The position numbers and the translations under genes were made by a program. DNA of 64,000 nt from Gemmobacter sp. 24YEA27 (lineage in GTDB: Bacteria; Pseudomonadota; Alphaproteobacteria; Rhodobacterales; Rhodobacteraceae): assembly GCF_030052995.1 (NCBI RefSeq), contig NZ_JASJPW010000001.1, forward strand, positions 3,447,918 through 3,511,917. The letters are read 5' to 3'. Of the stretch, positions 1-64,000 are shown piece by piece (position 1 is the first letter of the stretch; each line of letters starts with the position of its first letter). The notes below the pieces were generated by a model that was not told the origin of the DNA, ran no database searches, and saw nothing but the letters and a program-made list of their open reading frames with translations.

Positions 1-32
1 GGGGCTGCTCTATCCAGTTGAGCCACGGGACC
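1..32 (-). tRNA. tRNA 5' part, cut by window edge
   Basis: Read on the minus strand, this is the first 32 nt of a tRNA: acceptor strand GGTCCCG, then TG at positions 8-9 and a D arm GCTC-AACTGGATA-GAGC. The anticodon lies outside the window, so the amino acid cannot be named. The D arm closely resembles alphaproteobacterial Arg-type tRNAs and nearly matches the tRNA fragment at 55931-55958, with two differences over 27 nt. Confidence 0.8.
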
Positions 33-123
33 GACCGCGCCTTCAATGCACAAAATCCCACGTCATGGCAACCTCCGGGGCTGACCAGGACGCGGGTTTC
101 TGCGGCGATGTGCCTTTGAGGGG

Positions 124-2133
124 TCAGACCGGCTCGAGAAGCCCCCTGCCCTTCAGGAGCGCCTCCACCCCAGGCATGGCGCCGCGGAACTTCAGATAGA
201 GCTGTTCCGGGTCTTCCGAGCCACCGGCCGAGAGGATGAAGCGCTCAAGCTTTGCCGCCATTTCCGGGTCAAAGGCATTGCCGGTCTCTTCAAAGGCAGC
301 AAAGGCATCGGCATCCATCACTTCCGACCACATATAGCTGTAATAGCCCGAGGAATACCCATCGCCGGAAAACACATGTGCGAATTGCGGCGTGGCATGG
401 CGCATGGGAATCGCATGCGGCAAGCCGATCGCGGCAAGCACCTCGGCCTGTTTCTGCATCGGATCCTGGGGCGCGGGGCCGGAATGGAATTCCAGATCGA
501 CCAGAGCCGAGGCGAGAAATTCGACCGTGGCAAAGCCCTGATCAAAGGTCGAGGCCCCCAGCAGCCGGTCGCGCAGATCTGCGGGCATCGCTTCGCCGGT
601 CTGGTAATGACGAGCATATTCCTCCAGCACTTCCGGCACTTCCAGCCAGTGCTCATAAAGCTGGCTCGGCAGTTCGACGAAGTCGCGCGCCACGCTGGTC
701 CCCGAGATGAAGCCATAGGTCACATCCGACAGCATCTGATGCAGCGCATGGCCGAATTCGTGGAACAGGGTCCGCGCATCGTCATAAGACAAGAGGCACG
801 GATCCCCCTTGGCAAAGTTGCAGACATTGACCACGATGGGGCGCTGATCACCGCCCAGCCTGCGCTGCGAGCGGATCGCGGAACACCAGGCCCCCGACCG
901 CTTAGAGCCGCGCGCGAAATAATCGCCGAGGAAAACTGCGATATGGCGGCCGTCACGGGTCACCTCCCAGCCGCGCACATCCGGGTGGTAGAACGGCCCG
1001 TCGAGCTCGCGGAATTCCAGACCGAAAAGCCGGGTGGCACAGCCGAACATCGCCGCCAGCATCGCATCAAGCGAAAGATAGGGCTTGATCACCGCCTCAT
1101 CGAGATCATGGTCCGCAAGCCGCCGCTTCTCGGAATAATAGCGCCAGTCCCAGGGTTCCAGCGGCCCCTGAATGCCATCGGCATGCAGCATCGCCTCCAG
1201 CACCTGGCCATCCGCCAGCGCCTTTTTGCGCGCCGGCGCCCAGACCCGCATCAACAGATCCCGGACTGCCCCGGGCGTCTTCGCCATTTCCGGCTCCAGC
1301 TTGAAATGCGCGAAATCCGCATAGCCGAGCAGCTTTGCCCGTTCTTCGCGCAGGGCGAGCGTCTCGGCGGCAATGCCGCGATTGTCGGTCACCCCGCCAT
1401 TGGCGCCGCGCTGCCCCCAGGCCTCCCATGCCTTTTGCCGCAAGCCGCGCCGGGGCGAGAATTGCAGAAACGGCACGATCAGCGAACGGGACAGCGTCAC
1501 CACCGGACCAAGCCCGCGCTCCGCCCCTGCCGCGCGCGCGGCCTCGATCACAAAGCCCGGCAGGCCTTCCAGATCATCCTCGGCCAGCTCCATGAACCAG
1601 CTGCGCTCATCGGCCAGAAGATTTTGGCTGAAGCTGGTGCCAAGGCTCGCCAGCCGCGACTTCACGGCGGTCAGACGTGCCGCCGCCGCGCCGCCGAGCC
1701 CAGCGCCCGATCTCACGAACATCTGCCGATAAAGCTCCAGCACCCGCAGCTGCTCTGCAGTCAGCCCCAGATCCGCGCGCGCCTGCCAAAGCGCTTCGAT
1801 CTTCGCAAACAGCCCCTTGTTGTTGGTTACTTCCGAGGAAAACGCGCTCAGCTTCGGCGCCAGTTCGCGCTGCAAGGCCTCGCGCGCCTCATTGGACTCC
1901 GCACCGGCGAGATTGTAAAACACCCCCGCCACCTGATCGAGTTCACGCTCCGCCAGTTCCAGTGCCTCGATCACCCCGGCAAAATCCTGCGCCTCGCCGG
2001 CACTGATCGCGCCAATACGTTCCCGCGCCGCCGCCAGTGCCGCATCGAAAGCCGGCGCGAAATCCTCATCCCGGATCCGCGCAAAAGGCGGCAACCCGAA
2101 AGGCGTGTCCCAGTTTTCCAAAAGCACATTCAT
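124..2133 (-). CDS. M3 family metallopeptidase (Dcp/oligopeptidase A type)
   Basis: A cytoplasmic zinc oligopeptidase that would trim short peptides. The zinc signature HEFGHALHQ lies near residue 455, with the downstream glutamate region expected for family M3. The N-terminus ENWDTPFGLPPFARI is typical of the dipeptidyl carboxypeptidase branch. The length of 669 aa fits the family (about 670-690). I chose the ATG at 2133 because the family homology begins right there. An upstream in-frame extension to 2226 would run through an intergenic palindromic repeat and looks artefactual. No signal peptide is visible, and the gene is not in an obvious operon. Whether it is Dcp or PrlC cannot be settled by eye. 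Confidence 0.93.
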   Translation of the reverse strand: MNVLLENWDTPFGLPPFARIRDEDFAPAFDAALAAARERIGAISAGEAQDFAGVIEALELAERELDQVAGVFYNLAGAESNEAREALQRELAPKLSAFSSEVTNNKGLFAKIEALWQARADLGLTAEQLRVLELYRQMFVRSGAGLGGAAAARLTAVKSRLASLGTSFSQNLLADERSWFMELAEDDLEGLPGFVIEAARAAGAERGLGPVVTLSRSLIVPFLQFSPRRGLRQKAWEAWGQRGANGGVTDNRGIAAETLALREERAKLLGYADFAHFKLEPEMAKTPGAVRDLLMRVWAPARKKALADGQVLEAMLHADGIQGPLEPWDWRYYSEKRRLADHDLDEAVIKPYLSLDAMLAAMFGCATRLFGLEFRELDGPFYHPDVRGWEVTRDGRHIAVFLGDYFARGSKRSGAWCSAIRSQRRLGGDQRPIVVNVCNFAKGDPCLLSYDDARTLFHEFGHALHQMLSDVTYGFISGTSVARDFVELPSQLYEHWLEVPEVLEEYARHYQTGEAMPADLRDRLLGASTFDQGFATVEFLASALVDLEFHSGPAPQDPMQKQAEVLAAIGLPHAIPMRHATPQFAHVFSGDGYSSGYYSYMWSEVMDADAFAAFEETGNAFDPEMAAKLERFILSAGGSEDPEQLYLKFRGAMPGVEALLKGRGLLEPV

Positions 2134-2144
2134 CGCGCAAACCT

Positions 2145-2226
2145 CAGCCATTTCATCTGTCTCTAAATATCCCGGGGGAGGCGCCCCGCAAGGGGCGACG
2201 GGGGCAGAGCCCCCAAACTGAGCCAC
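2145..2226. repeat. partial copy of dispersed palindromic repeat
   Basis: The sequence TTTCATCTGTCTCTAAATAT followed by CCCGGGGGAGGC matches one arm of the inverted repeats found at about 18050, 21795 and 42110. It is followed by GC-rich hairpin sequence (gcgccccgcaaggggcg and gggggcagagcccccc-like tracts). It lies between the peptidase start and the upstream permease stop, so it may also end transcription of the transporter genes. Confidence 0.6.
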
Positions 2227-2241
2227 GGGGGCAGAGCCCCC

Positions 2242-3042
2242 TCACCCACGCCGCACAGCCAGCCGCCGCTCCAGCCATCGAAGCCCGAGCGACAGGCCCA
2301 GCGTCATCACCAGATACAGCATCGCCGCCACATTATAGGTCTCCATATAGCGGAAACTGGCCGAGGAGGCGACCTTGGCCAACTGCGCGATATCGGTCAC
2401 GCCCAGTACCGCTACCAGCGAGCTGTCTTTGACCATCGCTATGAAATCATTGCCCAAAGGCGGCAGGGTCAGCCGGAAGGCCTGGGGGAAGACCACCAGG
2501 CGAAAACGCTGCCAGCGGCTCAGGCCAAGTGCGTCGGCGGCCTCGGTCTGACCCTGATTGACCGCGCCGATGCCGGCGCGGAATATCTCGGCCAGAAAAG
2601 CGCCATAGGCCAGCACCAGCGCCAGAACCGCGCGCCACAAAAGCGGGAAATCGCGGGTGGTCAGGGGTTCGGCTCCGATCAGGCCACCAACGCGGTTCAC
2701 ACCAAGGATCAGCAAAGGCGCCAGCGCGAAGGCCACATATAAAAGCAGCACCATCATCGGAATGCCGCGCATCAGTTCGACATAGAACCTTGCGATCTGC
2801 CTGAGCCAGATCCGCCGCGACAGCGCCATCATCGCAAGCGCAAGGCCCAGAAGACAGGCGCCCCCAAAGGCCGTCAGCGAGACCAGAACGGTGATCCGAA
2901 TGCCTTCGGACAGCATCACCAGCGCGGCGCGGTAATGCTCATCCGAGAGAATTTCCGCGAAAAGCCACAACAGGAGCCCGCCAAGTGCCAGCAGCCACCA
3001 GGGAAAATCCGGCCCGGATTCCTGCGTGCGACGCCCTCTCAC
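2242..3042 (-). CDS. polar amino-acid ABC transporter permease
   Basis: An inner-membrane permease of the HisM/GlnP type that would form the translocation path for an amino acid. The 266 aa contain several hydrophobic helices (one at residues 15-32, then a series from about 45 to 255). A binding-protein-dependent transport EAA-like loop is visible around EAADALGLSRWQRFRLVVFP, with the conserved G after it. It lies 20 bp downstream of the substrate-binding protein gene on the same strand, so the two are co-transcribed. No ATPase gene is next to them, so the ATP-binding subunit must be encoded elsewhere or shared. The substrate is not predictable here. Confidence 0.92.
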   Translation of the reverse strand: MRGRRTQESGPDFPWWLLALGGLLLWLFAEILSDEHYRAALVMLSEGIRITVLVSLTAFGGACLLGLALAMMALSRRIWLRQIARFYVELMRGIPMMVLLLYVAFALAPLLILGVNRVGGLIGAEPLTTRDFPLLWRAVLALVLAYGAFLAEIFRAGIGAVNQGQTEAADALGLSRWQRFRLVVFPQAFRLTLPPLGNDFIAMVKDSSLVAVLGVTDIAQLAKVASSASFRYMETYNVAAMLYLVMTLGLSLGLRWLERRLAVRRG

Positions 3043-3062
3043 CGGGCTTGGTCCGGCCGCTC

Positions 3063-3869
3063 TCAGCCGCCATCCCTGGTGTCAAAGAACCATTTGCGGT
3101 TCAGCGCCTCAAGGCTTCCATCCGCCTCCATCGCGCTGATCGCCGCATCGAAGGGCTGAACCAGATCCGAGCCTTTCGGAAAGATGAACCCAAACTCCTC
3201 TGCCCCCAGCGGCGCGCCGATGATCTTCAGCGCACCGCCCGATGTCTCGACATAGCCATGCGCGGCAGTGCTGTCCGAGAGAACCAGATCAACGTCACCG
3301 GCCCGCAGCGCCTGAAGACCCGCGCCGAAAGTCTCGAATTTCACGATACGCGGGTTTTTCTCATCACCGTCCAGCACGTCATAGACCCCCACATAGAAGG
3401 GCGTCGTGCCGGGCTGCGCGGCCATGAGAAAATCGCTGTCCGCCGCAAATGACGCCGCATCGGTAAAGCGGCTCTCATCGCCCCGGACCACCATCAGCAT
3501 CTGCGACAGCATATAGGGCTGCGAGAAATCAACCGCCTCCAGCCGTTCTTCCTTGATGGTGATACCATTCATCGCGACATCATACTGGCCCGCCGAAATC
3601 GCCGGGATCATCGCATCCCAGCTCGTATTCTCGTATTTCACCGTCAGATTAAGCCGTCTGGCGATCTCGGTGACCGCATCATATTCCCAGCCGACCGGTT
3701 TGCCCTCGGGCCCGATATATTGCAGCGGCGGATAGGTGTTTTCGGTCGCAACCACGATCTCACGGCCGCCAAGATCCGGCAACGTCTCGGCCATGGCCAT
3801 CGGCGCCAGCGCCATCCCGGTCAGAAAAAACGCAGCGGTTGCGATTCTGAAGGTCTGGGAGGGGGTCAT
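3063..3869 (-). CDS. amino-acid ABC transporter substrate-binding protein
   Basis: A periplasmic binding protein of SBP family 3 (268 aa). A signal peptide covers about residues 1-27, with hydrophobic core TAAFFLTGMALAPMAMA and probable cleavage after AMA. The mature protein shows the family pattern VATENTYPPLQYIGPEGKPVGWEYD, split here as VATENTYPPLQ and GWEYDAVTEIARRLN, and later MNGITIKEERLEAVDFSQPY. These residues are typical of binders of polar or basic amino acids. It is the first gene of a two-gene unit with the permease that follows. The exact ligand is unknown. Confidence 0.93.
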   Translation of the reverse strand: MTPSQTFRIATAAFFLTGMALAPMAMAETLPDLGGREIVVATENTYPPLQYIGPEGKPVGWEYDAVTEIARRLNLTVKYENTSWDAMIPAISAGQYDVAMNGITIKEERLEAVDFSQPYMLSQMLMVVRGDESRFTDAASFAADSDFLMAAQPGTTPFYVGVYDVLDGDEKNPRIVKFETFGAGLQALRAGDVDLVLSDSTAAHGYVETSGGALKIIGAPLGAEEFGFIFPKGSDLVQPFDAAISAMEADGSLEALNRKWFFDTRDGG

Positions 3870-4048
3870 TGCTCATCTCCTGCGGCTGGTACGCGGGACT
3901 ATGACGACGGGGCTGCGTGCTGACAAGCCCGGGCCGGCGGCGAAAAATGGCGCAAAGGCGTGTAAAGACCGCGCAAATGGCACGCAGATCCGATCAGGAT
4001 CCGGCATGGTGGACCTGGCACCAGGTTACCTGGCTGTGGGGGAATGCG

Positions 4049-4642
4049 ATGACCGAGATCCGGCCCGAAGATGACCTGCCCGCCTGGCGGCGGTATAAGC
4101 GCGCAGAGCGGCTTGCGGCCCGCGACCTGATGTCTGCGGCCCGGCGTCAGGAAGTGGCAGCGGCGCTGGCGCTGCATCTCGACCGGCTGCTTGTGGAACG
4201 TGGCCTGCTCAGGCCTGGGCTGATCCTCTCGGGCTATTGGCCGATCAGGGCCGAGCCGGATCTGCGGCCCTGGATGCTGGCGCTTGAGGCCCATGGGCTG
4301 CACCTCGCGCTGCCGGTGGTCGAGACCCGCGCCGCGCCGCTGGTCTTCCGGCGCTGGACGAAAGGCGCCGCGATGGAACGCGGGCACTGGAACATCCTCG
4401 TCCCCGCTGCGCCCGGACATGTCCGGCCCGATATCAGCCTCGCGCCGCTGGTCGGCTGGGACCGGAAGGGTTACCGGCTCGGCTATGGCGGTGGCTATTT
4501 CGACCGCACGCTCGCGGCGCTGGACCCGCGCCCTTTCACGATCGGGGTGGGGTTTCACAGCGCGGAACTGACGAGCATCCACCCGCAGCCGCATGATATC
4601 GGCCTTGATGCCATCGTCACCGAAGAGGGGCTTCAGGTCTGA
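4049..4642 (+). CDS. 5-formyltetrahydrofolate cyclo-ligase
   Basis: Cytoplasmic enzyme that converts 5-formyl-THF to 5,10-methenyl-THF with ATP, salvaging a folate storage form. The family signature GYGGGYFDRTL is present near residue 150, preceded by a WDRKGYRLG stretch, and the N-terminal basic helix RRYKRAERLAARD fits. I use the ATG at 4049, giving 197 aa, the usual size. The frame stays open upstream to 3917, but that stretch is not family-like. It is transcribed divergently from the amino-acid transporter. In many proteobacteria this gene follows 6S RNA. I looked at the 179-bp gap and could not support one. Confidence 0.92.
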   Translation: MTEIRPEDDLPAWRRYKRAERLAARDLMSAARRQEVAAALALHLDRLLVERGLLRPGLILSGYWPIRAEPDLRPWMLALEAHGLHLALPVVETRAAPLVFRRWTKGAAMERGHWNILVPAAPGHVRPDISLAPLVGWDRKGYRLGYGGGYFDRTLAALDPRPFTIGVGFHSAELTSIHPQPHDIGLDAIVTEEGLQV

Positions 4643-4648
4643 GCCGTC

Positions 4649-5680
4649 TCAGCCGCCGCAGCAGGCACAGCCCTTGCGCTTTTTCACCCGGATCATCCGG
4701 GTTTCGGCATAAAGCGCATCATGGATCATCAGCCGCCCCTTCAGCCCCTCACCCGCGCCGGTGATATGTTTCACCGCCTCCAGCGCCATCATCGCGCCGA
4801 TCACGCCCGGCAGCGGCGCCACCACCCCGGCCTCGGCGCAGGAGGCCACCATCCCGGGCGCCGGCCGTTCGGGAAAGACGCATTCAAAACACGGGCCGCC
4901 CTGGGCCGGATCCCAGAGCGAGAGCTGCCCCTCCCATTGCGTCATCGCGCCGGTGATCAGCGGTTTCCCGAGCCGCGCGCAGGTCTGGTTCACAAGGTAG
5001 CGCGTGTCGAAATTGTCGGTGCCGTCCAGCACCAGGTCATAATCGGCGATCAACGCCCCGGCCACGGCGGCATCAAGCCGGCGGTGATAGGGCCGCACCT
5101 CGATAAACGGATTCAGCGCCTTCATAGCAGTCTCGGCGGAAAACACCTTGGGCATCCCGATCCGTGCGTCAGCATGGATGATCTGGCGTTGCAGATTGCT
5201 GAGCTCGACCAGGTCATCGTCGATCACTGCGATCTCGCCCACCCCGGCCCCGGCGAGGTACAAAAGCACCGGCGCACCAAGCCCGCCTGCCCCCACCACC
5301 AGAACTTTCGCGGATTTCAGGCGCTGCTGCCCCTGACCGCCGATCTCCCGCAGAAAGATATGGCGCGCATAGCGGCTGACCTCGGCGGGCGTGAACGGCC
5401 CTTCTTCCCGAGGCGGCTCCTGCGGGGCGGTCTTGCCCGCCTCATCGCGCAAATACCGCAGGAGGTGGCGGTAGCACTGCACCAGCACCACCACCGATCC
5501 CAGCACGAGGAAATAGCGGCTGTCCCAGCCAAGCTGGAGATTGACGCGCTCGACCCCATACCAGCCGATCCCGGCCTGGAGCGCGGCCCAGAACAGCGCA
5601 ATCCCAATGGTCGCGCCCCGCCCGAGCCCGGTGCCGAGCAGAATGGCCAGAAGGAAGAACACCGTCGGATTGTCGAACAT
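4649..5680 (-). CDS. moeB: HesA/MoeB/ThiF-family adenylyltransferase with membrane-anchored N-terminus
   Basis: An E1-like enzyme that adenylates the C-terminal glycine of a small sulfur-carrier protein (MoaD or ThiS) in molybdopterin or thiamine synthesis. From about residue 125 it shows the nucleotide-binding GAGGLGAPVLLYLAGAG, the acidic DDDLVELSNLQRQIIH with the catalytic arginine, and two zinc CxxC pairs (CFEC near residue 270 and CACC at the very end). Residues 1-70 contain two or three hydrophobic helices not found in E. coli MoeB, so the enzyme is probably membrane attached. No rhodanese domain is present. The symbol is by family resemblance, and ThiF or HesA would also fit. Confidence 0.85.
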   Translation of the reverse strand: MFDNPTVFFLLAILLGTGLGRGATIGIALFWAALQAGIGWYGVERVNLQLGWDSRYFLVLGSVVVLVQCYRHLLRYLRDEAGKTAPQEPPREEGPFTPAEVSRYARHIFLREIGGQGQQRLKSAKVLVVGAGGLGAPVLLYLAGAGVGEIAVIDDDLVELSNLQRQIIHADARIGMPKVFSAETAMKALNPFIEVRPYHRRLDAAVAGALIADYDLVLDGTDNFDTRYLVNQTCARLGKPLITGAMTQWEGQLSLWDPAQGGPCFECVFPERPAPGMVASCAEAGVVAPLPGVIGAMMALEAVKHITGAGEGLKGRLMIHDALYAETRMIRVKKRKGCACCGG

Positions 5681-5738
5681 CTTCTGCCTCCAGGGCCTGA
5701 ACTGCGCCTAAGCCTCAGGGGTTTAAGCCTCGGATGCC

Positions 5739-6194
5739 TCAGCCGCCGGTAGAGCCGAACCCGCCCGCGCCGCGCGCGGTCTCGTTTGAAAACGCCTCGA
5801 CCACCCGGAAATCAGGGCGCAAAACGGGCACGAAGATCATCTGCGCGATCCGCTCGCCGGGGTTGATCTCAATCGGATCCGAACCCGCCGGATTGCGGTT
5901 CCAGACCGAGACCATGATCTCGCCGGTGTAGTCGGGGTCGATCAGCCCGGTGCCATTGCCCATGACAAGGCCCTTCTTATGCCCCAGCCCCGAACGCGGC
6001 AGCACCAGAGCCGCCAGCGACATATCACCGAAGTTCAGCGCGATCCCCGATTTCACCAGCACCGCGGGCGCCTGGGGCGCGATCAGGACCGGCGCGTCGA
6101 TACAGGCCACCAGATCGATCGCAGCGGCACCTGCACTCTGATAGCGGGGCAGTCCCCAGTCATTCAGGCGGGGATCGAGAATCCTGACTTCCAC
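5739..6194 (-). CDS. dut: dUTP diphosphatase
   Basis: Hydrolyses dUTP to dUMP, keeping uracil out of DNA and feeding dTMP synthesis; it acts as a trimer in the cytoplasm. Conserved motifs are readable: AAIDLVA, LPRSGLGHKKG, GTGLIDPDYTGEI, GERIAQMIF and the C-terminal RGAGGFGSTG arm that closes the active site. I prefer the GTG at 6194 (151 aa) because AAAGGAG sits about 8 bp upstream and the family starts here. An ATG at 6227 would add 11 non-conserved residues. The gene is divergent from the MpaB-type gene that follows. Confidence 0.95.
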   Translation of the reverse strand: MEVRILDPRLNDWGLPRYQSAGAAAIDLVACIDAPVLIAPQAPAVLVKSGIALNFGDMSLAALVLPRSGLGHKKGLVMGNGTGLIDPDYTGEIMVSVWNRNPAGSDPIEINPGERIAQMIFVPVLRPDFRVVEAFSNETARGAGGFGSTGG

Positions 6195-6323
6195 TTCCGG
6201 GCTCCTTTGCGGGGGACGCCCCCTCATAGCAATCGCTCCCTGGGCATACAACATCGGGAAAGCGGGCTTGCCTGTGCTTCGGGCGCGGGTCAGGGTGCGG
6301 GCGAAGCCACCCCGACCGGATGC

Positions 6324-7196
6324 ATGATGGCACTGGAACCGCTCAGAAAACTGATTGCCGGCAATATTCTGAAGATGACCGGCAGCGGTCAGATCCGGTT
6401 TGACGCGCCTTTGGGGGATCCCGGGCTCTTCGGGCCGGACGCGGTCTGCTGGCGGGTCCATGCCGATTTCGTGCCGATGGTGGTGGGAGGCGTCTCGGCG
6501 CTGATGCTGCAAATGCTGCACCCGCTGGCGATTGCCGGTGTCTGGGACCATTCGAATTTCCGCGCTGATGTTCTGGGGCGGCTGGCGCGCACCTCCCAGT
6601 TCATCGCCGGCACCACCTATGCCGCGCGCGACGAGGCCGAGGCGCTGATCGCGCGCGTCCGCCGCATCCATGACCGGGTTGCGGGCCAGGATGCCACGGG
6701 ACGCCCCTATCGCGCCTCGGACCCGGATCTGCTGACCTGGGTGCATGTGGCGGAAGTGTCAGGCTTTCTCGCCGCCCATCTGCGCTTTACCGAACCGGAT
6801 ATGCCAGTGGCCGATCAGGATCGCTATTTCGCGGAAATGGCGCTGGTGGCGCGGATGCTGGGCGCGCGCGATGTGCCGGTGACCGCGGCCTCGGTGCAGG
6901 ATTATCTGACCGGCATGGTGCCTCAGCTGCGCTTTGACGACCGCGTGGCCGAGGTGTTACGGGTGATCTCGACCGCGCCGGTCAAACCTGCCGTGCTGGG
7001 GCTGTTTCGCAAAATGGTGACGCGGTCGGGGTTCGAAATCCTGCCCGCATCTGTTCAGGCGCTTTACCCGGAGGGCGCACGGCCGCGCTTTCCGGCGGCG
7101 CCGCAGCTCATTGGCATGGCGGCCCCGCTGGGCCGCTGGGCGATGCAGGGCGGCGTCGCGCGCCGCTCGCGCATCAGGGTGTCGGCAGCGGGCTGA
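6324..7196 (+). CDS. oxygenase MpaB family (DUF2236) protein
   Basis: A 290-aa member of the DUF2236/MpaB family, proteins related to latex-clearing and mycophenolic-acid oxygenases and thought to bind haem b. Recognisable features are the N-terminal FGPDAVCWRVHADFVPMVVG, the central LLQML-like helix MLQMLHPLAIAGVWDHSNF with its conserved histidines, and TWVHVAEVSGFL. I start at the first ATG of the MMALEP pair. The substrate is unknown for bacterial members. It stands alone between two minus-strand genes. Confidence 0.85.
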   Translation: MMALEPLRKLIAGNILKMTGSGQIRFDAPLGDPGLFGPDAVCWRVHADFVPMVVGGVSALMLQMLHPLAIAGVWDHSNFRADVLGRLARTSQFIAGTTYAARDEAEALIARVRRIHDRVAGQDATGRPYRASDPDLLTWVHVAEVSGFLAAHLRFTEPDMPVADQDRYFAEMALVARMLGARDVPVTAASVQDYLTGMVPQLRFDDRVAEVLRVISTAPVKPAVLGLFRKMVTRSGFEILPASVQALYPEGARPRFPAAPQLIGMAAPLGRWAMQGGVARRSRIRVSAAG

Positions 7197-7214
7197 GCCC
7201 GCCGCCATGATCCA

Positions 7215-8312
7215 TCAGGCGTTGAACAGGAAGTGGAGCACGTCGCCGTCCTTCACCTCATAGGTCTTGCCCTCGACGCGGAACTTGCCCGCCTCTTTCG
7301 CACCCGCCTCGCCCTTGCCGGCGATATAGTCATCGTAGCCGACGGTTTCTGCGCGGATGAAGCCCTTCTCGAAATCGCCATGGATCACACCGGCGGCCTG
7401 GGGCGCCAGCATGCCTTTGGTGATCGTCCAGGCGCGGGCCTCTTTCGGGCCGACGGTGAAATAGGTCTGCAGGCCCAGAAGCGCATAGCCCGCGCGGATC
7501 AGCCGGTCGAGGCCCGCCTCTTCCAGTCCCATTTCCTCAAGGAAGACCTGCGCATCCTCTTCGGGAAGCTGCGCCAGCTCCTCTTCGATCCGGGCCGAGA
7601 TCACCACCGTACCGGCACCCTGAGCCTTCGCCATCTCTGCCACACGGGCCGACTGGCTGTTGCCGGCGCCTGCCGAGGCCTCTTCGACATTGCAGACGTA
7701 AAGCACGGGCTTCGCGGTCAGAAGCTGCAGGAGCTTCCACTGTTTCTGGTCATCCTCATGCACTTTGACCGTGCGCGCGGGCTGCCCCGCCTCAAGCGCG
7801 GTCTGAGCCTGGGCCAGCAGCCGGTCCTGGTCCGCCGCATCCTTGTCGCCCGATTTGATCTTGCGCGCGAGGTTGGCGCGGCGGCGTTCCAGGCTTTCAA
7901 GATCTGCGAGCATCAGCTCGGTCTCGATGGTCTCGGCATCGGCGACCGGGTCAATACGGCCTTCGACATGGGTGATGTCGCCATCTTCAAAGCACCGGAG
8001 CACATGGGCAATCGCATCGCATTCGCGGATATTGGCGAGGAACTGGTTCCCGAGCCCTTCGCCTTTCGACGCGCCCCGCACGAGGCCCGCAATATCGACA
8101 AAGGTCATCCGCGCCGGGATGATCTGTTTCGAGCCGGCAATCGCCGCCAGTCTGTCGATCCGCGCATCCGGCACCGCGACCTCGCCGACATTCGGCTCGA
8201 TGGTGCAGAAGGGGAAATTCGCGGCCTGGGCCGCAGCGGTTCTGGTCAGCGCGTTGAAGAGGGTCGACTTCCCCACATTCGGCAGGCCGACAATACCCAT
8301 CTTAAAGCCCAT
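7215..8312 (-). CDS. ychF: redox-regulated ribosome-associated ATPase YchF
   Basis: An OBG-family P-loop NTPase that prefers ATP and associates with ribosomes; it affects the oxidative-stress response. The sequence opens with GIVGLPNVGKSTLFNALT (G1), followed by DIAGLVRGASKGEGLGNQF (G3) and an NVEE-type G4, with a coiled-coil insertion around residues 125-165 and a C-terminal TGS domain ending in VLHFLFNA. The length of 365 aa is standard. It is monocistronic and divergent from trpA. Confidence 0.97.
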   Translation of the reverse strand: MGFKMGIVGLPNVGKSTLFNALTRTAAAQAANFPFCTIEPNVGEVAVPDARIDRLAAIAGSKQIIPARMTFVDIAGLVRGASKGEGLGNQFLANIRECDAIAHVLRCFEDGDITHVEGRIDPVADAETIETELMLADLESLERRRANLARKIKSGDKDAADQDRLLAQAQTALEAGQPARTVKVHEDDQKQWKLLQLLTAKPVLYVCNVEEASAGAGNSQSARVAEMAKAQGAGTVVISARIEEELAQLPEEDAQVFLEEMGLEEAGLDRLIRAGYALLGLQTYFTVGPKEARAWTITKGMLAPQAAGVIHGDFEKGFIRAETVGYDDYIAGKGEAGAKEAGKFRVEGKTYEVKDGDVLHFLFNA

Positions 8313-8525
8313 TTCCGGCCCTCCATAGCTGATGGGGCCAGTTAGACGAGAGCGGGCGCGGGATCAAGGAAGATGCGGGTGAAATCGCCGCGAGAGCCGC
8401 CCGCCCGGGGATTCGAGCGCGCAGGACACCTGAAAACCTGCGGTGAAGCATTGCCTTTCTGCCGGGCTTTCGGCAAATCATGGCCAAAAGCCCGGGCTTC
8501 GGGCCCGGTTTCGGGAGAGCTGCAG

Positions 8526-9317
8526 ATGACCAGGATCGACGACACATTCGCCAGGCTGCGCGCTGAGGGCAAAAAGGCCTTCGTCTCCTATATCATGGCA
8601 GGCGATCCCGATGAGGCGACCTCGCTTGCGCTCTTGCGCGGCCTGCCGGGCGCCGGGGTCGACATCATCGAACTTGGCATGCCCTTTACCGATCCGATGG
8701 CCGACGGGCCGACCATCCAGGCCGCCGGCCAGCGCGCGCTGGAAGCCGGGATGACCCTGACGAAGGTGCTGGAAATGGTGCGTGCCTTCCGCGAGGGCGA
8801 CCAGACCACGCCCGTCGTGATGATGGGCTATTACAACCCGATCTATTCGCATGGTGTCGACCGCTTTGTCGCCGAGGCGAAAGCGGCCGGGATCGACGGG
8901 CTGATCGTGGTCGATCTGCCGCCGGAAGAGGATGAGGAGCTCTGCCTGCCAGCCCAGGCGGCCGGGATCAATTTCATCCGCCTCGCCACGCCGACGACCG
9001 ATGCAAAGCGGCTGCCGAAAGTGCTGCAAAACACCTCGGGCTTTGTTTACTATGTGTCGATCACCGGGATCACCGGCTCGGCCGTGCCACAGGCCAGCGA
9101 TATCGCGCCCGACATTGCGCGCATCAAGGCGTCGACCGATCTGCCGGTGGTGGTGGGCTTTGGCATCAACACACCCGAAATGGCGAAATCCATGGCGGCG
9201 ATCGCCGATGGCAGCGTTGTCGGCTCGGCGATTGTGAAAAGCGTGGGCGAGAAACGCCCGGTGGCCGAGGTCCTGGCCCAGGTCGCGGCGCTGGCCGCAG
9301 GCGCTCATTCCGCCTGA
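8526..9317 (+). CDS. trpA: tryptophan synthase alpha subunit
   Basis: Cleaves indole-3-glycerol phosphate to indole and glyceraldehyde 3-phosphate; the indole passes to TrpB. The catalytic glutamate in [17 protein letters not shown] and the loop aspartate region are present, and the phosphate-binding [12 protein letters not shown] and [11 protein letters not shown] motifs close the barrel. The start is the ATG at 8526 (263 aa). The frame continues upstream but without family similarity. trpB is not adjacent here, so the trp genes are split. The upstream stretch to ychF (about 210 bp) holds no gene I can support. Confidence 0.97.
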
Positions 9318-9331
9318 CGGCGGTCAGGGGC

Positions 9332-10264
9332 TCAGCCCTGTGGCGTCATCGCCTTGCGCTGGCGGGCGCGCTCCAGTCCGAGGCGACGCTCGCGCCAGAT
9401 GATCATGATCCCGGCCACGATGATCAGCACCGCCCCGGTCAGCATGGTCGAGGTCGGCATTTCCTGGAATACGAACCAGCCGATCGCCAGCGCGAAGATC
9501 ATCGAGGCATAGTCAAACGGTGCCACCAGCGAGGCATCGGCCTCGCGATAGGCCGAGGTCAGAAGGATCTGCCCTACCCCTCCCATCAGGCCGGCGGCGA
9601 TCAGGGTGATCGCCTCGCGCGGGGTCGGCCAGACCCAGCCGAAGGGGATGGTGAACAGCGACAGACATGTTGCGGTGACCGAGAACCAGAAGACGATGGT
9701 CGCGGTTTTCTCGGTCGCGACCAGCTTGCGGATGAAAACCTGGGCCAGGGCGGCAAAGACCGCACCGGTCTGCACGATGACCGCGCCGAAAGCCTCGGCA
9801 TGGCTGCCCTTACCGGGCACGCCGCCTTGCAGGATGGTCAGACGCGGCCAGATGACGATCAGGACACCCACAAGCCCCATCAGCACCATCGAGATCCGGA
9901 ACAGCCGCACATTCTCGCCCAGAAACATCGCGGCAAAGACCACGGTCAGCAGGGGTGCCGCATAGCCGATGGCGGTCACTTCGGGAAATGGCAGATAGGC
10001 AAGACCGGCAAAGCCCAGCCCCATCGCCATCGTGCCGGCAAAGCCGCGCCAGACATGGCCCATAGGATTGGCGGTGTAGAATCCGGTCCGCAATTCGCCC
10101 CGCATCGCCAGCCAGGCCACGATCACCGGGATCGCAAAGAAGGACCGGAAGAAGACCGCCTCGCCGCCCGGCACCCTGTCGGAGGTGGTTTTGACCAGCG
10201 CCGACATCAGGATGAAGATCAGAACCGATCCCAGTTTAAGGGCAATACCGCGCAAGGGGCGCAT
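9332..10264 (-). CDS. EamA/DMT-superfamily transporter
   Basis: An inner-membrane protein of 310 aa with ten predicted hydrophobic helices arranged as two EamA repeats (about residues 5-140 and 160-295), ending with a short basic cytoplasmic tail [14 protein letters not shown]. Family members export metabolites such as amino acids or S-adenosylmethionine. Nothing in the sequence or neighbours fixes the substrate. It converges on trpA, with 14 bp between the stops. Confidence 0.9.
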
Positions 10265-10407
10265 GGGCTTTCCTCTCTCTGCCCCCTGTTCTGACCATGG
10301 ACCGCCCGACGAGGCAAGCCCGAAGCGCCAACCGGCAAAAGGTTACGGGTCGGGCGCTCTGGACCTTGGTCACGGGATCGGCTTTCCTGCGCGCAGGGGG
10401 TGCCGCT

Positions 10408-12132
10408 ATGCCAGACGCTGAGACCAGAGCTGAACCAGGCCATCAGATTGAAAACAGGATCGACCAGGGGCGCGGGCTTGTGCCGGCTGATCTGGTGCTG
10501 AAGGGCGCGCGGTTCTTTGATCTGATCACCGGCGATCTGGTGGAAAGCGATGTGGCGATCTGCGGCGACACAATCGTCGGCACATTCGGCACCTGGCAGG
10601 GCAGGCGCGAGATCGACCTTGCCGGTCAGATCCTGGTGCCGGGGTTTATCGACACCCATCTCCATATCGAAAGCTCGCTGGTCACGCCCTTTGAATTTGA
10701 CCGCTGTGTCGGCCCGCATGGGGTGACGACCGCGATTTGTGACCCGCATGAGATCGCCAATGTCTGCGGCATTGAAGGCATACGCTATTTCCTTGATGCG
10801 TCAGCGCAGACCCTGATGGATATCCGCGTGCAGCTTTCCTCCTGCGTGCCTTCGACCCATATGGAGACGGCAGGCGCAAAGCTCGAAGCCGCAGACCTGA
10901 TCCCGCTGATGGATCATCCGCGCGTGATCGGGCTGGCGGAATTCATGAATTTCCCCGGTGTCCTGATGAAAGACCCGGGCTGTATCGCCAAGCTTGCGGC
11001 ATTTCAGGGCCGCCATATCGACGGCCATGCGCCGCTTTTGCGCGGCAATGATCTGAACGGCTATATCGCCGCCGGGATCCGCACCGAACACGAGGCGACC
11101 TCGGCCGAAGAGGCGCTGGAGAAGCTGCGCAAAGGGATGCGGGTGCTGATCCGCGAAGGCTCGGTCTCAAAAGATCTGCACGCGCTGGCAGAGATCCTGA
11201 CCGAGAGGCATTCGCCTTACCTGTGTTTTTGCACCGATGACCGTAACCCGCTGGATATCGCCGAACATGGCCATATCGACTACCTGATCCGCACCGCGAT
11301 CAGCCTCGGCTGCCCGCCGCTTGCGGTTTATCGCGCGGCGAGCCTCTCGGCAGCGGAAGCCTTCGGGCTGAAGGATCGCGGGCTGATCGCGCCCGGCAAA
11401 CGCGCCGATATCGCGGTGATCGACGGGCTCGAGACCTGCCGCGTCGCCCGGGTCTTCGCCGGCGGGGTGGAACTGTCGGAGACGGCCTTTGCCGCAAGGG
11501 AGACCACGCCCGCGGTCGCGCGCCATTCGGTCAAAGCGCCACGCGTCTCGCCCGCCGATTTCCGCTGTTCGGGGAACCGGGTCGAGACCCCGGTGATCGG
11601 CATTCTGCCCGGCAAGATCATCACTGAATTCCTGAAATACGATATCGCCCCGGAAGATGGCGACAAGCGCCCCGATCTCACCCGCGACCTGATCCGCATT
11701 GCGGTGATCGAACGGCATGGCAGGAACGGCAACCGCGCCACCGGCTTTGTCAAAGGCTTTGGGTTGCAGCGCGGCGCGATTGCCTCGACCGTCTGCCATG
11801 ACCATCACAACATCGCGGTCGTCGGCGCCGATTACGCCGATATGGCCCTGGCGGCGAACCGGCTTTCGGACATTGAGGGCGGGTTCGTGGTGGTCGAGGG
11901 CGGCCGCGTTCTGGCCGAACTGGCGCTGCCGCTCGCGGGTCTGATGAGCCTTGAGCCTTTTGAAGCCGTGCGCGACGCGCTGGTGCGGCTGCGCGCGGCG
12001 GCGCAAAGCCTCGGTGTCGTGCTGGAAGAGCCGTTTTTGCAGCTCGCGTTCCTCGCGCTGCCGGTGATTCCCCATCTGAAGATCACCGATCACGGCATGA
12101 TCGATGTCGACCGCTTCGAGGTGATCCCGTGA
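10408..12132 (+). CDS. ade: adenine deaminase
   Basis: Deaminates adenine to hypoxanthine in purine salvage. It is an amidohydrolase-superfamily metalloenzyme with the metal-binding DTHLHIESS motif, a second histidine in [12 protein letters not shown], the [10 protein letters not shown] aspartate, and the C-terminal adenine-deaminase domain with [16 protein letters not shown]. The length of 574 aa is normal. I start at the ATG at 10408, which has GGGGG 7 bp upstream. An earlier in-frame start at 10297 adds low-complexity sequence. Its stop overlaps the arsC start, so the two are translationally coupled. Confidence 0.95.
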
Positions 12133-12563
12133 CCAGCGCTGTCAGCACGATTTACCACAACCCGGCCTGCGGCACCTCGCGCAATGTGCTGGCGATCCTG
12201 CGCGCCGCCGGGGAAGATCCCCTGGTGGTGGAATACCTGAAAACCGGCTGGGCCGAGGCACAGCTGCGCGGGCTTTTCGCCGATGCCGGGATCACCGCGC
12301 GGGACGCCCTGCGCGACAAGGGGACGCAGGCTGCGGAGCTGGGCCTGACCGCGCCGGGTGTCGGCGAAGACGTGATCATCGCCGCGATGATCGCCCATCC
12401 GATCCTTGTGAACCGCCCCTTCGTGGTCACCTCAAAGGGCACAAAGCTTTGCCGCCCTTCAGTCACGGTGGCCGCGATCCTGCCGCGCCTGCCTGCGGCG
12501 CCGGTGGTCGCAGTGGATGGCAAAGTGATATTCGATCCTGCAAATACCGAGGTGAGCGGATGA
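12129..12563 (+). CDS. arsC: ArsC-type arsenate reductase (glutaredoxin dependent)
   Basis: A 144-aa protein of the thioredoxin-fold ArsC/Spx/YffB family that reduces arsenate to arsenite using glutathione and glutaredoxin. The catalytic cysteine lies in [10 protein letters not shown], and the substrate arginines are in [11 protein letters not shown] and the KLCRPS stretch. The gene starts with GTG overlapping the ade stop (GTGA), and its own stop overlaps the next start. No arsR, arsB or acr3 is adjacent, so it may serve housekeeping reduction rather than an ars operon. Confidence 0.92.
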
Positions 12564-13198
12564 CAAAGACCCTGCTGCTTTACGGCGATTCCAACACCCA
12601 TGGCACGATGCCGATGGCGGAGCTGGGCGCGATGGGGCGTTTCGCGCATCGCCACCGCTGGACAAGCCTGCTTGCCGCCGATCTCGACGGCTGGGAGGTG
12701 ATCCCCGAAGGCCATCCGGGGCGCACGACGCTGCATGACGACCCGATTGAGGGCGCGCATCGCAACGGGCTGACGGTGTTGCCCTCGATCCTCGAAAGCC
12801 ACCGGCCGATTGATGTCGTGCTGCTGATGCTCGGGACCAATGATCTGAAACAGCGGTTCTCGGTCAATGCCGGCGATGTCGCGCTGTCGCTGGAACGGCT
12901 GGTGCGGGTGATCCGCGCGAGCGGCGCCGGCCCGATGGGGGGCGCACCCGGCGTGGTTCTGGTAGCGCCGCCGCCCATTCGCGAGATCGGTCCGCTGGCA
13001 CAGATCTTTGCCGGGGGCGAGGCGAAATCACAGCATCTGGGCCGTGAAATCGGGGCTGTCGCGGCACGAAACGGGCTGCCTTTCGTCGATCTGGCGGGCA
13101 AGATCGGGGTCTCTGCCGTGGATGGGATCCATTACGAGGCCGAGGCGGCGCCTGTGATGGCGCAGCTGTTTGCGGATGTGATCCGGGCGCATTTCTGA
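12560..13198 (+). CDS. SGNH/GDSL-family hydrolase
   Basis: A 212-aa serine esterase-like hydrolase. All blocks are visible: LLYGDSNTHG with the nucleophilic serine, a glycine in the second block, LGTNDLKQRF for the oxyanion hole, and DGIHYEAEA with the catalytic Asp-His pair. The sequence resembles arylesterase/acyl-CoA thioesterase I-like proteins but has no signal peptide, so it is probably cytoplasmic. It overlaps the arsC stop by 4 bp (ATGA). The substrate is unknown. Confidence 0.92.
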   Translation: MTKTLLLYGDSNTHGTMPMAELGAMGRFAHRHRWTSLLAADLDGWEVIPEGHPGRTTLHDDPIEGAHRNGLTVLPSILESHRPIDVVLLMLGTNDLKQRFSVNAGDVALSLERLVRVIRASGAGPMGGAPGVVLVAPPPIREIGPLAQIFAGGEAKSQHLGREIGAVAARNGLPFVDLAGKIGVSAVDGIHYEAEAAPVMAQLFADVIRAHF

Positions 13199-13210
13199 GA
13201 GGGTCTGCCT

Positions 13211-13936
13211 GTGGCTGACGCCGTATTTGAGTATTTGGATCAAGAGGAAGGGGGCAGCTCCCGCTCTTTGCTGATCCTTGCGCATGGCCAGCCCTCTGAT
13301 CCAATGCCCGCGGCGGCAGAGGTGGAGGCGCTGGCGAAGCTGGTATCGGCGCATCTGCCGGGCTGGCGGGTTCTGGCGGCGACACTGGCAGAGCCGGGCG
13401 CGCTGGAGCGGCTGCAGGGCGAGGATCCGGGTCTGGTCTTTCCGCTGTTCATGGCGGCGGGCTGGTTCACATCAGTGGCTGTGCCCGCGCGCCTCGAGGC
13501 CGCCGGAGTGACGGGTTGGCGGCAAATGACGCCGATGGGGATGATGCAGGCAGTGCAGGATCTTGCGGTGCGGATCGCTGCGGAAAGCGGCGCGGCGGAG
13601 GTGCTGGTGGCCGCGCATGGCTCGGGGCGCTCACCCGCCCCGGCGGAAGTGGCACGCGACGTCGCGGCGCGGATCGCGGCGGAAAGCGGCGCGCGCCGGG
13701 TCGAGTGTGGCTTTATCGAAGAGGCACCCTTTCTGCGCGATGTCGCGGGCTGGGGCGCGGATGCCGTGTGCCTGCCGTTTTTCGCCATGGCAGGCGGCCA
13801 TGTTCTTCACGATTTGCCCGAAGCCCTGGCGCAGGCGGGATTTTCCGGGCAGATCCTGCCGGCGCTCGGCCTGCATCCGGAGATTCCGGCCCTGATCGCC
13901 CGCGCCGCGCTTGAGGCGGCGGATCTGCCACATTAA
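13211..13936 (+). CDS. CbiX/SirB-like chelatase-domain protein
   Basis: A 241-aa protein with two CbiX-type halves, each with a possible metal-binding histidine (LILAHGQPSD near residue 26 and VAAHGSGRSPAPAE near residue 136). CbiX proteins insert cobalt or iron into sirohydrochlorin. It follows the SGNH gene by 12 bp. The GTG at 13211 is the best upstream start, but residues 5-16 (VFEYLDQEEG) come from a short dispersed repeat, and a TTG at 13267 would also give a complete domain. The function could be B12/sirohaem related, but no other such gene is next to it. Confidence 0.8.
   Translation: MADAVFEYLDQEEGGSSRSLLILAHGQPSDPMPAAAEVEALAKLVSAHLPGWRVLAATLAEPGALERLQGEDPGLVFPLFMAAGWFTSVAVPARLEAAGVTGWRQMTPMGMMQAVQDLAVRIAAESGAAEVLVAAHGSGRSPAPAEVARDVAARIAAESGARRVECGFIEEAPFLRDVAGWGADAVCLPFFAMAGGHVLHDLPEALAQAGFSGQILPALGLHPEIPALIARAALEAADLPH
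13221..13252. repeat. short dispersed repeat (second family)
   Basis: GTATTTGGATCAAGAGGAAG here closely matches GTATTTGCATCAAGGGGAAT downstream of rodA at about 29979. In the rodA copy it is one arm of an imperfect palindrome. Here it lies inside the start of the CbiX-like gene. Confidence 0.4.
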
Positions 13937-13967
13937 GCCAGACCTCAGCGCCGTGAAGGAACCCGCC

Positions 13968-15131
13968 ATGCCGGTCATCACCTGTATCGAGGATCTCAGA
14001 CGCCTGCATCAGGCGAGGGTGCCGCGCATGTTCTGGGATTACTGCGAAAGCGGCAGCTATACCGAGCAGACCTTCCGCGACAATTCTGCCGATTTCGCGC
14101 AGATCCGGCTCAGACAACGGGTGGCGCGCGATCTGTCCGACCGCCGGCTGGGCGGTGAGATGATCGGGCATGAGGTGGCGATGCCTCTGGCGATTTCCCC
14201 CACCGGGTCGGCGGGGATGCAATGGGCGGATGGTGAGATTCTGGGCGCGCGCGCGGCGCAGCGCTTCGGGGTGCCGTTCACGCTGTCGACCATGTCGATC
14301 TGTTCCATCGAAGACCTCAGCGAGGTGGGTGTGGGGCCGTTCTGGTTCCAGCTTTACGTCATGCGCGATGAGGATTTCGTGGACGGCATCATCGAGCGGG
14401 CCAGGGTGGCGGGCTGCCCCGCCCTGGTGGTGACGCTGGATCTGCAGGTCATCGGGCAGCGCCACAAGGATCTGAAAAACGGGCTGACCGCCCCGCCCCG
14501 GCTGACTTTGCCCAATATTCTCAATATGATGACCCGCCCGGCCTGGTGCCTGGCGATGGCGCGCACAAAGCGCCGCACATTTCGCAATATCATGGGCCAT
14601 GTGAAAGGGGTCGACGACCTTGCAAGCCTCAACGCCTGGACCTGGGAGCAGTTCGAGCCGCGACTCGACTGGTCAATGGTGCGGCGGATCCGCGACCAGT
14701 GGCAGGGGAAGTTCGTCCTCAAGGGAATTCTCGACGCCGAGGATGCCCAAATGGCGGCGGATATGGGCGCCGATGCAATCGTGGTCTCGAACCATGGCGG
14801 GCGGCAGCTGGATGGCGCGCTGTCCTCGATCCGGATCTTGCCTTCGATAGTGCGGGCGGTCGGGGATCGCTGCGAGGTCTGGCTCGATTCCGGTATCCGT
14901 TCGGGCCAGGACCTGCTGAAAGCCCTGGCATTGGGGGCGACCGGCGGCATGATCGGCAGGCCCTGGCTTTACGGGCTGGGCGCGATGGGCGAAGCAGGCG
15001 TGACCAGGGCGCTTGAGGTGATCCGGGACGAGCTGGATATCACCATGGCGCTTTGTGGCGAGCGGGATGTGGCGGATCTGGGCCGCCACAACCTGCTGGT
15101 GCCTGCGGATTTCGAAGGCGCCTGGGGCTGA
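13968..15131 (+). CDS. FMN-dependent alpha-hydroxy acid oxidase/dehydrogenase (LldD-like)
   Basis: Oxidises an L-2-hydroxy acid to the 2-oxo acid with FMN, in the glycolate oxidase / L-lactate dehydrogenase family (387 aa, TIM barrel). The N-terminal PRMFWDYCESGSYTE and PLAISPTGSAGMQW are typical, the FMN lysine lies in KFVLKGILDAEDA, and the catalytic histidine and arginine lie in SNHGGRQLDGA. The start ATG at 13968 has GAAGGA upstream. It precedes an aminotransferase and a glutamate-amine ligase on the same strand, so the 2-oxo acid it makes might feed that pathway. This last point is inference. Confidence 0.92.
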   Translation: MPVITCIEDLRRLHQARVPRMFWDYCESGSYTEQTFRDNSADFAQIRLRQRVARDLSDRRLGGEMIGHEVAMPLAISPTGSAGMQWADGEILGARAAQRFGVPFTLSTMSICSIEDLSEVGVGPFWFQLYVMRDEDFVDGIIERARVAGCPALVVTLDLQVIGQRHKDLKNGLTAPPRLTLPNILNMMTRPAWCLAMARTKRRTFRNIMGHVKGVDDLASLNAWTWEQFEPRLDWSMVRRIRDQWQGKFVLKGILDAEDAQMAADMGADAIVVSNHGGRQLDGALSSIRILPSIVRAVGDRCEVWLDSGIRSGQDLLKALALGATGGMIGRPWLYGLGAMGEAGVTRALEVIRDELDITMALCGERDVADLGRHNLLVPADFEGAWG

Positions 15132-15201
15132 TCCCGCGCCGCCCTCTTGCTTTTTGATCAAATTCCGCGTGATAACGGAGCCGGATCAGGAGGGCGCCGA
15201 T

Positions 15202-16614
15202 ATGCCGAAAACCAAAGCCGATGCGGGACAGATTGCCGGGGTCGATACCGGGCTTCTGAAACGCTTTGCCACCCGTGAGGCGAAGGCTTACGCAAAGGCG
15301 CATCCGAAATCGAAGGCGCGGATGGCGGCTGCGGCAAAGCATTATCTTTCCGGCGTGCCGATGCATTGGATGACTGACTGGCCGATGCCGCATCTGACGG
15401 TGATCGCGAAAGCCAGCGGGGCGAGGATTCTGGATATTGACGGGCATCAGATCGACGATTTCTGTCTGGGCGATACCGGCTCGATGTTTGGCCATTCCCC
15501 TGCCCCGGTGGCGCGTGCGATTCGCGCTCAGGCCGCGCGCGGGCTGACCTATATGCTGCCCTCGGATGCCGTGGCCGAAGCCGGGCGGCTGCTGTCGGAC
15601 CGCTTTGGCGAGATGCAGTGGCAGATCGCGACCACCGCGACCGATGCCAACCGCTTCGCCATCAAAGTGGCGCGGGCGGTGACCGGGCGGCCGAAAATCC
15701 TTGTGTTCAACGGCTGTTACCATGGCACCGTCGATGATGTCATGGTCGAGCTGGTGAATGGCGTTACGCAAAACCGCCAGGGGCTTCTGGGCCAGATCGC
15801 CGATCTGACGCAGGGAGCGGTAGCGGTCGAATTCAACGAGCTGGCAGCCGTCGAGGCGGCGCTGGCGCAAGGTGATGTCGCCGCGATCCTGACCGAGCCG
15901 GTGATGACCAATTCCTGCATGGTGCTGCCCGCGCCGGGCTTTCATGACGGGCTGCGCCGGCTGGCGACGCAATATGACGCGCTTCTGATGATTGACGAGA
16001 CGCATACGCTCTCTTCGGGCCTGGGCGGCTATACCGGCGTGCACGGCCTCTCGCCAGATATGTTCATTGTCGGAAAATGCGTGGCAGGCGGCATGCCGAC
16101 GGCGGTCTGGGGCATGAGCGACCAGGTCGCGAAACGCTACGCCACCGCCAATGCCGCCCGCGCGCCCGGCCATTCCGGCATGGGTACCACGCTTTCAGCC
16201 AATCCGATGCAATTCGCCTGTCTGGTGGCGACCCTATCGGAGGTGATGACTGCCAAAGCCTATGCCAGAATGGAAAAAGGCGCGGCGCGGCTGGCGAAGG
16301 GGCTGACAAAGGCGATCCGCAAAGCGCAGGCCCCCTGGCATGTCGCGCGGGTCGGCGCCCGCGTCGAATTCATCTGCGCCCCCGAGCCCCTGAAGAACGG
16401 CACCGAGGCCGGCATGGCGCATCACCACGCCGTCGAGGCGGCGGTGCATCTGGGCCTTCTGAACCGGGGCAGCCTGATCGCCCCCTTCCACAATATGATG
16501 CTTGTGAGCCCGGTGACGACGAAAGGGCAGATCGACCGCCTGATCGCCCATTTCGCCGCAGTCCTGGCCGAGCTTTTCCCTGCTCCGCAAAAAACCGCCG
16601 CGAAAGACCTTTGA
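15202..16614 (+). CDS. class III pyridoxal-phosphate aminotransferase
   Basis: A fold-type I, subgroup III aminotransferase (470 aa), close to the glutamate-1-semialdehyde aminomutase branch. The PLP aspartate lies in LLMIDETHTLSSG and the Schiff-base lysine in FIVGKCVAGGMP; GCYHGTVDD is the usual phosphate-side motif. The start ATG has AGGAGGG 7 bp upstream. The stop is one base from the next start, so it is clearly coupled to the PuuA-like gene. It probably transaminates an amine or omega-amino compound, but the substrate is not determinable. Confidence 0.9.
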   Translation: MPKTKADAGQIAGVDTGLLKRFATREAKAYAKAHPKSKARMAAAAKHYLSGVPMHWMTDWPMPHLTVIAKASGARILDIDGHQIDDFCLGDTGSMFGHSPAPVARAIRAQAARGLTYMLPSDAVAEAGRLLSDRFGEMQWQIATTATDANRFAIKVARAVTGRPKILVFNGCYHGTVDDVMVELVNGVTQNRQGLLGQIADLTQGAVAVEFNELAAVEAALAQGDVAAILTEPVMTNSCMVLPAPGFHDGLRRLATQYDALLMIDETHTLSSGLGGYTGVHGLSPDMFIVGKCVAGGMPTAVWGMSDQVAKRYATANAARAPGHSGMGTTLSANPMQFACLVATLSEVMTAKAYARMEKGAARLAKGLTKAIRKAQAPWHVARVGARVEFICAPEPLKNGTEAGMAHHHAVEAAVHLGLLNRGSLIAPFHNMMLVSPVTTKGQIDRLIAHFAAVLAELFPAPQKTAAKDL

Positions 16615-16615
16615 G

Positions 16616-18004
16616 ATGACCGAGACCAGCCCTTCCGGCTCCACCCTGGCCGAGGCCGAAACCTTCCTCGCCGCCCATCCCGAAATCGAAGCCTTTGACA
16701 TCATCCTGCATGACGCCAACGGCATCGGGCGGGGCAAGATCATCCGGCGACACGAGCTGGAAGGCCTGTACAAATCCGGCCGCCATCTGCCGATCTCGAT
16801 CCTCGGCCTCGATATCTGCGGCGAGGATGTGCATGAGACCGGGCTGATCTGGGATCAGGGCGATGGTGATCTGCGCGCCTGGCCGATCCCCGGCACGCTG
16901 GTGGCCCTGCACGGGACCACTCCGCCCCGCGGCGAGGTCTTCATGTCGATGTATACGCTGGACGGCGCGCCCATGACCTCGGACCCGCGCCATGCGCTGG
17001 CGGCCCAGGTCGAGGCGCTGGCTGCCGAGGACCTTTACCCGGCGGGGGCCTTCGAACTGGAATTTTTCCTGCTGGAGAACACGCGCGACCAATATGGCAA
17101 GATGCAGCCTGCCCACGATGTGCTGGACGGCCGCGCGTCGCGTAAGACCGAGGTCTATTCGGTCGACCATCTCCACGGCATGCTGCCGTTGTTTTCCGAT
17201 ATTTACGCAGGCGCGAAGGCGGCGGGGATCAATGCCGAAACGATGATCTCGGAATATGCGCCAGGGCAATATGAGCTGACGCTGCATTACCGCGAGAATG
17301 TCATGCAGGCCGCCGATGACGTGGTGCGGCTGAAGCGGATCGTGCGCGCCCAGGCCCGCGCCCATGGCGTGACCGCCTGCTTCATGGCCAAACCGAACGA
17401 GAATTACGCCGGGTCAGGGATGCATTTCCACGTCTCGATGCAGGACGGCACGGGGAAGAACATCTTCCGCGAAGAGGTCGAGGGACAGTGGAATGAGGCG
17501 ATCCGCCACGCGCTTGGCGGGCTGAAAGAAACGATGGCGGAATCGATGCTGGTCTTCGCGCCGCATGCCAATTCCTGGCGCCGCTTTGCCTCACAATCCT
17601 ACGCGCCGGTCTCGCCAACCTGGGGGGTGAACAACCGCTCGGTTGCGCTCCGGATCCCGGCAGGTGACATCCGTGCGCGCCGGATCGAGCATCGCCCCTC
17701 GGGCGTCGACGCGAGCCCCTATCTGGTCGGCGCCACCGTGCTGGCGGGGATCCGTCACGGGATGAAAAACCAGATCGACCCCGGCCCGGAAACCACCGGA
17801 AATGGCTATGAGGAGGCAGGCACCAGCGCGATCCCCTCTGACTGGAAATCGGCCATTGATGCGGCGAAGGGTTCGGAGTTCCTGAAAGAGGCGCTCGGGG
17901 AAGACATGCACCGCACCTTTACCGCGATCAAGGCGGCGGAATATGGCCGGGTGATGCGGACGGTCTCCGAGGTCGATTTCGATCTCTATCTGCATACGGT
18001 GTGA
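16616..18004 (+). CDS. glutamine-synthetase-family ligase, PuuA-like (gamma-glutamylpolyamine synthetase)
   Basis: An ATP-dependent ligase that joins glutamate to an amine (putrescine in PuuA). At 462 aa it carries the beta-Grasp N-terminus (HPEIEAFDIILHDANGIGRG) and the GS catalytic core with ELEFFLLE, NENYAGSGMHFHVS and NRSVALRIPAG. The Tyr adenylylation site of GlnA is absent, and the order of motifs fits the PuuA/GlnT subfamily rather than GlnA. It follows the aminotransferase directly. GmaS-type gamma-glutamylmethylamide synthesis is an alternative, but no mgs/mgd genes are nearby. Confidence 0.88.
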   Translation: MTETSPSGSTLAEAETFLAAHPEIEAFDIILHDANGIGRGKIIRRHELEGLYKSGRHLPISILGLDICGEDVHETGLIWDQGDGDLRAWPIPGTLVALHGTTPPRGEVFMSMYTLDGAPMTSDPRHALAAQVEALAAEDLYPAGAFELEFFLLENTRDQYGKMQPAHDVLDGRASRKTEVYSVDHLHGMLPLFSDIYAGAKAAGINAETMISEYAPGQYELTLHYRENVMQAADDVVRLKRIVRAQARAHGVTACFMAKPNENYAGSGMHFHVSMQDGTGKNIFREEVEGQWNEAIRHALGGLKETMAESMLVFAPHANSWRRFASQSYAPVSPTWGVNNRSVALRIPAGDIRARRIEHRPSGVDASPYLVGATVLAGIRHGMKNQIDPGPETTGNGYEEAGTSAIPSDWKSAIDAAKGSEFLKEALGEDMHRTFTAIKAAEYGRVMRTVSEVDFDLYLHTV

Positions 18005-18020
18005 CGGCCGCATCCGGGCA

Positions 18021-18140
18021 AGGGGGCGCTGCCCCCGTCCCGTTCCGGGCCTCCCCCGGGATATTTTGAGACAGATGAAATCAGCCGAGGTTTTTCATCT
18101 GTCCTTAAATATCCCCGCCGGAGGCTTCCGCAATCAGCCA
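18021..18140. repeat. dispersed palindromic repeat, full copy
   Basis: A GC hairpin (GGGGGCGCTGCCCCC) is followed by a long imperfect inverted repeat. The left arm CCCGGGATATTTTGAGACAG ATGAAA and right arm TTTTTCATCTGTCCTTAAATATCCCCG enclose a short loop around TCAGCCGAGG. It is nearly identical to the copy at about 21796-21865. It lies between convergent genes and could act as a bidirectional terminator. Confidence 0.75.
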
Positions 18141-18171
18141 GAGACGCAGTGGCGGAACAGGGGAGTGGTCC

Positions 18172-18495
18172 TCAGACCGGCCGCGCGCCCCAGAGGATGA
18201 CTGCGGCGCCGGCCAAAGCGAGGGCGGCCCCAATCAGGTCGGTCGCGCGCGGCGCCTCGCCCTCGGCGAGCCAGAGCCAGGCGAGCGAGGCACAGATATA
18301 GATGCCGCCATAGGCCGCGTAAGAGCGGCCCGCATGTTCAGGTGGCGTCAGGGCGAGAAACCAGGCGAAGGCAATCAGCGCCAGCGTGCCGGGGATCAGC
18401 CACAAAGCTGCCGCGCCCTGTTTCCACCAGGCCCAGAAGGCAAAGCAGCCGGCGATTTCGGCCAGTGCGGCTCCGATATAAAGCGCGCCCGTCAT
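18172..18495 (-). CDS. ynfA: YnfA family small membrane protein
   Basis: A 107-aa inner-membrane protein with four hydrophobic helices, matching the UPF0060/YnfA family in length and in motifs ([15 protein letters not shown], then [15 protein letters not shown] and a final helix). YnfA-like proteins are small-multidrug-resistance relatives, and some export quaternary compounds. The ATG overlaps the nadE stop (ATGA), so it is translated after nadE. An upstream in-frame stretch belongs to the nadE overlap and is not used. Confidence 0.92.
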
Positions 18496-20156
18496 GCGCC
18501 GGAGCTGTCGCGCCAGCGGTTCACCATCGGATAGCGGCGGTCGAGCCAGAAGGCTTTCTGGGTCAGCCGCACACCGGGCGCCGACTGGAACCGCTTCCAC
18601 TCAGAGATACAGACGAGGTGTTCGACCCGTTTCACCGTCTCGCGCGCGAAGCCTTTCGCGACCAGATCTGCGACCGAGAGGTCATTCTCGATCAGCCCTT
18701 CGAGGATCGCATCCAGCACCTCATAGGGCGGCAGGCTGTCATCATCGCGCTGATCAGGGCGCAGCTCGGCGGATGGCGGCTTGGTGATCACCCGTTCCGG
18801 CATGACCGCGCCGGACGGACCTTTCATCCAGGGCCGGTGATTGTCATTCCGCCAGCGCGCGGTCAGGAAAACCCGCGTCTTATACATGTCCTTGATCGGG
18901 TTATAGCCGCCATTCATATCGCCATAGATGGTGCAATAGCCGACAGCGACCTCGGATTTATTGCCGGTGGTCAGCAGCATCGCGCCGGATTTGTTGGAAA
19001 TTCCCATCAGCATCAGCCCGCGCAGGCGGGACTGGATGTTTTCCTCGGTCACGTCCGGCCCGGTGCCAGCAAAGACATGCGCCAGCGCCTCGCCCACCGC
19101 GCCGCGCGCGCCGACGATGGACACGGTATCGAGCCGCGCTCCCAAAAGCCGCGCGACCTCGGCCGCATCCTCCAGCGAATGCGCGCTGGTATATTCCGAC
19201 GGCAACATCACGCAATGCACATTTTCCGGCCCAAGCGCATCGGCGGCAATTGCCGCGACAATCGCAGAATCGATACCGCCCGACAGGCCCAGAACGGCTT
19301 TGGAGAACCCGGATTTGCGCATGTAATCGCCAAGACCCATGACGCAGGCGCGGTAATCTGCCTCGCCGATCGGGGGAATGGCCGCGATCTCGCCCGGATC
19401 GGCCTCCCATCCTTCAGCACCGCGGCGGAAGGTCACCAGCGTGCTGACCTCATCAAATTGCGGCATCTGCACCGCGAGCCGTCCGCCCCGGTTCAGGACC
19501 ATGGACGAGCCGTCAAACACCTGATCGTCCTGGCCGCCAACCATATTCAGATAGATCAGCGGCAGCCCGGTCTCGACCACACGTTCAACCATGAGGTTCA
19601 GCCGCAGATTGGGCTTGCCGCGATGATAGGGCGAGCCATTCGGGACCAGCAGGATCTCGGCCCCGGTCTCGGCCAGCGTCTCGGCGACATCGGGGTGCCA
19701 GGCATCCTCGCAGATCGGCGTGCCGATACGGACGCCTTTCACCACATAGGGGCCGGTGACATCTGCGGCGGCAAAGAGCCGCTTTTCATCGAAAACCGCG
19801 TCATTCGGCAGGTGGTGCTTGAGCACCCGGGCAGAAACTTTACCGCCTTCAAGGATGTAATAGCCGTTGAAAAGCTGACCATTCGCCAGAACCGGCCCGC
19901 CGATCCCGAGCGCGGGACCATCGGCGCAGTCAGTTGCCAGCGCCTCGATGGCGCGGATGGCGTCCTGGTGAAAGGCAGGTTTCAGGATCAGGTCCTGGGT
20001 CTGATAGCCGGTGATGAACATCTCGGTCAGCGCGACCAGATCGGCCCCGGCAGCCTTGCCCTCCTCCCAGAACGCGCGGGCCTTTGCAGCATTGCCGGCG
20101 ATATCGCCTAAGACCGGATTGGCCTGCACCAGGAGGAACCGGAATGTGTCGGTCAT
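18492..20156 (-). CDS. nadE: glutamine-dependent NAD+ synthetase
   Basis: Makes NAD+ from nicotinate adenine dinucleotide using glutamine as nitrogen donor. The N-terminal nitrilase-like amidase shows Glu in [10 protein letters not shown], Lys in [15 protein letters not shown] and Cys in [12 protein letters not shown]. The C-terminal synthetase has the PP-loop [17 protein letters not shown] near residue 295. I start at the second ATG (20156, 554 aa) because AAGGA lies 7 bp upstream. The ATG two codons earlier is too close to it. Its stop overlaps ynfA. Confidence 0.95.
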
Positions 20157-20307
20157 CGTCATGTCCTTATCGCGCCTCTCGCCTCACCGCTTCTAACAGA
20201 TCGGGGCGGGCTGGAAAGCCTCACGCAGATGCGCGGCCTGATGTCTGGACATGGGCGGCTTCCCCTGCTTAGGCTGCGGGCGCAAACGACACCGGAGACA
20301 TCCTGCA

Positions 20308-21747
20308 ATGCGCAAATTCACGGCATCCCTTTACGCCGCCACACTTGCCGCGCCGCTGGCCACCTGTCTGGCCCTGTCCTCCGGCCCTGCCCTCGCCCAG
20401 TCTGACGGCGAGGTCATTACCAAGCAATATGACAACGGATCGGTTTATGAAGGCACCTTCAGAAACGGCCGTCAGCATGGCAAGGGAACCTACCGCCTCC
20501 CCAACGGATATGAATATTCCGGAGACTGGGTCGATGGCGAGATCAGGGGCCAGGGCCGGGCGCGCTATCCGAATGGGTCAGTCTATGAGGGCGCTTTCGA
20601 AAAAGGCCAGCCTCAGGGCCGCGGCAAGATCACCTTTGCCGATGGCGGCACCTATGACGGTGACTGGATCGAAGGCAAGATGACTGGCGAGGGTGTGGCG
20701 ACCTATCCCAATAACGCGATCTATACCGGTGCCTTCCTCAACGGGCAGCGGAACGGCAAGGGCGTTTTGCAAAATGAGGGCGGCTACCGCTATGAGGGCG
20801 ACTGGGTGAATGGCGTAAAGGAAGGGAGCGGCAAGCTCACCTATTCCGATGGCACGGTTTATGAGGGCGCGATGCGGGCGGATGAGCGCTCCGGTCTGGG
20901 CACGCTGACCATGCCGAACGGGCTGATCTATGCCGGTGGCTGGGCGCAGGGCCAGATCAATGGCGAAGGCAAGCTGACCCAGCCCAATGGCGATGTCTAT
21001 GAGGGCGCTTTCGTCAACGGCAAACGCGAAGGGAAAGGCATCGCCACCCATAAGGCGGGTGATGTCTATGAGGGCGATTTCAAAGCCGATAAACGCGACG
21101 GCCAGGGCAAATTCTCGACGCCGGATGGCTTCCGCTATGAGGGCTCCTGGGTGGCCGGCAAGATGGAGGGGACCGGTTCGGTCACCTATCCCGATGGCTC
21201 GGTCTATGTCGGCGCGATGAAGGCGGATCAGTCGCATGGCGAGGGCGCGATCACCTATCCCGACAAATCCACCTATCAGGGCGCCTGGGTGAATGGGGTG
21301 ATCGAGGGCAAAGGTCGCGCGGCTTACGCCAATGGCCAGGTTTATGAAGGCGATTTCGTCAAAGCCCGCCCGGAAGGCCAGGGCGTGATGACCCGCCCCG
21401 ATGGCTACCGCTATGAAGGATCGTGGAAAGCGGGCCTGCGCGACGGCAGCGGCACCGCGACCTTCGCCAATGGCACTGTCTACAAGGGTGACTTCAAAGC
21501 CGATAAGCGCGATGGCAAGGGCGAGCTCACAACACCCGAGGGCTACCGCTATAGCGGTGACTGGGTGAACAATCAGAGCGAAGGCCAGGGTGTCGCCACC
21601 TATGCCACCGGGGATGTCTATGACGGCGCCTTCAAGGCCGATAAGCGCCATGGTCAGGGCAAGATGACCTACAAGACCAGCCAGATCGCGGAAGGCATCT
21701 GGCAGGACGGCATCCTGACAGATCCTGCACCTGCCGCCGTGCCCTGA
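20308..21747 (+). CDS. exported MORN-repeat protein
   Basis: A 479-aa protein with a signal peptide (about residues 1-31, core LYAATLAAPLATCLALSS, cleavage near ALAQ). About 18 MORN repeats of 23 residues follow, each carrying the YEG-(F/W)-x-(N/A)-G-x-x-x-G-x-G pattern, plus a degenerate last repeat ending in AEGIWQDG. MORN repeats build long beta-hairpin strips used for lipid or protein binding. Here the protein would lie in the periplasm or at the outer surface. There is no catalytic domain. It stands alone between nadE and leuA. The function is unknown, and a structural or envelope-anchoring role is possible. Confidence 0.88.
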   Translation: MRKFTASLYAATLAAPLATCLALSSGPALAQSDGEVITKQYDNGSVYEGTFRNGRQHGKGTYRLPNGYEYSGDWVDGEIRGQGRARYPNGSVYEGAFEKGQPQGRGKITFADGGTYDGDWIEGKMTGEGVATYPNNAIYTGAFLNGQRNGKGVLQNEGGYRYEGDWVNGVKEGSGKLTYSDGTVYEGAMRADERSGLGTLTMPNGLIYAGGWAQGQINGEGKLTQPNGDVYEGAFVNGKREGKGIATHKAGDVYEGDFKADKRDGQGKFSTPDGFRYEGSWVAGKMEGTGSVTYPDGSVYVGAMKADQSHGEGAITYPDKSTYQGAWVNGVIEGKGRAAYANGQVYEGDFVKARPEGQGVMTRPDGYRYEGSWKAGLRDGSGTATFANGTVYKGDFKADKRDGKGELTTPEGYRYSGDWVNNQSEGQGVATYATGDVYDGAFKADKRHGQGKMTYKTSQIAEGIWQDGILTDPAPAAVP

Positions 21748-21760
21748 ACCCTGCCGGGCA

Positions 21761-21885
21761 GAGGGGGCGCTGCCCCCTCGCCGCTGCGCGGCTCACCCCC
21801 GGGATATTTAGAGACAGATGAAATCAGCGAAGGTTTTTCATCTGTCCTTAAATATCCCCGCCGGAGGCTTCCGCAATCAACCAGA
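21761..21885. repeat. dispersed palindromic repeat, full copy
   Basis: Same architecture as the copy at 18021-18140: a GC hairpin (GGGGGCGCTGCCCCC), then arms GGGATATTTAGAGACAGATG and CATCTGTCCTTAAATATCCC around a short loop, then GCCGGAGGCTTCCGCAATCA. It is placed directly after the MORN gene and could terminate it. Confidence 0.75.
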
Positions 21886-21969
21886 GACCCGACGAAAAAT
21901 TGAGGCGCGGGTCAGAAAAATGCGTTCTGGCCCTTTTCAGGGCGCGTATCTTGCGTATAGTCCGGCCTC

Positions 21970-22059
21970 ATGAACACGGGATCGCATCAGATACTCCTGC
22001 CGCAGCCGGGCTCCTGCCCGCTCCTGCCCCGTGGTCTCCTTCTTCTCAGCCTCGTCTGA
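21970..22059 (+). CDS. leuL: leu operon leader peptide
   Basis: A 29-codon reading frame ending 111 bp before leuA. The encoded peptide begins MNTGSHQILLPQ and ends in LLPRGLLLLSLV, with nine leucines out of 29 residues, four of them consecutive. That is the expected form of a ribosome-mediated attenuation leader: stalling at Leu codons when charged tRNA-Leu is scarce. TATAGT at 21956-21961 resembles a -10 box; if used, the transcript would start almost at this ATG. Attenuation of leuA by such leaders is known in proteobacteria. The assignment here is from composition and position. Confidence 0.72.
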   Translation: MNTGSHQILLPQPGSCPLLPRGLLLLSLV

Positions 22060-22137
22060 GCGGGCCTCCGGGCGCGACCGCTCGGATGTGACCAAGCGCC
22101 CGGCCTGAGAACCGGCCCGATCCTGCATTTCGGGCCA
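22060..22137 (+). promoter_or_regulatory. candidate leuA attenuator hairpins
   Basis: Directly after leuL, one stem pairs GGGCGC near 22070 with GCGCCC near 22096. A second stem pairs GGCCCGA (22114-22120) with TCGGGCC (22130-22136). The first could act as antiterminator or pause stem, the second as the terminator-side stem. No clear U tract follows, so the mechanism of termination is uncertain. Confidence 0.45.
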
Positions 22138-22170
22138 TGGCTGAGACGAACAAGCCCAAGGAATACCCCC

Positions 22171-23760
22171 ATGGCACAGACTGCTGACACATCCGCCCAA
22201 CAACCCCGCGTCATGATTTTCGACACCACCCTGCGGGATGGCGAGCAATCGCCCGGCGCCACCATGACCCATGCTGAAAAGCTGGAAATCGCGACGCTGC
22301 TTGACGAGATGGGCGTTGATATCATCGAGGCGGGTTTCCCGATTGCTTCGGAGGGCGATTTCGCCGCGGTTTCCGAGATCGCGAAAAATGCAAAGACCTC
22401 GACCATCTGCGGCCTCGCTCGCGCCAATTTCAAAGATATCGACCGCGCCTGGGAGGCGGTGAAACACGCGAAATCGCCGCGCATTCACACCTTTATCGGC
22501 ACTTCACCGCTGCACCGCGCCATTCCCAATCTGGACATGGACCAGATGGCCGAGCGCATCCACCAGACCGTAACCCATGCGCGCAATCTGTGCGACAATA
22601 TCCAGTGGTCGCCGATGGATGCGACCCGCACCGAGGCGGATTATCTCTGCCGCGTGGTCGAGATCGCGATCAAAGCCGGGGCCACCACGATCAATATTCC
22701 CGACACTGTCGGCTATACCTATCCGATGGAATCGGCCAAGATCATCCGGATGCTGCTGGAGCGTGTGCCCGGCGCCGATGAGATCATTTTCGCGACGCAT
22801 TGCCATAATGATCTGGGCATGGCGACCGCGAACTCTCTCGCCGCTGTCGAGGCCGGCGCGCGCCAGATCGAATGCACGATCAATGGTCTCGGTGAACGTG
22901 CCGGCAATACCGCGCTGGAAGAGGTGGTGATGGCGCTCCGGGTCCGCAACGACATCCTGCCCTATCGGACCGCGATCGACACGACGAAGATCATGCATCT
23001 GTCGCGCCGCGTCGCCACCGTTTCGGGATTTGTGGTGCAGCCGAACAAGGCCATCGTCGGCAAGAACGCCTTCCTGCATGAATCCGGCATCCACCAGGAC
23101 GGCGTGTTGAAAAACGTCGAAACCTTCGAGATCATGCGCCCCGAGGATATCGGGCTGAACGCCAAGAACATCGTCATGGGCAAGCATTCGGGCCGCGCCG
23201 CGTTGCGCTCGAAACTGGCGGAGCTGGGCTATGATCTGGCCGATAACCAGCTCAATGACGTCTTTGTGCGGTTCAAGGCGCTGGCCGACCGCAAGAAAGA
23301 GGTCTTTGACGAGGATATCCTGGCGCTGGTCGCGGATGAACAGACGCTCGACGCGCATGACACGCTGGCGCTGAAGAAGCTGCGGGTGGTTTGCGGCACC
23401 GATGGGCCGCAAGAGGCGGATATGGTGCTCTCGGTCGATGGGGTGGATCACCGTGTCGATGCGACCGGCGATGGCCCGGTCGATGCGGCCTTCAACTGCG
23501 TGAAACAGCTCTTTCCGCATAAGGCGCGGCTGCAGGTCTATCAGGTGGCGGCCGTGACGGCGGGCACCGATGCCCAGGCCACGGTTTCGGTCAGGCTGGA
23601 AGAAGACGGGCGGATCGTCACCGGCATGTCGGCCGATACCGACACCATCGTCGCCAGCGTGAAGGCCTATATCAATGCGCTGAACCGTCTGATCGTGCGC
23701 CGCACCAAATCGGCGCCGAATGACGATCTGAAATCGGTCTCCTACAGCGACGCGCCGTAA
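22171..23760 (+). CDS. leuA: 2-isopropylmalate synthase
   Basis: Condenses acetyl-CoA with 2-oxoisovalerate, the first committed step of leucine synthesis. The catalytic HMGL-like barrel shows IFDTTLRDGEQSPGA at the N-terminus, the metal-binding THCHNDLGMA region and NGLGERAGN. The C-terminal third (from about residue 390) is the LeuA allosteric domain that binds leucine. The length of 529 aa is normal for the long LeuA type. It is preceded by a Leu-rich leader peptide, so attenuation control is likely in addition to feedback inhibition. Confidence 0.96.
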   Translation: MAQTADTSAQQPRVMIFDTTLRDGEQSPGATMTHAEKLEIATLLDEMGVDIIEAGFPIASEGDFAAVSEIAKNAKTSTICGLARANFKDIDRAWEAVKHAKSPRIHTFIGTSPLHRAIPNLDMDQMAERIHQTVTHARNLCDNIQWSPMDATRTEADYLCRVVEIAIKAGATTINIPDTVGYTYPMESAKIIRMLLERVPGADEIIFATHCHNDLGMATANSLAAVEAGARQIECTINGLGERAGNTALEEVVMALRVRNDILPYRTAIDTTKIMHLSRRVATVSGFVVQPNKAIVGKNAFLHESGIHQDGVLKNVETFEIMRPEDIGLNAKNIVMGKHSGRAALRSKLAELGYDLADNQLNDVFVRFKALADRKKEVFDEDILALVADEQTLDAHDTLALKKLRVVCGTDGPQEADMVLSVDGVDHRVDATGDGPVDAAFNCVKQLFPHKARLQVYQVAAVTAGTDAQATVSVRLEEDGRIVTGMSADTDTIVASVKAYINALNRLIVRRTKSAPNDDLKSVSYSDAP

Positions 23761-25227
<1,467 letters not shown>

Positions 25228-25309
25228 GCCGGCCAGGTGAATCAGCGCGGGGTCATCCTGACCCCGCTTCCACTGGCAAACCCATTTTAAGCACCACCGG
25301 GGCGCGCGC

Positions 25310-26323
25310 GTGTCGAGAAGCCGTAGCGGATCAGAAGAGTTTTCCCGCCCCGTGCGGCGGCTGCTGGTCGGGCTGCTGGTGGCGGCACTTCTGGGGATCT
25401 TTATCCTCTGGCGCATCGACAGCCCAAGGGTGGAGCGGTTCCGCGCGGCGCTGGTCGATGCGGTGATCCCCAATATGGAATGGGCGTTGGTGCCGGTGAC
25501 ACGCGCCATGACCATGATCGAGGACTTTCAGTCCTATACCCGCATCTATGAACAAAACCAGGAACTGAAGCGCGAGCTGCAGCAGATGAAGGCCTGGAAA
25601 GAGGCCGCGCTTCAGCTGGAGCAGAAGAATGCGCGGCTTCTGGATCTGAACCATGTGCGGCTCGACCCGAAACTGACCCATGTGACCGGCGTGGTGCTGG
25701 CGGACAGTGGCAGCCCGTTTCGCCAGTCGGTGCTGCTGAATGTCGGCGAGCGCGATGGCATCCGCGACGGCTGGGCCACGATGGACGGGATCGGGCTGGT
25801 GGGCCGCATCTCGGGCGTTGGCGCCCGCACGAGCCGGGTGATCCTGATCACCGACACCTCAAGCCGCATTCCGGTGACCATTCAGCCTTCGGGGCAGAAG
25901 GCGCTTTTGTCGGGTGATAACAGTGCCTTGCCGCTTCTTGATTTCATCGAGACCACCGATGAGGTCCGGCCCGGCGACCGGGTGGTGACCTCCGGCGATG
26001 GTGGTGTCTTTCCCGCCGGCCTGCTGGTCGGCCAGGTCGCGATGGGATCGGACCGCAGGCTGCGGGTGGTGCTCGCGGCCGATTACCAGCGGCTTGAATT
26101 CCTGCGCGTGCTTCGCAGCCATGAACTGGAGCCGATCCTTGACCCCGGCCAGCTGATTGCGCCGCCGCTGCCTTCGGTCCCCGTGGCAACGGTTGACGGT
26201 GAACGCGAGGCCGCCACCCAGCCCACCACCGGCAGCGGCGAGATCGGCGAAACCGGATCCGGCTATGCCGAAGGCGGCGATGCCACCGGCCAGGGCGCCG
26301 ATGCGCAAGGGGGCGGACAATGA
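25310..26323 (+). CDS. mreC: rod shape-determining protein MreC
   Basis: A periplasmic scaffold anchored by a single helix (about residues 22-42, LLVGLLVAALLGIFILW) that activates PBP2-RodA. A coiled coil follows (residues 75-110, rich in E, Q, K), then the beta-rich MreC core with LNVGERDGIRDGWATMDG and VVTSGDGGVFPAGLLVG. The C-terminal 45 residues are a Gly/Thr/Glu-rich disordered tail. It starts with GTG, and its stop overlaps mreD by 4 bp. Confidence 0.95.
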   Translation: MSRSRSGSEEFSRPVRRLLVGLLVAALLGIFILWRIDSPRVERFRAALVDAVIPNMEWALVPVTRAMTMIEDFQSYTRIYEQNQELKRELQQMKAWKEAALQLEQKNARLLDLNHVRLDPKLTHVTGVVLADSGSPFRQSVLLNVGERDGIRDGWATMDGIGLVGRISGVGARTSRVILITDTSSRIPVTIQPSGQKALLSGDNSALPLLDFIETTDEVRPGDRVVTSGDGGVFPAGLLVGQVAMGSDRRLRVVLAADYQRLEFLRVLRSHELEPILDPGQLIAPPLPSVPVATVDGEREAATQPTTGSGEIGETGSGYAEGGDATGQGADAQGGGQ

Positions 26324-26859
26324 TCGGCCGGATGCAGATGGATCCCTGGGGATACCGGCTGCTTTTCCTGGCGCTGGCGGGGCTGTTTCTCTTTGTGCGG
26401 CTTTTGCCGCTGAGCACGGCAGTGGGCCGGTTTCCCGGGCCGGATCTGCTGTTATGCCTGATCATCGCCTGGATGATGCGCCGCCCCGATTTCCTGCCGG
26501 TCTGGCTGATCGCGCCGGTCCTGCTGATCGAGGATCTGTTGCTGCTGCGCCCGCCGGGGCTCTGGACCGCGCTGGTCGTGCTCGCGTCCGAATTCCTGCG
26601 CGGCCGCCATGCGCTGACGCGTGAGATGAATTTCGCCGTCGAATGGCTGCTGGCCTCGGGGCTGATGATCGCGATGTTGCTGGCGCAGCGGCTGGCGCTT
26701 ACGCTGACCCTTGTTGATCTGCCGCCTTTCGGATTCGCCGTGGTCCAGGTGCTGTGGTCGATCCTCGCCTATCCGCTGGTGGTGGGCCTGTCGCGCCTGG
26801 CTTTTGATCTGAGAAAACCCGCCACCGGTGAGGTGGATGATTTCGGCAGACGGTTGTGA
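26320..26859 (+). CDS. mreD: rod shape-determining protein MreD
   Basis: An integral membrane protein of 179 aa with about five hydrophobic helices, in the position always taken by mreD. ATGA overlap with mreC indicates translational coupling. Sequence conservation of MreD is low, so the call rests mainly on topology and context. Confidence 0.9.
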   Translation: MIGRMQMDPWGYRLLFLALAGLFLFVRLLPLSTAVGRFPGPDLLLCLIIAWMMRRPDFLPVWLIAPVLLIEDLLLLRPPGLWTALVVLASEFLRGRHALTREMNFAVEWLLASGLMIAMLLAQRLALTLTLVDLPPFGFAVVQVLWSILAYPLVVGLSRLAFDLRKPATGEVDDFGRRL

Positions 26860-26871
26860 ACGGGTGACCTG

Positions 26872-28818
26872 ATGAGACGCACGCAAAAAGACGCGGAAGA
26901 CAGCGCCCGCAGCATCACGCGGCGGGGCCTTTTGCTGGGCGGCGGCATGACGGCGATGGTGGCGGCGCTTGGCGTGCGGATGCGCTATCTCCAGGTCGAC
27001 CAGGCCGAGGAATTCAAGCTCCTGGCCGAAGAGAACCGCATCTCGATCGAGCTGATCCCGCCGGGGCGCGGCCTGATCCAGGACCGCAATGGCAAGCTGA
27101 TCGCCGGGAATGAACAGAATTACCGCGTGGTGATCACGCGCGAGGATGCGGGCGATGTTGATCGGGTGATGCACCGCCTTGCCGGGCTGATCCCCATGAC
27201 CGCCGAAGAGCTGGACCAGACGCTGGCCGATGTGAAGAAGAACGCGGCGCATGTGAAGGTCGTGGTGAAAGACCGGCTCGACTGGGACGATTTCTCGAAA
27301 GTTGCGATCAATGCGCCGGCGCTGCCCGGGGTGATCCCCGAGGTCGGCCTGTCGCGGATCTATCCGCGCGGCTATGATTTCGCTCATATCGTCGGCTATG
27401 TCGGCGCGGTGTCGCAAAAGGATCTCGACGAGCAGGAGGATCCCGACCCGATCCTCAGACTGCCGAAATTCCAGATCGGCAAGATCGGGACCGAGCGCTG
27501 GATGGAGAAGGTGCTGCGCGGTCGTGCCGGCACCCGCCAGGTGGAAAAGAACGCCTTTGGCCGGGTGATGCGGGAACTTGGCCGCGAGGAAGGTGTCGCC
27601 GGCGGCGATATCCGCCTGACCATCGACGCCGATCTGCAAAATTTCGCCCAGGCCCGTCTGGGCAGCGAGAGCGCCGCCGTGGTGGTGATGGATGTCCGGA
27701 ACGGCGATCTCTTGTGCTGCGCCTCGGCGCCCTCTTTCAACCCGAACCTTTTTGTGCGCGGCATCAGCCATACCGATTATGCCAGCCTGACCGAAAACGA
27801 CCACCGGCCGCTGGCGAATAAAGCGGTCTCGGGCGCCTATCCGCCCGGTTCGACCTTCAAGATGGTCACCGCGCTGGCGGCGCTTGATTCCGGTGCGATT
27901 GACCTTGGCCATAAGGTGCGCTGCCCGGGTTATCTGGAATTCGGCGGCCGCCGCTTCCACTGCTGGAGCCGGGGCGGCCATGGCACGCTGTCGCTGACCC
28001 AGAGCCTGCAGAAAAGCTGCGACGTCTATTATTACGACATCGCGCAAAAGGTCGGCATCGACAAGATGGCCGAGATGGGCCGCCGTCTCGGGCTGGGGGG
28101 CCGCCATGAGCTGCCGATGTCGGCGATTGTGCCGGGCACCATGCCCGACCGCGCCTGGAAACAGGAAAGCTACGGCCAGGACTGGCGGATCGGCGACACG
28201 ATCAACGCCTCGATCGGTCAGGGCTATGTGCTGGCCTCGCCTTTGCAACTGGCGGTGATGACGGCGCGGATCGCCTCGGGCCGCGCGGTAGAGCCGCGCC
28301 TGGTGCGGATGATCGACGGGAAAGAGATTGCCGCGCCTGAACCGGCATCGCTCGGGATTGACGAACGCCACCTTGCGGCGATGCGACAGGGGATGTGGGA
28401 TGTGGTCAACAGCCAGGCGGGCACCGCGCGCTCGGCCCGGATCGTCGACCCGACCATGATCCTTGCCGGCAAAACCGGCACCAGCCAGGTCCGCAACATC
28501 AGCGCAGCCGAGCGCAGCCAGGGTGTGATCCGCAACGAACAACTGCCCTGGCGCAGGCGCGACCATGCGCTTTATGTGGGCTATGCGCCCTATGACAATC
28601 CGCGCTATGCGGTGGCGGTGATCATCGAACATGGCGGCGGCGGCTCGACCGTCGCGGCGCCGGTTGCGCGCGATGTGATCCTTGCAGCCCTTGCCGGAGG
28701 CCGCCCGCCCCTGGCCGCCTACCCTTCCGACCAGCGCGGCCGGATCGAATCGATGCTGAAAGACCTGCCGCTGCGCGACCCCGAGACCGGCGCCCTTACC
28801 AAATCCGATCAGGCCTGA
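26872..28818 (+). CDS. mrdA: penicillin-binding protein 2 (elongation transpeptidase)
   Basis: Class B PBP that cross-links peptidoglycan during side-wall growth, partnered with RodA. A short cytoplasmic tail and one membrane helix (about residues 20-38) are followed by the dimerisation domain and the transpeptidase core. SxxK is in YPPGSTFKMVTAL, the SxN-equivalent is at KSCDVYYYD, and KTG is in LAGKTGTSQ. At 648 aa it is full length. It starts 12 bp after mreD and ends 4 bp before rodA. Confidence 0.97.
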   Translation: MRRTQKDAEDSARSITRRGLLLGGGMTAMVAALGVRMRYLQVDQAEEFKLLAEENRISIELIPPGRGLIQDRNGKLIAGNEQNYRVVITREDAGDVDRVMHRLAGLIPMTAEELDQTLADVKKNAAHVKVVVKDRLDWDDFSKVAINAPALPGVIPEVGLSRIYPRGYDFAHIVGYVGAVSQKDLDEQEDPDPILRLPKFQIGKIGTERWMEKVLRGRAGTRQVEKNAFGRVMRELGREEGVAGGDIRLTIDADLQNFAQARLGSESAAVVVMDVRNGDLLCCASAPSFNPNLFVRGISHTDYASLTENDHRPLANKAVSGAYPPGSTFKMVTALAALDSGAIDLGHKVRCPGYLEFGGRRFHCWSRGGHGTLSLTQSLQKSCDVYYYDIAQKVGIDKMAEMGRRLGLGGRHELPMSAIVPGTMPDRAWKQESYGQDWRIGDTINASIGQGYVLASPLQLAVMTARIASGRAVEPRLVRMIDGKEIAAPEPASLGIDERHLAAMRQGMWDVVNSQAGTARSARIVDPTMILAGKTGTSQVRNISAAERSQGVIRNEQLPWRRRDHALYVGYAPYDNPRYAVAVIIEHGGGGSTVAAPVARDVILAALAGGRPPLAAYPSDQRGRIESMLKDLPLRDPETGALTKSDQA

Positions 28819-28822
28819 GCCA

Positions 28823-29962
28823 ATGGCATTTTTCGAGAACCGCCTGAAACAGGCCCCGACCGGCATCCGCAAGGTGCTTTACCTGAACTGGCAGGTGATC
28901 GTGCTGGTCACGGCGGTCTCGGCGGTGGGGATCCTGATGCTCTGGTCGGTGGCGGGCGGGGATTTCAACCTCTGGGCCCGGCGCCAGGCCCAGGTCTTTG
29001 CCGCCGGCATGGTGCTGATGTTCATGGTCGCCATGGTGCCGGTCTGGTTCTGGCGTTCGATGGCGGGGATCGCCTATCTGACCTCTTTCGTGCTTCTGAT
29101 TATCGTCGATCTCTATGGTGTCGTGGGCATGGGGGCGCAGCGCTGGATCGATTTCGGGCCGTTGCGGCTCCAGCCCTCCGAGATGATGAAATTCAGCCTC
29201 GTTCTGATGCTGGCCGCCTATTATGACTGGCTCGATATCCGCAAAGTATCGCGGCCCTTATGGGTGCTGATCCCGGTGCTGCTGACCTCGCTGCCGACGG
29301 TGCTGGTGCTGATGCAGCCCAACCTCGGCACCTCGCTGATGCTCTTGATGGCGGGGGCGGCAGTGATGTTCGCGGCCGGCGTCAGCTACTGGTATTTCGC
29401 TGCCGTGACCGGATTGGTCGTGGGCACTGTTGTTGCAGTGTTCCAGAGCCGGGGCACCGAGTGGCAGCTCCTCCATGACTATCAGTTCCGCCGGATCGAC
29501 ACTTTCCTCGACCCTTCTGCCGATCCGCTGGGGGCGGGCTATAACATCATCCAGGCCAAGATCGCCCTTGGCTCCGGAGGCTGGTCGGGCAAGGGGTTCA
29601 TGCAGGGCACCCAGTCGCGGCTGAACTACCTGCCGGAAAAGCAGACCGACTTCATCTTCTCTACGCTCGCCGAGGAATTCGGCTTTGTCGGGGCCTTCTC
29701 GCTGCTGATCCTTTACGCGCTGATCATCGGGTTCTGCATGATCTCGGCCTTGCAAAACCGCGACCGGTTCTCCTCCCTCCTGATCATCGGGGTCGCCGCC
29801 AACTTCTTCTTCTATATCGCGGTGAACCTGTCGATGGTGATGGGCATGGCACCGGTGGTCGGCGTGCCGCTGCCGCTGATGTCCTATGGCGGCTCGGCCA
29901 TGCTGGTGATCCTTGTGGGCTTTGGGTTGATGCAAAGCGCCCATGTCCACCGGCCGCGCTGA
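28823..29962 (+). CDS. rodA: peptidoglycan glycosyltransferase RodA (SEDS)
   Basis: SEDS-family glycan polymerase of the elongasome, 379 aa with about ten membrane helices. Conserved stretches include GAQRWIDFGPLRLQPSEMMK, the loop around LGAGYNIIQAKIALGSGG, the catalytic region LPEKQTDFIFSTLAEEFG, and the end motif LPLMSYGGSAM. It is the last gene of the operon, followed by a repeat and a GC hairpin. Confidence 0.97.
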   Translation: MAFFENRLKQAPTGIRKVLYLNWQVIVLVTAVSAVGILMLWSVAGGDFNLWARRQAQVFAAGMVLMFMVAMVPVWFWRSMAGIAYLTSFVLLIIVDLYGVVGMGAQRWIDFGPLRLQPSEMMKFSLVLMLAAYYDWLDIRKVSRPLWVLIPVLLTSLPTVLVLMQPNLGTSLMLLMAGAAVMFAAGVSYWYFAAVTGLVVGTVVAVFQSRGTEWQLLHDYQFRRIDTFLDPSADPLGAGYNIIQAKIALGSGGWSGKGFMQGTQSRLNYLPEKQTDFIFSTLAEEFGFVGAFSLLILYALIIGFCMISALQNRDRFSSLLIIGVAANFFFYIAVNLSMVMGMAPVVGVPLPLMSYGGSAMLVILVGFGLMQSAHVHRPR

Positions 29963-29974
29963 GCGGCAGCCAGC

Positions 29975-30062
29975 AGATAAGTATTTGCATCAAGGGGAAT
30001 GGGCTTTCTCCTGACTTAAATACGCACCGCGCGGAACGCGCAAAGCGCCCCGAAGGGGCGCC
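29975..30062. repeat. imperfect palindromic repeat and GC hairpin after rodA
   Basis: GTATTTGCATCAAGGGGAA and TTCTCCTGACTTAAATAC form an imperfect palindrome. It is followed by the perfect stem GCGCCCC-GAA-GGGGCGC, likely the terminator of the mre operon. The first arm recurs near 13222. Confidence 0.55.
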
Positions 30063-30103
30063 CCCTCTGGACAAATCATGCAGCGCGACGCAGGCTCGCG
30101 GCC

Positions 30104-31030
30104 ATGACACAGATCTTCTTTTCCGCTCCCGGCTGGGATGAATATGAACCCTTCCTGCCCGCCGCGCTAAGGGCGGCCGGTATCAGCGCCGATATCGTTA
30201 CCGAAGCGCATGACCCTGCGGCGATCGACTATATCCTCTATGCGCCCACCTCGCCTTTGCAGGATTTCGCCCCCTTCACCCGCGCCAAAGCGGTCATGTC
30301 GCTCTGGGCCGGGGTCGAGCGTATCGTGGGCAATCAAAGCCTTACCCAGCCGCTGACCCGGATGGTCGATCCGGGCCTGACCGAAAGCATGGTGGAATAT
30401 GTCACGGGACACGTCTTGCGCCATCATCTCGGCATGGACCGCCATATCGTCAATCCAGGCCGGGTCTGGGACCACGCCTGCCCGCCCATCGCCCGCCAGC
30501 GCCCGGTCACCTTCCTTGGTCTGGGCGAGCTGGGCCTCACCTGTGCCCGCGCGCTCCAGGCCCTGAATTTCCCGGTCAAAGGCTGGAGCCGCAGCCCGAA
30601 ATCCATCGCGGACCTCGCAACCTTTCATGGTGAGGCCGGCTTGCGGGAAGCGTTGCGCGATGCGCAGATCGTCATCACCCTGCTGCCCAACACGCCGGAC
30701 ACGCAGAACATCCTCAATGCGGACACGCTCGCGATGACGGCGCCCGGCGCCGTGGTCATCAACCCGGGGCGTGGCCCGCTGATTGACGATGCCGCGCTGA
30801 TCGCGGCGCTGGATGCCGGCCAGATCTCGCATGCCACGCTGGATGTCTTCCGGGTCGAACCCCTGCCGCAGGACCACCCGTTCTGGGCGCATCCTAAGGT
30901 CACCATCACGCCGCATGTTGCCGCCGATACCCGCGCGGTGACCGCCTCACAGGTGATTGCCGAAAACATCCGCCGCGCAGAAACGGGCGAGCCCCTCCTC
31001 CATCTGGTGGACCGTATCCGGGGCTACTGA
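30104..31030 (+). CDS. GhrA-like D-2-hydroxyacid dehydrogenase
   Basis: An NAD(P)-dependent glyoxylate/hydroxypyruvate reductase of 308 aa. The Rossmann motif is in FLGLGELGLTCARALQAL, followed by GWSRSP, which fits NADPH preference. The catalytic arginine is in NPGRGPLIDD, the glutamate in VEPLPQDHPFW, and the histidine in VTITPHVAA. It probably clears glyoxylate or hydroxypyruvate to glycolate or glycerate. It is monocistronic. Confidence 0.92.
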   Translation: MTQIFFSAPGWDEYEPFLPAALRAAGISADIVTEAHDPAAIDYILYAPTSPLQDFAPFTRAKAVMSLWAGVERIVGNQSLTQPLTRMVDPGLTESMVEYVTGHVLRHHLGMDRHIVNPGRVWDHACPPIARQRPVTFLGLGELGLTCARALQALNFPVKGWSRSPKSIADLATFHGEAGLREALRDAQIVITLLPNTPDTQNILNADTLAMTAPGAVVINPGRGPLIDDAALIAALDAGQISHATLDVFRVEPLPQDHPFWAHPKVTITPHVAADTRAVTASQVIAENIRRAETGEPLLHLVDRIRGY

Positions 31031-31042
31031 GGCCCTGCGACA

Positions 31043-31071
31043 GTTTCTCCCTTGAACAAAGAGGGAGAAAT
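31043..31071. other. intergenic hairpin
   Basis: TTTCTCCCT and AGGGAGAAA form a perfect 9-bp stem with a 9-nt loop between two plus-strand genes. No U tract follows on either strand, so it may be a processing or attenuation stem rather than a classical terminator. Confidence 0.5.
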
Positions 31072-31086
31072 CTGCCACCTGAGCCG

Positions 31087-31500
31087 ATGGACTGGATAAA
31101 AATCATTCATATTCTGGCCGTGATGGGCTGGATGACCTCGATCTTCGCGGTGCCGCGCGCGCTGATCTACTGGAAGCGCGAATGGGCCAGCCTTGGCGCT
31201 TTCGGACCGCTCGGCGATCTGACCCTGCGGCTCTATCGCTTTTCGGCCGGGCTGATGGTGATCGCCATTGCGACCGGGCTCTGGCTGGCTATCGGCTGGT
31301 GGGGGTTTGATCCCTGGCTGCATCTGAAGCTGAGCCTCGTCGCGTTTCTTGTGATCCATTACATCTGGACCGGCCGCATGGTCTGGCGCGCGCGGCGCGG
31401 CGAGTTCCGCGAAAGTGACCTGTTTCTGCGGATCTTCAACGAAATCAGCGTCTTTGCCGTAATCGCCATCCTCTGGGCCGTGGTGGTAAAGCCCTTCTGA
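31087..31500 (+). CDS. HemJ-like / CopD family membrane protein
   Basis: A 137-aa protein with four hydrophobic helices. The conserved histidine in WIKIIHILAVMGWM, the FAVPRALIYWKRE loop, the lysine in WLHLKLSLV, and the end RIFNEISVFAVIAILW-VVVKPF all match the HemJ/UPF0093 family, which oxidises protoporphyrinogen IX to protoporphyrin IX in bacteria lacking HemG/HemY. It is slightly shorter than typical HemJ. It may be HemJ itself or a close CopD-type paralogue. Confidence 0.75.
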   Translation: MDWIKIIHILAVMGWMTSIFAVPRALIYWKREWASLGAFGPLGDLTLRLYRFSAGLMVIAIATGLWLAIGWWGFDPWLHLKLSLVAFLVIHYIWTGRMVWRARRGEFRESDLFLRIFNEISVFAVIAILWAVVVKPF

Positions 31501-31886
31501 CGCAGGACCGACGTCACGCCGGCCCGCGGGGAGCCTGACCTCTGCGGCGCGAGATCCCGCAAGCTGTCTCAGACCCTGGCCCGGCACCTGGCACCTGGCA
31601 CCGAATGGTGCCATTGCGCCAGGGTAAATGGCCAGGAACAGGACGGCCACCAGGTTCGCAACAGGCGGAAGAGGCCGTACGAAATCCGACCGCCCCCGCG
31701 ACTGAGAGCGGAGAGACAATCCGATACCCCCCTGAGGCCCGGCAATCCCGGCCATGGGAAAGACCCGACCCGCAAGGCAGGGGACCGTCGCGGCATTCTG
31801 GCTCAACTGTCGGGCGTGGCGGGCAAGAGCATGAATGGACAATATCGCGCCACCGGCGGCCTCTGGCTGCACAGATACTGATTTGC
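31501..31886. other. non-coding stretch before decayed regulator
   Basis: There is no supportable gene in this 386-bp stretch. It includes overlapping direct repeats CACCTGGCACCTGGCACC and a small inverted repeat (GGTGCCATTGCGCC) near 31590-31625. These could be old regulatory sites of the decayed AraC gene downstream. Confidence 0.35.
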
Positions 31887-32600
31887 ATGACAGTGGCCCC
31901 TCCTGCGGCGCGACTGGCGCGGGTTCCTTTACCAGTGGCCCGACCGCCACATCACGAAAGGCTACGCCGCTGCGAACCGCCACCCTTGCGCCGGATCAAG
32001 CCTGCCCATTTCCTGCCCGGCAAGGGCAAGACCACGAGGATCACGCTTCCGGGCGAGGCCTGTCTGAGCTTTGTGACCACCATGGAATCCGATATTGTCA
32101 GCCCGCGTCTGCGCGCCCTGATGACAGCAGAGCTGCCCGGCCAGGGCATGGTGCCGGGCTTTTTCCTCTCCTGCCCGGCGCGGCATCTGCCCGAGAGGTC
32201 TTTCGACGGCCTGACCAGTGCGGCGGCACTTTTTCGCAAAGAAAGCGAATGCCTGGCCCTGATCGGTCAGGTCTTCGACGAACGCGCAGTTCGGCCGGGA
32301 CATGCCCGAAGCCCTGCTGCAAGACCGCCACGCGGGGACACTTTGCCTGGATCATTTTCGCCCAATGCCTCGGCAACAGCCATGTGACGCTCAAGCGCAG
32401 CTGCCGGCGCGAAGCCGGCATGACACTGTTTGAATGCCTGCGCGATCTGCGGCTGGAACGCGCCGCCGATCTGATCCGGAGCAACCGCCGCTCGCTGCCC
32501 GAAGCCGCCTATGATTGAGGCGTTTCCGGCCCCGGCCATCTCAGCACCGCTTTTCACAAACACTTTGGCATGACCGCGCGCGACGTCGGCGGGCGGGGTG
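31887..32600 (+). pseudogene. decayed AraC-family transcriptional regulator
   Basis: The N-terminal part is readable in one frame (GEACLSFVTTMESDIVSPRL and FFLSCPARHLPERSFDGL, similar to PchR-like sensory domains). The HTH part lies in another frame (REAGMTLFECLRDLRLERAA, DLIRSNRRSLPEAAYD). An in-frame TGA at 32516-32518 then separates it from GVSGPGHLSTAFHKHFGMTA, the second AraC helix. At least one frame change and one stop are needed, so the gene is dead. It could once have controlled metal-chelate uptake. Confidence 0.75.
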
Positions 32601-32739
32601 CAACCGGACCTGACGCTTTCGCGAGATGGAAGATCTGTTTGCCCCGACAGAGATCCGGCCTGCGGTTTCGTGCCAGTCGCAGCGGCAACCGATCTGCTGC
32701 GCGGACCGCCACGCCATTCCGCCGTTCCGCCCGACCATT

Positions 32740-32995
32740 GGAGCGAGTCTGCGCTGCACGCGTCAACGGCGGGGGCGGTGATCCCCGGTCTGACGGCGGT
32801 GCAAAACATCGCGCTGATGCTGCCCGGGCGGGCGAGGCCTGACATCCCCGAGACCCTCGCGCAACTGACCCTCGGCGCTGAGGCCGCTTCCTCCGCCTCG
32901 GGGCCGGGTGAGGAAGCCAGAGGCCTCGTCACGGCCCTGATCGCCGGGCAGAGGGCCAGGGCCCGCTTTACCCTGGTCGTGATCAGCCATGACCG
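32740..32995 (+). pseudogene. possible remnant of an ABC-transporter ATPase
   Basis: One frame reads VIPGLTAVQNIALMLPGRA, then LVTALIAGQRARARFTLV and VISHDR, reminiscent of the Q-loop to H-loop order of importer ATPases, but the signature and Walker B motifs are unrecognisable. It lies between the dead AraC gene and the B12 riboswitch. This is a weak call. Confidence 0.3.
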
Positions 32996-33144
32996 GAAGC
33001 GGCATTTTAGCCCAGTTTCGCGCTCAGACGGGCGCCGGAGGGCGGGCCGCGGCCTGAAACGCATCACATTCCGGGCCTCAGATCAATTTCGACATAATTT
33101 GCCGCAGACAGAACAGTTTTTCACATAGCGCCTGCTCTGATCGC

Positions 33145-33340
33145 GTCAGATCAGGGTGCCACCATATCGGGAGGTCTGGAGGAGAATTGGGAAGCCGGAC
33201 CGATGCCGGCGCTGCCCCCGCAACGGGTGCGGCGCTTCGCGGCATGGCGGGACCCACTGGCTGAAGGAGCGGCCGGGAAGGTGCCATTTCTGTTCGCGAA
33301 AGGGCACAGGCCAGACATCCGGAAACCAGCCCTGAGGCGG
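33145..33340 (+). promoter_or_regulatory. cobalamin (adenosylcobalamin) riboswitch
   Basis: The conserved core appears in order. GGGTGCC comes at 33154, then TTGGGAAGCCGG...CCGGCGCTG, the invariant CCCCCGCAAC (33215-33224), and CCACTG. GGGAAGGTGCC follows near 33275, and the B12-box-like ATCCGGAAACCAGCC is at 33317-33331. Such elements turn genes off when cobalamin is plentiful. About 110 nt separate it from the Rieske gene. That gap contains the stem GGTCCG-CCC-CGGACC (near 33384) and a GGAGG ribosome-binding site, possible expression platforms. Confidence 0.85.
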
Positions 33341-33452
33341 AAATCAGCGTGGCTGCGGCGGGCAGTCAGGAGCGCTTTGGCAGGTCCGCCCCGGACCATA
33401 GCCCGGCGTCTCCGATCACCCGGGGCAGCAAACAAACCAGCAGGAGGCCAGA

Positions 33453-34691
33453 TTGGGCGCGCTTCACGACGATAGTTTTTCCACCCCGGACCAAAAGCCC
33501 GACGCCATTGCGCGGCTGATCGCGGAACACCGCCCGGGCCATGGCCTCGTGCGGGATTTCTACATGGATCCGGACGTCTTTGCCCGTGATATGGAGCGGG
33601 TGTTCCGCCGCCACTGGCACTGTCTGGCCCATGAAAGCGTGATCCCGAAGCCCGGCGATTTCGAGCTGTTCCGCCTTGGCGATGAACAGGTCATCCTGAC
33701 ACGCGACATGCAGGGCGAGGTGCATGGGCTCCTGAATTCCTGCCGCCATCGCGGTGCCGAGGTCTGCACAAAAGACAAGGGCAATGCGAAGATGTTCGTC
33801 TGCCCTTATCACGCCTGGACCTATACGCTGGACGGCGCTTTGCGCGCGGCCCGGCTGATGCCGAAGGATTTCGACCGCGCCGCCCATGCGCTGAAAAAAG
33901 TGCATGTGAAGGTGGTCGAAGGGCTGGTCTTCATCTCCTTCGCGAAAGACCCGCTGGATTTCACGCAAGTGGAGCAATCCCTGCACGCCAGTATCGGCCA
34001 ATATGGCTGGGGCGCGGCAAAGGTCGCGCATCGCGAGACCTATCCGATCTCCGCGAACTGGAAGCTGGCGGTCGAGAATTATGTCGAATGCTATCACTGT
34101 GGCCCGGCGCATCCGGAATATTCGCAGACCCATGCGCTGGAGCAACCGCCCGAAGTGATCGCCGGTCTCAATGCCGCCATGGAGGAAAAGAGCTGCGCGC
34201 TCGGGCTTTCGGTGCTGTCGGGCAATCACTGGCAGAATTCATCCCGGGGTGGCGAGGCGGTCGATGTTTTCCGCTATGCGCTTTACGAGGGCGCCTCGAC
34301 CGGGTCCGAAGATGGCTCCCCCCTCGCACCTTTGATGGGGCGCTTCACCGATTATGATGGCGGCGTGACCTCAATCCATCTCGGTGGCACCACATTTCTG
34401 GTCTGCTATCCCGATCACGGCATGATCTACCGTTTCATCCCGAAAACCCATGATACCTGCGAGATGGAACTGATCTGGCTGGTGAAAGACGGCGCAGAGG
34501 AAGGCGTCGATTACGATCTGAACCTCCTGACCTGGCTCTGGAAAGTCACGACCGAGGAAGACAAGAAGATCATCGAACACACCGCGCGCGGCGTGAAATC
34601 GCATTACTTCGAGCCTGGTCCCATCGCACCGATGGAATATAACGAGTTGCGCTATATCACCTGGTATCTCGACGAGATCAGCCGGGCCTGA
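33453..34691 (+). CDS. Rieske non-haem iron oxygenase, alpha subunit (GbcA/Stc2-like)
   Basis: A 412-aa ring-hydroxylating/N-demethylating oxygenase. The Rieske cluster ligands are in CRHRGAEVC (about residue 97) and CPYHAWTYTLDG (about 117). The mononuclear iron site is in ENYVECYHCGPAHPEY (His-x4-His, about 210), with an Asp ligand expected downstream. Overall layout resembles glycine-betaine or proline-betaine demethylases (GbcA, Stc2) as well as aromatic dioxygenases. No reductase gene is adjacent. It follows a cobalamin riboswitch, an unusual arrangement. The start codon may be TTG (AGGAGGCCAGA precedes it). The substrate is inferred, not shown. Confidence 0.88.
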   Translation: MGALHDDSFSTPDQKPDAIARLIAEHRPGHGLVRDFYMDPDVFARDMERVFRRHWHCLAHESVIPKPGDFELFRLGDEQVILTRDMQGEVHGLLNSCRHRGAEVCTKDKGNAKMFVCPYHAWTYTLDGALRAARLMPKDFDRAAHALKKVHVKVVEGLVFISFAKDPLDFTQVEQSLHASIGQYGWGAAKVAHRETYPISANWKLAVENYVECYHCGPAHPEYSQTHALEQPPEVIAGLNAAMEEKSCALGLSVLSGNHWQNSSRGGEAVDVFRYALYEGASTGSEDGSPLAPLMGRFTDYDGGVTSIHLGGTTFLVCYPDHGMIYRFIPKTHDTCEMELIWLVKDGAEEGVDYDLNLLTWLWKVTTEEDKKIIEHTARGVKSHYFEPGPIAPMEYNELRYITWYLDEISRA

Positions 34692-35063
34692 CCAGCGCCA
34701 CGACCGGAAGAAACGAGGTTCCGGCCCCCGCCGGGCCTCGTATGCCCTGCCAGGAAATTCCACCTGGGGCGGCCGTCCACCACGCCTTGCAGGACGGGCG
34801 GAAAGCAGAGCGGTCTCCCCGGCCGCTCCCCCGCAAGCGCGCTTTGCCCGCCGGCCGCCCTGCGAGCGTCCGGGCCAAGCCGGCCCCTGGCCGGAAACCC
34901 CGTCCGGGGTAAACTCCCGGGATATCAAATGCGCCAGGGGGCAGAGCCGGCAAAAATGCGTCCTCTGTTCCGCGCCCGGAAAAGCGGCAATACGGCGCAA
35001 CAGCTTTCCCCTGACAAACAGACTCTCGCCGAAGGCAAAGCGCCCCGCAGGGGCGCCCCCTCC
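34692..35063. other. intergenic region between convergent genes
   Basis: This 372-bp stretch has no supportable gene. It contains the hairpin CGAGGTTCCGGC-CCCC-GCCGGGCCTCG-like stem at 34715-34741 (likely end of the Rieske transcript) and the stem GCGCCCC-GCA-GGGGCGC at about 35040-35056 (likely end of the minus-strand operon). A CCCGGGATAT segment near 34918 recalls the dispersed palindrome family. Confidence 0.5.
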
Positions 35064-37190
35064 TCAGCGCTTCGCGCCCCGGCGGCCCTCGATCAGCCAG
35101 GCGGCGATGACCAGCCCGGCGGTCAGCACAAGCCAGGCCCAGCCCGGCAGCAAAGCCGCCAGTCGCACCTCGGTGGTCATCCAGGCCTCGCGGGGTGTGA
35201 TACCGATCCAGCCGCGCCCCGTCACCGGTCGCCCCTCTGCCACCTGCCGCAGGTCAGGCAGGCCGGGCTCCAGCCGGGTCACCGACCCATAGGCCGGGCC
35301 GCCGGCGGATTTCGGCGCGATCACCGCATCGCCCGAGGCGATGGTTTCGACGAATTCGCGCGGGCTGGCCGGGCCGACGCCGATCACCCGCGTCAGATCG
35401 CCCTGTTCCAGCCGGTAAAGCCCGGCCTCGGGCGCCTGCCAGACCACCTGATACTTGCCCGGTGCCACCTGGATCATATCAAGGATCACCGGCTTCCCGG
35501 GCTCTCCCTCCACCGCACTGTCCTGTGCCGTGACAATCAGTGGCCCTGGCGGATCCTCGGACACCGTGCGCCGCGTGATGGTCAGTTCATTGCCTTTGGC
35601 GGTCGCCGTCAGCGCCTCTTCTTCAAGATCCGGCTCTTTCAGCATCCAATGTGCCAGCCGCCGCAAAAGCTCCAGCTGCGGCCCGCCGCCCTCATAACCG
35701 CGGCCCCAGAGCCAGGCATGATCCGAGGTCAGGACCGCGATCCGCCCCTCATCCACCCGGTCAAGCACCAGCAAAGGCGCACCATCCGGCCCCTCCATCA
35801 CGGTCTGACCGGAAAGTTTCTCGACCTCCATAACCCGGAACCAGCGGCCCCAGCCCGGCTCGCCGTTTTCGCCCTGAGGCGCAAAACGGTCGAGGCCCTC
35901 GGTGACCGGATGGCGCTGGCCGAGTTCCGTGATCTTCGGGCGGAACCCGCCTTCGATGACCTGAGCGGTCGGCGCCACCGGCAGCACCTCGGCCAGAGGC
36001 GAGCGGTACAGGCTGTCGACCGCGCCGAATTCCGGCCCCGAGGCCACCAGAACCGTGCCGCCCTCGCGGATATAGCGGACGACATTGTCGATGTAAGACA
36101 TCGGAAGAATGCCGCGCATCCGATAGCGGTCAAAGATGATCAGGTCGAATTCGTCAATCTTTTCGATAAACAGCTCGCGCGTCGGAAAAGCGATCAGCGA
36201 CAGCTCATCCACCGGCACGCCATCCTGTTTCTCCGGCGGGCGCAGAATGGTGAAATGCACGAGATCGACGCTGGCATCTGATTTCAACAGGTTGCGCCAG
36301 ACGCGTTCCCCGGCATGAGGCTCGCCCGAAACAAGCAACACGCGCAGCCGGTCGCGCACGCCATTGATCTGCACCACGGCGGTATTGTTGCGCTCGGTCA
36401 GCTCGCCCGAGGTCGGGCCGATGGCGAATTGCAGCACATTCAGCCCGCCATGCGGCAGCACGACCGGCAGTTCCAGATCCTCGCCCACCGGCACCGAATA
36501 GGTCTGCGGCGCATCGGCATCGACCGCGATGGTCAGATCGGCGAATTGCGGCACATCCGGCGGCACCAGACCCTGATCCTCGACCCTTAGCTTCAGCTTG
36601 AATTCCTCGCCGATGATCGCGAAGGCCGGCGCATTCTGCACCACAAGGCGGCGGTCCCAGTCGGCCGCTTCACCTGTCAGCAGCAGATGGAACGGCGCGG
36701 GCAGATCGGGGCGCATCTCAAGGTCATGCACCCGCCCGTCCGAGATCAGGATCACCGCCGCCACCCGGGCACGGGGTTCCTCGGCCAGGGCCTCCGACAT
36801 GGCGGTCATCGCCAGCGTGCCGGTATTGTCGGCGCCATCGGTGATGTGTTTCACCCGCAGCTCGGTATTGTCCAGCGCCGCGACCTGGGCCTCCACCCGC
36901 GTCAGCGCGCGCCGCGTCTGATCGGCCCGCGCCCCAAGACCCTGGCTCGCGCTGTCATCCACCAGGACGATTACAATGTCCGAAAGGTTCTGCCGGTCCT
37001 CGCTTTGCAGCCCCGGCCCGGCCAGCGCCGCCAGAAGCGCAGCCAGCCCAAGCCCGCGCAAGAACCAGCCCGGCAGCCCGCGCCAGAGCGCCAGCGCCAG
37101 CATCAGAAGCGTCACGCCGCCAAGCGCCCATAAAAGCGGCCAGGGCACCAGCGGATCGAAGACAAGATGCGCCGTCATCGCGCCGTTCAT
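35064..37190 (-). CDS. large membrane protein with VWA-like and amidotransferase-like domains (MoxR operon)
   Basis: A 708-aa protein with two N-terminal helices (about residues 12-60), a VWA-like segment beginning IVIVLVDDSAS, a CARDB-like beta region, and a class I glutamine amidotransferase-like fold around VLLVSGEPHAGERVWRN and GGTVLVASGPEFG. It ends in a C-terminal helix and a basic tail. No canonical Cys-His-Glu triad is obvious, so it is probably non-enzymatic. It starts with ATGA overlap to the upstream BatA/DUF4159 gene. Such proteins co-occur with MoxR AAA+ chaperones; the role of the complex is not established. Confidence 0.82.
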   Translation of the reverse strand: MNGAMTAHLVFDPLVPWPLLWALGGVTLLMLALALWRGLPGWFLRGLGLAALLAALAGPGLQSEDRQNLSDIVIVLVDDSASQGLGARADQTRRALTRVEAQVAALDNTELRVKHITDGADNTGTLAMTAMSEALAEEPRARVAAVILISDGRVHDLEMRPDLPAPFHLLLTGEAADWDRRLVVQNAPAFAIIGEEFKLKLRVEDQGLVPPDVPQFADLTIAVDADAPQTYSVPVGEDLELPVVLPHGGLNVLQFAIGPTSGELTERNNTAVVQINGVRDRLRVLLVSGEPHAGERVWRNLLKSDASVDLVHFTILRPPEKQDGVPVDELSLIAFPTRELFIEKIDEFDLIIFDRYRMRGILPMSYIDNVVRYIREGGTVLVASGPEFGAVDSLYRSPLAEVLPVAPTAQVIEGGFRPKITELGQRHPVTEGLDRFAPQGENGEPGWGRWFRVMEVEKLSGQTVMEGPDGAPLLVLDRVDEGRIAVLTSDHAWLWGRGYEGGGPQLELLRRLAHWMLKEPDLEEEALTATAKGNELTITRRTVSEDPPGPLIVTAQDSAVEGEPGKPVILDMIQVAPGKYQVVWQAPEAGLYRLEQGDLTRVIGVGPASPREFVETIASGDAVIAPKSAGGPAYGSVTRLEPGLPDLRQVAEGRPVTGRGWIGITPREAWMTTEVRLAALLPGWAWLVLTAGLVIAAWLIEGRRGAKR

Positions 37191-40029
37191 TGGCCGAGCC
37201 TTTCAAGAAGCGCAGGCACATGGACCTGGTCGGACTTATAATTGCCGGTCAGCACATGCATGATCAGATTGACGCCGAACCGCCAGGCCAGCTCGCGCTG
37301 TTGTTCGCCCGCCGCGCCCCGGCCCACCGGCAAAAGCGGCACGCCGTTTTCATCGGTTGCCCAGGCCGCCGCCCAGTCATTGCCGCCGATCACCACCGGC
37401 GTCACCCCGTCATTGAGGTTGCGAAACGGCACGCCCTCTTCCTGACCGGCATCGGCGGGGGCCGCCTCGACCCAGATCGTGCCCTCGGCCCAGCGACCGG
37501 GAAAGCTTTGCAACAGATAGAAGGTGCGGGTCAGAACATGGTCTTCCGGCACCGGCTCCAGCGCCGGGACATCCAGACCGGCGGCGATCCGTTGCAGCGC
37601 CTGGCCCTCCGGTGTGCCGCCGCCAAAGGCCGCGATATTGGCGTCACGGGTGTCGAAAAGGATCATGCCACCGGTGCGCAGAAACTGGTTCAGTTTCGCA
37701 TAGGCCGCGTCCGACGGAGTCGGCGCATCTGCTGTAACCGGCCAGTAAAGGAAGGGGAAAAACGCAAGTTCATCAGCCTCAAGATCTATCCCGGTCGGGT
37801 ATTCCGGCTCGATAGAAGTGCGCTCCCACAGCCGGTCGCCAAGCCCGACAAGGCCGAATTCCGAGGTCTCGTCGATCTGCGAATCGCCGGTTTTCACATA
37901 GGCCAGCGAGACGCCCGAGGTGGAGCGGATCGCGAAGTCATCGCCGGGTTGCGGCAAATCAGGCGGCGCGCTGTCGGTGGTCTGTGCGGCCTCGGGGGCG
38001 CCGGCGGCGTCTCGCCGCTGCCCTGGGCCTGCGCCTGTGGCGCGGCCAGCCCGGCCAAAAGCGCCACCGCGAGAACCGCAACCCCGCGCCGCAGGCCGCC
38101 GAGCCGCCCCCCAAGCCAGAGAGAGGCAAGGATATCGGCCAGCAGCACCACCAGCCCGGCCGACAAAAGCCAGCCCTTGAGCGATTGTTCGGGCGGGGTC
38201 GCAAGACCTTCGACCCGCGCCGAAGGCGGCCATTCCGCCGCCACCAGCCTGGTTTCGGGGCTGACGACGTTCAGGGCGACACGGCGGTCGGCACCTGCGT
38301 AAAGACCGGGCGGATGGGCGGGGCCAGGACCTGCCACCATCGCAATCGCCAGGTCTTCGCCGGGCACACCTGCGACCTCGCCCGCGTCTCGTTCCTCGCC
38401 CCAGGCGTTCAGCATCACCTCGGGCACCCAGATCTGGCCGGCGAGTTCGCGCGCGCCCGGCAAAGACGGGCGGGTCGAGATCGCCAGCCGCTCAAGCATC
38501 TGCACGAAAAGGCCAGACAGCGGCAAAGTCGACCATTCCGCATTGGCGGTGACATGAACCAGAACAACCTGGCCGTCGCCCATGAATTTGCGCGTGACCA
38601 GCGGCGTGCCATCATCCAGCGCCGCGATGGTGCGTTCCGCAAGGTCAGGATCGGGTTGCGCCAGGACCTGCTCGGCCACCTGGACATCGCCAGGCAGTGC
38701 GAGGCCGAAAAAGGGGCTGCCCTCGGGGAACGGCGCCAGTTCTTTCGCATCGCCCCAGCTCATCGCGCCACCAAGCGCACGGCCCCCTTCGCGCAGCCGC
38801 ACCGGCATCAGCGGGTCTTCCTCGAAACGGCTCACATCCGAGGCCGCGAGGCGCGGCCCGGCAAAGCGCAGCAACAGCCCGCCCTTTTCGACCCATTCCA
38901 CCAGCACCGCCTCTTCCGATGCGGTCAGCCGCGCAACATCGGCCAGGATCACGGCATCGGGATTGGCGGGCAGCGCCGTCGTCACCGGCGCCTCGATCAG
39001 ATCGGCCACCGGCTCCAGCGCCTGGCGCAGGTAATGCAAAGGCGACAAAAGCTGCAGCCCTTCGGCCTGGGGGCCCGCGGTGATCAGCGCCACCTTGCGC
39101 CGCTTGAGACTGTCATCGGTCAGGCTCACCGCCCCGGCAGACCGCAGGCCCGCGATCTCGAAGCGGGTGACGCGGTTCCTGAGTTCGGGCGGCAGGTCAA
39201 GCTTCACTTCGGCCCGGGTATCGCCTGGCGCAAAGCTGATCCTGGCCCGCGCGAGTTCGCGCTCCACCCCCGAAGGATCCGGGCCACGCCCGGTGACCTC
39301 GATATCGGCCGCCCCGCCCGCCTCAAGCCGCGAGGCGGAGAGCAGCACCGCGCCTTCGGCAAAGCCCGCCGGATGCAGCGCGAGCACCGGGCCATCGCCG
39401 GTCAGCACCGTCAGCTGCCCCTTATCGGCGAACAATCCCGCCAGCATGGCGCGCCCTTCGTGGTCCAGCCCGTCCGAAAGCCAGAGCGTGTCGAAATATC
39501 CGGCCGGGAAATGGTCGATCCAGGCGCCGGGATCCTGCGGCAGCCAGGGCGAGGGTTCCATCACCGCAAGCCTGCCCTTCCAGTCCTCGGCGGCGCGGAA
39601 GGTCACCTCCTGGGGCGCATCGGTCAGGCGGATCACCGCGACCGTGCGACCGTCGCGACCGGCCTCGTCCAGCACAAGCCCCGCGCGCTCGATCCGGCGC
39701 GCCCAGTCGCGCGCCTCGGCCCAGCCGCCGTCAAGCACCACCAGAAGTGGTGCCGTGCCGGCCTGTTTTTGCTCAGGGTTCAGCACCGGACCGGCAAAGC
39801 CGATAATCGCCGCCGCCACCGCAAGCACCCTGAGAAGAAGCAGCCACCAGGGCGTGCGATCGGTCTCGGCATCCTCGTCCTGTAGGCCCAGAAGCAGCGC
39901 GACACCCGGGAAGCGGCGGCGGATCGGCGCCGGCGGCACCGCACGCAGCAGGAACCACAGCACCGGAAGCGCTGCGAGCCCCCAGAGAATCCAGGGCGTC
40001 AGAAACCCGACCGGAACAATCATGAACAT
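37187..40029 (-). CDS. BatA/DUF4159 membrane protein, interrupted by an apparent 1-nt deletion
   Basis: One gene read in two frames. The first part (start ATG at 40029 overlapping the DUF58 stop as TGATG) has a BatA-like N-terminus with two helices and a long beta-rich region to the helix LLSAGLVVLLADILASLWLG. The second part continues EAAQTTDSAPPDLPQPGDDF and carries the DUF4159 domain (FPFLYWPVTADAP, GGMILFDTRDANIAAFGGG). The frames join perfectly if one base is restored to the run of five G (plus strand) at 37994-37998. The intact product would be about 947 aa, a normal size. I treat the break as a likely sequence error. Confidence 0.85.
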
Positions 40030-40925
40030 CAGCGCCCGCCCTCCAGCGCGCGATAGAGCCACAAAAGCGCAGATTGCGCCGGGGCTCCGGTATGGAATGT
40101 GGAAAACTGCCAGCCGACCAGGCGGGCAAGCTCGCTCAACCGGTCCTTGCGCTCGGCCAGCCGGGCGAGGTAGCGGCTGCGCAATTCGCCGGCCTGCTGC
40201 GTCTCATGCCGCATGGATCCTGACATCGATTCGAAGATCACCCGGCCATCAAAGGGAAATTCTTCCTCCGCCGGGTCGAGGATCTGGCACAGGGCGCCAC
40301 GCACCCCCCGATCCGCCGCGCGGGAAAGGGCCGCTTCGACCGGCTCGATGGGCCCAAGGAAATCCGAGACGAACACCGCGCGGCCATGGCCGACCATGCC
40401 TGCCGTTTCAGGCGCGCCGTAATCCCCGGATTCGGGTTCGCCCGCCAGCCTTGCTGCCAGTCGCACGATCTGACTGCGGCCCGAACGCGGCTGCGCCAGG
40501 CCCGCCAGCCCGACCCGCTCGCCGCCGCGCAACAAAAGCACCGCCAGCGCCAGCGCCAGCAGACGCGCGCGCTCGCCCTTGGCGGGGCGGTCCTTGCCGC
40601 CGGTGAACGTCATGCTTTTGGCCGGATCGACCCAGAGCGTCACCGATTGCGCCGCCTGCCATTCACGTTCGCGGATGAAATGCCCGTCAGATCGCGCCGA
40701 GCGCCGCCAGTCGATGGCCCGCGCCGGGTCGCCCTGATGCGCGGCACGATATTGCCAGAACTCGTCACCGGATCCGGCGCGCCTGCGGCCATGCTCTCCC
40801 AGCATCAGGGTGGCGGCCAGCATCTCGGCCTCAGCCAGCAGCGGCGGCAGCGACTGGCCGAGCGCCTCCGCCCGGCTCTGAAGCGCCTCGTTCTGAAGGG
40901 TCGAACTCTGAAGGGTCGGGCTCAC
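40029..40925 (-). CDS. DUF58 domain protein
   Basis: A 298-aa protein of the DUF58 family (VWA-like), the usual partner of MoxR ATPases. The hallmark stretch YRAAHQGDPARAIDWRRSAR leads into the VWA-like fold (LWVDPAKSM). It is linked by ATGA overlap to moxR upstream and by TGATG to the BatA/DUF4159 gene downstream. No membrane helix is evident. Confidence 0.93.
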   Translation of the reverse strand: MSPTLQSSTLQNEALQSRAEALGQSLPPLLAEAEMLAATLMLGEHGRRRAGSGDEFWQYRAAHQGDPARAIDWRRSARSDGHFIREREWQAAQSVTLWVDPAKSMTFTGGKDRPAKGERARLLALALAVLLLRGGERVGLAGLAQPRSGRSQIVRLAARLAGEPESGDYGAPETAGMVGHGRAVFVSDFLGPIEPVEAALSRAADRGVRGALCQILDPAEEEFPFDGRVIFESMSGSMRHETQQAGELRSRYLARLAERKDRLSELARLVGWQFSTFHTGAPAQSALLWLYRALEGGR

Positions 40926-41938
40926 GCAGCCGCCTCAAGCCCGAGGATGCGGGTGGTGGTGCGCGAGATCACCGCGGCCAGGGTCTCGCCCCGCGCGCGG
41001 GCAGCGAAGGACAAAGCCATCCGATGCGTCAGCGTGGCCTGGGCCAGAGCCGCCACGTCGTCGGTCGACGGCGCGAGCCGGCCGTGAAGGAGCGCCCGCG
41101 CCCGGACGGTCAGCATCAAAGCCTGCGCCGCGCGCGGCCCCGGCCCCCAGGCGAGGCTGTCTTTCAGATCGCGGCCTTCGGGTTCCCCCGGACGACAGGC
41201 GCGCACGAGATCGAGGATAGCTTCGACTACCTTATCGCCAACCGGCATGCGGCGGATAACCGATTGTGCCTGGATCAGCTGATCGGTGTCGAAAACCTGG
41301 ATGGCATCGGCCTCAGCCGCGCCGGTGGTGGCCAGAAGGATCTCACGCTCGACCGCACGGGTCGGGTAATCGACATCGACCTGGACGAGGAAACGGTCCA
41401 GCTGCGCCTCAGGGAGCGGATAGGTTCCCTCCTGTTCAATCGGGTTCTGGGTTGCCAGCACATGGAACGGCCGGCCAAGCGCGCGGTGCTGACCGGCGAT
41501 GGTGACCTCTTTCTCCTGCATCGCCTGCAAAAGCGCGGATTGCGTTCGCGGGCTGGCGCGGTTGATCTCATCAGCGAGCAAAAGCTGGCAGAAGACCGGG
41601 CCTTCGAGAAAGCGGAAGGCGCGGCTGCCATCGGTCGCGGTCTCGAGCACTTCGGAGCCGAGAATATCCGCCGGCATCAGATCGGGCGTGAACTGGATGC
41701 GGTTGGCGTTCAGCCCCATGACGGTGCCGAGCGTGTCGACAAGACGGGTCTTCCCAAGCCCCGGCAGACCGACCAGCAAGGCATGTCCGCCGCAGAGCAT
41801 GGCCGAAAGCACCAGCTCAACCACCTTTTCCTGCCCGATGAAGCGACGCTCGATCGAGGCGCGGGCCTCGCCGAGCTTTGCGCCCAGAGCCTCGATCTCG
41901 GTCACCAGCGCGACATCTCCTGCGGGGGCTGCGGTCAT
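40922..41938 (-). CDS. MoxR-family AAA+ ATPase
   Basis: A 338-aa AAA+ ATPase. Walker A is VGLPGLGKTRLVDTL, Walker B is LLLADEINRASPRTQ, and the sensor region ATQNPIEQEGTYPLPEAQLD is classical for MoxR. MoxR proteins act as chaperones for metal-enzyme maturation or envelope stress with VWA partners. It heads the four-gene minus-strand operon and is divergent from the DUF1285 gene across a region that holds a dispersed palindromic repeat. Confidence 0.96.
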   Translation of the reverse strand: MTAAPAGDVALVTEIEALGAKLGEARASIERRFIGQEKVVELVLSAMLCGGHALLVGLPGLGKTRLVDTLGTVMGLNANRIQFTPDLMPADILGSEVLETATDGSRAFRFLEGPVFCQLLLADEINRASPRTQSALLQAMQEKEVTIAGQHRALGRPFHVLATQNPIEQEGTYPLPEAQLDRFLVQVDVDYPTRAVEREILLATTGAAEADAIQVFDTDQLIQAQSVIRRMPVGDKVVEAILDLVRACRPGEPEGRDLKDSLAWGPGPRAAQALMLTVRARALLHGRLAPSTDDVAALAQATLTHRMALSFAARARGETLAAVISRTTTRILGLEAAA

Positions 41939-42069
41939 TCAGAGGCTCCATCTGTGTTGAACGTCGGTCTCAGCGCAGACATTAGACCGAAATCACCGCC
42001 GGACCACAAATGCCAAAAGGCGACTTGACACAAATGATCGTGACAGAGGCGCGATGTTTCGCCGGTGAC

Positions 42070-42190
42070 GTCCGTCGCCGGGGGCTCTGCCCCCACGCGC
42101 TTGCGCGCTCCCCCGGGATATTTAGGGACAGAAAATGAGAGGCTGCTATTTTCTGTCCCTAAATATCCCCGCCGGAGGCATCCGAAATCA
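42070..42190. repeat. dispersed palindromic repeat, diverged copy
   Basis: A GC hairpin (CCGGGGGCTCTGCCCCC) and arms CCCGGGATATTTAGGGACAG and CTGTCCCTAAATATCCCCGC around AAAATGAGAGGCTGCTATTT. The outer arms match the copies at about 18055 and 21796, whereas the inner arm differs but keeps self-complementarity (compensatory change). It lies between divergent promoters, unlike the other copies. Confidence 0.75.
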
Positions 42191-42260
42191 GCCAGTTGCG
42201 GCGTGGTCTTGTGATCCGGGCCCGGGCATCCGACATTGGAGGGGCAACCTGGTGAGGACC

Positions 42261-42863
42261 ATGCAGGATCAGAGTAACAATCAGCCCTCGGCCGACGGCC
42301 TGGCTAAGGCGGCCACAGCGGCCACAAAGAAGGGCGGTTTGCCGCCGGTCCATCTGTGGAACCCGCCTTTTTGCGGCGATCTCGACATAAGGATCGCGCG
42401 GGATGGCACATGGTTCTATCTCGGCACCCCCATCGGGCGCGAGCCGCTGGTGCGGCTGTTCTCGTCGATCCTGAAGCGCGAGAAAGGCAGATATTACCTT
42501 GTCACGCCGGTCGAGAAGGTCGGGATCATTGTCGAAGATGCGCCGCTCTTCGCCGTTGATATCGAAGCGGAAGGCGCCGGGCGCGACCAGGTGCTGCGTT
42601 TTGCCACGAAGACCGGGGACGTGGCCCTGGCCTCGGGCGCCCATCCGTTGGAGGTCAGACGCGATCCTGTTTCCGGCGAGCCCTCTCCCTATATCCTGAT
42701 CCGGGGAGAGGGTGAGGCGGCACTCTGGGCGCGGATCGACCGGAAAAGCTTTCTCCGGATGGTGGATTTCGGTTGCCATGAGACATATGACGGGGATAGC
42801 TGGTTTGGCCTCTGGTCTTCGGGGGAGTTTTTTCCCGTCATCAGATCCTCAGAACTGGCCTGA
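42261..42863 (+). CDS. DUF1285 domain protein
   Basis: A 200-aa soluble protein with the DUF1285 fold (HLWNPPFCGDLDIRIARDGT and WFYLGTPIGREPLVRLFSSI are typical). It is widely conserved in alphaproteobacteria next to the MoxR cluster; the function is unknown. I use the ATG at 42261. A GTG three codons upstream is also possible. Ten bases separate its stop from the next gene. Confidence 0.88.
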   Translation: MQDQSNNQPSADGLAKAATAATKKGGLPPVHLWNPPFCGDLDIRIARDGTWFYLGTPIGREPLVRLFSSILKREKGRYYLVTPVEKVGIIVEDAPLFAVDIEAEGAGRDQVLRFATKTGDVALASGAHPLEVRRDPVSGEPSPYILIRGEGEAALWARIDRKSFLRMVDFGCHETYDGDSWFGLWSSGEFFPVIRSSELA

Positions 42864-42872
42864 TCCCGATAC

Positions 42873-43646
42873 ATGTCCCGCTTCGCCGCCAATCTGACCT
42901 ATCTCTTCACCGAGGTCCCGATGCTGGACCGCCCCGACTGGGCGCGGCGCACCGGCTTTGACGGGGTCGAGGTGCTGTTCCCCTATGATCACCCGGTTGC
43001 AGAATGGGAACGCGCGCTTGGCGACATCCCGCTCGTGCTGATCAACACGCCCCCGGGCGACTGGGCCTCGGGGGATCGCGGCTTTGCTGCCCGGCCCGGC
43101 GATGAGCAGACCTTCCGCGACGGGTTCCTTCATGCTGCCGATTATGCGACGCGGCTGAATGTCCCTGCGGTGCATGTTATGGCCGGTGTCGCGCGCGGGC
43201 CGCAGGCCGAGGCGGTGTTTACCGCCAATCTCTCCTGGGCTGCCGAACAGGCGCCGGATCTGACGCTCGTGATGGAGCCGCTGAACCCCGACGACATGCC
43301 GGGCTACTTCCTCAATGATTTCGACCAGGCGGCGCGGATCATCGACGATATCGCCAATCCGAGGATCGGACTGCAATTCGACATCTGGCATGCCGCAAAG
43401 CTGCATGGCGATGCAGCCAGCGTCTGGGCCGATCACCGGGACCGCATCCGCCATGTGCAGATCGCGGGCTTTCCCGCCCGCAATGAACCGGGTGGTGGCG
43501 GCTTCTCGCTGCCTGATCTCTGCGATGCGGTGGCAGAGCTGGAAAATGTCTGGATCAGCGCGGAGTATCGGCCGGCGCGCGGCACGGCCCAGGGGCTGTT
43601 CTGGCTGAATGCACTGAAATCGCGCGGCGCGCTGATCGGCGGCTGA
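42873..43646 (+). CDS. hydroxypyruvate isomerase family protein
   Basis: A TIM-barrel sugar isomerase of 257 aa. Recognisable are FAANLTYLFTEVPMLDR at the start, GFDGVEVLFPYD, the metal-binding glutamate in LTLVMEPLNPDDMPGYF, the histidine in FDIWHAAKLHGD, HVQIAGFPARNEPGGG and the final glutamate in WISAEYRPA. It interconverts hydroxypyruvate and tartronate semialdehyde or related compounds (Hyi/OtnI-like). It follows the DUF1285 gene closely. Confidence 0.9.
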   Translation: MSRFAANLTYLFTEVPMLDRPDWARRTGFDGVEVLFPYDHPVAEWERALGDIPLVLINTPPGDWASGDRGFAARPGDEQTFRDGFLHAADYATRLNVPAVHVMAGVARGPQAEAVFTANLSWAAEQAPDLTLVMEPLNPDDMPGYFLNDFDQAARIIDDIANPRIGLQFDIWHAAKLHGDAASVWADHRDRIRHVQIAGFPARNEPGGGGFSLPDLCDAVAELENVWISAEYRPARGTAQGLFWLNALKSRGALIGG

Positions 43647-43688
43647 CCGGCCCCCATTTCCGGCGCCGCCCGGGGCGCGCAGGTGCCG

Positions 43689-44150
43689 TTACTTGCGGCG
43701 CAGCCGGATTACCACATCGACACGGCTGATTTCGGTACCAGCGGGCGGTTCGGGGATACGGGCAAGCTCGAGCTCTTCCTTGGGCGCATCGGTCAGGATC
43801 GCGCTGTCTTCCCAGTAGAAATGCGGGTGATCGTCGATCCGCGTGTCGAAATAGCTGCGCGCCCCATCGACCACGATCTCATTCACGAGCCCGGCATCGC
43901 AAAACGCGCGCAGGGTGTTATAGACGGTGGCGAGGCTGACTTTCTCCTGCGCGCAGCCGGCCATCTCGAAAAGGCTTTCGGCGGTGACGTGACGATCTTC
44001 GCCATCGCCGACCAGCAGGCTGGCCAGAGCAAGGCGTTGCCGCGTCGGGCGCAGCCCCCCGCGTTGCAGCCAGTCAGAGGCCCGTGCCTGAGCCCTGAGC
44101 TCTGCCTGAGCCTTTACATCGTGAGCGTCGCTCGCCTGTGCCATATCCAT
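43689..44150 (-). CDS. irr: Fur-family iron response regulator Irr
   Basis: A 153-aa Fur-superfamily regulator. The winged helix contains GLRPTRQRLALASLL and SLATVYNTLRAFCDAGLVNE, and the dimerisation part carries the IDDHPHFYWEDSA histidine motif in place of the two CxxC zinc pairs of Fur, which is the Irr pattern. Irr represses or activates iron genes according to haem status. The location divergent from fabA matches other Rhodobacterales. I start at the ATG at 44150, with AGGAG upstream. A second ATG two codons later is an alternative. The 274-bp gap to fabA has the inverted repeat CCTCTGTTAGAGG at 44378-44390. Confidence 0.9.
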   Translation of the reverse strand: MDMAQASDAHDVKAQAELRAQARASDWLQRGGLRPTRQRLALASLLVGDGEDRHVTAESLFEMAGCAQEKVSLATVYNTLRAFCDAGLVNEIVVDGARSYFDTRIDDHPHFYWEDSAILTDAPKEELELARIPEPPAGTEISRVDVVIRLRRK

Positions 44151-44424
44151 CCTGCTCCTGCCCTTGTGCCACAGCATCCCGGCATCTCGTTCCGCCTCCG
44201 GGCCGCCGGCCCCTGAAAAATGCAGGGAGGCAGCACCGGCCGGACGCGACACCGCAGGCTGTCATACGGGCGTTGCTGGAAAGATTATAAAGTGTTGCGG
44301 CCCGGGGATTCAATTGAAAACCGCCAAATTGCCCTGCGGCCCCTCGCAAGCGCTGCACCCTTGCCCTATGTTTGTCGCCTCTGTTAGAGGAAAGTTGTGA
44401 AACTAAAGACAGAACGGGGAGATT

Positions 44425-44934
44425 ATGGGGCGTTATCCGAACAAATTCGACCGGGATGACCTGCTCGCCTGCGCAAGGGGCGAGCTGTTTGGCCCCGGCA
44501 ACGCCCAGCTGCCCGAGCCGCCGATGCTGATGATGGACCGCATCACCGAGATCTCGGAAGATGGTGGCGAACATGGCAAGGGCCATGTGGTTGCCGAATT
44601 CGACATCACACCGGACCTGTGGTTCTTCGCCTGCCATTTTCCCGGCAATCCGATCATGCCGGGCTGTCTCGGCCTTGACGGGCTCTGGCAGCTGACCGGC
44701 TTCAACCTCGGCTGGCGGGGCTGGGAAGGCCGTGGCTATGCGCTTGGCGTGGGCGAGGTCAAACTCACCGGCATGGTGCGCCCCGAGCGTAAGATGCTGC
44801 GCTATTTCGTCGATTTCACCAAGGCCGTGCAGACCCGCCGCCTGACCATGGGTGTGGCAGACGGGCGCGTGGAAGCGGATGGCGAGACCATCTACCTCGT
44901 GAAAGATATGAAGGTCGCCCTCTCGGCCACCTGA
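44425..44934 (+). CDS. fabA: 3-hydroxydecanoyl-ACP dehydratase/isomerase
   Basis: Makes the cis-3 double bond needed for anaerobic-type unsaturated fatty acid synthesis. The hot-dog-fold active site is visible in [20 protein letters not shown] (His near residue 71, Asp near 85). The length of 169 aa is standard. It heads fabA-fabB-fabI, divergent from irr, and the GGGGAG ribosome-binding site is just upstream of the ATG. Confidence 0.97.
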
Positions 44935-44958
44935 CCTCAAGGCAAGGACTGTACCCCT

Positions 44959-46188
44959 ATGCGTCGCGTCGTCATCACCGGTCTCGGCATCGTCTCTCCC
45001 ATCGGCAATGATGTGGCCGAGGTCGAAGCCAGCCTGCGCGCCGGGAAATCCGGCATCGTTTTCGCCTCTGACTATGCCGAGCGTGGCTTCCGCTCGCGCG
45101 TGCATGGCCAGCCGAACATTACCTTCGAGGACCATATCGACAAGCGCGACCTGCGTTTCATGGGCGATGGTGCGGCCTATAATTACATCGCGATGCAACA
45201 GGCGATCAAAGATTCGGGCCTTGAGGAAAGCGATATCTCGAATGAGCGCACCGGCATCATCGTCGGATCGGGCGGCCCTTCGACCAAATCTTTCTTCAAG
45301 GCGCATAACATCGTCGCGGAAACCGGCTCGCCCAAGCGGATCGGCCCATTCGGCGTGACCAAAGGCATGTCCTCGACGACCTCGGCCTGCCTTGCGACAC
45401 CCTTTAAAATCAAGGGCGTGAACTATTCGATCACCTCGGCCTGCTCGACCTCGGCGCATTGCATCGGCAATGGGGCAGAGCTGATCCAGATGGGCAAGCA
45501 GGATATCGTCTTCGCCGGCGGCGGCGAGGAGCTCGACTGGACGCTGTCGTGCCTCTTTGACGCGATGGGCGCGATGTCGTCGAAATACAATGACACGCCG
45601 GAACGCGCCTCGCGCACCTATGACGCCAATCGCGACGGATTCGTGATCGCGGGCGGCGGCGGCCTTGTTGTGCTGGAAGAGCTGAACCATGCGCTGGCGC
45701 GTGGCGCAAAGATCTATGGCGAAGTCACCGGCTACGGCGCCACCTCGGACGGCTATGACATGGTCGCGCCCTCGGGTGAAGGCGGCGAGCGGTCGATGAA
45801 ACTGGCGCTGTCCACCCTGCCCCAGGGCCGCCGGATCGACTATCTCAACAGCCACGGCACCTCGACCGGCGTCGGTGACATCACCGAGATCAAGGCGATC
45901 CGCCGCGTCTTTGGCGAGGGGAAGACCCCGCCGGTGGCCTCGACCAAATCTCTGACCGGCCACTCGCTCGGCGCGACCGGGGTGCATGAGGCGATCTATT
46001 CGCTGATCATGATGAACAAGGGTTTCATCGCGGCTTCGGCCAATGTCGAAACCCCCGACCCGGAGCTGCTGCCGGGCGAGATCGTGACCAGCCTTCGCGA
46101 GAATGTCGAAATTGACGGTGTATTGTCGAACAGTTTCGGGTTCGGCGGCACCAATGCCACTTTGGTTATGAGTAAATATCTCGGGTAA
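44959..46188 (+). CDS. fabB: 3-oxoacyl-ACP synthase I
   Basis: Condensing enzyme that elongates the unsaturated branch made by FabA. The catalytic Cys lies in [15 protein letters not shown], and the two histidines in [11 protein letters not shown] and [12 protein letters not shown]. The glycine-rich C-terminus [13 protein letters not shown] is normal. It lies 24 bp after fabA. The 409-aa length matches FabB rather than FabF. Confidence 0.96.
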
Positions 46189-46211
46189 GAATAAAGCGGG
46201 GGAACCGGGCA

Positions 46212-47000
46212 ATGGCCGGACTGATGCAGGGTAAACGCGGCCTCGTCATGGGGGTTGCGAATGACCGTTCCATCGCCTGGGGCATTGCCTCGGCGCTGGC
46301 GGCCGAAGGGGCAGAGCTGGCTTTCTCCTATCAGGGCGAGGCATTTGGTAAGCGGTTGCAGCCGCTTGCCGCCTCGGTCGGGTCGGATATCCTTGTTGAT
46401 GTCGATGTGACTAATGAGGCCTCGCTGGACACCTGTTTTGCTGCGCTGAAAGACCGCTGGGGCAGCCTGGATTTCGTGGTCCATGCCATCGCCTATTCCG
46501 ACAAGACCGAGCTGACCGGGCGGTTCACCAATACGAGCCGCGCGAATTTCCTCAATTCGATGAATATTTCGTGTTTCAGCTTTATCGACGTGGCCCGCCG
46601 CGCTGCCGAGCTGATGCCGGAGGGCGGCAGTCTCGTCACCCTGACCTTCCAGGGCTCGACCAGGATCGCGCCGAATTACAATGTGATGGGGGTGGCCAAG
46701 GCCGCGCTCGAATCAGCGACTCGCTATCTGGCAAATGACCTCGGACCGCAGGGCGTGCGGGTGAATGCGATCTCGCCCGGACCGATGAAGACCCTGGCCG
46801 GATCGGCGATCGGCGGCGCGCGCGCGACCTTCCGCCACACCGAAGAAAACGCGCCGCTCCGGGCGAATGCCACGCTGGAAACCATTGGCGGCACCGCGGT
46901 CTGGCTGTGTTCCGACTACGGCCGCGCCACGACGGGCGAGACGATCCATGTCGATGGCGGCTTCCATATCCTCGGTTTCCCGCAATCGGAAAACCTCTGA
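46212..47000 (+). CDS. fabI: enoyl-ACP reductase (NADH)
   Basis: Last reduction step of fatty-acid elongation and the target of triclosan. An atypical SDR: nucleotide site GVANDRSIAWGIA, the YNVMGVAK catalytic Tyr-Lys, and GETIHVDGGFHILG near the end. The length of 262 aa is right. It is the last core gene before the mosaic island; the sequence character changes within a few hundred bases downstream. Confidence 0.96.
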   Translation: MAGLMQGKRGLVMGVANDRSIAWGIASALAAEGAELAFSYQGEAFGKRLQPLAASVGSDILVDVDVTNEASLDTCFAALKDRWGSLDFVVHAIAYSDKTELTGRFTNTSRANFLNSMNISCFSFIDVARRAAELMPEGGSLVTLTFQGSTRIAPNYNVMGVAKAALESATRYLANDLGPQGVRVNAISPGPMKTLAGSAIGGARATFRHTEENAPLRANATLETIGGTAVWLCSDYGRATTGETIHVDGGFHILGFPQSENL

Positions 47001-47340
47001 ACGGCACCGGAATCGGGGGTAAATGCCCCGGTTCCAGTTCCGCAAAACATGTCAGGCGGGCTAAGCCTGCCCGTCGCCCCGCGCCGGTGGCCCAGATCAT
47101 TGATCGCGGCTGTGGCGCCGCCGCAGGGTCAGGCCGCGTGGCATCGATCAGCAGAGCCCCGGGTCGCATCGCAAGCACGCGCGCCAGGCCCCTTGCCAGC
47201 TGGCCAGCGGCGGCAGGCCCGGCGAAATCCTGAGCCGCTTCCGCGAGCAGGCCCGTTTTCGTCAGCGACAGCGAGATATCCTGCCGCCACCGGTCCTCCC
47301 TGACCTCGCTCCAGTCGCAACCTGAGCTGCTCCCCGATTC
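47001..47340. other. left edge of the genomic island, no confirmed gene
   Basis: No intact gene is supported. On the minus strand one frame reads LTKTGLLAEAAQDFAGPAA and continues to RPGALLIDATRPDPAAA over about 47055-47330. This looks like a remnant of a real protein of unknown family, but I cannot identify it. Confidence 0.3.
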
Positions 47341-47658
47341 TTGGACAGTTTTCCGGCTGGTTTAAGCTGGTGCCTGCGCCTGCTGATCGGTTTCGATACA
47401 GGTGAAGCAGACCACGGCAGGCAGCTGCCCGCCATGGAGGGCGTGACCGATGCCACCGTTCTGCGGAAAGCGGAAACCGCCGCTCTCTGGGCGTTCATCG
47501 CGACCGCCGCACAGGCAAAGAGCTCGTCGGAAAAACCGTGGTCCTATCTTCTGGTCCCCGAGCACGCAGTTATGACGAATGCAACCGTCAAGGGTCTGGC
47601 GGCAAGCCACACGAGGATCGCCGACGTGGATCTACGCGGTAGATATACCCAAGAATAA
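47341..47658 (+). pseudogene. C-terminal remnant, possibly restriction/SF2 helicase-like protein
   Basis: The reading frame carries ETAALWAFIATAAQAKSSSE, then KPWSYLLVPEHAVMTNATV and KGLAASH. This resembles the extreme C-terminus of large type III restriction (Res) or DEAD/DEAH helicase proteins, in which a KPWxYLLIPHD-like motif is common. The N-terminal thousand residues are missing, so the fragment is not functional. The identification is from memory of the motif only. Confidence 0.45.
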
Positions 47659-47682
47659 CAAAGAAACCGTCTGGGAGGGCGA

Positions 47683-48630
47683 ATGGATCCGGTTGAAGCT
47701 CGAGCCGTCTTGCAGGCACATCCTTTGCGGATTGGCGTGTCTACCCGCTCTCTCTTCGAGCTGGATGCGGAGGACAGGATATTCAACGAAGAGGGCGTTG
47801 ATGCCTATGTGAAGTATCAACGCGAGCACGAGGAGGATATCCTCGGAGAAGGCGCCGCATTCCAGACCATAAAGCGGATCCTGGCGCTGAACGAAGATCC
47901 CTCCAGCCCCTATGTCGAAGTCGTCTTGATGTCGAAGAACTCGCCAGACCTCTCGCTTCGGGCATTCACATCCGCGAAGGCCTACGGTCTCCCGATCCGG
48001 CATGGCAGCTTCACGAGTGGCAGGTCCCTTGCCCCCTATTTGCCGGCCTGGGGAATCGACCTCTTCCTTTCCAACGACGAGAAGGACGTGAGGTCCGCGG
48101 CCGCAAGTGGCGCTGCGTCGGCCCTTCTGCGGAAACGCCCGCCGGACCTGGGTGATGCCCTTGACGACGGCGAATTGCGGGTCGCCTTCGACGGAGATGC
48201 TGTCATTTTCGGTCCAGAGTCCGACGCAATCTACGCAAGCTCGGGGTTGGAACATTTCCTAACTCATGAATCGGACAACGCCCATGTGCCGATGCAACCT
48301 GGTCCGCTCGCAGGGTTCTTCAGAAAACTCAGCATGCTAAGGGCGATACATATGAAGCCGAGCCGCGTGAGCAAGGTGCGGATTGCCGTTGTCACTGCCC
48401 GCAATGCCCCAGCCCATGCACGGGCCATCCATACCTTGCGGTCGTGGGGCGCGGACGCCGATGAAGCGCATTTCGTGGGCCGGAACAGCAAGGCGCCCAT
48501 TCTGAAAGCCATGGGTGCCCATATCTTCTTCGACGACCAGGCGGCACATGTCGACAAGGCCTCGTCCGTGGTTCCCTCCGGCCTCGTTCCTGGCCCCCAC
48601 GCTCCAGATGATCCCGTGATCCCTGCCTGA
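47683..48630 (+). CDS. cytosolic 5'-nucleotidase 1 (NT5C1) family protein
   Basis: A 315-aa protein of the PF06189-type 5'-nucleotidases, which dephosphorylate (d)NMPs. Family motifs are complete: LRIGVSTRSLFELDAEDRIF, VEVVLMSKNSPDLSLRAF, SFTSGRSLAPYLPAWGIDLF, FDGDAVIF and KAPILKAMGAHIFFDDQ. The ATG has GGGAGGGCG just upstream. The gene appears intact in a region of fragments. Nucleotide-degrading enzymes in mobile islands are sometimes anti-phage; whether this one is cannot be told from sequence alone. Confidence 0.82.
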   Translation: MDPVEARAVLQAHPLRIGVSTRSLFELDAEDRIFNEEGVDAYVKYQREHEEDILGEGAAFQTIKRILALNEDPSSPYVEVVLMSKNSPDLSLRAFTSAKAYGLPIRHGSFTSGRSLAPYLPAWGIDLFLSNDEKDVRSAAASGAASALLRKRPPDLGDALDDGELRVAFDGDAVIFGPESDAIYASSGLEHFLTHESDNAHVPMQPGPLAGFFRKLSMLRAIHMKPSRVSKVRIAVVTARNAPAHARAIHTLRSWGADADEAHFVGRNSKAPILKAMGAHIFFDDQAAHVDKASSVVPSGLVPGPHAPDDPVIPA

Positions 48631-48716
48631 AGTAAATGATACATGGCCAACACTCGTACGGGCAGACCCGCGCAATCCCGTTAGAACTGCCGCGATAGCC
48701 AAAAAGTTTTGATCTC

Positions 48717-49526
48717 TTGACCTACGCCTCAGACGTTCGACCCGCACCTCGCGAAACGGTCCCCTCTTTCGTATCTCGGCTAGCCGCCTCGAAGGGGGTC
48801 ACTGCTGACAACTTCTGTCTTGATATGGGAGTATCACTCAAAAGGCTGGTTGTTCTGGAGATGGGGGCGGTCAAGGCGCTCGCCCACTGGGGCGCACTCA
48901 GCGATAGAGATCTCGATGAGCTCTTGTCCTGGACGGGTGTGCCGGCCGGCAACATCCGCATGAGGTTCCGCGGCGAAGTCATGGTCTCAAAGGGCGTCGC
49001 GGTCCGGGATATGATCAACCAAGTCCGGGCCGGTAAGATGCGGCTCAGACGATCAAGGGAAATCCCAGGATACAACGCGTTCCAGGTCTCCGTGGCAGAG
49101 GTTAACGCCCTGGCTGCCCTCCTTGATCAATCTCGGCCACAAGACCCGGCGTTCACGGGGACCGTATCCGCTGCGGCCTTTGGGCGTAAGGTGGGCATGC
49201 GGGATGGTGGCCACTTCATCGCGCTGATCCAGACTGGCCATGTAACCGCACAGGCTGTCTTAAACCCAAAGACTCATTTGACCCAGTTCCGGATGTCGGA
49301 TGAGGACATCGCCGCGTTTCACAAGAAATTCCTGACGACCACGGCGATCGAGGAGCAGTTCGGCCTGCATCGCAACGGGATTCTCGCCATCCTAAGATCC
49401 GCAGGTGCCCGACAGTTCATGTTGGAGGAGCGGTCAATCGGCCCCATCTGGCTGCGCACCAACGTCGAGGGCATCTTGGTCGCAAACTATGGAAGACGCA
49501 CACTGCCAACTTCGGGCGGTCACTGA
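48717..49526 (+). CDS. TniQ-like protein, probably internally deleted
   Basis: 269 aa. The N-terminus (RPAPRETVPSFVSRLAASKG, and later LDELLSWTGVP) resembles TniQ, the accessory/targeting protein of Tn7-like and Tn5053-like transposons. The C-terminal half (GTVSAAAFGRKVGMRDGGHF, AEEQFGLHRNGILAILRSAG-like HTH) resembles the tail of long TniQ proteins. The zinc-finger middle expected between them is missing. The likely start is TTG at 48717. No tniA or tniB lies nearby. It may be a relic or a trimmed regulator. Confidence 0.5.
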   Translation: MTYASDVRPAPRETVPSFVSRLAASKGVTADNFCLDMGVSLKRLVVLEMGAVKALAHWGALSDRDLDELLSWTGVPAGNIRMRFRGEVMVSKGVAVRDMINQVRAGKMRLRRSREIPGYNAFQVSVAEVNALAALLDQSRPQDPAFTGTVSAAAFGRKVGMRDGGHFIALIQTGHVTAQAVLNPKTHLTQFRMSDEDIAAFHKKFLTTTAIEEQFGLHRNGILAILRSAGARQFMLEERSIGPIWLRTNVEGILVANYGRRTLPTSGGH

Positions 49527-49985
49527 TTTCGATCGACCTTTAAGAAATTCTCTTATCTTACAGAATTATACACCCCGCCCGAATTCGTATCGCATGATTT
49601 CGCTTGACAGGGGTGAGCATAGCTAAGCCCAAAACGTGCAGACTTATGCCTCATCGGCATTAAGTGCGTTGGGGGGTGGCGCGCCGCGCCGGGTGATGAT
49701 GAGAACTACGTCTACTCTATAGCCCTCCTATAAGCAGTTTCGTACCCAGGCTTTCAGCAAACCAGCCGATTGCCCCGTTGCACAAAGCGGCCGGCGAGGG
49801 GGAAACCATGCAATCGGGCAACGTATGGGGCCTACAGCGGTCCGTCAGCTCTTGGCTGGAGCGCGTCTAGCTGCCGTTCCGCAGCCGACCCCAAACCGGT
49901 CTTTCGCTCTCCATGCCGACGATGGCGCTTTTGCCCAAAGCGGGCCTTACCAAAGTCTCCGATCAGCCTGGTGCAACGATGTCCA
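49527..49985. other. non-coding stretch in the island
   Basis: There is no supportable gene in this 459-bp stretch. It is AT-richer at its left end (49540-49610) and GC-rich around 49675-49700 (GGGGGGTGGCGCGCCGCGCC). Stop codons interrupt all longer frames. Transposon ends could lie here, but I found no convincing inverted repeat. Confidence 0.4.
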
Positions 49986-50825
49986 TTAGGCCTGCTCCAT
50001 GCCGGGTGGTCGCTGATCCCGAGGGTCCGACATCAGCTTGTGCGGCAGGGCCTTCGTGAAGCGGCCCAGGCTGCCGAGGATCGCGAATACCCTGTCGGGC
50101 AGCGCATCGATCACCTCGTCGCGCAGGTAACAAATCCAGGGCTGATCGTTGGTCGTGGACCAGACGAAGTACTGGTCCCAGCCACGTTCCGCGATCAAGG
50201 CAACGAACGTCTTGCGCTGCGGGATCGACCATTCGAAGCCGCCATGGAACATCCGGTTCCGGTAGCTGAGCAGAGCGACAATCCAGTCGAGATCATCAGG
50301 GCCAAGATGGGCAGAAACCCCGGTGGCGTCACAGAGCTGCGGCAGGCCAGAAACGATGTCGACGCGGCCGTCATTCTTGCCGAAGTACCACTGGACGTTC
50401 CACTGTTCTGGATTCTCCTTGGCCCGGCGCCACCGCTTATGATCGGGCGGCGCGATGCCCTTGGCGACGTATTTCTCGCCAAGGGCATGGAAGGCTTGCG
50501 CGAAAATGGTCTCGATCGTCGGGACGATCATGCCGACGGCAGAGAGGCTGATCGCGGCGTCGCTGTATGTCGCCCGCCACATCGCATCGACATGCTCGTC
50601 GACAACATGATCGTGGTACGGCCCCCTGTAGGTTCGGGCTTCTTCCTCCAGCCCGTTGATGTTGGTGCTGACATGGTCGGCCGATCGCCGGTGCTCTCCG
50701 AGGACAGCCCTGATGGCCTCGAGTTGGGCATCCCAGTCGATCGTAGCCACGAGACGATAGAGGTAGTCGCGATCATCGAGCAGGTTTTCGAGGCCAAGCT
50801 TGAGACCTTCCGGGTCGGTCGTCAT
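49986..50825 (-). CDS. unknown protein with HEPN-like RNase motif
   Basis: 279 aa, mostly helical. Near residue 205 the sequence DWIVALLSYRNRMFHGGFEW contains R-x4-H (RNRMFH), the catalytic signature of HEPN ribonucleases used in toxin-antitoxin, abortive infection and CRISPR proteins. No other domain is recognised. I start at the ATG at 50825, which has GGAGG at good spacing. Alternatives are 50828 (ATG) and 50837 (TTG). A truncated gene ends 36 bp upstream on the same strand. The HEPN assignment rests on one motif and helical context. Confidence 0.6.
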   Translation of the reverse strand: MTTDPEGLKLGLENLLDDRDYLYRLVATIDWDAQLEAIRAVLGEHRRSADHVSTNINGLEEEARTYRGPYHDHVVDEHVDAMWRATYSDAAISLSAVGMIVPTIETIFAQAFHALGEKYVAKGIAPPDHKRWRRAKENPEQWNVQWYFGKNDGRVDIVSGLPQLCDATGVSAHLGPDDLDWIVALLSYRNRMFHGGFEWSIPQRKTFVALIAERGWDQYFVWSTTNDQPWICYLRDEVIDALPDRVFAILGSLGRFTKALPHKLMSDPRDQRPPGMEQA

Positions 50826-50861
50826 CATTCCCTCCAAGCGGAAATCGGCGGCCGATGGCCG

Positions 50862-51120
50862 CTATTCCGTCGCTTTCGGCAGCAGGTCGAGGCAGCTCGT
50901 ATCGCCGGCGGCCGCCAGGAAATTGATGGCGTCGACCGCATTGGCGACGGCCTGCGTGTCGCCAGTGGACAGGCCGGCGACGAGGATTGCTCGCAGGTCT
51001 TGCGACCTCACGCCGAGCTCCATCATATCGAGGTGACGGTTCTTGATCAGCGTTGAGATAGTTTCCACGCCCCGATGTGGGAGCGAAGAGCTGAACTTGG
51101 CGATCCGATCCAAGAGGTGA
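50862..51120 (-). pseudogene. C-terminal fragment of unknown protein upstream of the HEPN gene
   Basis: About 85 residues ending SCLDLLPKATE, including HLLDRIAKFSSSLPHRGVET and RSQDLRAILVAGLSTGDTQA. It looks like genuine helical coding sequence, but its 5' part is cut where the plus-strand relaxase remnant begins. The reading frame stays open for 260 bp further, but that sequence is antisense to the relaxase and not credible. It may have been the partner of the HEPN gene. Confidence 0.45.
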
Positions 51121-51441
51121 AAAGTTTGGCTTGGCGCATACCGGCGCAATCTCCTCGCCACGCTGCGCGAGCGCGAGATCGCCCGTGTCGGCGGCGAGAT
51201 GGCAGCGACCAAGGGCCTGTCGTTCTGCGCCGCCACGGTCGGCGAGACCGTCACCGGCAAGCTCACCGGGACGATGCAGCTATCGAGTGGCAAGTTCGCC
51301 GTCGTCGAACAGAGCCACGAGTTCACCCTTGTCCCATGGCGACCCATCATCGACCGCCAGCTTGGCCGCGAGGTGAGCGGCATCGTTCAGGGCGGATCGG
51401 TGTCGTGGCAGTTGGGACGGCAGAGGGGATTGGAACGGTAG
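51121..51441 (+). pseudogene. C-terminal remnant of a VirD2/DUF3363-type relaxase
   Basis: The frame opens after a stop at 51118-51120 and reads LGAYRRNLLATLREREIARV, then VEQSHEFTLVPWRPIIDRQL and GREVSGIVQGGSVSWQLGRQ RGLER. That is the usual tail of relaxases from integrative and conjugative elements of alphaproteobacteria. The nicking domain is absent. It shows that conjugative DNA once occupied the site. Confidence 0.65.
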
Positions 51442-51502
51442 TGACTTTTCCATTCAGGAAGGGCGGGTGGCGGGGAGCGCTCTTGCGGTGCATCTTGACG
51501 GG

Positions 51503-51546
51503 CCTGTCACTAAGTGACAAAAACAATAATGACACTTAGTGACAGG
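51503..51546. promoter_or_regulatory. paired palindromic operator upstream of TetR gene
   Basis: CCTGTCACTAAGTGACA (51503-51519) and TGACACTTAGTGACAGG (51530-51546) are inverted copies of each other, and each is itself a near palindrome (TGTCACTwAGTGACA). They end 8 bp before the TetR ATG. TTGACG at 51495-51500 could be a -35 box. This arrangement is typical for TetR autoregulation. Confidence 0.75.
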
Positions 51547-51554
51547 ATAGAGCG

Positions 51555-52202
51555 ATGAAGCAGTCTAAGATGGAAGAGGCACGGCTTGCCGTAGCACGCC
51601 ATGCGGCTGAACTGTTCTGGAGTGATGGTGTAGAGAACACCAGTGGGGATGCGATTGCTAAGGCAGCGGGTCTCTCCAAGCGTACTGTCTGGCGCTACTT
51701 TCGCTCGAAAGAGGCATGTGTCGAGCCGCTTTTCAGAGTTGCCGGACTTCGCTTCATTGAATTTCTGCGTAATTGGCCGCCCGATCTGTCAATTGAAGCC
51801 TACATGCGCGACACCTTGGGCTCCATGCTGAAGACCGAGCAGGAAATCAGTGATGGCATTGCTGTCGCTCGGCTCTTCTCGCGGATGCGGTTAGAACCTG
51901 CGCTCAGATCAGCATATCTGATGGCAAGCTCCCAAGGGGAGGACGATCTCGTTGCGATCATCGCCGCGCGGTCCGGTCGTGCCTGTGATGATTTCGACGT
52001 CAGGCTTTGCGCGGCCGCTGCGATGGCGGCAGTGCGCATTGTCGACGAAGACATCTGCACCGCCACCTTCATGCATGGCCGTCATTTTGAACACCACGAA
52101 GTCTGCGACCGGATGGCGGCTGCCATTCGTGCGGCGGCTACTCTCCCGATCTGCGATCCAGTTAACACCGCCCCAAAACGAGGCCACAATGAAATATCCT
52201 GA
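51555..52202 (+). CDS. TetR/AcrR family transcriptional regulator
   Basis: A 215-aa regulator. The N-terminal HTH is clear: RHAAELFWSDGVENTSGDAI, AKAAGLSKRTVWRYFRSKEA. The C-terminal ligand-binding domain is of unknown specificity. Two strong palindromes just upstream indicate autoregulation. Its last 14 bp overlap the start of the prolyl oligopeptidase gene, so the two form a unit. Base composition is lower in GC than the core genes, consistent with transfer. Confidence 0.88.
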   Translation: MKQSKMEEARLAVARHAAELFWSDGVENTSGDAIAKAAGLSKRTVWRYFRSKEACVEPLFRVAGLRFIEFLRNWPPDLSIEAYMRDTLGSMLKTEQEISDGIAVARLFSRMRLEPALRSAYLMASSQGEDDLVAIIAARSGRACDDFDVRLCAAAAMAAVRIVDEDICTATFMHGRHFEHHEVCDRMAAAIRAAATLPICDPVNTAPKRGHNEIS

Positions 52203-54278
52203 TACCCCGCGCACAGAAACAGTCGAGCAGCATTTTGGGATTGAGGTAGCCGATCCTTACCGTTGGCTGGAAGGCGACGCGCGCAGGCATCCCGATGTTG
52301 CCGAGTGGGTCCGCAAGCAAGATGATCTGGCGCGAACATATCTATCTCGATTGCCAGGCCGCAGTTACTTTCGCCACAGGCTGGAAACTCTCTTTGATCA
52401 TGCCAGGCTTACAGCTCCTGAGAAGCGTAAGAACCTGTACTTCTTCACCCGGAATCCCGGATTGCAAAGTCAGGATGTTCTGATCGTCCGAGAGGGTTTG
52501 CACGGCGAGGATCGAATATTGCTTGATCCAAATGAGTGGTCAGAAGACGGCACGGCGGCACTAGCGGAATGGGCAGTTTGCGAAAATGGACGCTATGTAG
52601 CCTTCGCCATGCAAAACAGTGGTAGCGACTGGCGTACCATTCGCGTCCTTGACGTTGAGGAAGGAACCACCCTTAGCGATGAAATCATCTGGGCGCGCTA
52701 TACCAAACTCGCTTGGGCGCTCAACGGGACCGGCTTCTTCTACTCTCGTTTCCCCGAACCACCAGAGGGGGAGCTTTTGAAGCGCCAATCACAGACCATT
52801 CCATCCTTTTCCATAAACTTGGCACGACGCAAGATGAGGATCGGCTGGTTCATGAAACACAGAATGGCCAGTTGCTAATCCAGACGATTAGCGTAACGCC
52901 AGACCAGCGCTATGCCGTGATCTCATCATCGCCCGGCGCTGGCGGTAATGCCCTTTCCATCATTGATCTTAAAAGTCCGGATTGGAACTTACGGCCCATC
53001 GTTTCTAATTACACCCACAACTGGGTCGTCATCGGAAATAGCGGCACGCGGTTTTTTCTAGCAACTGACGAGGGGGCCGAGTTGGGAAAAGTCGTTACGA
53101 CTGACCTCTCAGCACCCGAACTGGAGTTTTCGGACCTTATCAAGGAACAGGAAAACCGGACGCTGATAGATGTCGTCCTACTTGGCGGCCATCTTCTAAT
53201 TACTTATCTCACCGACGCGAAATCAGAGACTGCTCGGCACAACCTTGATGGAACCTCTGATGGCGCAATCGAGCTTCCGGGTATTGGCTTGGTTAGCGGC
53301 TTCCGAGGCTGCCCAAACGATGACGAAGCCTTCTTCCTGTTCACAGGCTATAATGCGCCGACAACTATCTATCGCTATGAAATAGCGCAACGCGATCTGT
53401 CAGTTTGGGCAAAACCCGAAGTCCCGATAGATTTAGATCGCATCACCGTCGAGCAGCATTTCTACAACTCCAAGGATGGCACGCGGATCCCAATGCTTGT
53501 CGTCCGCCGTGCTGATGTCCAGCCGCCTGCACCAACCATCCTTTATGGCTATGGCGGCTTCGGCATCAGTATGGTGCCCTATTACTCGCCTGCTATTTTG
53601 GCTTGGGTCGAGGCGGGCGGTATCTATGCCATCGCCAATCTACGAGGCGGAGGAGAATACGGGAAAGCGTGGCATAACACCGGTCGCTTGAAAAACAAGC
53701 AAAACGTTTTTGATGATTTCATTTGTGCCGCAGAGTATCTGAGGCGAGAAAGTATCTCTGCTACTAACGGGCTGGCGATTCAAGGCGAATCCAATGGTGG
53801 ACTTCTTGTTGGAGCCGTTCTTAATCAGCGGCCGGACCTCTTTTCTGTAGCATTGGCTGGCGTTGGCGTTATGGACATGATCCGCTTTGGCCGTTTCACC
53901 AATGGTCAGTTCTGGATCGGAGAGTATGGTGATCCAGAGGACGAGACGGATTTCCATAACGTCCTATCCTACTCGCCCTATCACACAATCCGCCCTGGGA
54001 GATGCTATCCGGCAGTCCTCGTAACGACAGCTGACACAGACGATCGCGCCGTACCAGCCCACAGCTTCAAGTACCTGGCGGCTCTTCAAGCAGCTGATAG
54101 CGGAGATAAGCCGATTATACTTCGGGTCGATACGCGGGTCGGCCACGGAGCTGGCAAACCCGTCGCAAAGCAGATTGACGAAGTGGCCGATCAATGGGCG
54201 TTCGCCGCACACTGGGTTGGTTTGGTAACGCCTACTGACCATGACTCAGCACACGAACCCCAGCGGATCAAGCAATAG
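52189..54278 (+). CDS. prolyl oligopeptidase (S9A), interrupted by an apparent 1-nt deletion
   Basis: Cytoplasmic serine peptidase that cleaves short peptides after proline. The start (ADPYRWLEGDARRHPDVAEW) and propeller lie in one frame to about 52775, and the rest in another. Restoring one T to TTTT at 52775-52778 gives a continuous 696-aa protein of normal length. Catalytic Ser is in QGESNGGLLVG, Asp in TADTDDRAVPAHS, His in RVGHGAGKP. All three are kept, arguing for a sequencing error or a very recent mutation. GC is clearly lower than in neighbouring core genes. Confidence 0.85.
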
Positions 54279-54369
54279 CTTTCGAATGAAGACCCGCAGG
54301 CAATAAGCGAGAGGCCAATGCCATAGTCGCTATGCATTAGCTTTCGCTCAGGGAGGAGACGCAGTCGCA

Positions 54370-54594
54370 ATGAGAAGGCGGCCCAAAGCAAATACTCGAG
54401 GGGGTGCGCCGTTGTCGATATTTGACGGCATATTCCCTATGGCCAGCCTAATTCAAACACTTGCGGTCGCCGAACACTTGAATTTCCGCCACGCGGCGAA
54501 CGCGCTCGGCGTCGCGCAATCCAGCGTCAGCGCCCGTGTGAAGGCACTGGAGGAAGACCTTGGCATCCTCCTGTTCGAGCGCCATGCTCGAAGA
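54370..54594 (+). pseudogene. LysR-family regulator, N-terminal HTH only
   Basis: The frame encodes SLIQTLAVAEHLNFRHAANA, LGVAQSSVSARVKALEEDLG and ILLFERHAR, a good LysR winged-helix start. After FERHAR the homology stops abruptly near 54590 and another gene's sequence begins in a different frame. The effector domain is lost. Confidence 0.75.
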
Positions 54595-55721
54595 CAAAGA
54601 AGAAACTGGAGATCGACCCGCTGCACGCCGACACGGTGCGGCTGATCTATCGGCTATTCCTCGAAGGCGACGGCAACTCCGGCCCGCTGGGCGTCAAAGC
54701 CATCACCTGCTATCTCAACGAGCGCCGCTTCTTCACCCGCGACGGCGGGCGCTGGGGCCTCGCGCAAATCCACGCGATCCTGACCCGCACGACTTATATC
54801 GGAGAGCACAGGTTCAACAGGCGCTCGCACAAAAACCGGGAAAAGAAGCCAGAGAGTGAAGTTTCAATCATGGCTGTTCCGCCGCTGATCGACCGTGAGA
54901 TCTTCGATACGGTGCAGGCTCGCTTGAAATCCCGCAATCCCATGGTGACGCCTTCACGTATCACCAGCGGTCCCACGCTCCTGACCGGCATCTGCTTCTG
55001 CTCCAAGTGCGGCGGGGCGATGACGCTCCGCACCGGCAGGGGCAGCGCAGGCGGAACCTATCGCTACTACACTTGCTCGACGAAGGCGCGGCAGGGCAAG
55101 ACCGGCTGTGCGGGGCGCACGATCCCGATGGACAAGTTGGACGATCTGGTCGCGGGCCATCTCGAAGATAGGCTCCTCCAGCCCAAGCGACTGGAAACCG
55201 TCCTCACCAGTCTCCTCGACCGTCGAGAGGAGCGGACCGAGCGCCGCCGCGAACATCTCGCCGAACTCAATCGCCGAATCACGGAGACGGACCAGCGGCT
55301 CAATCGGCTTTACGACGCCATCGAAGCCGGCCTCGCTGATCTCAACGATTCGGTACTGAAAGAGCGCATGGTTGGTCTCAAGGCGATTCGGGATCAGGCT
55401 GCGACCGACGCCGAACGCGCCCAGGCCACGCTCGACACTACCGGCAGTCAGGCGATCACACCGGACATGATTGAGGGCTTTGCCAATGTCGCTCGCGAAA
55501 AACTGCGGCTTGAGGGAGGCGGTTATCGGCGGGATCACCTGCGCGCGCTGGCGCAGCGTATCGAGGTCTCCGATACCGAAGTTCGCATCATGGGATCGAA
55601 ATCAGAACTCTTGCGAACCCTTGTCGCCGCTTCAAGCGTGAAATCGGCGGTTTCTGGCGTTCATAGTTCTGTACTGAAATGGCGCTCCCGGCAGGATTCG
55701 AACCTGCAATCTGCGGTTTAG
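54595..55721 (+). pseudogene. large serine recombinase, catalytic domain missing
   Basis: From KKKLEIDPLHADTVRLIYRL the frame follows the recombinase domain (YLNERRFFTRDGGRWGLAQI, HAILTRTTYIGEHRFN) and a zinc ribbon (CFCSKCGGAMTLRTG ... YYTCSTKARQGKTGC). A long coiled coil comes next (residues about 180-260), then a C-terminal tail. The N-terminal resolvase catalytic domain with its serine is absent, so the protein is inactive. The last 42 bp run antisense through the 3' half of tRNA-Arg, suggesting that the element was integrated at that tRNA. Confidence 0.8.
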
Positions 55722-55755
55722 AAGACCGATGCATTATCCGTTATGCTACGGGAGC
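55680..55755 (-). tRNA. tRNA-Arg(TCT)
   Basis: A complete cloverleaf on the minus strand: acceptor GCTCCCG/CGGGAGC, D arm GCAT..ATGC, anticodon loop CTTCTAA (anticodon TCT), T arm GCAGG-TTCGAAT-CCTGC, and an encoded CCA. The 3' half overlaps the end of the serine recombinase remnant on the opposite strand. Confidence 0.93.
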
Positions 55756-55930
55756 CAAGCCATTATTCTATCCACTAAATGAAAGGCTAAAGCTAGTGCT
55801 TACAGCTCCGCGCTCCCGGTTTCCGCGCCAGTTCCCCGCCGCAGTGGCCCAAATTCGGGAGCTATCCCGGAAATTTATGCCTTATTTTTCATACTCGTAG
55901 GTGGATTCGGGATGTTTTAGGGTGAACATT

Positions 55931-55958
55931 CTGCTCTATCCAGTTGAGCTACGGGGCC
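55931..55958 (-). pseudogene. tRNA 5' fragment
   Basis: Minus-strand GGCCCCGTAGCTCAACTGGA followed by TAGAGCAG is the acceptor 5' strand and D arm of a tRNA, like the one at the window start. The anticodon and T arms are missing. It ends 18 bp before an IS3-family insertion and is probably debris of an integration or deletion at a tRNA gene. Confidence 0.7.
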
Positions 55959-56057
55959 GACAAGACTTGATACATGTGCTCTGCCCCCTGGAAACTGGAC
56001 CGTCTTAAGCTTGAGTTTTCGGCTAGTTTTCCCTGGCTGGGAGAGGAGCTGAAGACG

Positions 56058-56324
56058 ATGAAGGCATCGAAGTTCACGGAAGCGCAGAAGGCGTTCATTC
56101 TGAAGCAGGGCGAGGAAGGCACGCCTGTTGCCGAGATCTGCCGCAAGGCGGGGATCAGCCAGGCCACATACTTCAACTGGAAGAAGCGTTATGGCGGGTT
56201 GCTTCCCGATGAGATGCGGCGGTTGAAGGCGCTTGAGGACGAGAATGCACGGCTGAAGAAGATCGTGGCGGACCTGACGCTCGACCGCGAGATGCTGCAG
56301 GACGTCATCCGCCGAAAGCTCTGA
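56058..56324 (+). CDS. IS3-family OrfA
   Basis: 88 aa with the HTH TPVAEICRKAGISQATYFNW and a leucine-zipper-like tail (LKALEDENARLKKIVADL). It binds the element ends and, by frameshift, forms the N-terminus of the OrfAB transposase. The stop lies in the overlap with orfB. Confidence 0.92.
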   Translation: MKASKFTEAQKAFILKQGEEGTPVAEICRKAGISQATYFNWKKRYGGLLPDEMRRLKALEDENARLKKIVADLTLDREMLQDVIRRKL

Positions 56325-57160
56325 GGCCTGTCCGGACGCGCAAGCTTGTTGACGGGCTTCTGGTTGACTGGGGTGTCTCGATCCGACGGGCCTGCCAGGC
56401 GCTGCGGTTCGACACTTCGAGCTACCATTACAAATCCCGTCGCACCGGGCAGGCCGGCCTCGAACTGCGGATCCGCGAGATCTGCGAAACGCGTGTGCGC
56501 TATGGCTACCGGCGCATCCATGTGCTGCTGCGGCGGGAGGGCTGGCAGGTGAACATCAAGAAGACACGCAGGATTTACAATGAGCTGGGCCTGCAGCTGC
56601 GCAACAGGCATCCGAAGCGCCGGGTGAAGGCGAGGCTGCGCGAGGACCGACAGGAGGCCTCCGGACCGAACGAGGTCTGGGCGATGGATTTTGTCCATGA
56701 CCAGCTCGCCCTGGGCAAGAAACTGCGGATCCTGACCATCGTGGATATCCATTCGCGTTATTGCCCGGCGACGGATCCCCGATTTGCTTACCGGGGCGAG
56801 GATGTGGTTCAGACGCTCGAACGGGTCTGTCGGCAGATCGGCTACCCGCAGACGATCAGGGTCGATAACGGCAGCGAGTTTATCTCCCGCGACCTGGATC
56901 TGTGGGCCTATGCCAATGGTGTCACATTGGACTTCTCCCGACCGGGGAAACCCACCGACAATGGCTTCATTGAGGCGTTCAACAGCAAGCTGCGGGCGGA
57001 GTGCCTGAACGCCCACTGGTTCATGGACCTTGCGGATGCGCGCGAAAAGTTGGAGGCTTGGCGCAGAGACTACAACGAGGTCAGGCCTCACAGTGCGATC
57101 GGTTACAACGTGCCGATCAACCTGCATATTCCCGGTGGCGCAGCCAGCCCGCCTCCGTGA
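56321..57160 (+). CDS. IS3-family OrfB transposase (DDE)
   Basis: Translated in the -1 frame relative to OrfA, starting LRPVRTRKLVDGLLVDWG, then VRYGYRRIHVLLRREGW. The DDE residues are in VWAMDFVHDQL, IRVDNGSEF and NGFIEAFNSKLR. An AAAG at the end of orfA is the probable slippage point. It is complete to HSAIGYNVPI near the end, so the enzyme should be active. Confidence 0.92.
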   Translation: MRPVRTRKLVDGLLVDWGVSIRRACQALRFDTSSYHYKSRRTGQAGLELRIREICETRVRYGYRRIHVLLRREGWQVNIKKTRRIYNELGLQLRNRHPKRRVKARLREDRQEASGPNEVWAMDFVHDQLALGKKLRILTIVDIHSRYCPATDPRFAYRGEDVVQTLERVCRQIGYPQTIRVDNGSEFISRDLDLWAYANGVTLDFSRPGKPTDNGFIEAFNSKLRAECLNAHWFMDLADAREKLEAWRRDYNEVRPHSAIGYNVPINLHIPGGAASPPP

Positions 57161-57308
57161 TCAGAGCCGCGAAACTCCAGATCGCGGCGGTCCTAACCAG
57201 GGGAGCAGAGCACATGCTCATGAGTAGGTTCGCAACGGTTTGGCCGAAAACGGAAGCATCTGATTTTGTTGCTTTCTTGAATGGGCCAGCCCAGATCTCG
57301 CTAACTAG

Positions 57309-58159
57309 GTCGTGTTGACCAAAGGGATTCCGCTTGCAGGCGTCCGATGATTCTAGCTCATCTCTACTTGGGAGATGGGCTTGGCGCGCAACCTGATATC
57401 CGACGATGAGTGGGCCTTCTTTGAGGGCTTCATTCGTGGCGTCCGACACCCGAATGGGCGGAATCCTGCGGATCATCGTATTGTTCTGAATGGTATTTTC
57501 TGGGTCGCAAGAGCCGGCGCGCCTTGGCGCGACCTGCCCGAAGAGTTCGGCAAGTGGTCCTCAGTCTACCGGCAGTTCCGCCGCTGGACGCTCGCAGGGC
57601 TGTGGGAGGACATCCTGGACGCGCTGAACCACGCTGGGACCGCGCCAGACAAGCTCCAGATGGTTGATAGCACTGTGATCCGCGCCCATGATCATGCGGC
57701 AGGCGCAAAAGGGGGACTGCTGACAAGAGGCTCCTGGCCGTTCGAGAGGTGGGTTCTCGACCAAAATCCATCTCCGGGTCAACGGTGCGGGCCTCCCGAT
57801 GAGGACCGAGATCACGCCGGGGCAGGATTCCGACTACACCGGCTATGATCTGGTGATGGCCGACAACCTGCCGCAGCCAGCAGTTCTGGTCGCCGACAGG
57901 GGCTATGACTCTGATAAAATTCGGGAAGACATCGAGAGCCGCAACGCCCTGCCCATGATACCGATGCGAAAGAACCGAAGGGTGCGCAAGGCTGTCGACA
58001 TGACCATCTATACCCTGCGCAACATGGTCGAGCGCTGCTTCAACAAGCTGAAAAACAGCCGCAGACTGGCAACCCGCTATGACAAAACCGCAGACAGTTT
58101 CCTCGGCTTCGTAGACGTTGCCTGCATCAGGCTATGGCTTCGCCATTTGTCAACATGAC
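57309..58159 (+). mobile_element. IS5-family insertion sequence, IS427 type
   Basis: An 851-bp element with ends GTCGTGTTGACCAAA and, inward from the right, GTCATGTTGACAAA, flanked by CTAG on both sides (57305-57308 and 58160-58163). It lies 96 bp after the IS3 element and interrupts a short reading frame of unknown nature. Confidence 0.85.
57375..58158 (+). CDS. IS5-family transposase encoded in two overlapping frames
   Basis: The first frame reads LISDDEWAFFEGFIRGV and PWRDLPEEFGKWSSVYRQFR, with the first catalytic Asp in QMVDSTVIRAHDHAAG. The second frame starts near SRGGFSTKIHLRVNGAGLPM, continues with VLVADRGYDSDKIRED (second Asp) and ends with the ERCFNKLKNSRRLATRYDKT region holding the Glu. 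A frameshift near 57745 is normal in the IS427 group. All catalytic residues are kept. Confidence 0.85.
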
Positions 58160-58163
58160 CTAG

Positions 58164-58461
58164 CAAGGATGCTCTCTGTGTCTTCTGAAGCCTTTGCCGG
58201 CAAAGCAAACTTCCTGTCCCAAGCCGAGATCTGCGCACAGTCCCGCTACACCCGGGAGTTCATGTCGATGTTCGACAACATGGAAGAAGGAGCCGCTCTC
58301 TGGGCAGCATTGAGCTGTCCTTGTGTCCGACCGCTGTTGGAACTCCAATTCAATGGAGCTGTGAACGCCGCTGTTGGACTTGTGCTCCAGGCTTTTGGCT
58401 ATGCTCGCACAGATGAAATTTATGCAAAATTCAAATCGAAGAAGGCAAAAGAATTCAAGGT
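58164..58461 (+). other. uncharacterised island sequence right of the IS5 element
   Basis: One frame (ANFLSQAEICAQSRYTREFM, LWAALSCPCVRPLLELQFNG) is open from the IS end to about 58640, but I recognise no family and see no start codon with a good ribosome-binding site inside the flank. It may belong to the gene broken by the IS5 insertion. Confidence 0.25.
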
Positions 58462-58647
58462 GATATCAATCTGCCCAGAGCGTCACCCGCCGGCCACGTG
58501 CTGGCACAAGAACGTTGCTCGCAATACCGGATCGTGGCCATTCATGGTTACACCCAGGCGAAAACCTCAAAGCTGTATTCCAAAGGCGTCGAACGGTGGC
58601 GCCTTGCTTGCGATGCAATGGCCGCGATTGAGGCAATGAACTGGTAA
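58462..58647 (+). pseudogene. probable C-terminal remnant of a tyrosine recombinase (integrase)
   Basis: The frame reads YRIVAIHGYTQAKTSKLYSK and GVERWRLACDAMAAIE, resembling the last helices of phage-type integrases, with an HG(H/Y) motif followed by the nucleophilic Tyr in LYSKG. The rest of the gene is absent. It ends 77 bp from the 3' end of tRNA-Gly, the classical position of an island integrase relative to its tRNA attachment site. Confidence 0.55.
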
Positions 58648-58723
58648 ATGTCTCAGAGCGGGTTTCAACTTGGGACACGTCCGCACTTACAGCGCTGTAA
58701 ATAATCCACTATTTTCCATGAAA

Positions 58724-58797
58724 TGGAGCGGGCGGCGGGAATCGAACCCGCGTCTCCTGCTTGGAAGGCAGGGGTCTTACCATTACACAACGCCCGC
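58724..58797 (-). tRNA. tRNA-Gly(TCC)
   Basis: A complete 74-nt cloverleaf on the minus strand: acceptor GCGGGCG/CGCCCGC, anticodon loop CTTCCAA (TCC), T arm with GGTTCGATTCC, and an encoded CCA. It marks the right border of the mosaic island, and its 3' end faces the integrase remnant. Confidence 0.94.
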
Positions 58798-58964
58798 ATC
58801 TGCTGCCTCACCCTTAAGGGCCGCCGACAGTTTTCTTCAGATAGCGGGCTTCGCGCGCTTGTGCAAGCGGGGCAAGGTGGTTTCTGCACAACCCGGGCCC
58901 TCAACCCCGGTTTTTTGCCGGTTTTCATTTGACGCAGCCGCCCTTCGGGTGCAGGAAGCGCGCC

Positions 58965-59303
58965 ATGCTCATCCTCAAGATATTCCGCCGCCCCGAATGG
59001 GATGCTTTCCGTGCCGCCGGCGAAACCGCCGGAGCGCCGGTTGATCTCGCCGATGGCTATATCCATTTCTCGACGCCCTCACAGGCGGCGGAAACAGCGG
59101 CGAAGCATTTCAGCGAGGAAAGCGACCTTGTACTGGTGGCCTGCAATGCCGACCGCCTTGCCCCCGATCTGAAATGGGAGGAATCGCGGGGCGGAGCGCT
59201 CTTCCCGCATCTCTACCGCAATTTGCGGCTGGCTGATGTGGTCTGGGACAAATCGCTGCCGCTGGGCGCGACCGGCCATATCTTCCCCGAAGGCCTGATC
59301 TGA
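58965..59303 (+). CDS. DUF952 family protein
   Basis: 112 aa, soluble. Typical features of DUF952 are [38 protein letters not shown] and [13 protein letters not shown]. These small proteins are often next to pyrD in Rhodobacterales, as here, where the gap is 10 bp. The ATG has AGGAAG upstream. The function is unknown. Confidence 0.9.
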
Positions 59304-59313
59304 GGAAAACACC

Positions 59314-60375
59314 ATGAGCCTGATCGAACGCGCCGGCCTTTGCCTTTTGCACCGGCTCGATCCCGAACGCGCCCATGGGCTGTCGCTTTCCGCGCTGCGC
59401 GCCGGGCTGGCCCCTTTGCCCGGGCTGGTGACCTCGGCGCGACTCGCGACCGATCTGGCGGGACTACTGCTGCCCAATCCGATTGGCCTCGCGGCGGGCT
59501 ATGACAAGAACGCGGTGGCGATCCAGGCGCTGTCGCGCGCCGGGTTTGGCTTTGTCGAGGTCGGCGCCGCGACACCGCGCCCGCAGATCGGCAATCCGCA
59601 GCCGCGCCTCTTTCGCCTGACCGAAGACCGTGCCGCGATCAACCGCTTCGGGTTCAACAATGAGGGGATGGGCGCGATCGCCGCCCGGCTGCAGGCGCGC
59701 CGCCCCGGGCCGGTACCGGTGGGCCTGAACCTTGGCGCCAATAAGGATTCCGCCGATCGCGCGCAGGATTTCGCGAAAGTCCTGGCGACCTGCGGGCCTT
59801 TCGTAGATTTCGCCACCGTCAATGTCTCGTCGCCCAACACCGAAAAGCTGCGCGACCTGCAGGGGCCGGCGGCGCTGCGGGCTCTGCTTGCGGGGGTGAT
59901 GGAGACCCGCGCCGCCCTGCCCCGCCCGATCCCGGTCTTCCTGAAAATCGCCCCCGATCTGACCGCTGAAGACCTGGCCGAGATTGCCGAAGTGGCGGTG
60001 AGCTCGGGCCTTTCGGGGATCATTGCAACCAATACCACGCTGTCGCGTGAGGGCCTGGCCAGCGGCCATAAGACCGAGACCGGCGGGCTGTCGGGCGCGC
60101 CTTTGTTTGAACGCTCCACCCGGGTTCTCGCGCAGCTGTCGCAGCTGACCGAGGGCCGGATCCCGCTGGTCGGGGTCGGCGGGGTCGGCTCGGCCGAACA
60201 GGCCTGGGAGAAAATCCGCGCCGGTGCCACGGCGGTGCAGGTCTATACGGCGATGGTCTATGAAGGGATCTCGCTGATCGGCCGGATCGCGACCGGGCTT
60301 GATGCGATCCTCGCGCGCGAGGGCTTTGCCTCGGTCAAGGATGCGGTCGGCAGCGGTCGGGGAAGCTGGCTCTAG
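59314..60375 (+). CDS. pyrD: dihydroorotate dehydrogenase (quinone), class 2
   Basis: A membrane-associated flavoenzyme of pyrimidine synthesis that passes electrons to ubiquinone. The N-terminal helices ([18 protein letters not shown]) are the class 2 quinone tunnel. FMN and substrate residues are in [34 protein letters not shown], the LKIAPDL lysine and [15 protein letters not shown]. The length of 353 aa is standard. It is co-transcribed with the DUF952 gene. Confidence 0.97.
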
Positions 60376-60394
60376 GCCTTCAGCGCCCCCGCCC

Positions 60395-61179
60395 TCAGCG
60401 CCCGGTCAGGCTGTAGGCCAGCAGCCCGACATATTCCTTTGCCGCAACATTCAGCTGCCGCAGGTTATAGGCGAAATCCCAGCCGACACCCCAGCGGAAG
60501 GGCCGCACCCGGAAATCCACCGGCCAGGGCAGGATTTCCGTCCAGCCGGCGGCGCGGAAAGTGCGGACCGAACGCTCCATATGAAAGGCCGAGGTTACGA
60601 GGATCCAGGTCTCGCCAGGTTGCGGCTGCATCATCTCGTAGCTGAGACGCGCATTTTCCGCCGTATTGCGCGAGGCCGATTCGATCACCAGCTGCGCGTG
60701 CGGAATGCCCTGTTCCAGAAAAAAGACGCTTGCGGTGGTCCGCTCCGGCGGCACCCGGATCGCCTCGGTATTGCTGATCGAGCCGCTCCCGCCCGTGAAG
60801 AGCAGCCTTGCCTCGGGGTAAAGCTTCGCAAGTCGCACCCCTTCGGTGAACCGTTCAGCGGCTTCGTTAAAACGCACCTGCGGCCCCTGGACGGTCCAGA
60901 TCCCGTCTTCGGCACCGCCGAGAACGATGATTCCTGTGACCGTTTCCGGCAGGTCCGGAATCGGGTGGCGTTCCTCCAGCGGCCGCATCGCCATATCGCC
61001 GACCGGCAGAATCGCGACGCTCAGCGCAAAACCCAGTGTCAGGCCCAGAGACCAGCCCGCCAGGCGGCGCCTGCCGAGGAGAAGGCCGAGTGCGGCCAGA
61101 ACCAGCCCGATGAAAAGCCAGCTCTCGGGCCGATAAGACCCCAGATAAGTTTCGAAGCGATGAAGAAAAGCGTGTCCAT
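60395..61179 (-). CDS. YdcF-like (DUF218) membrane protein, apparent 1-nt deletion near the start
   Basis: The DUF218 domain is intact (TGIIVLGGAEDG, LLFTGGSGS, ESASRNTAENA, LVTSAFHMERSV, GWTEILPWPVDF). The natural start MDTLFFIASKLIWGLI (ATG at 61179) lies in another frame. Restoring one base in CTTATCGGCCC (near 61132) joins it to RPESWLFIGLVLAALG and gives about 261 aa with two N-terminal helices, as in the family. The longer in-frame extension to 61336 is not protein-like. It is related to proteins of envelope or vancomycin-sensitivity phenotype (SanA/YdcF). Confidence 0.85.
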
Positions 61180-61217
61180 GGGTGTCTTCTGCCCCGGTCG
61201 GGGCACGCGGGCAAGCC

Positions 61218-61856
61218 TCAGCCGGGCGGAGAGAACCCGTGACGGGCCTGAAATCGCGCCAGCTCCTCCGGCCCGGGGCGCGCCCCGCCGGAAAAGATCG
61301 CGACATAATCGGGGATGCGCCGCATCCTTTCGGCAAGGCTTTCGCTGACCTGCATCGAGATATATCCGATCTGCGTCAGATAGATGGCGCGGGCGCGCAC
61401 ATCTGCCTCATGGGGCACATGGCCCCAGCGGATCAGCATGGCGCAAAGCGCATCGAGGCGTTGCTGATCGGCCTCGCGGATGCGCCCGGCGATATCGGGA
61501 TCCTGCAACCCCCAGCCCCGCACCGCGAATTCCAGCCGGTCATCAAACACCGCCCGGTCAAGAAAAAGCGAGATCACATTCAGATGCGCCTCGGCCTCCG
61601 ACGCCGCATAAGCATCACAGGCCGCCAGCAGCGGGACGGTGGTGCGCGCCTCCCAGCGCTTTGCCAGCCCGGTCAGCAGCGCCTGGCGATCCTTGAAATG
61701 CCAGTAAAAACTGGTCCGGGCGAGGCCCAGCTGCGCGGCGAGCGGCAGGATTCTGACCTGATCAATGCCGCCCTCTATCAGCGCCGCATAGGCCGCTTCG
61801 AGCCAGATTTCCGGCGAGCCGCGCCAGCCGGTTTCGGGAATATCGCCTGTCTCCAT
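61218..61856 (-). CDS. TetR family transcriptional regulator
   Basis: 212 aa with an N-terminal HTH (LPLAAQLGLARTSFYWHFKD, RQALLTGLAKRW) and a C-terminal ligand domain. It is divergent from the flavin-dependent demethylase-like gene, with a palindromic site between them, and probably controls it. The inducer might be a betaine or methylated amino acid; this is inference from the neighbour. Confidence 0.9.
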   Translation of the reverse strand: METGDIPETGWRGSPEIWLEAAYAALIEGGIDQVRILPLAAQLGLARTSFYWHFKDRQALLTGLAKRWEARTTVPLLAACDAYAASEAEAHLNVISLFLDRAVFDDRLEFAVRGWGLQDPDIAGRIREADQQRLDALCAMLIRWGHVPHEADVRARAIYLTQIGYISMQVSESLAERMRRIPDYVAIFSGGARPGPEELARFQARHGFSPPG

Positions 61857-61894
61857 GGCCAGATCCTAGCCGGTGCGGTCCCCTGGCGCAATGC

Positions 61895-61935
61895 AATGTT
61901 CACTCATGACCTTAAACTTGACACATGTGAACATT
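61895..61935. promoter_or_regulatory. inverted repeat in the TetR / demethylase divergent promoter
   Basis: AATGTTCAC (61895-61903) and GTGAACATT (61927-61935) are perfect 9-bp inverted arms 23 bp apart, and CACATGTG (61922-61929) overlaps the right arm. TTGACA at 61918-61923 may be a -35 box for the rightward gene. It is a good candidate operator for the TetR protein. Confidence 0.65.
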
Positions 61936-61979
61936 TCTTTCATCCTTGCCACCAAACAGGTCCAGCAGGTTTGCCCGAT

Positions 61980-64000
61980 ATGTCGAATGATCCCCTCCTC
62001 CAGCCCTTTCAGCTGAAACATCTGACGCTGAGAAACCGGATCATGATCACCAGCCATGAACCGGCCTATCCCGAGGATGGGATGCCGAAAGGCCGCTACC
62101 GCGCCTATCATGTCGAACGCGCCAAAGCCGGGGTTGCGCTGACGATGACTGCGGGTTCGGCCAGTGTCGCGCGCGACAGCCCGCCGGTGTTCAACAATAT
62201 CCTCGCCTGGAAAGATGAGGTGGTCGGCTGGATGAAGCAGATGGTCGATGAATGTCACGACCATGGCGCGGCGGTGATGATCCAGCTGACGCATCTCGGC
62301 CGCCGCACCCGCTGGGACAAGGGCGACTGGCTGCCGGTTCTGGCGCCCTCGCATGAACGCGAGGCGGCGCATCGCGCCTTCCCCAAGCGCATGGAAGACT
62401 GGGACATCGCCCGCGTGATCCGCGATTTCGCCGACGCGGCCGAGCGGATGAAGGCGGCAGGCGTCGACGGGATCGAGCTGGAAGCTTACGGCCATCTGCT
62501 GGAACAGTTCTGGTCGCCCCTGACCAATGATCTCGACGCGCCTTATGGCGGCGATCTCGACAACCGCCTGCGATTCACCTTTGACGTGCTGCGCGCCATT
62601 CGCCACCGCTGCGGGCCGGATTTTATCGTCGGGCTGCGCTATACCGGCGACCAGGATCTGAAAGGCGGCATGGGTCCGGGTGAGGGGCTGGAGGTCTCGC
62701 GGCGTCTGCGCGACAGTGGGCTGGTCGATTTCCTGAATGTAGTTAAGGGCCATATCGACACCGATCCGGGCCTTACCGATCTGATCCCGGTCCAGGGCAT
62801 GCCCTCGGCCCCGCATCTTGATTTCGCGGGCGAGATCCGGGCCGCAACCGGGTTTCCGACCTTCCACGCCGCCCGCATCCCCGATATCCCGACCGCCCGT
62901 CATGCAATTGCCTCTGGCAAGCTGGATATGGTCGGCATGACCCGCGCGCATCTCGCCGACCCGCATCTGGTCCGCAAACTGCGCGAGGGGGCGAGGACGA
63001 TATCCGCCCCTGTGTCGGCGCGAATTACTGCCTTGATCGCATCTATCAGGGCGGCATGGCGTTCTGCCTGCATAATGCCGCCTCGGGCCGCGAAGAAACG
63101 ATGCCGCATGACATCCCCCCCGCCCCGGTGGCAAAGCGGGTGACGATCATCGGTGCCGGCCCCGGCGGGATGGAGGCCGCGCGGGTGGCCGCTGCCCGGG
63201 TCATGCCGTCACCGTGCTTGAGGCCGCCGACCGGGCCGGTGGTCAGGTCCGCCTGACGGCCCAGGATGCGCGGCGGCGCGAGATGATCTCGATCATCGAC
63301 TGGCGCATGGCGCAATGCGCAGCGAAGGGGGTGACGTTTCGCTTCAACACGTTTGCCGATCCCGAAACAGTGCTGGAGACCCGGCCCGATGAGGTGATCA
63401 TCGCCACCGGCGGCCTGCCCCATACCGAAGTGCTGGAGGCCGGGAATGACCTGGTGGTCTCGGCCTGGGATATTCTTGCGGGCGATGTGAAGCCGGGGGC
63501 GAGCGCGCTGATCTTTGACGATGCGGGCGATCATGCGGCGCTGCAGGCCGCCGATCTGATCTCGGCCAGCGGGGCAAGCGTCGAGATCGTGACGCCGGAC
63601 CGCAGCTTCTCGCCCGAGGTGATGGCGATGAATCTTGTGCCCTATATGCGCAATCTGCAAAAGCGTGACACGACCTTTACCGTGACCTGGCGCCTGATGT
63701 CGGTCACGCGCGAAGGCAACCGGCTGCGCGCCGTTTTAGGCAGTGATTACGGCGACTTCCGGCGCGAACGCCTGGTGGATCAGGTGGTGGTGAACCATGG
63801 CACAAGGCCGCTTGACGATCTTTATTTCGCGCTGAAACCGCTGTCCTCGAACCTGGGCGAGGTGGATTACGAGGCGCTCTCGACCGGAGGGTTTCAGACA
63901 TTGCGGCCGAACCCGGAAGGCGCCTTCCGCCTGTTCCGGATCGGCGATGCGGTGGCCGCGCGCAACACCCATGCGGCGATCTATGACGCGCTCAGACTTT
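61980..64000 (+). CDS. flavin/4Fe-4S N-methylproline or dimethylglycine demethylase-like oxidoreductase (partial, two apparent frame breaks)
   Basis: An Old-Yellow-Enzyme barrel with a 2,4-dienoyl-CoA-reductase-type tail. Barrel: LTLRNRIMITSHEPAYPEDG, IQLTHLGRRTRWDKGDW, KLDMVGMTRAHLADPH. The Fe-S cysteines RPCVGANYCLDRIYQGGMAF and Rossmann IIGAGPGGMEAARVAA lie in a second frame, and VLEAADRAGGQVRL onward in a third. Restoring one G at 62987-62991 and one at 63198-63200 makes all continuous. It is closest in memory to N-methylproline demethylase and DgcA of betaine catabolism. About 674 residues are visible, nearly the whole protein. The gene runs off the window. Confidence 0.85.

Follow-up and report, generated by a model that had tools for sequence, protein, structure and literature searches.

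A cobalamin riboswitch lies directly upstream of a Rieske non-haem iron oxygenase gene in Gemmobacter sp. 24YEA27, and sequence comparison gives strong support to the view that the two are an inherited regulatory unit with one origin rather than the outcome of repeated accidents. We consider it probable that this inherited unit encodes an O2-dependent quaternary-amine demethylase that is repressed by B12 and serves as a back-up for corrinoid-dependent demethylation of the MtgBCD type. The window, the whole 64,000-nucleotide stretch of DNA analysed here, was scanned with cmscan at Rfam gathering thresholds and contains one cobalamin riboswitch match (RF00174, E = 3.6e-14 for the whole 64-kb window); the only other Rfam matches are two tRNAs. 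We refer to the Rieske gene at 33453-34691 and its orthologs as type A. The features in and around the unit are:

31594..31807 (+), decayed second cobalamin riboswitch, outside the Rieske unit; 17.9 Rfam bits, below the cut-off, and 10.4 bits with our own covariance model, R1
31835..33080 (+), remnants of an AraC-type regulator and an ABC transporter ATPase, outside the Rieske unit
33137..33348 (+), cobalamin riboswitch aptamer (RF00174), 66.3 bits against a gathering cut-off of 31.5
33350..33368 (+), hairpin directly 3' of the aptamer, stem 33350-33356 / 33362-33368, loop GGCGG
33369..33448 (+), possible translational switch segment, suggested by segment positions, folds, and alignment
33442..33447 (+), Shine-Dalgarno sequence AGGAGG, with 5 nt between it and the TTG codon
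33453..34691 (+), type A Rieske non-haem iron oxygenase, 412 aa, TTG start, PF00355 and PF00848

Cobalamin binding to riboswitches of the RF00174 class represses the genes downstream. The window aptamer retains 38 of 47 mapped model pairs in standard form, compared with 36, 37, and 36 in the orthologous aptamers of genomes G001, G008, and G009, and its score is the lowest among the nine cobalamin riboswitches of its own genome. The original prediction of a riboswitch ahead of a Rieske oxygenase is confirmed by the above-threshold match and by the intact reading frame, and the motifs it had named, the B12-box included, are present in the sequence. The start codon lies about 100 bases past the aptamer. 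Since the following gene (35064-37190) is on the opposite strand, the type A gene is probably monocistronic in the window.

Comparison of 13 genomes of the genus, including that of 24YEA27, finds a type A gene in this genome and three others, with orthologs 87-98% identical to that in the window. All four carry a riboswitch directly upstream (66.3 bits in the window, 48.4 in G001, 69.8 in G008, and 67.1 in G009). In G004 and G006, which have no type A gene, the flanking genes are about 1.3 kb apart versus 4 kb in the window, and the interval looks like an empty site. The riboswitch and type A gene of G009 occupy a different genomic site, away from the window's flanking genes, and blastn similarity to the window begins only at the riboswitch region; because both elements sit together at another place, they behave as a unit. 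The pairing is therefore conserved in relatives, being found in the four genus genomes with the gene and in six rhizobial loci described below. A class-wide search of 385 genomes at E <= 1e-180 returned type A from the 24YEA27 genome only.

We compared changes relative to the window sequence in each aptamer with those at fourfold sites. The aptamer has changed less in G008 (12/212 versus 29/202, p 0.005) and in G009 (58/201 versus 75/177, p 0.007), the latter including changes at conserved core positions. No constraint is seen in G001 (33/212 versus 26/203, p 0.48). As the core motif of the 48.4-bit G001 riboswitch is also altered, this copy appears degenerate and may be failing or dead.

Beyond the genus, a scan of named genomes yielded 139 loci, the best 80 of which were kept. 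R1 flagged riboswitches in 14 of these 80 at E <= 0.1, some of them belonging to other genes. Because R1 contains only 16 base pairs, its key matches were re-checked with Rfam in 14 sources. An Rfam riboswitch stands at the head of type A or of its operon in six rhizobial loci and, with the genus members L065 and L066, in 8 of the best 80; most orthologs have no detected switch. The rhizobial riboswitches and the gene orders that they head are:

L077, 106.7 bits: switch, small protein, BHMT, type A
L078, 65.4 bits: switch, small protein, type A
L079, 111.1 bits: switch, type B, reductase, small protein, type A
L087, 109.8 bits: switch, small protein, type A
L099, 53.5 bits (cut by the contig end): switch, type B, reductase, small protein, BHMT, type A
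L108, 100.7 bits: switch, type B, reductase, small protein, type A

The small protein (~90-110 aa, motif PLPPPEEVFADWLMSVP) lies between riboswitch and type A gene in all six of these loci. A tblastn search at E 1e-3 detected it nowhere else in the loci examined, those of Pseudogemmobacter included, and it has no match in Pfam or NCBIfam. Using an approximate query sequence, we found 84 relatives at E <= 0.001, the named ones being hypothetical proteins.

In some relatives, type A is found together with B12-independent enzymes. BHMT adjoins it in L076 (in part), L077, and L099, and the L077 protein scores 217 bits to the solved betaine-homocysteine methyltransferase 1lt7, which we take to be the human enzyme. 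On the opposite strand of L079, a second riboswitch (134 bits) is followed by mesX (PF08908, 576 bits), mesD, and a flavin reductase. metE occurs near type A in L076, L108, L111, and L133, preceded by a riboswitch in L076 (cut), L111, and L133, while a riboswitch-nrd arrangement stands beside type A in L095, L118, and L135. Switch-less type A genes adjoin carnitine/betaine breakdown genes in Phyllobacterium and DMG/sarcosine-dehydrogenase-like genes in Rhizobium; these neighbour calls rest on profile tests in L080 (BKACE, thioesterase, DAO + GCV_T) and on clustering in the others. Ten Mesorhizobium type A genes stand side by side with an MTTB-type gene on the same strand, an assignment tested by Pfam in L068 and made by clustering in the rest, and R1 matched no riboswitch within the DNA examined at these ten loci.

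Other features near type A include a CbtA cobalt transporter gene (L077 995-1735, minus strand), a CbiX-like frame preceded by a divergent riboswitch (L133 2460-3341, minus strand), a ferrichrome-type binding protein with FhuF (L092 3805-5669, minus strand), and, in L079, a periplasmic binding protein that matches BtuF weakly. In L078, a TPP riboswitch (5355-5456) lies downstream of type A, before a thiO-like gene.

Two trees bear on the origin of the pairing. In the protein tree (85 rows: 80 loci, the window, G008, and three outgroups), all ten riboswitch-headed type A genes fall in one 22-row clade with support of 98/97, the bootstrap being not fully settled. The remaining 12 rows are L083, L076, in which only ~300 bases upstream of type A were covered, and the ten Mesorhizobium genes that adjoin an MTTB-type one. 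The riboswitch label requires four changes on this tree, a number that none of 500 shuffles matched, though near-copies in the tree favour a low count in such a test. Early gain of the riboswitch with later losses is the simplest reading of this pattern. The aptamer tree comprises 27 riboswitches, with the cut L099 copy left out. Here, the type A riboswitches group together (88/100), adjoining those of the type B genes and apart from the mes, metE, nrd, btu, and cob ones; the bluB riboswitch falls in on a long branch, and 12 of the 24 inner branches are open.

The type A riboswitches also share an element outside the aptamer model. A 7-pair hairpin with a GGYGG loop directly follows the aptamer in all ten, and probably represents P13 of the expression platform. 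The seven non-Rieske riboswitches of the 24YEA27 genome do not have it, their best stem with such a loop being 3 pairs. Of six type B riboswitches examined, three carry a 5-pair version and the others form 1, 2, and 4 pairs. A search for the motif in 1.4 Mb of loci returned type A loci and one stray site only. Covariation was assessed in 13 sequences, nine of them distinct (the ten type A hairpins and the three type B ones), from which the structure itself had also been drawn: 95% of cells are paired and the covariation score is 0.385, each value being reached by 0 of 500 shuffles. Three of the seven pairs have changed on both sides, a count that 19 of 500 shuffles reach, and pair types are no more numerous than expected by chance (465/500).

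Downstream of this hairpin, either GGAGCGC (33369) or the Shine-Dalgarno region (33443) could possibly pair with GCGUCUCC (33406), an arrangement that would permit a translational switch; the leader segment concerned is missing in G009. Across GGAGGCCAGATTGGG, the window and all three orthologs aligned with it agree at every base. Folding of the leader gave no clean sequestered Shine-Dalgarno, and the pairing with GCGUCUCC did not form when the Shine-Dalgarno segment was folded alone. Since no run of at least four T was found in the leaders examined, we favour translational control over termination as the likelier mode. Transcriptional termination is further disfavoured by the orientation of the sole terminator-like site, which belongs to the minus strand. 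A search of 33000-35000 yielded no sigma-70-type promoter.

The original prediction had offered, as an alternative, that an ancestral uptake operon decayed and left its riboswitch beside an unrelated gene. A decayed cobalamin-riboswitch operon does lie immediately upstream (window 31594-33080; L062 6258-8339). Its riboswitch falls below the Rfam cut-off in the window and scores 59.4 bits in G001. HTH_18 matches the 31835-32518 frame at 30.8 bits, just short of the 33.6-bit cut-off, and 32598-33128 has no Pfam match. Within the latter, 32779-32886 is 89% identical to a G001 stretch whose frame gives a weak, sub-threshold ABC_tran match (22.1 bits), and an ABC permease remnant (46.4 bits) is present in G001 only. 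The regulator and transporter remnants, the decayed riboswitch, and the low score of the Rieske riboswitch could all suggest that the latter is a leftover of cobalamin or cobalt uptake that came to lie by chance beside an unrelated Rieske gene. However, a separate riboswitch belongs to the decayed operon, and the aptamer tree places it with the cbt type (100/99), whereas the Rieske one groups with the rhizobial Rieske riboswitches. The relocated unit of G009, with similarity beginning only at the riboswitch region, and the covarying hairpin common to type A riboswitches likewise argue against a chance remnant. Operon decay did occur, but it probably did not supply the Rieske switch, and we regard the leftover explanation as very improbable. 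A different possibility is that the unit was once functional and that its switch is now decaying, leaving type A constitutive. The low bit scores and the unconstrained core changes in G001 are consistent with such a loss, but the aptamers of G008 and G009 remain constrained and the window retains both its 38 of 47 pairs and the hairpin, which makes general decay rather unlikely.

The protein encoded by the type A gene combines Rieske (PF00355) and Ring_hydroxyl_A (PF00848) domains. Residues C97, H99, C117, H120, H215, H220, and D370 are invariant in 14 aligned type A-related proteins; from Rieske oxygenase motifs, we assume that they serve as ligands of the Rieske [2Fe-2S] cluster and of the mononuclear iron (His/His/Asp). 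The predicted structure (mean pLDDT 88) is closest to 3n0q, a putative quaternary-amine demethylase, and ranks 2-16 among solved folds are taken by Stc2, stachydrine demethylase, and CntA entries. On the basis of these folds and the invariant metal-binding motifs, type A is predicted to be of the quaternary-ammonium N-demethylase type. The enzyme had been described as GbcA/Stc2-like. Stc2 is among the nearest folds; to the GbcA model (NF058607), whose curated equivalog cut-off is 670, type A scores 274.4 bits. We therefore disfavour the GbcA label, and a glycine-betaine-specific name is unsupported.

The nine cobalamin riboswitches of the 24YEA27 genome precede mesX-mesD, a TonB receptor gene, a type B Rieske operon, a BtuF-like gene, btuB, cobW-type genes, bluB, cbtBA, and type A; these target names come from sequence reading, except for MesX, a methionine-synthase part, and the type B operon. 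MesX scores 574 bits, and the methionine-synthase part was matched beside it. By sequence reading, the riboswitch-controlled mesX-mesD operon (L001, G000:C6) is close to transposase-like frames. Type B is a second Rieske protein, ~35% identical to type A, and its gene follows a 103-bit riboswitch in an operon with genes for a GbcB-like reductase and a thioesterase-like protein. After a gap of ~650 bases come nrdH-/nrdI-like frames and nrdEF. By coordinates, a riboswitch directly precedes type B in 9 of the 13 genus genomes, among them all four with type A. Type B scores 497-512 bits to GbcA and its reductase 360-366 bits to GbcB. In the window, no reductase gene adjoins type A, and the enzyme may therefore rely on the one encoded with type B. 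Reportedly, Rodionov et al. (2003) noted B12-regulated ardX-frdX genes, ring-dioxygenase- and ferredoxin-like, which we presume could be the type B pair; type A is not known to be among them. In three genomes, a TPP riboswitch is divergent from the type B riboswitch (L003 1856-1962, L024 3184-3290, and L028 898-1004). Three cobalamin riboswitches of identical score and length also occur on one contig of G004 (G004:C5:44957, 140196, and 261290), perhaps as a repeated element.

Potential B12-dependent counterparts are encoded in the same genome. MTTB/MtgB-family methyltransferases are present, one of which scores 715 bits to 4yyc, presumably from S. meliloti, and 390 bits to a solved 'Glycine betaine methyltransferase'. 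Homocysteine methyltransferases (PF02574) are also encoded. A B12-binding protein (PF02310) occupies a separate 205-aa frame, and two proteins match the NrdJ model above its cut-off. One MTTB-family gene is split over two frames (G000:C1:882226-883718), and single frames in G001, G004, and G008 give MTTB-family matches of 675-676 bits. In G005, a GbcA-type Rieske gene (30162-31334) with no riboswitch match lies between two MTTB-family genes (G005:C109:26452-34057).

We propose that, when cobalamin is plentiful, the aptamer would bind it and the downstream hairpin and leader would keep ribosomes off type A, whereas cobalamin scarcity would allow the oxygenase to be made. The enzyme would then use O2 to N-demethylate a quaternary amine, for which glycine betaine or a closely related compound is the likeliest candidate, with electrons probably delivered by the type B reductase, whose operon has a switch of this kind as well. 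In this way, type A would back up MtgB-type corrinoid-dependent demethylation, which fails without B12, much as MesX-MesD or MetE can stand in for B12-dependent methionine synthase, and NrdEF for NrdJ. We read type A as a fallback under B12 scarcity because its pairing with the riboswitch recurs in relatives, at times beside B12-independent backup enzymes. A parallel with metE/metH had been suggested at the outset; recurrence in rhizobia and the presence of MTTB/MtgB-family enzymes lend it strong comparative backing. A role purely as an alternative to MtgB fits poorly, since the Mesorhizobium type A and MTTB-type genes adjoin without a detected switch.

Two other functions for the enzyme have to be weighed. 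The Rieske proteins could serve B12-independent methionine synthesis directly, by clearing BHMT-made dimethylglycine or making the MesX-MesD substrate, rather than betaine catabolism. This would account for BHMT next to type A in three loci and mesX-mesD in L079, and the substrate of MesX is given as unknown in the available portion of PMC7857596. Neither neighbour, however, is found in the DNA examined around L078, L087, or the window unit, and switch-less orthologs adjoin carnitine/betaine breakdown genes (BKACE, DMG/sarcosine-dehydrogenase-like); we consider the direct role unlikely. We give little credence to the idea that the enzyme, like BluB, takes part in making, salvaging, or remodelling cobalamin. 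By sequence reading, most cobalamin riboswitches of the genome do precede synthesis or uptake genes, bluB included, and CbtA, the CbiX-like frame, and the weak BtuF match lie near type A in L077, L133, and L079, but the nearest folds are quaternary-ammonium demethylases and the switch-less orthologs again sit among betaine/carnitine genes. The most economical account is that oxygen-dependent, B12-independent substitutes are placed under cobalamin riboswitches, type A being the demethylase among them. More tentatively, and with considerable doubt, one riboswitch lineage could drive a B12-shortage regulon of two paralogous Rieske demethylases, a reductase, the small protein, and at times BHMT. 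B12-starved cells would thereby exchange corrinoid methyl transfer for O2-dependent demethylation, coupled to a methionine synthesis that needs no B12. Such a regulon may, in addition, provide the compound on which MesX acts.

Neither the riboswitch class nor the isozyme logic nor the enzyme superfamily is new. The unit shares with metE and class I nrd both the RF00174 aptamer class and the logic of repressing a B12-independent enzyme, and in some type A loci the riboswitch stands beside metE or nrd themselves; it differs in that the controlled gene encodes a predicted Rieske N-demethylase. Type A shares its fold with Stc2/stachydrine demethylase (3vca, 4qup) and 3n0q at 32-35% identity over the whole length, and metal-site residues are conserved among its relatives, yet it is more distant from these proteins (227-246 bits) than type B is (546-565 bits). 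The type B Rieske protein and reductase resemble GbcA and GbcB, both below the curated cut-offs (670 and 500), whereas type A scores much lower to GbcA (262-274 bits). Ruegeria pomeroyi demethylates glycine betaine via the cobalamin-dependent MtgBCD system, with MtgC and MtgD shared between betaine demethylation and methionine synthesis, and mtgBCDE genes are present in S. meliloti too, according to the available portion of a 2025 study (PMC12478193). MtgBCD likely achieves the same outcome as type A, betaine demethylation, but by corrinoid methyl transfer rather than O2, and is the system that the type A unit would replace. MesD requires MesX and oxygen, not cobalamin, in the available text of PMC7857596.

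The literature searched, as far as its texts were available, contains no description of a cobalamin riboswitch before a Rieske oxygenase, and 'dioxygenase' and 'oxygenase' are absent from the accessible main text of the cobalamin regulon survey PMC3766115. Nor was any mention found in that literature of a Rieske demethylase as a conserved riboswitch target with links to MesXD, MetE, BHMT, and class Ib reductase. If our interpretation is correct, O2-dependent N-demethylation would join methionine synthesis and ribonucleotide reduction among the B12-replaceable functions under cobalamin riboswitches. The finding draws attention to a small, uncharacterised protein and to possible partners of MesX, and it would establish a direct, testable link between B12 supply and the breakdown of betaine, an abundant osmolyte.
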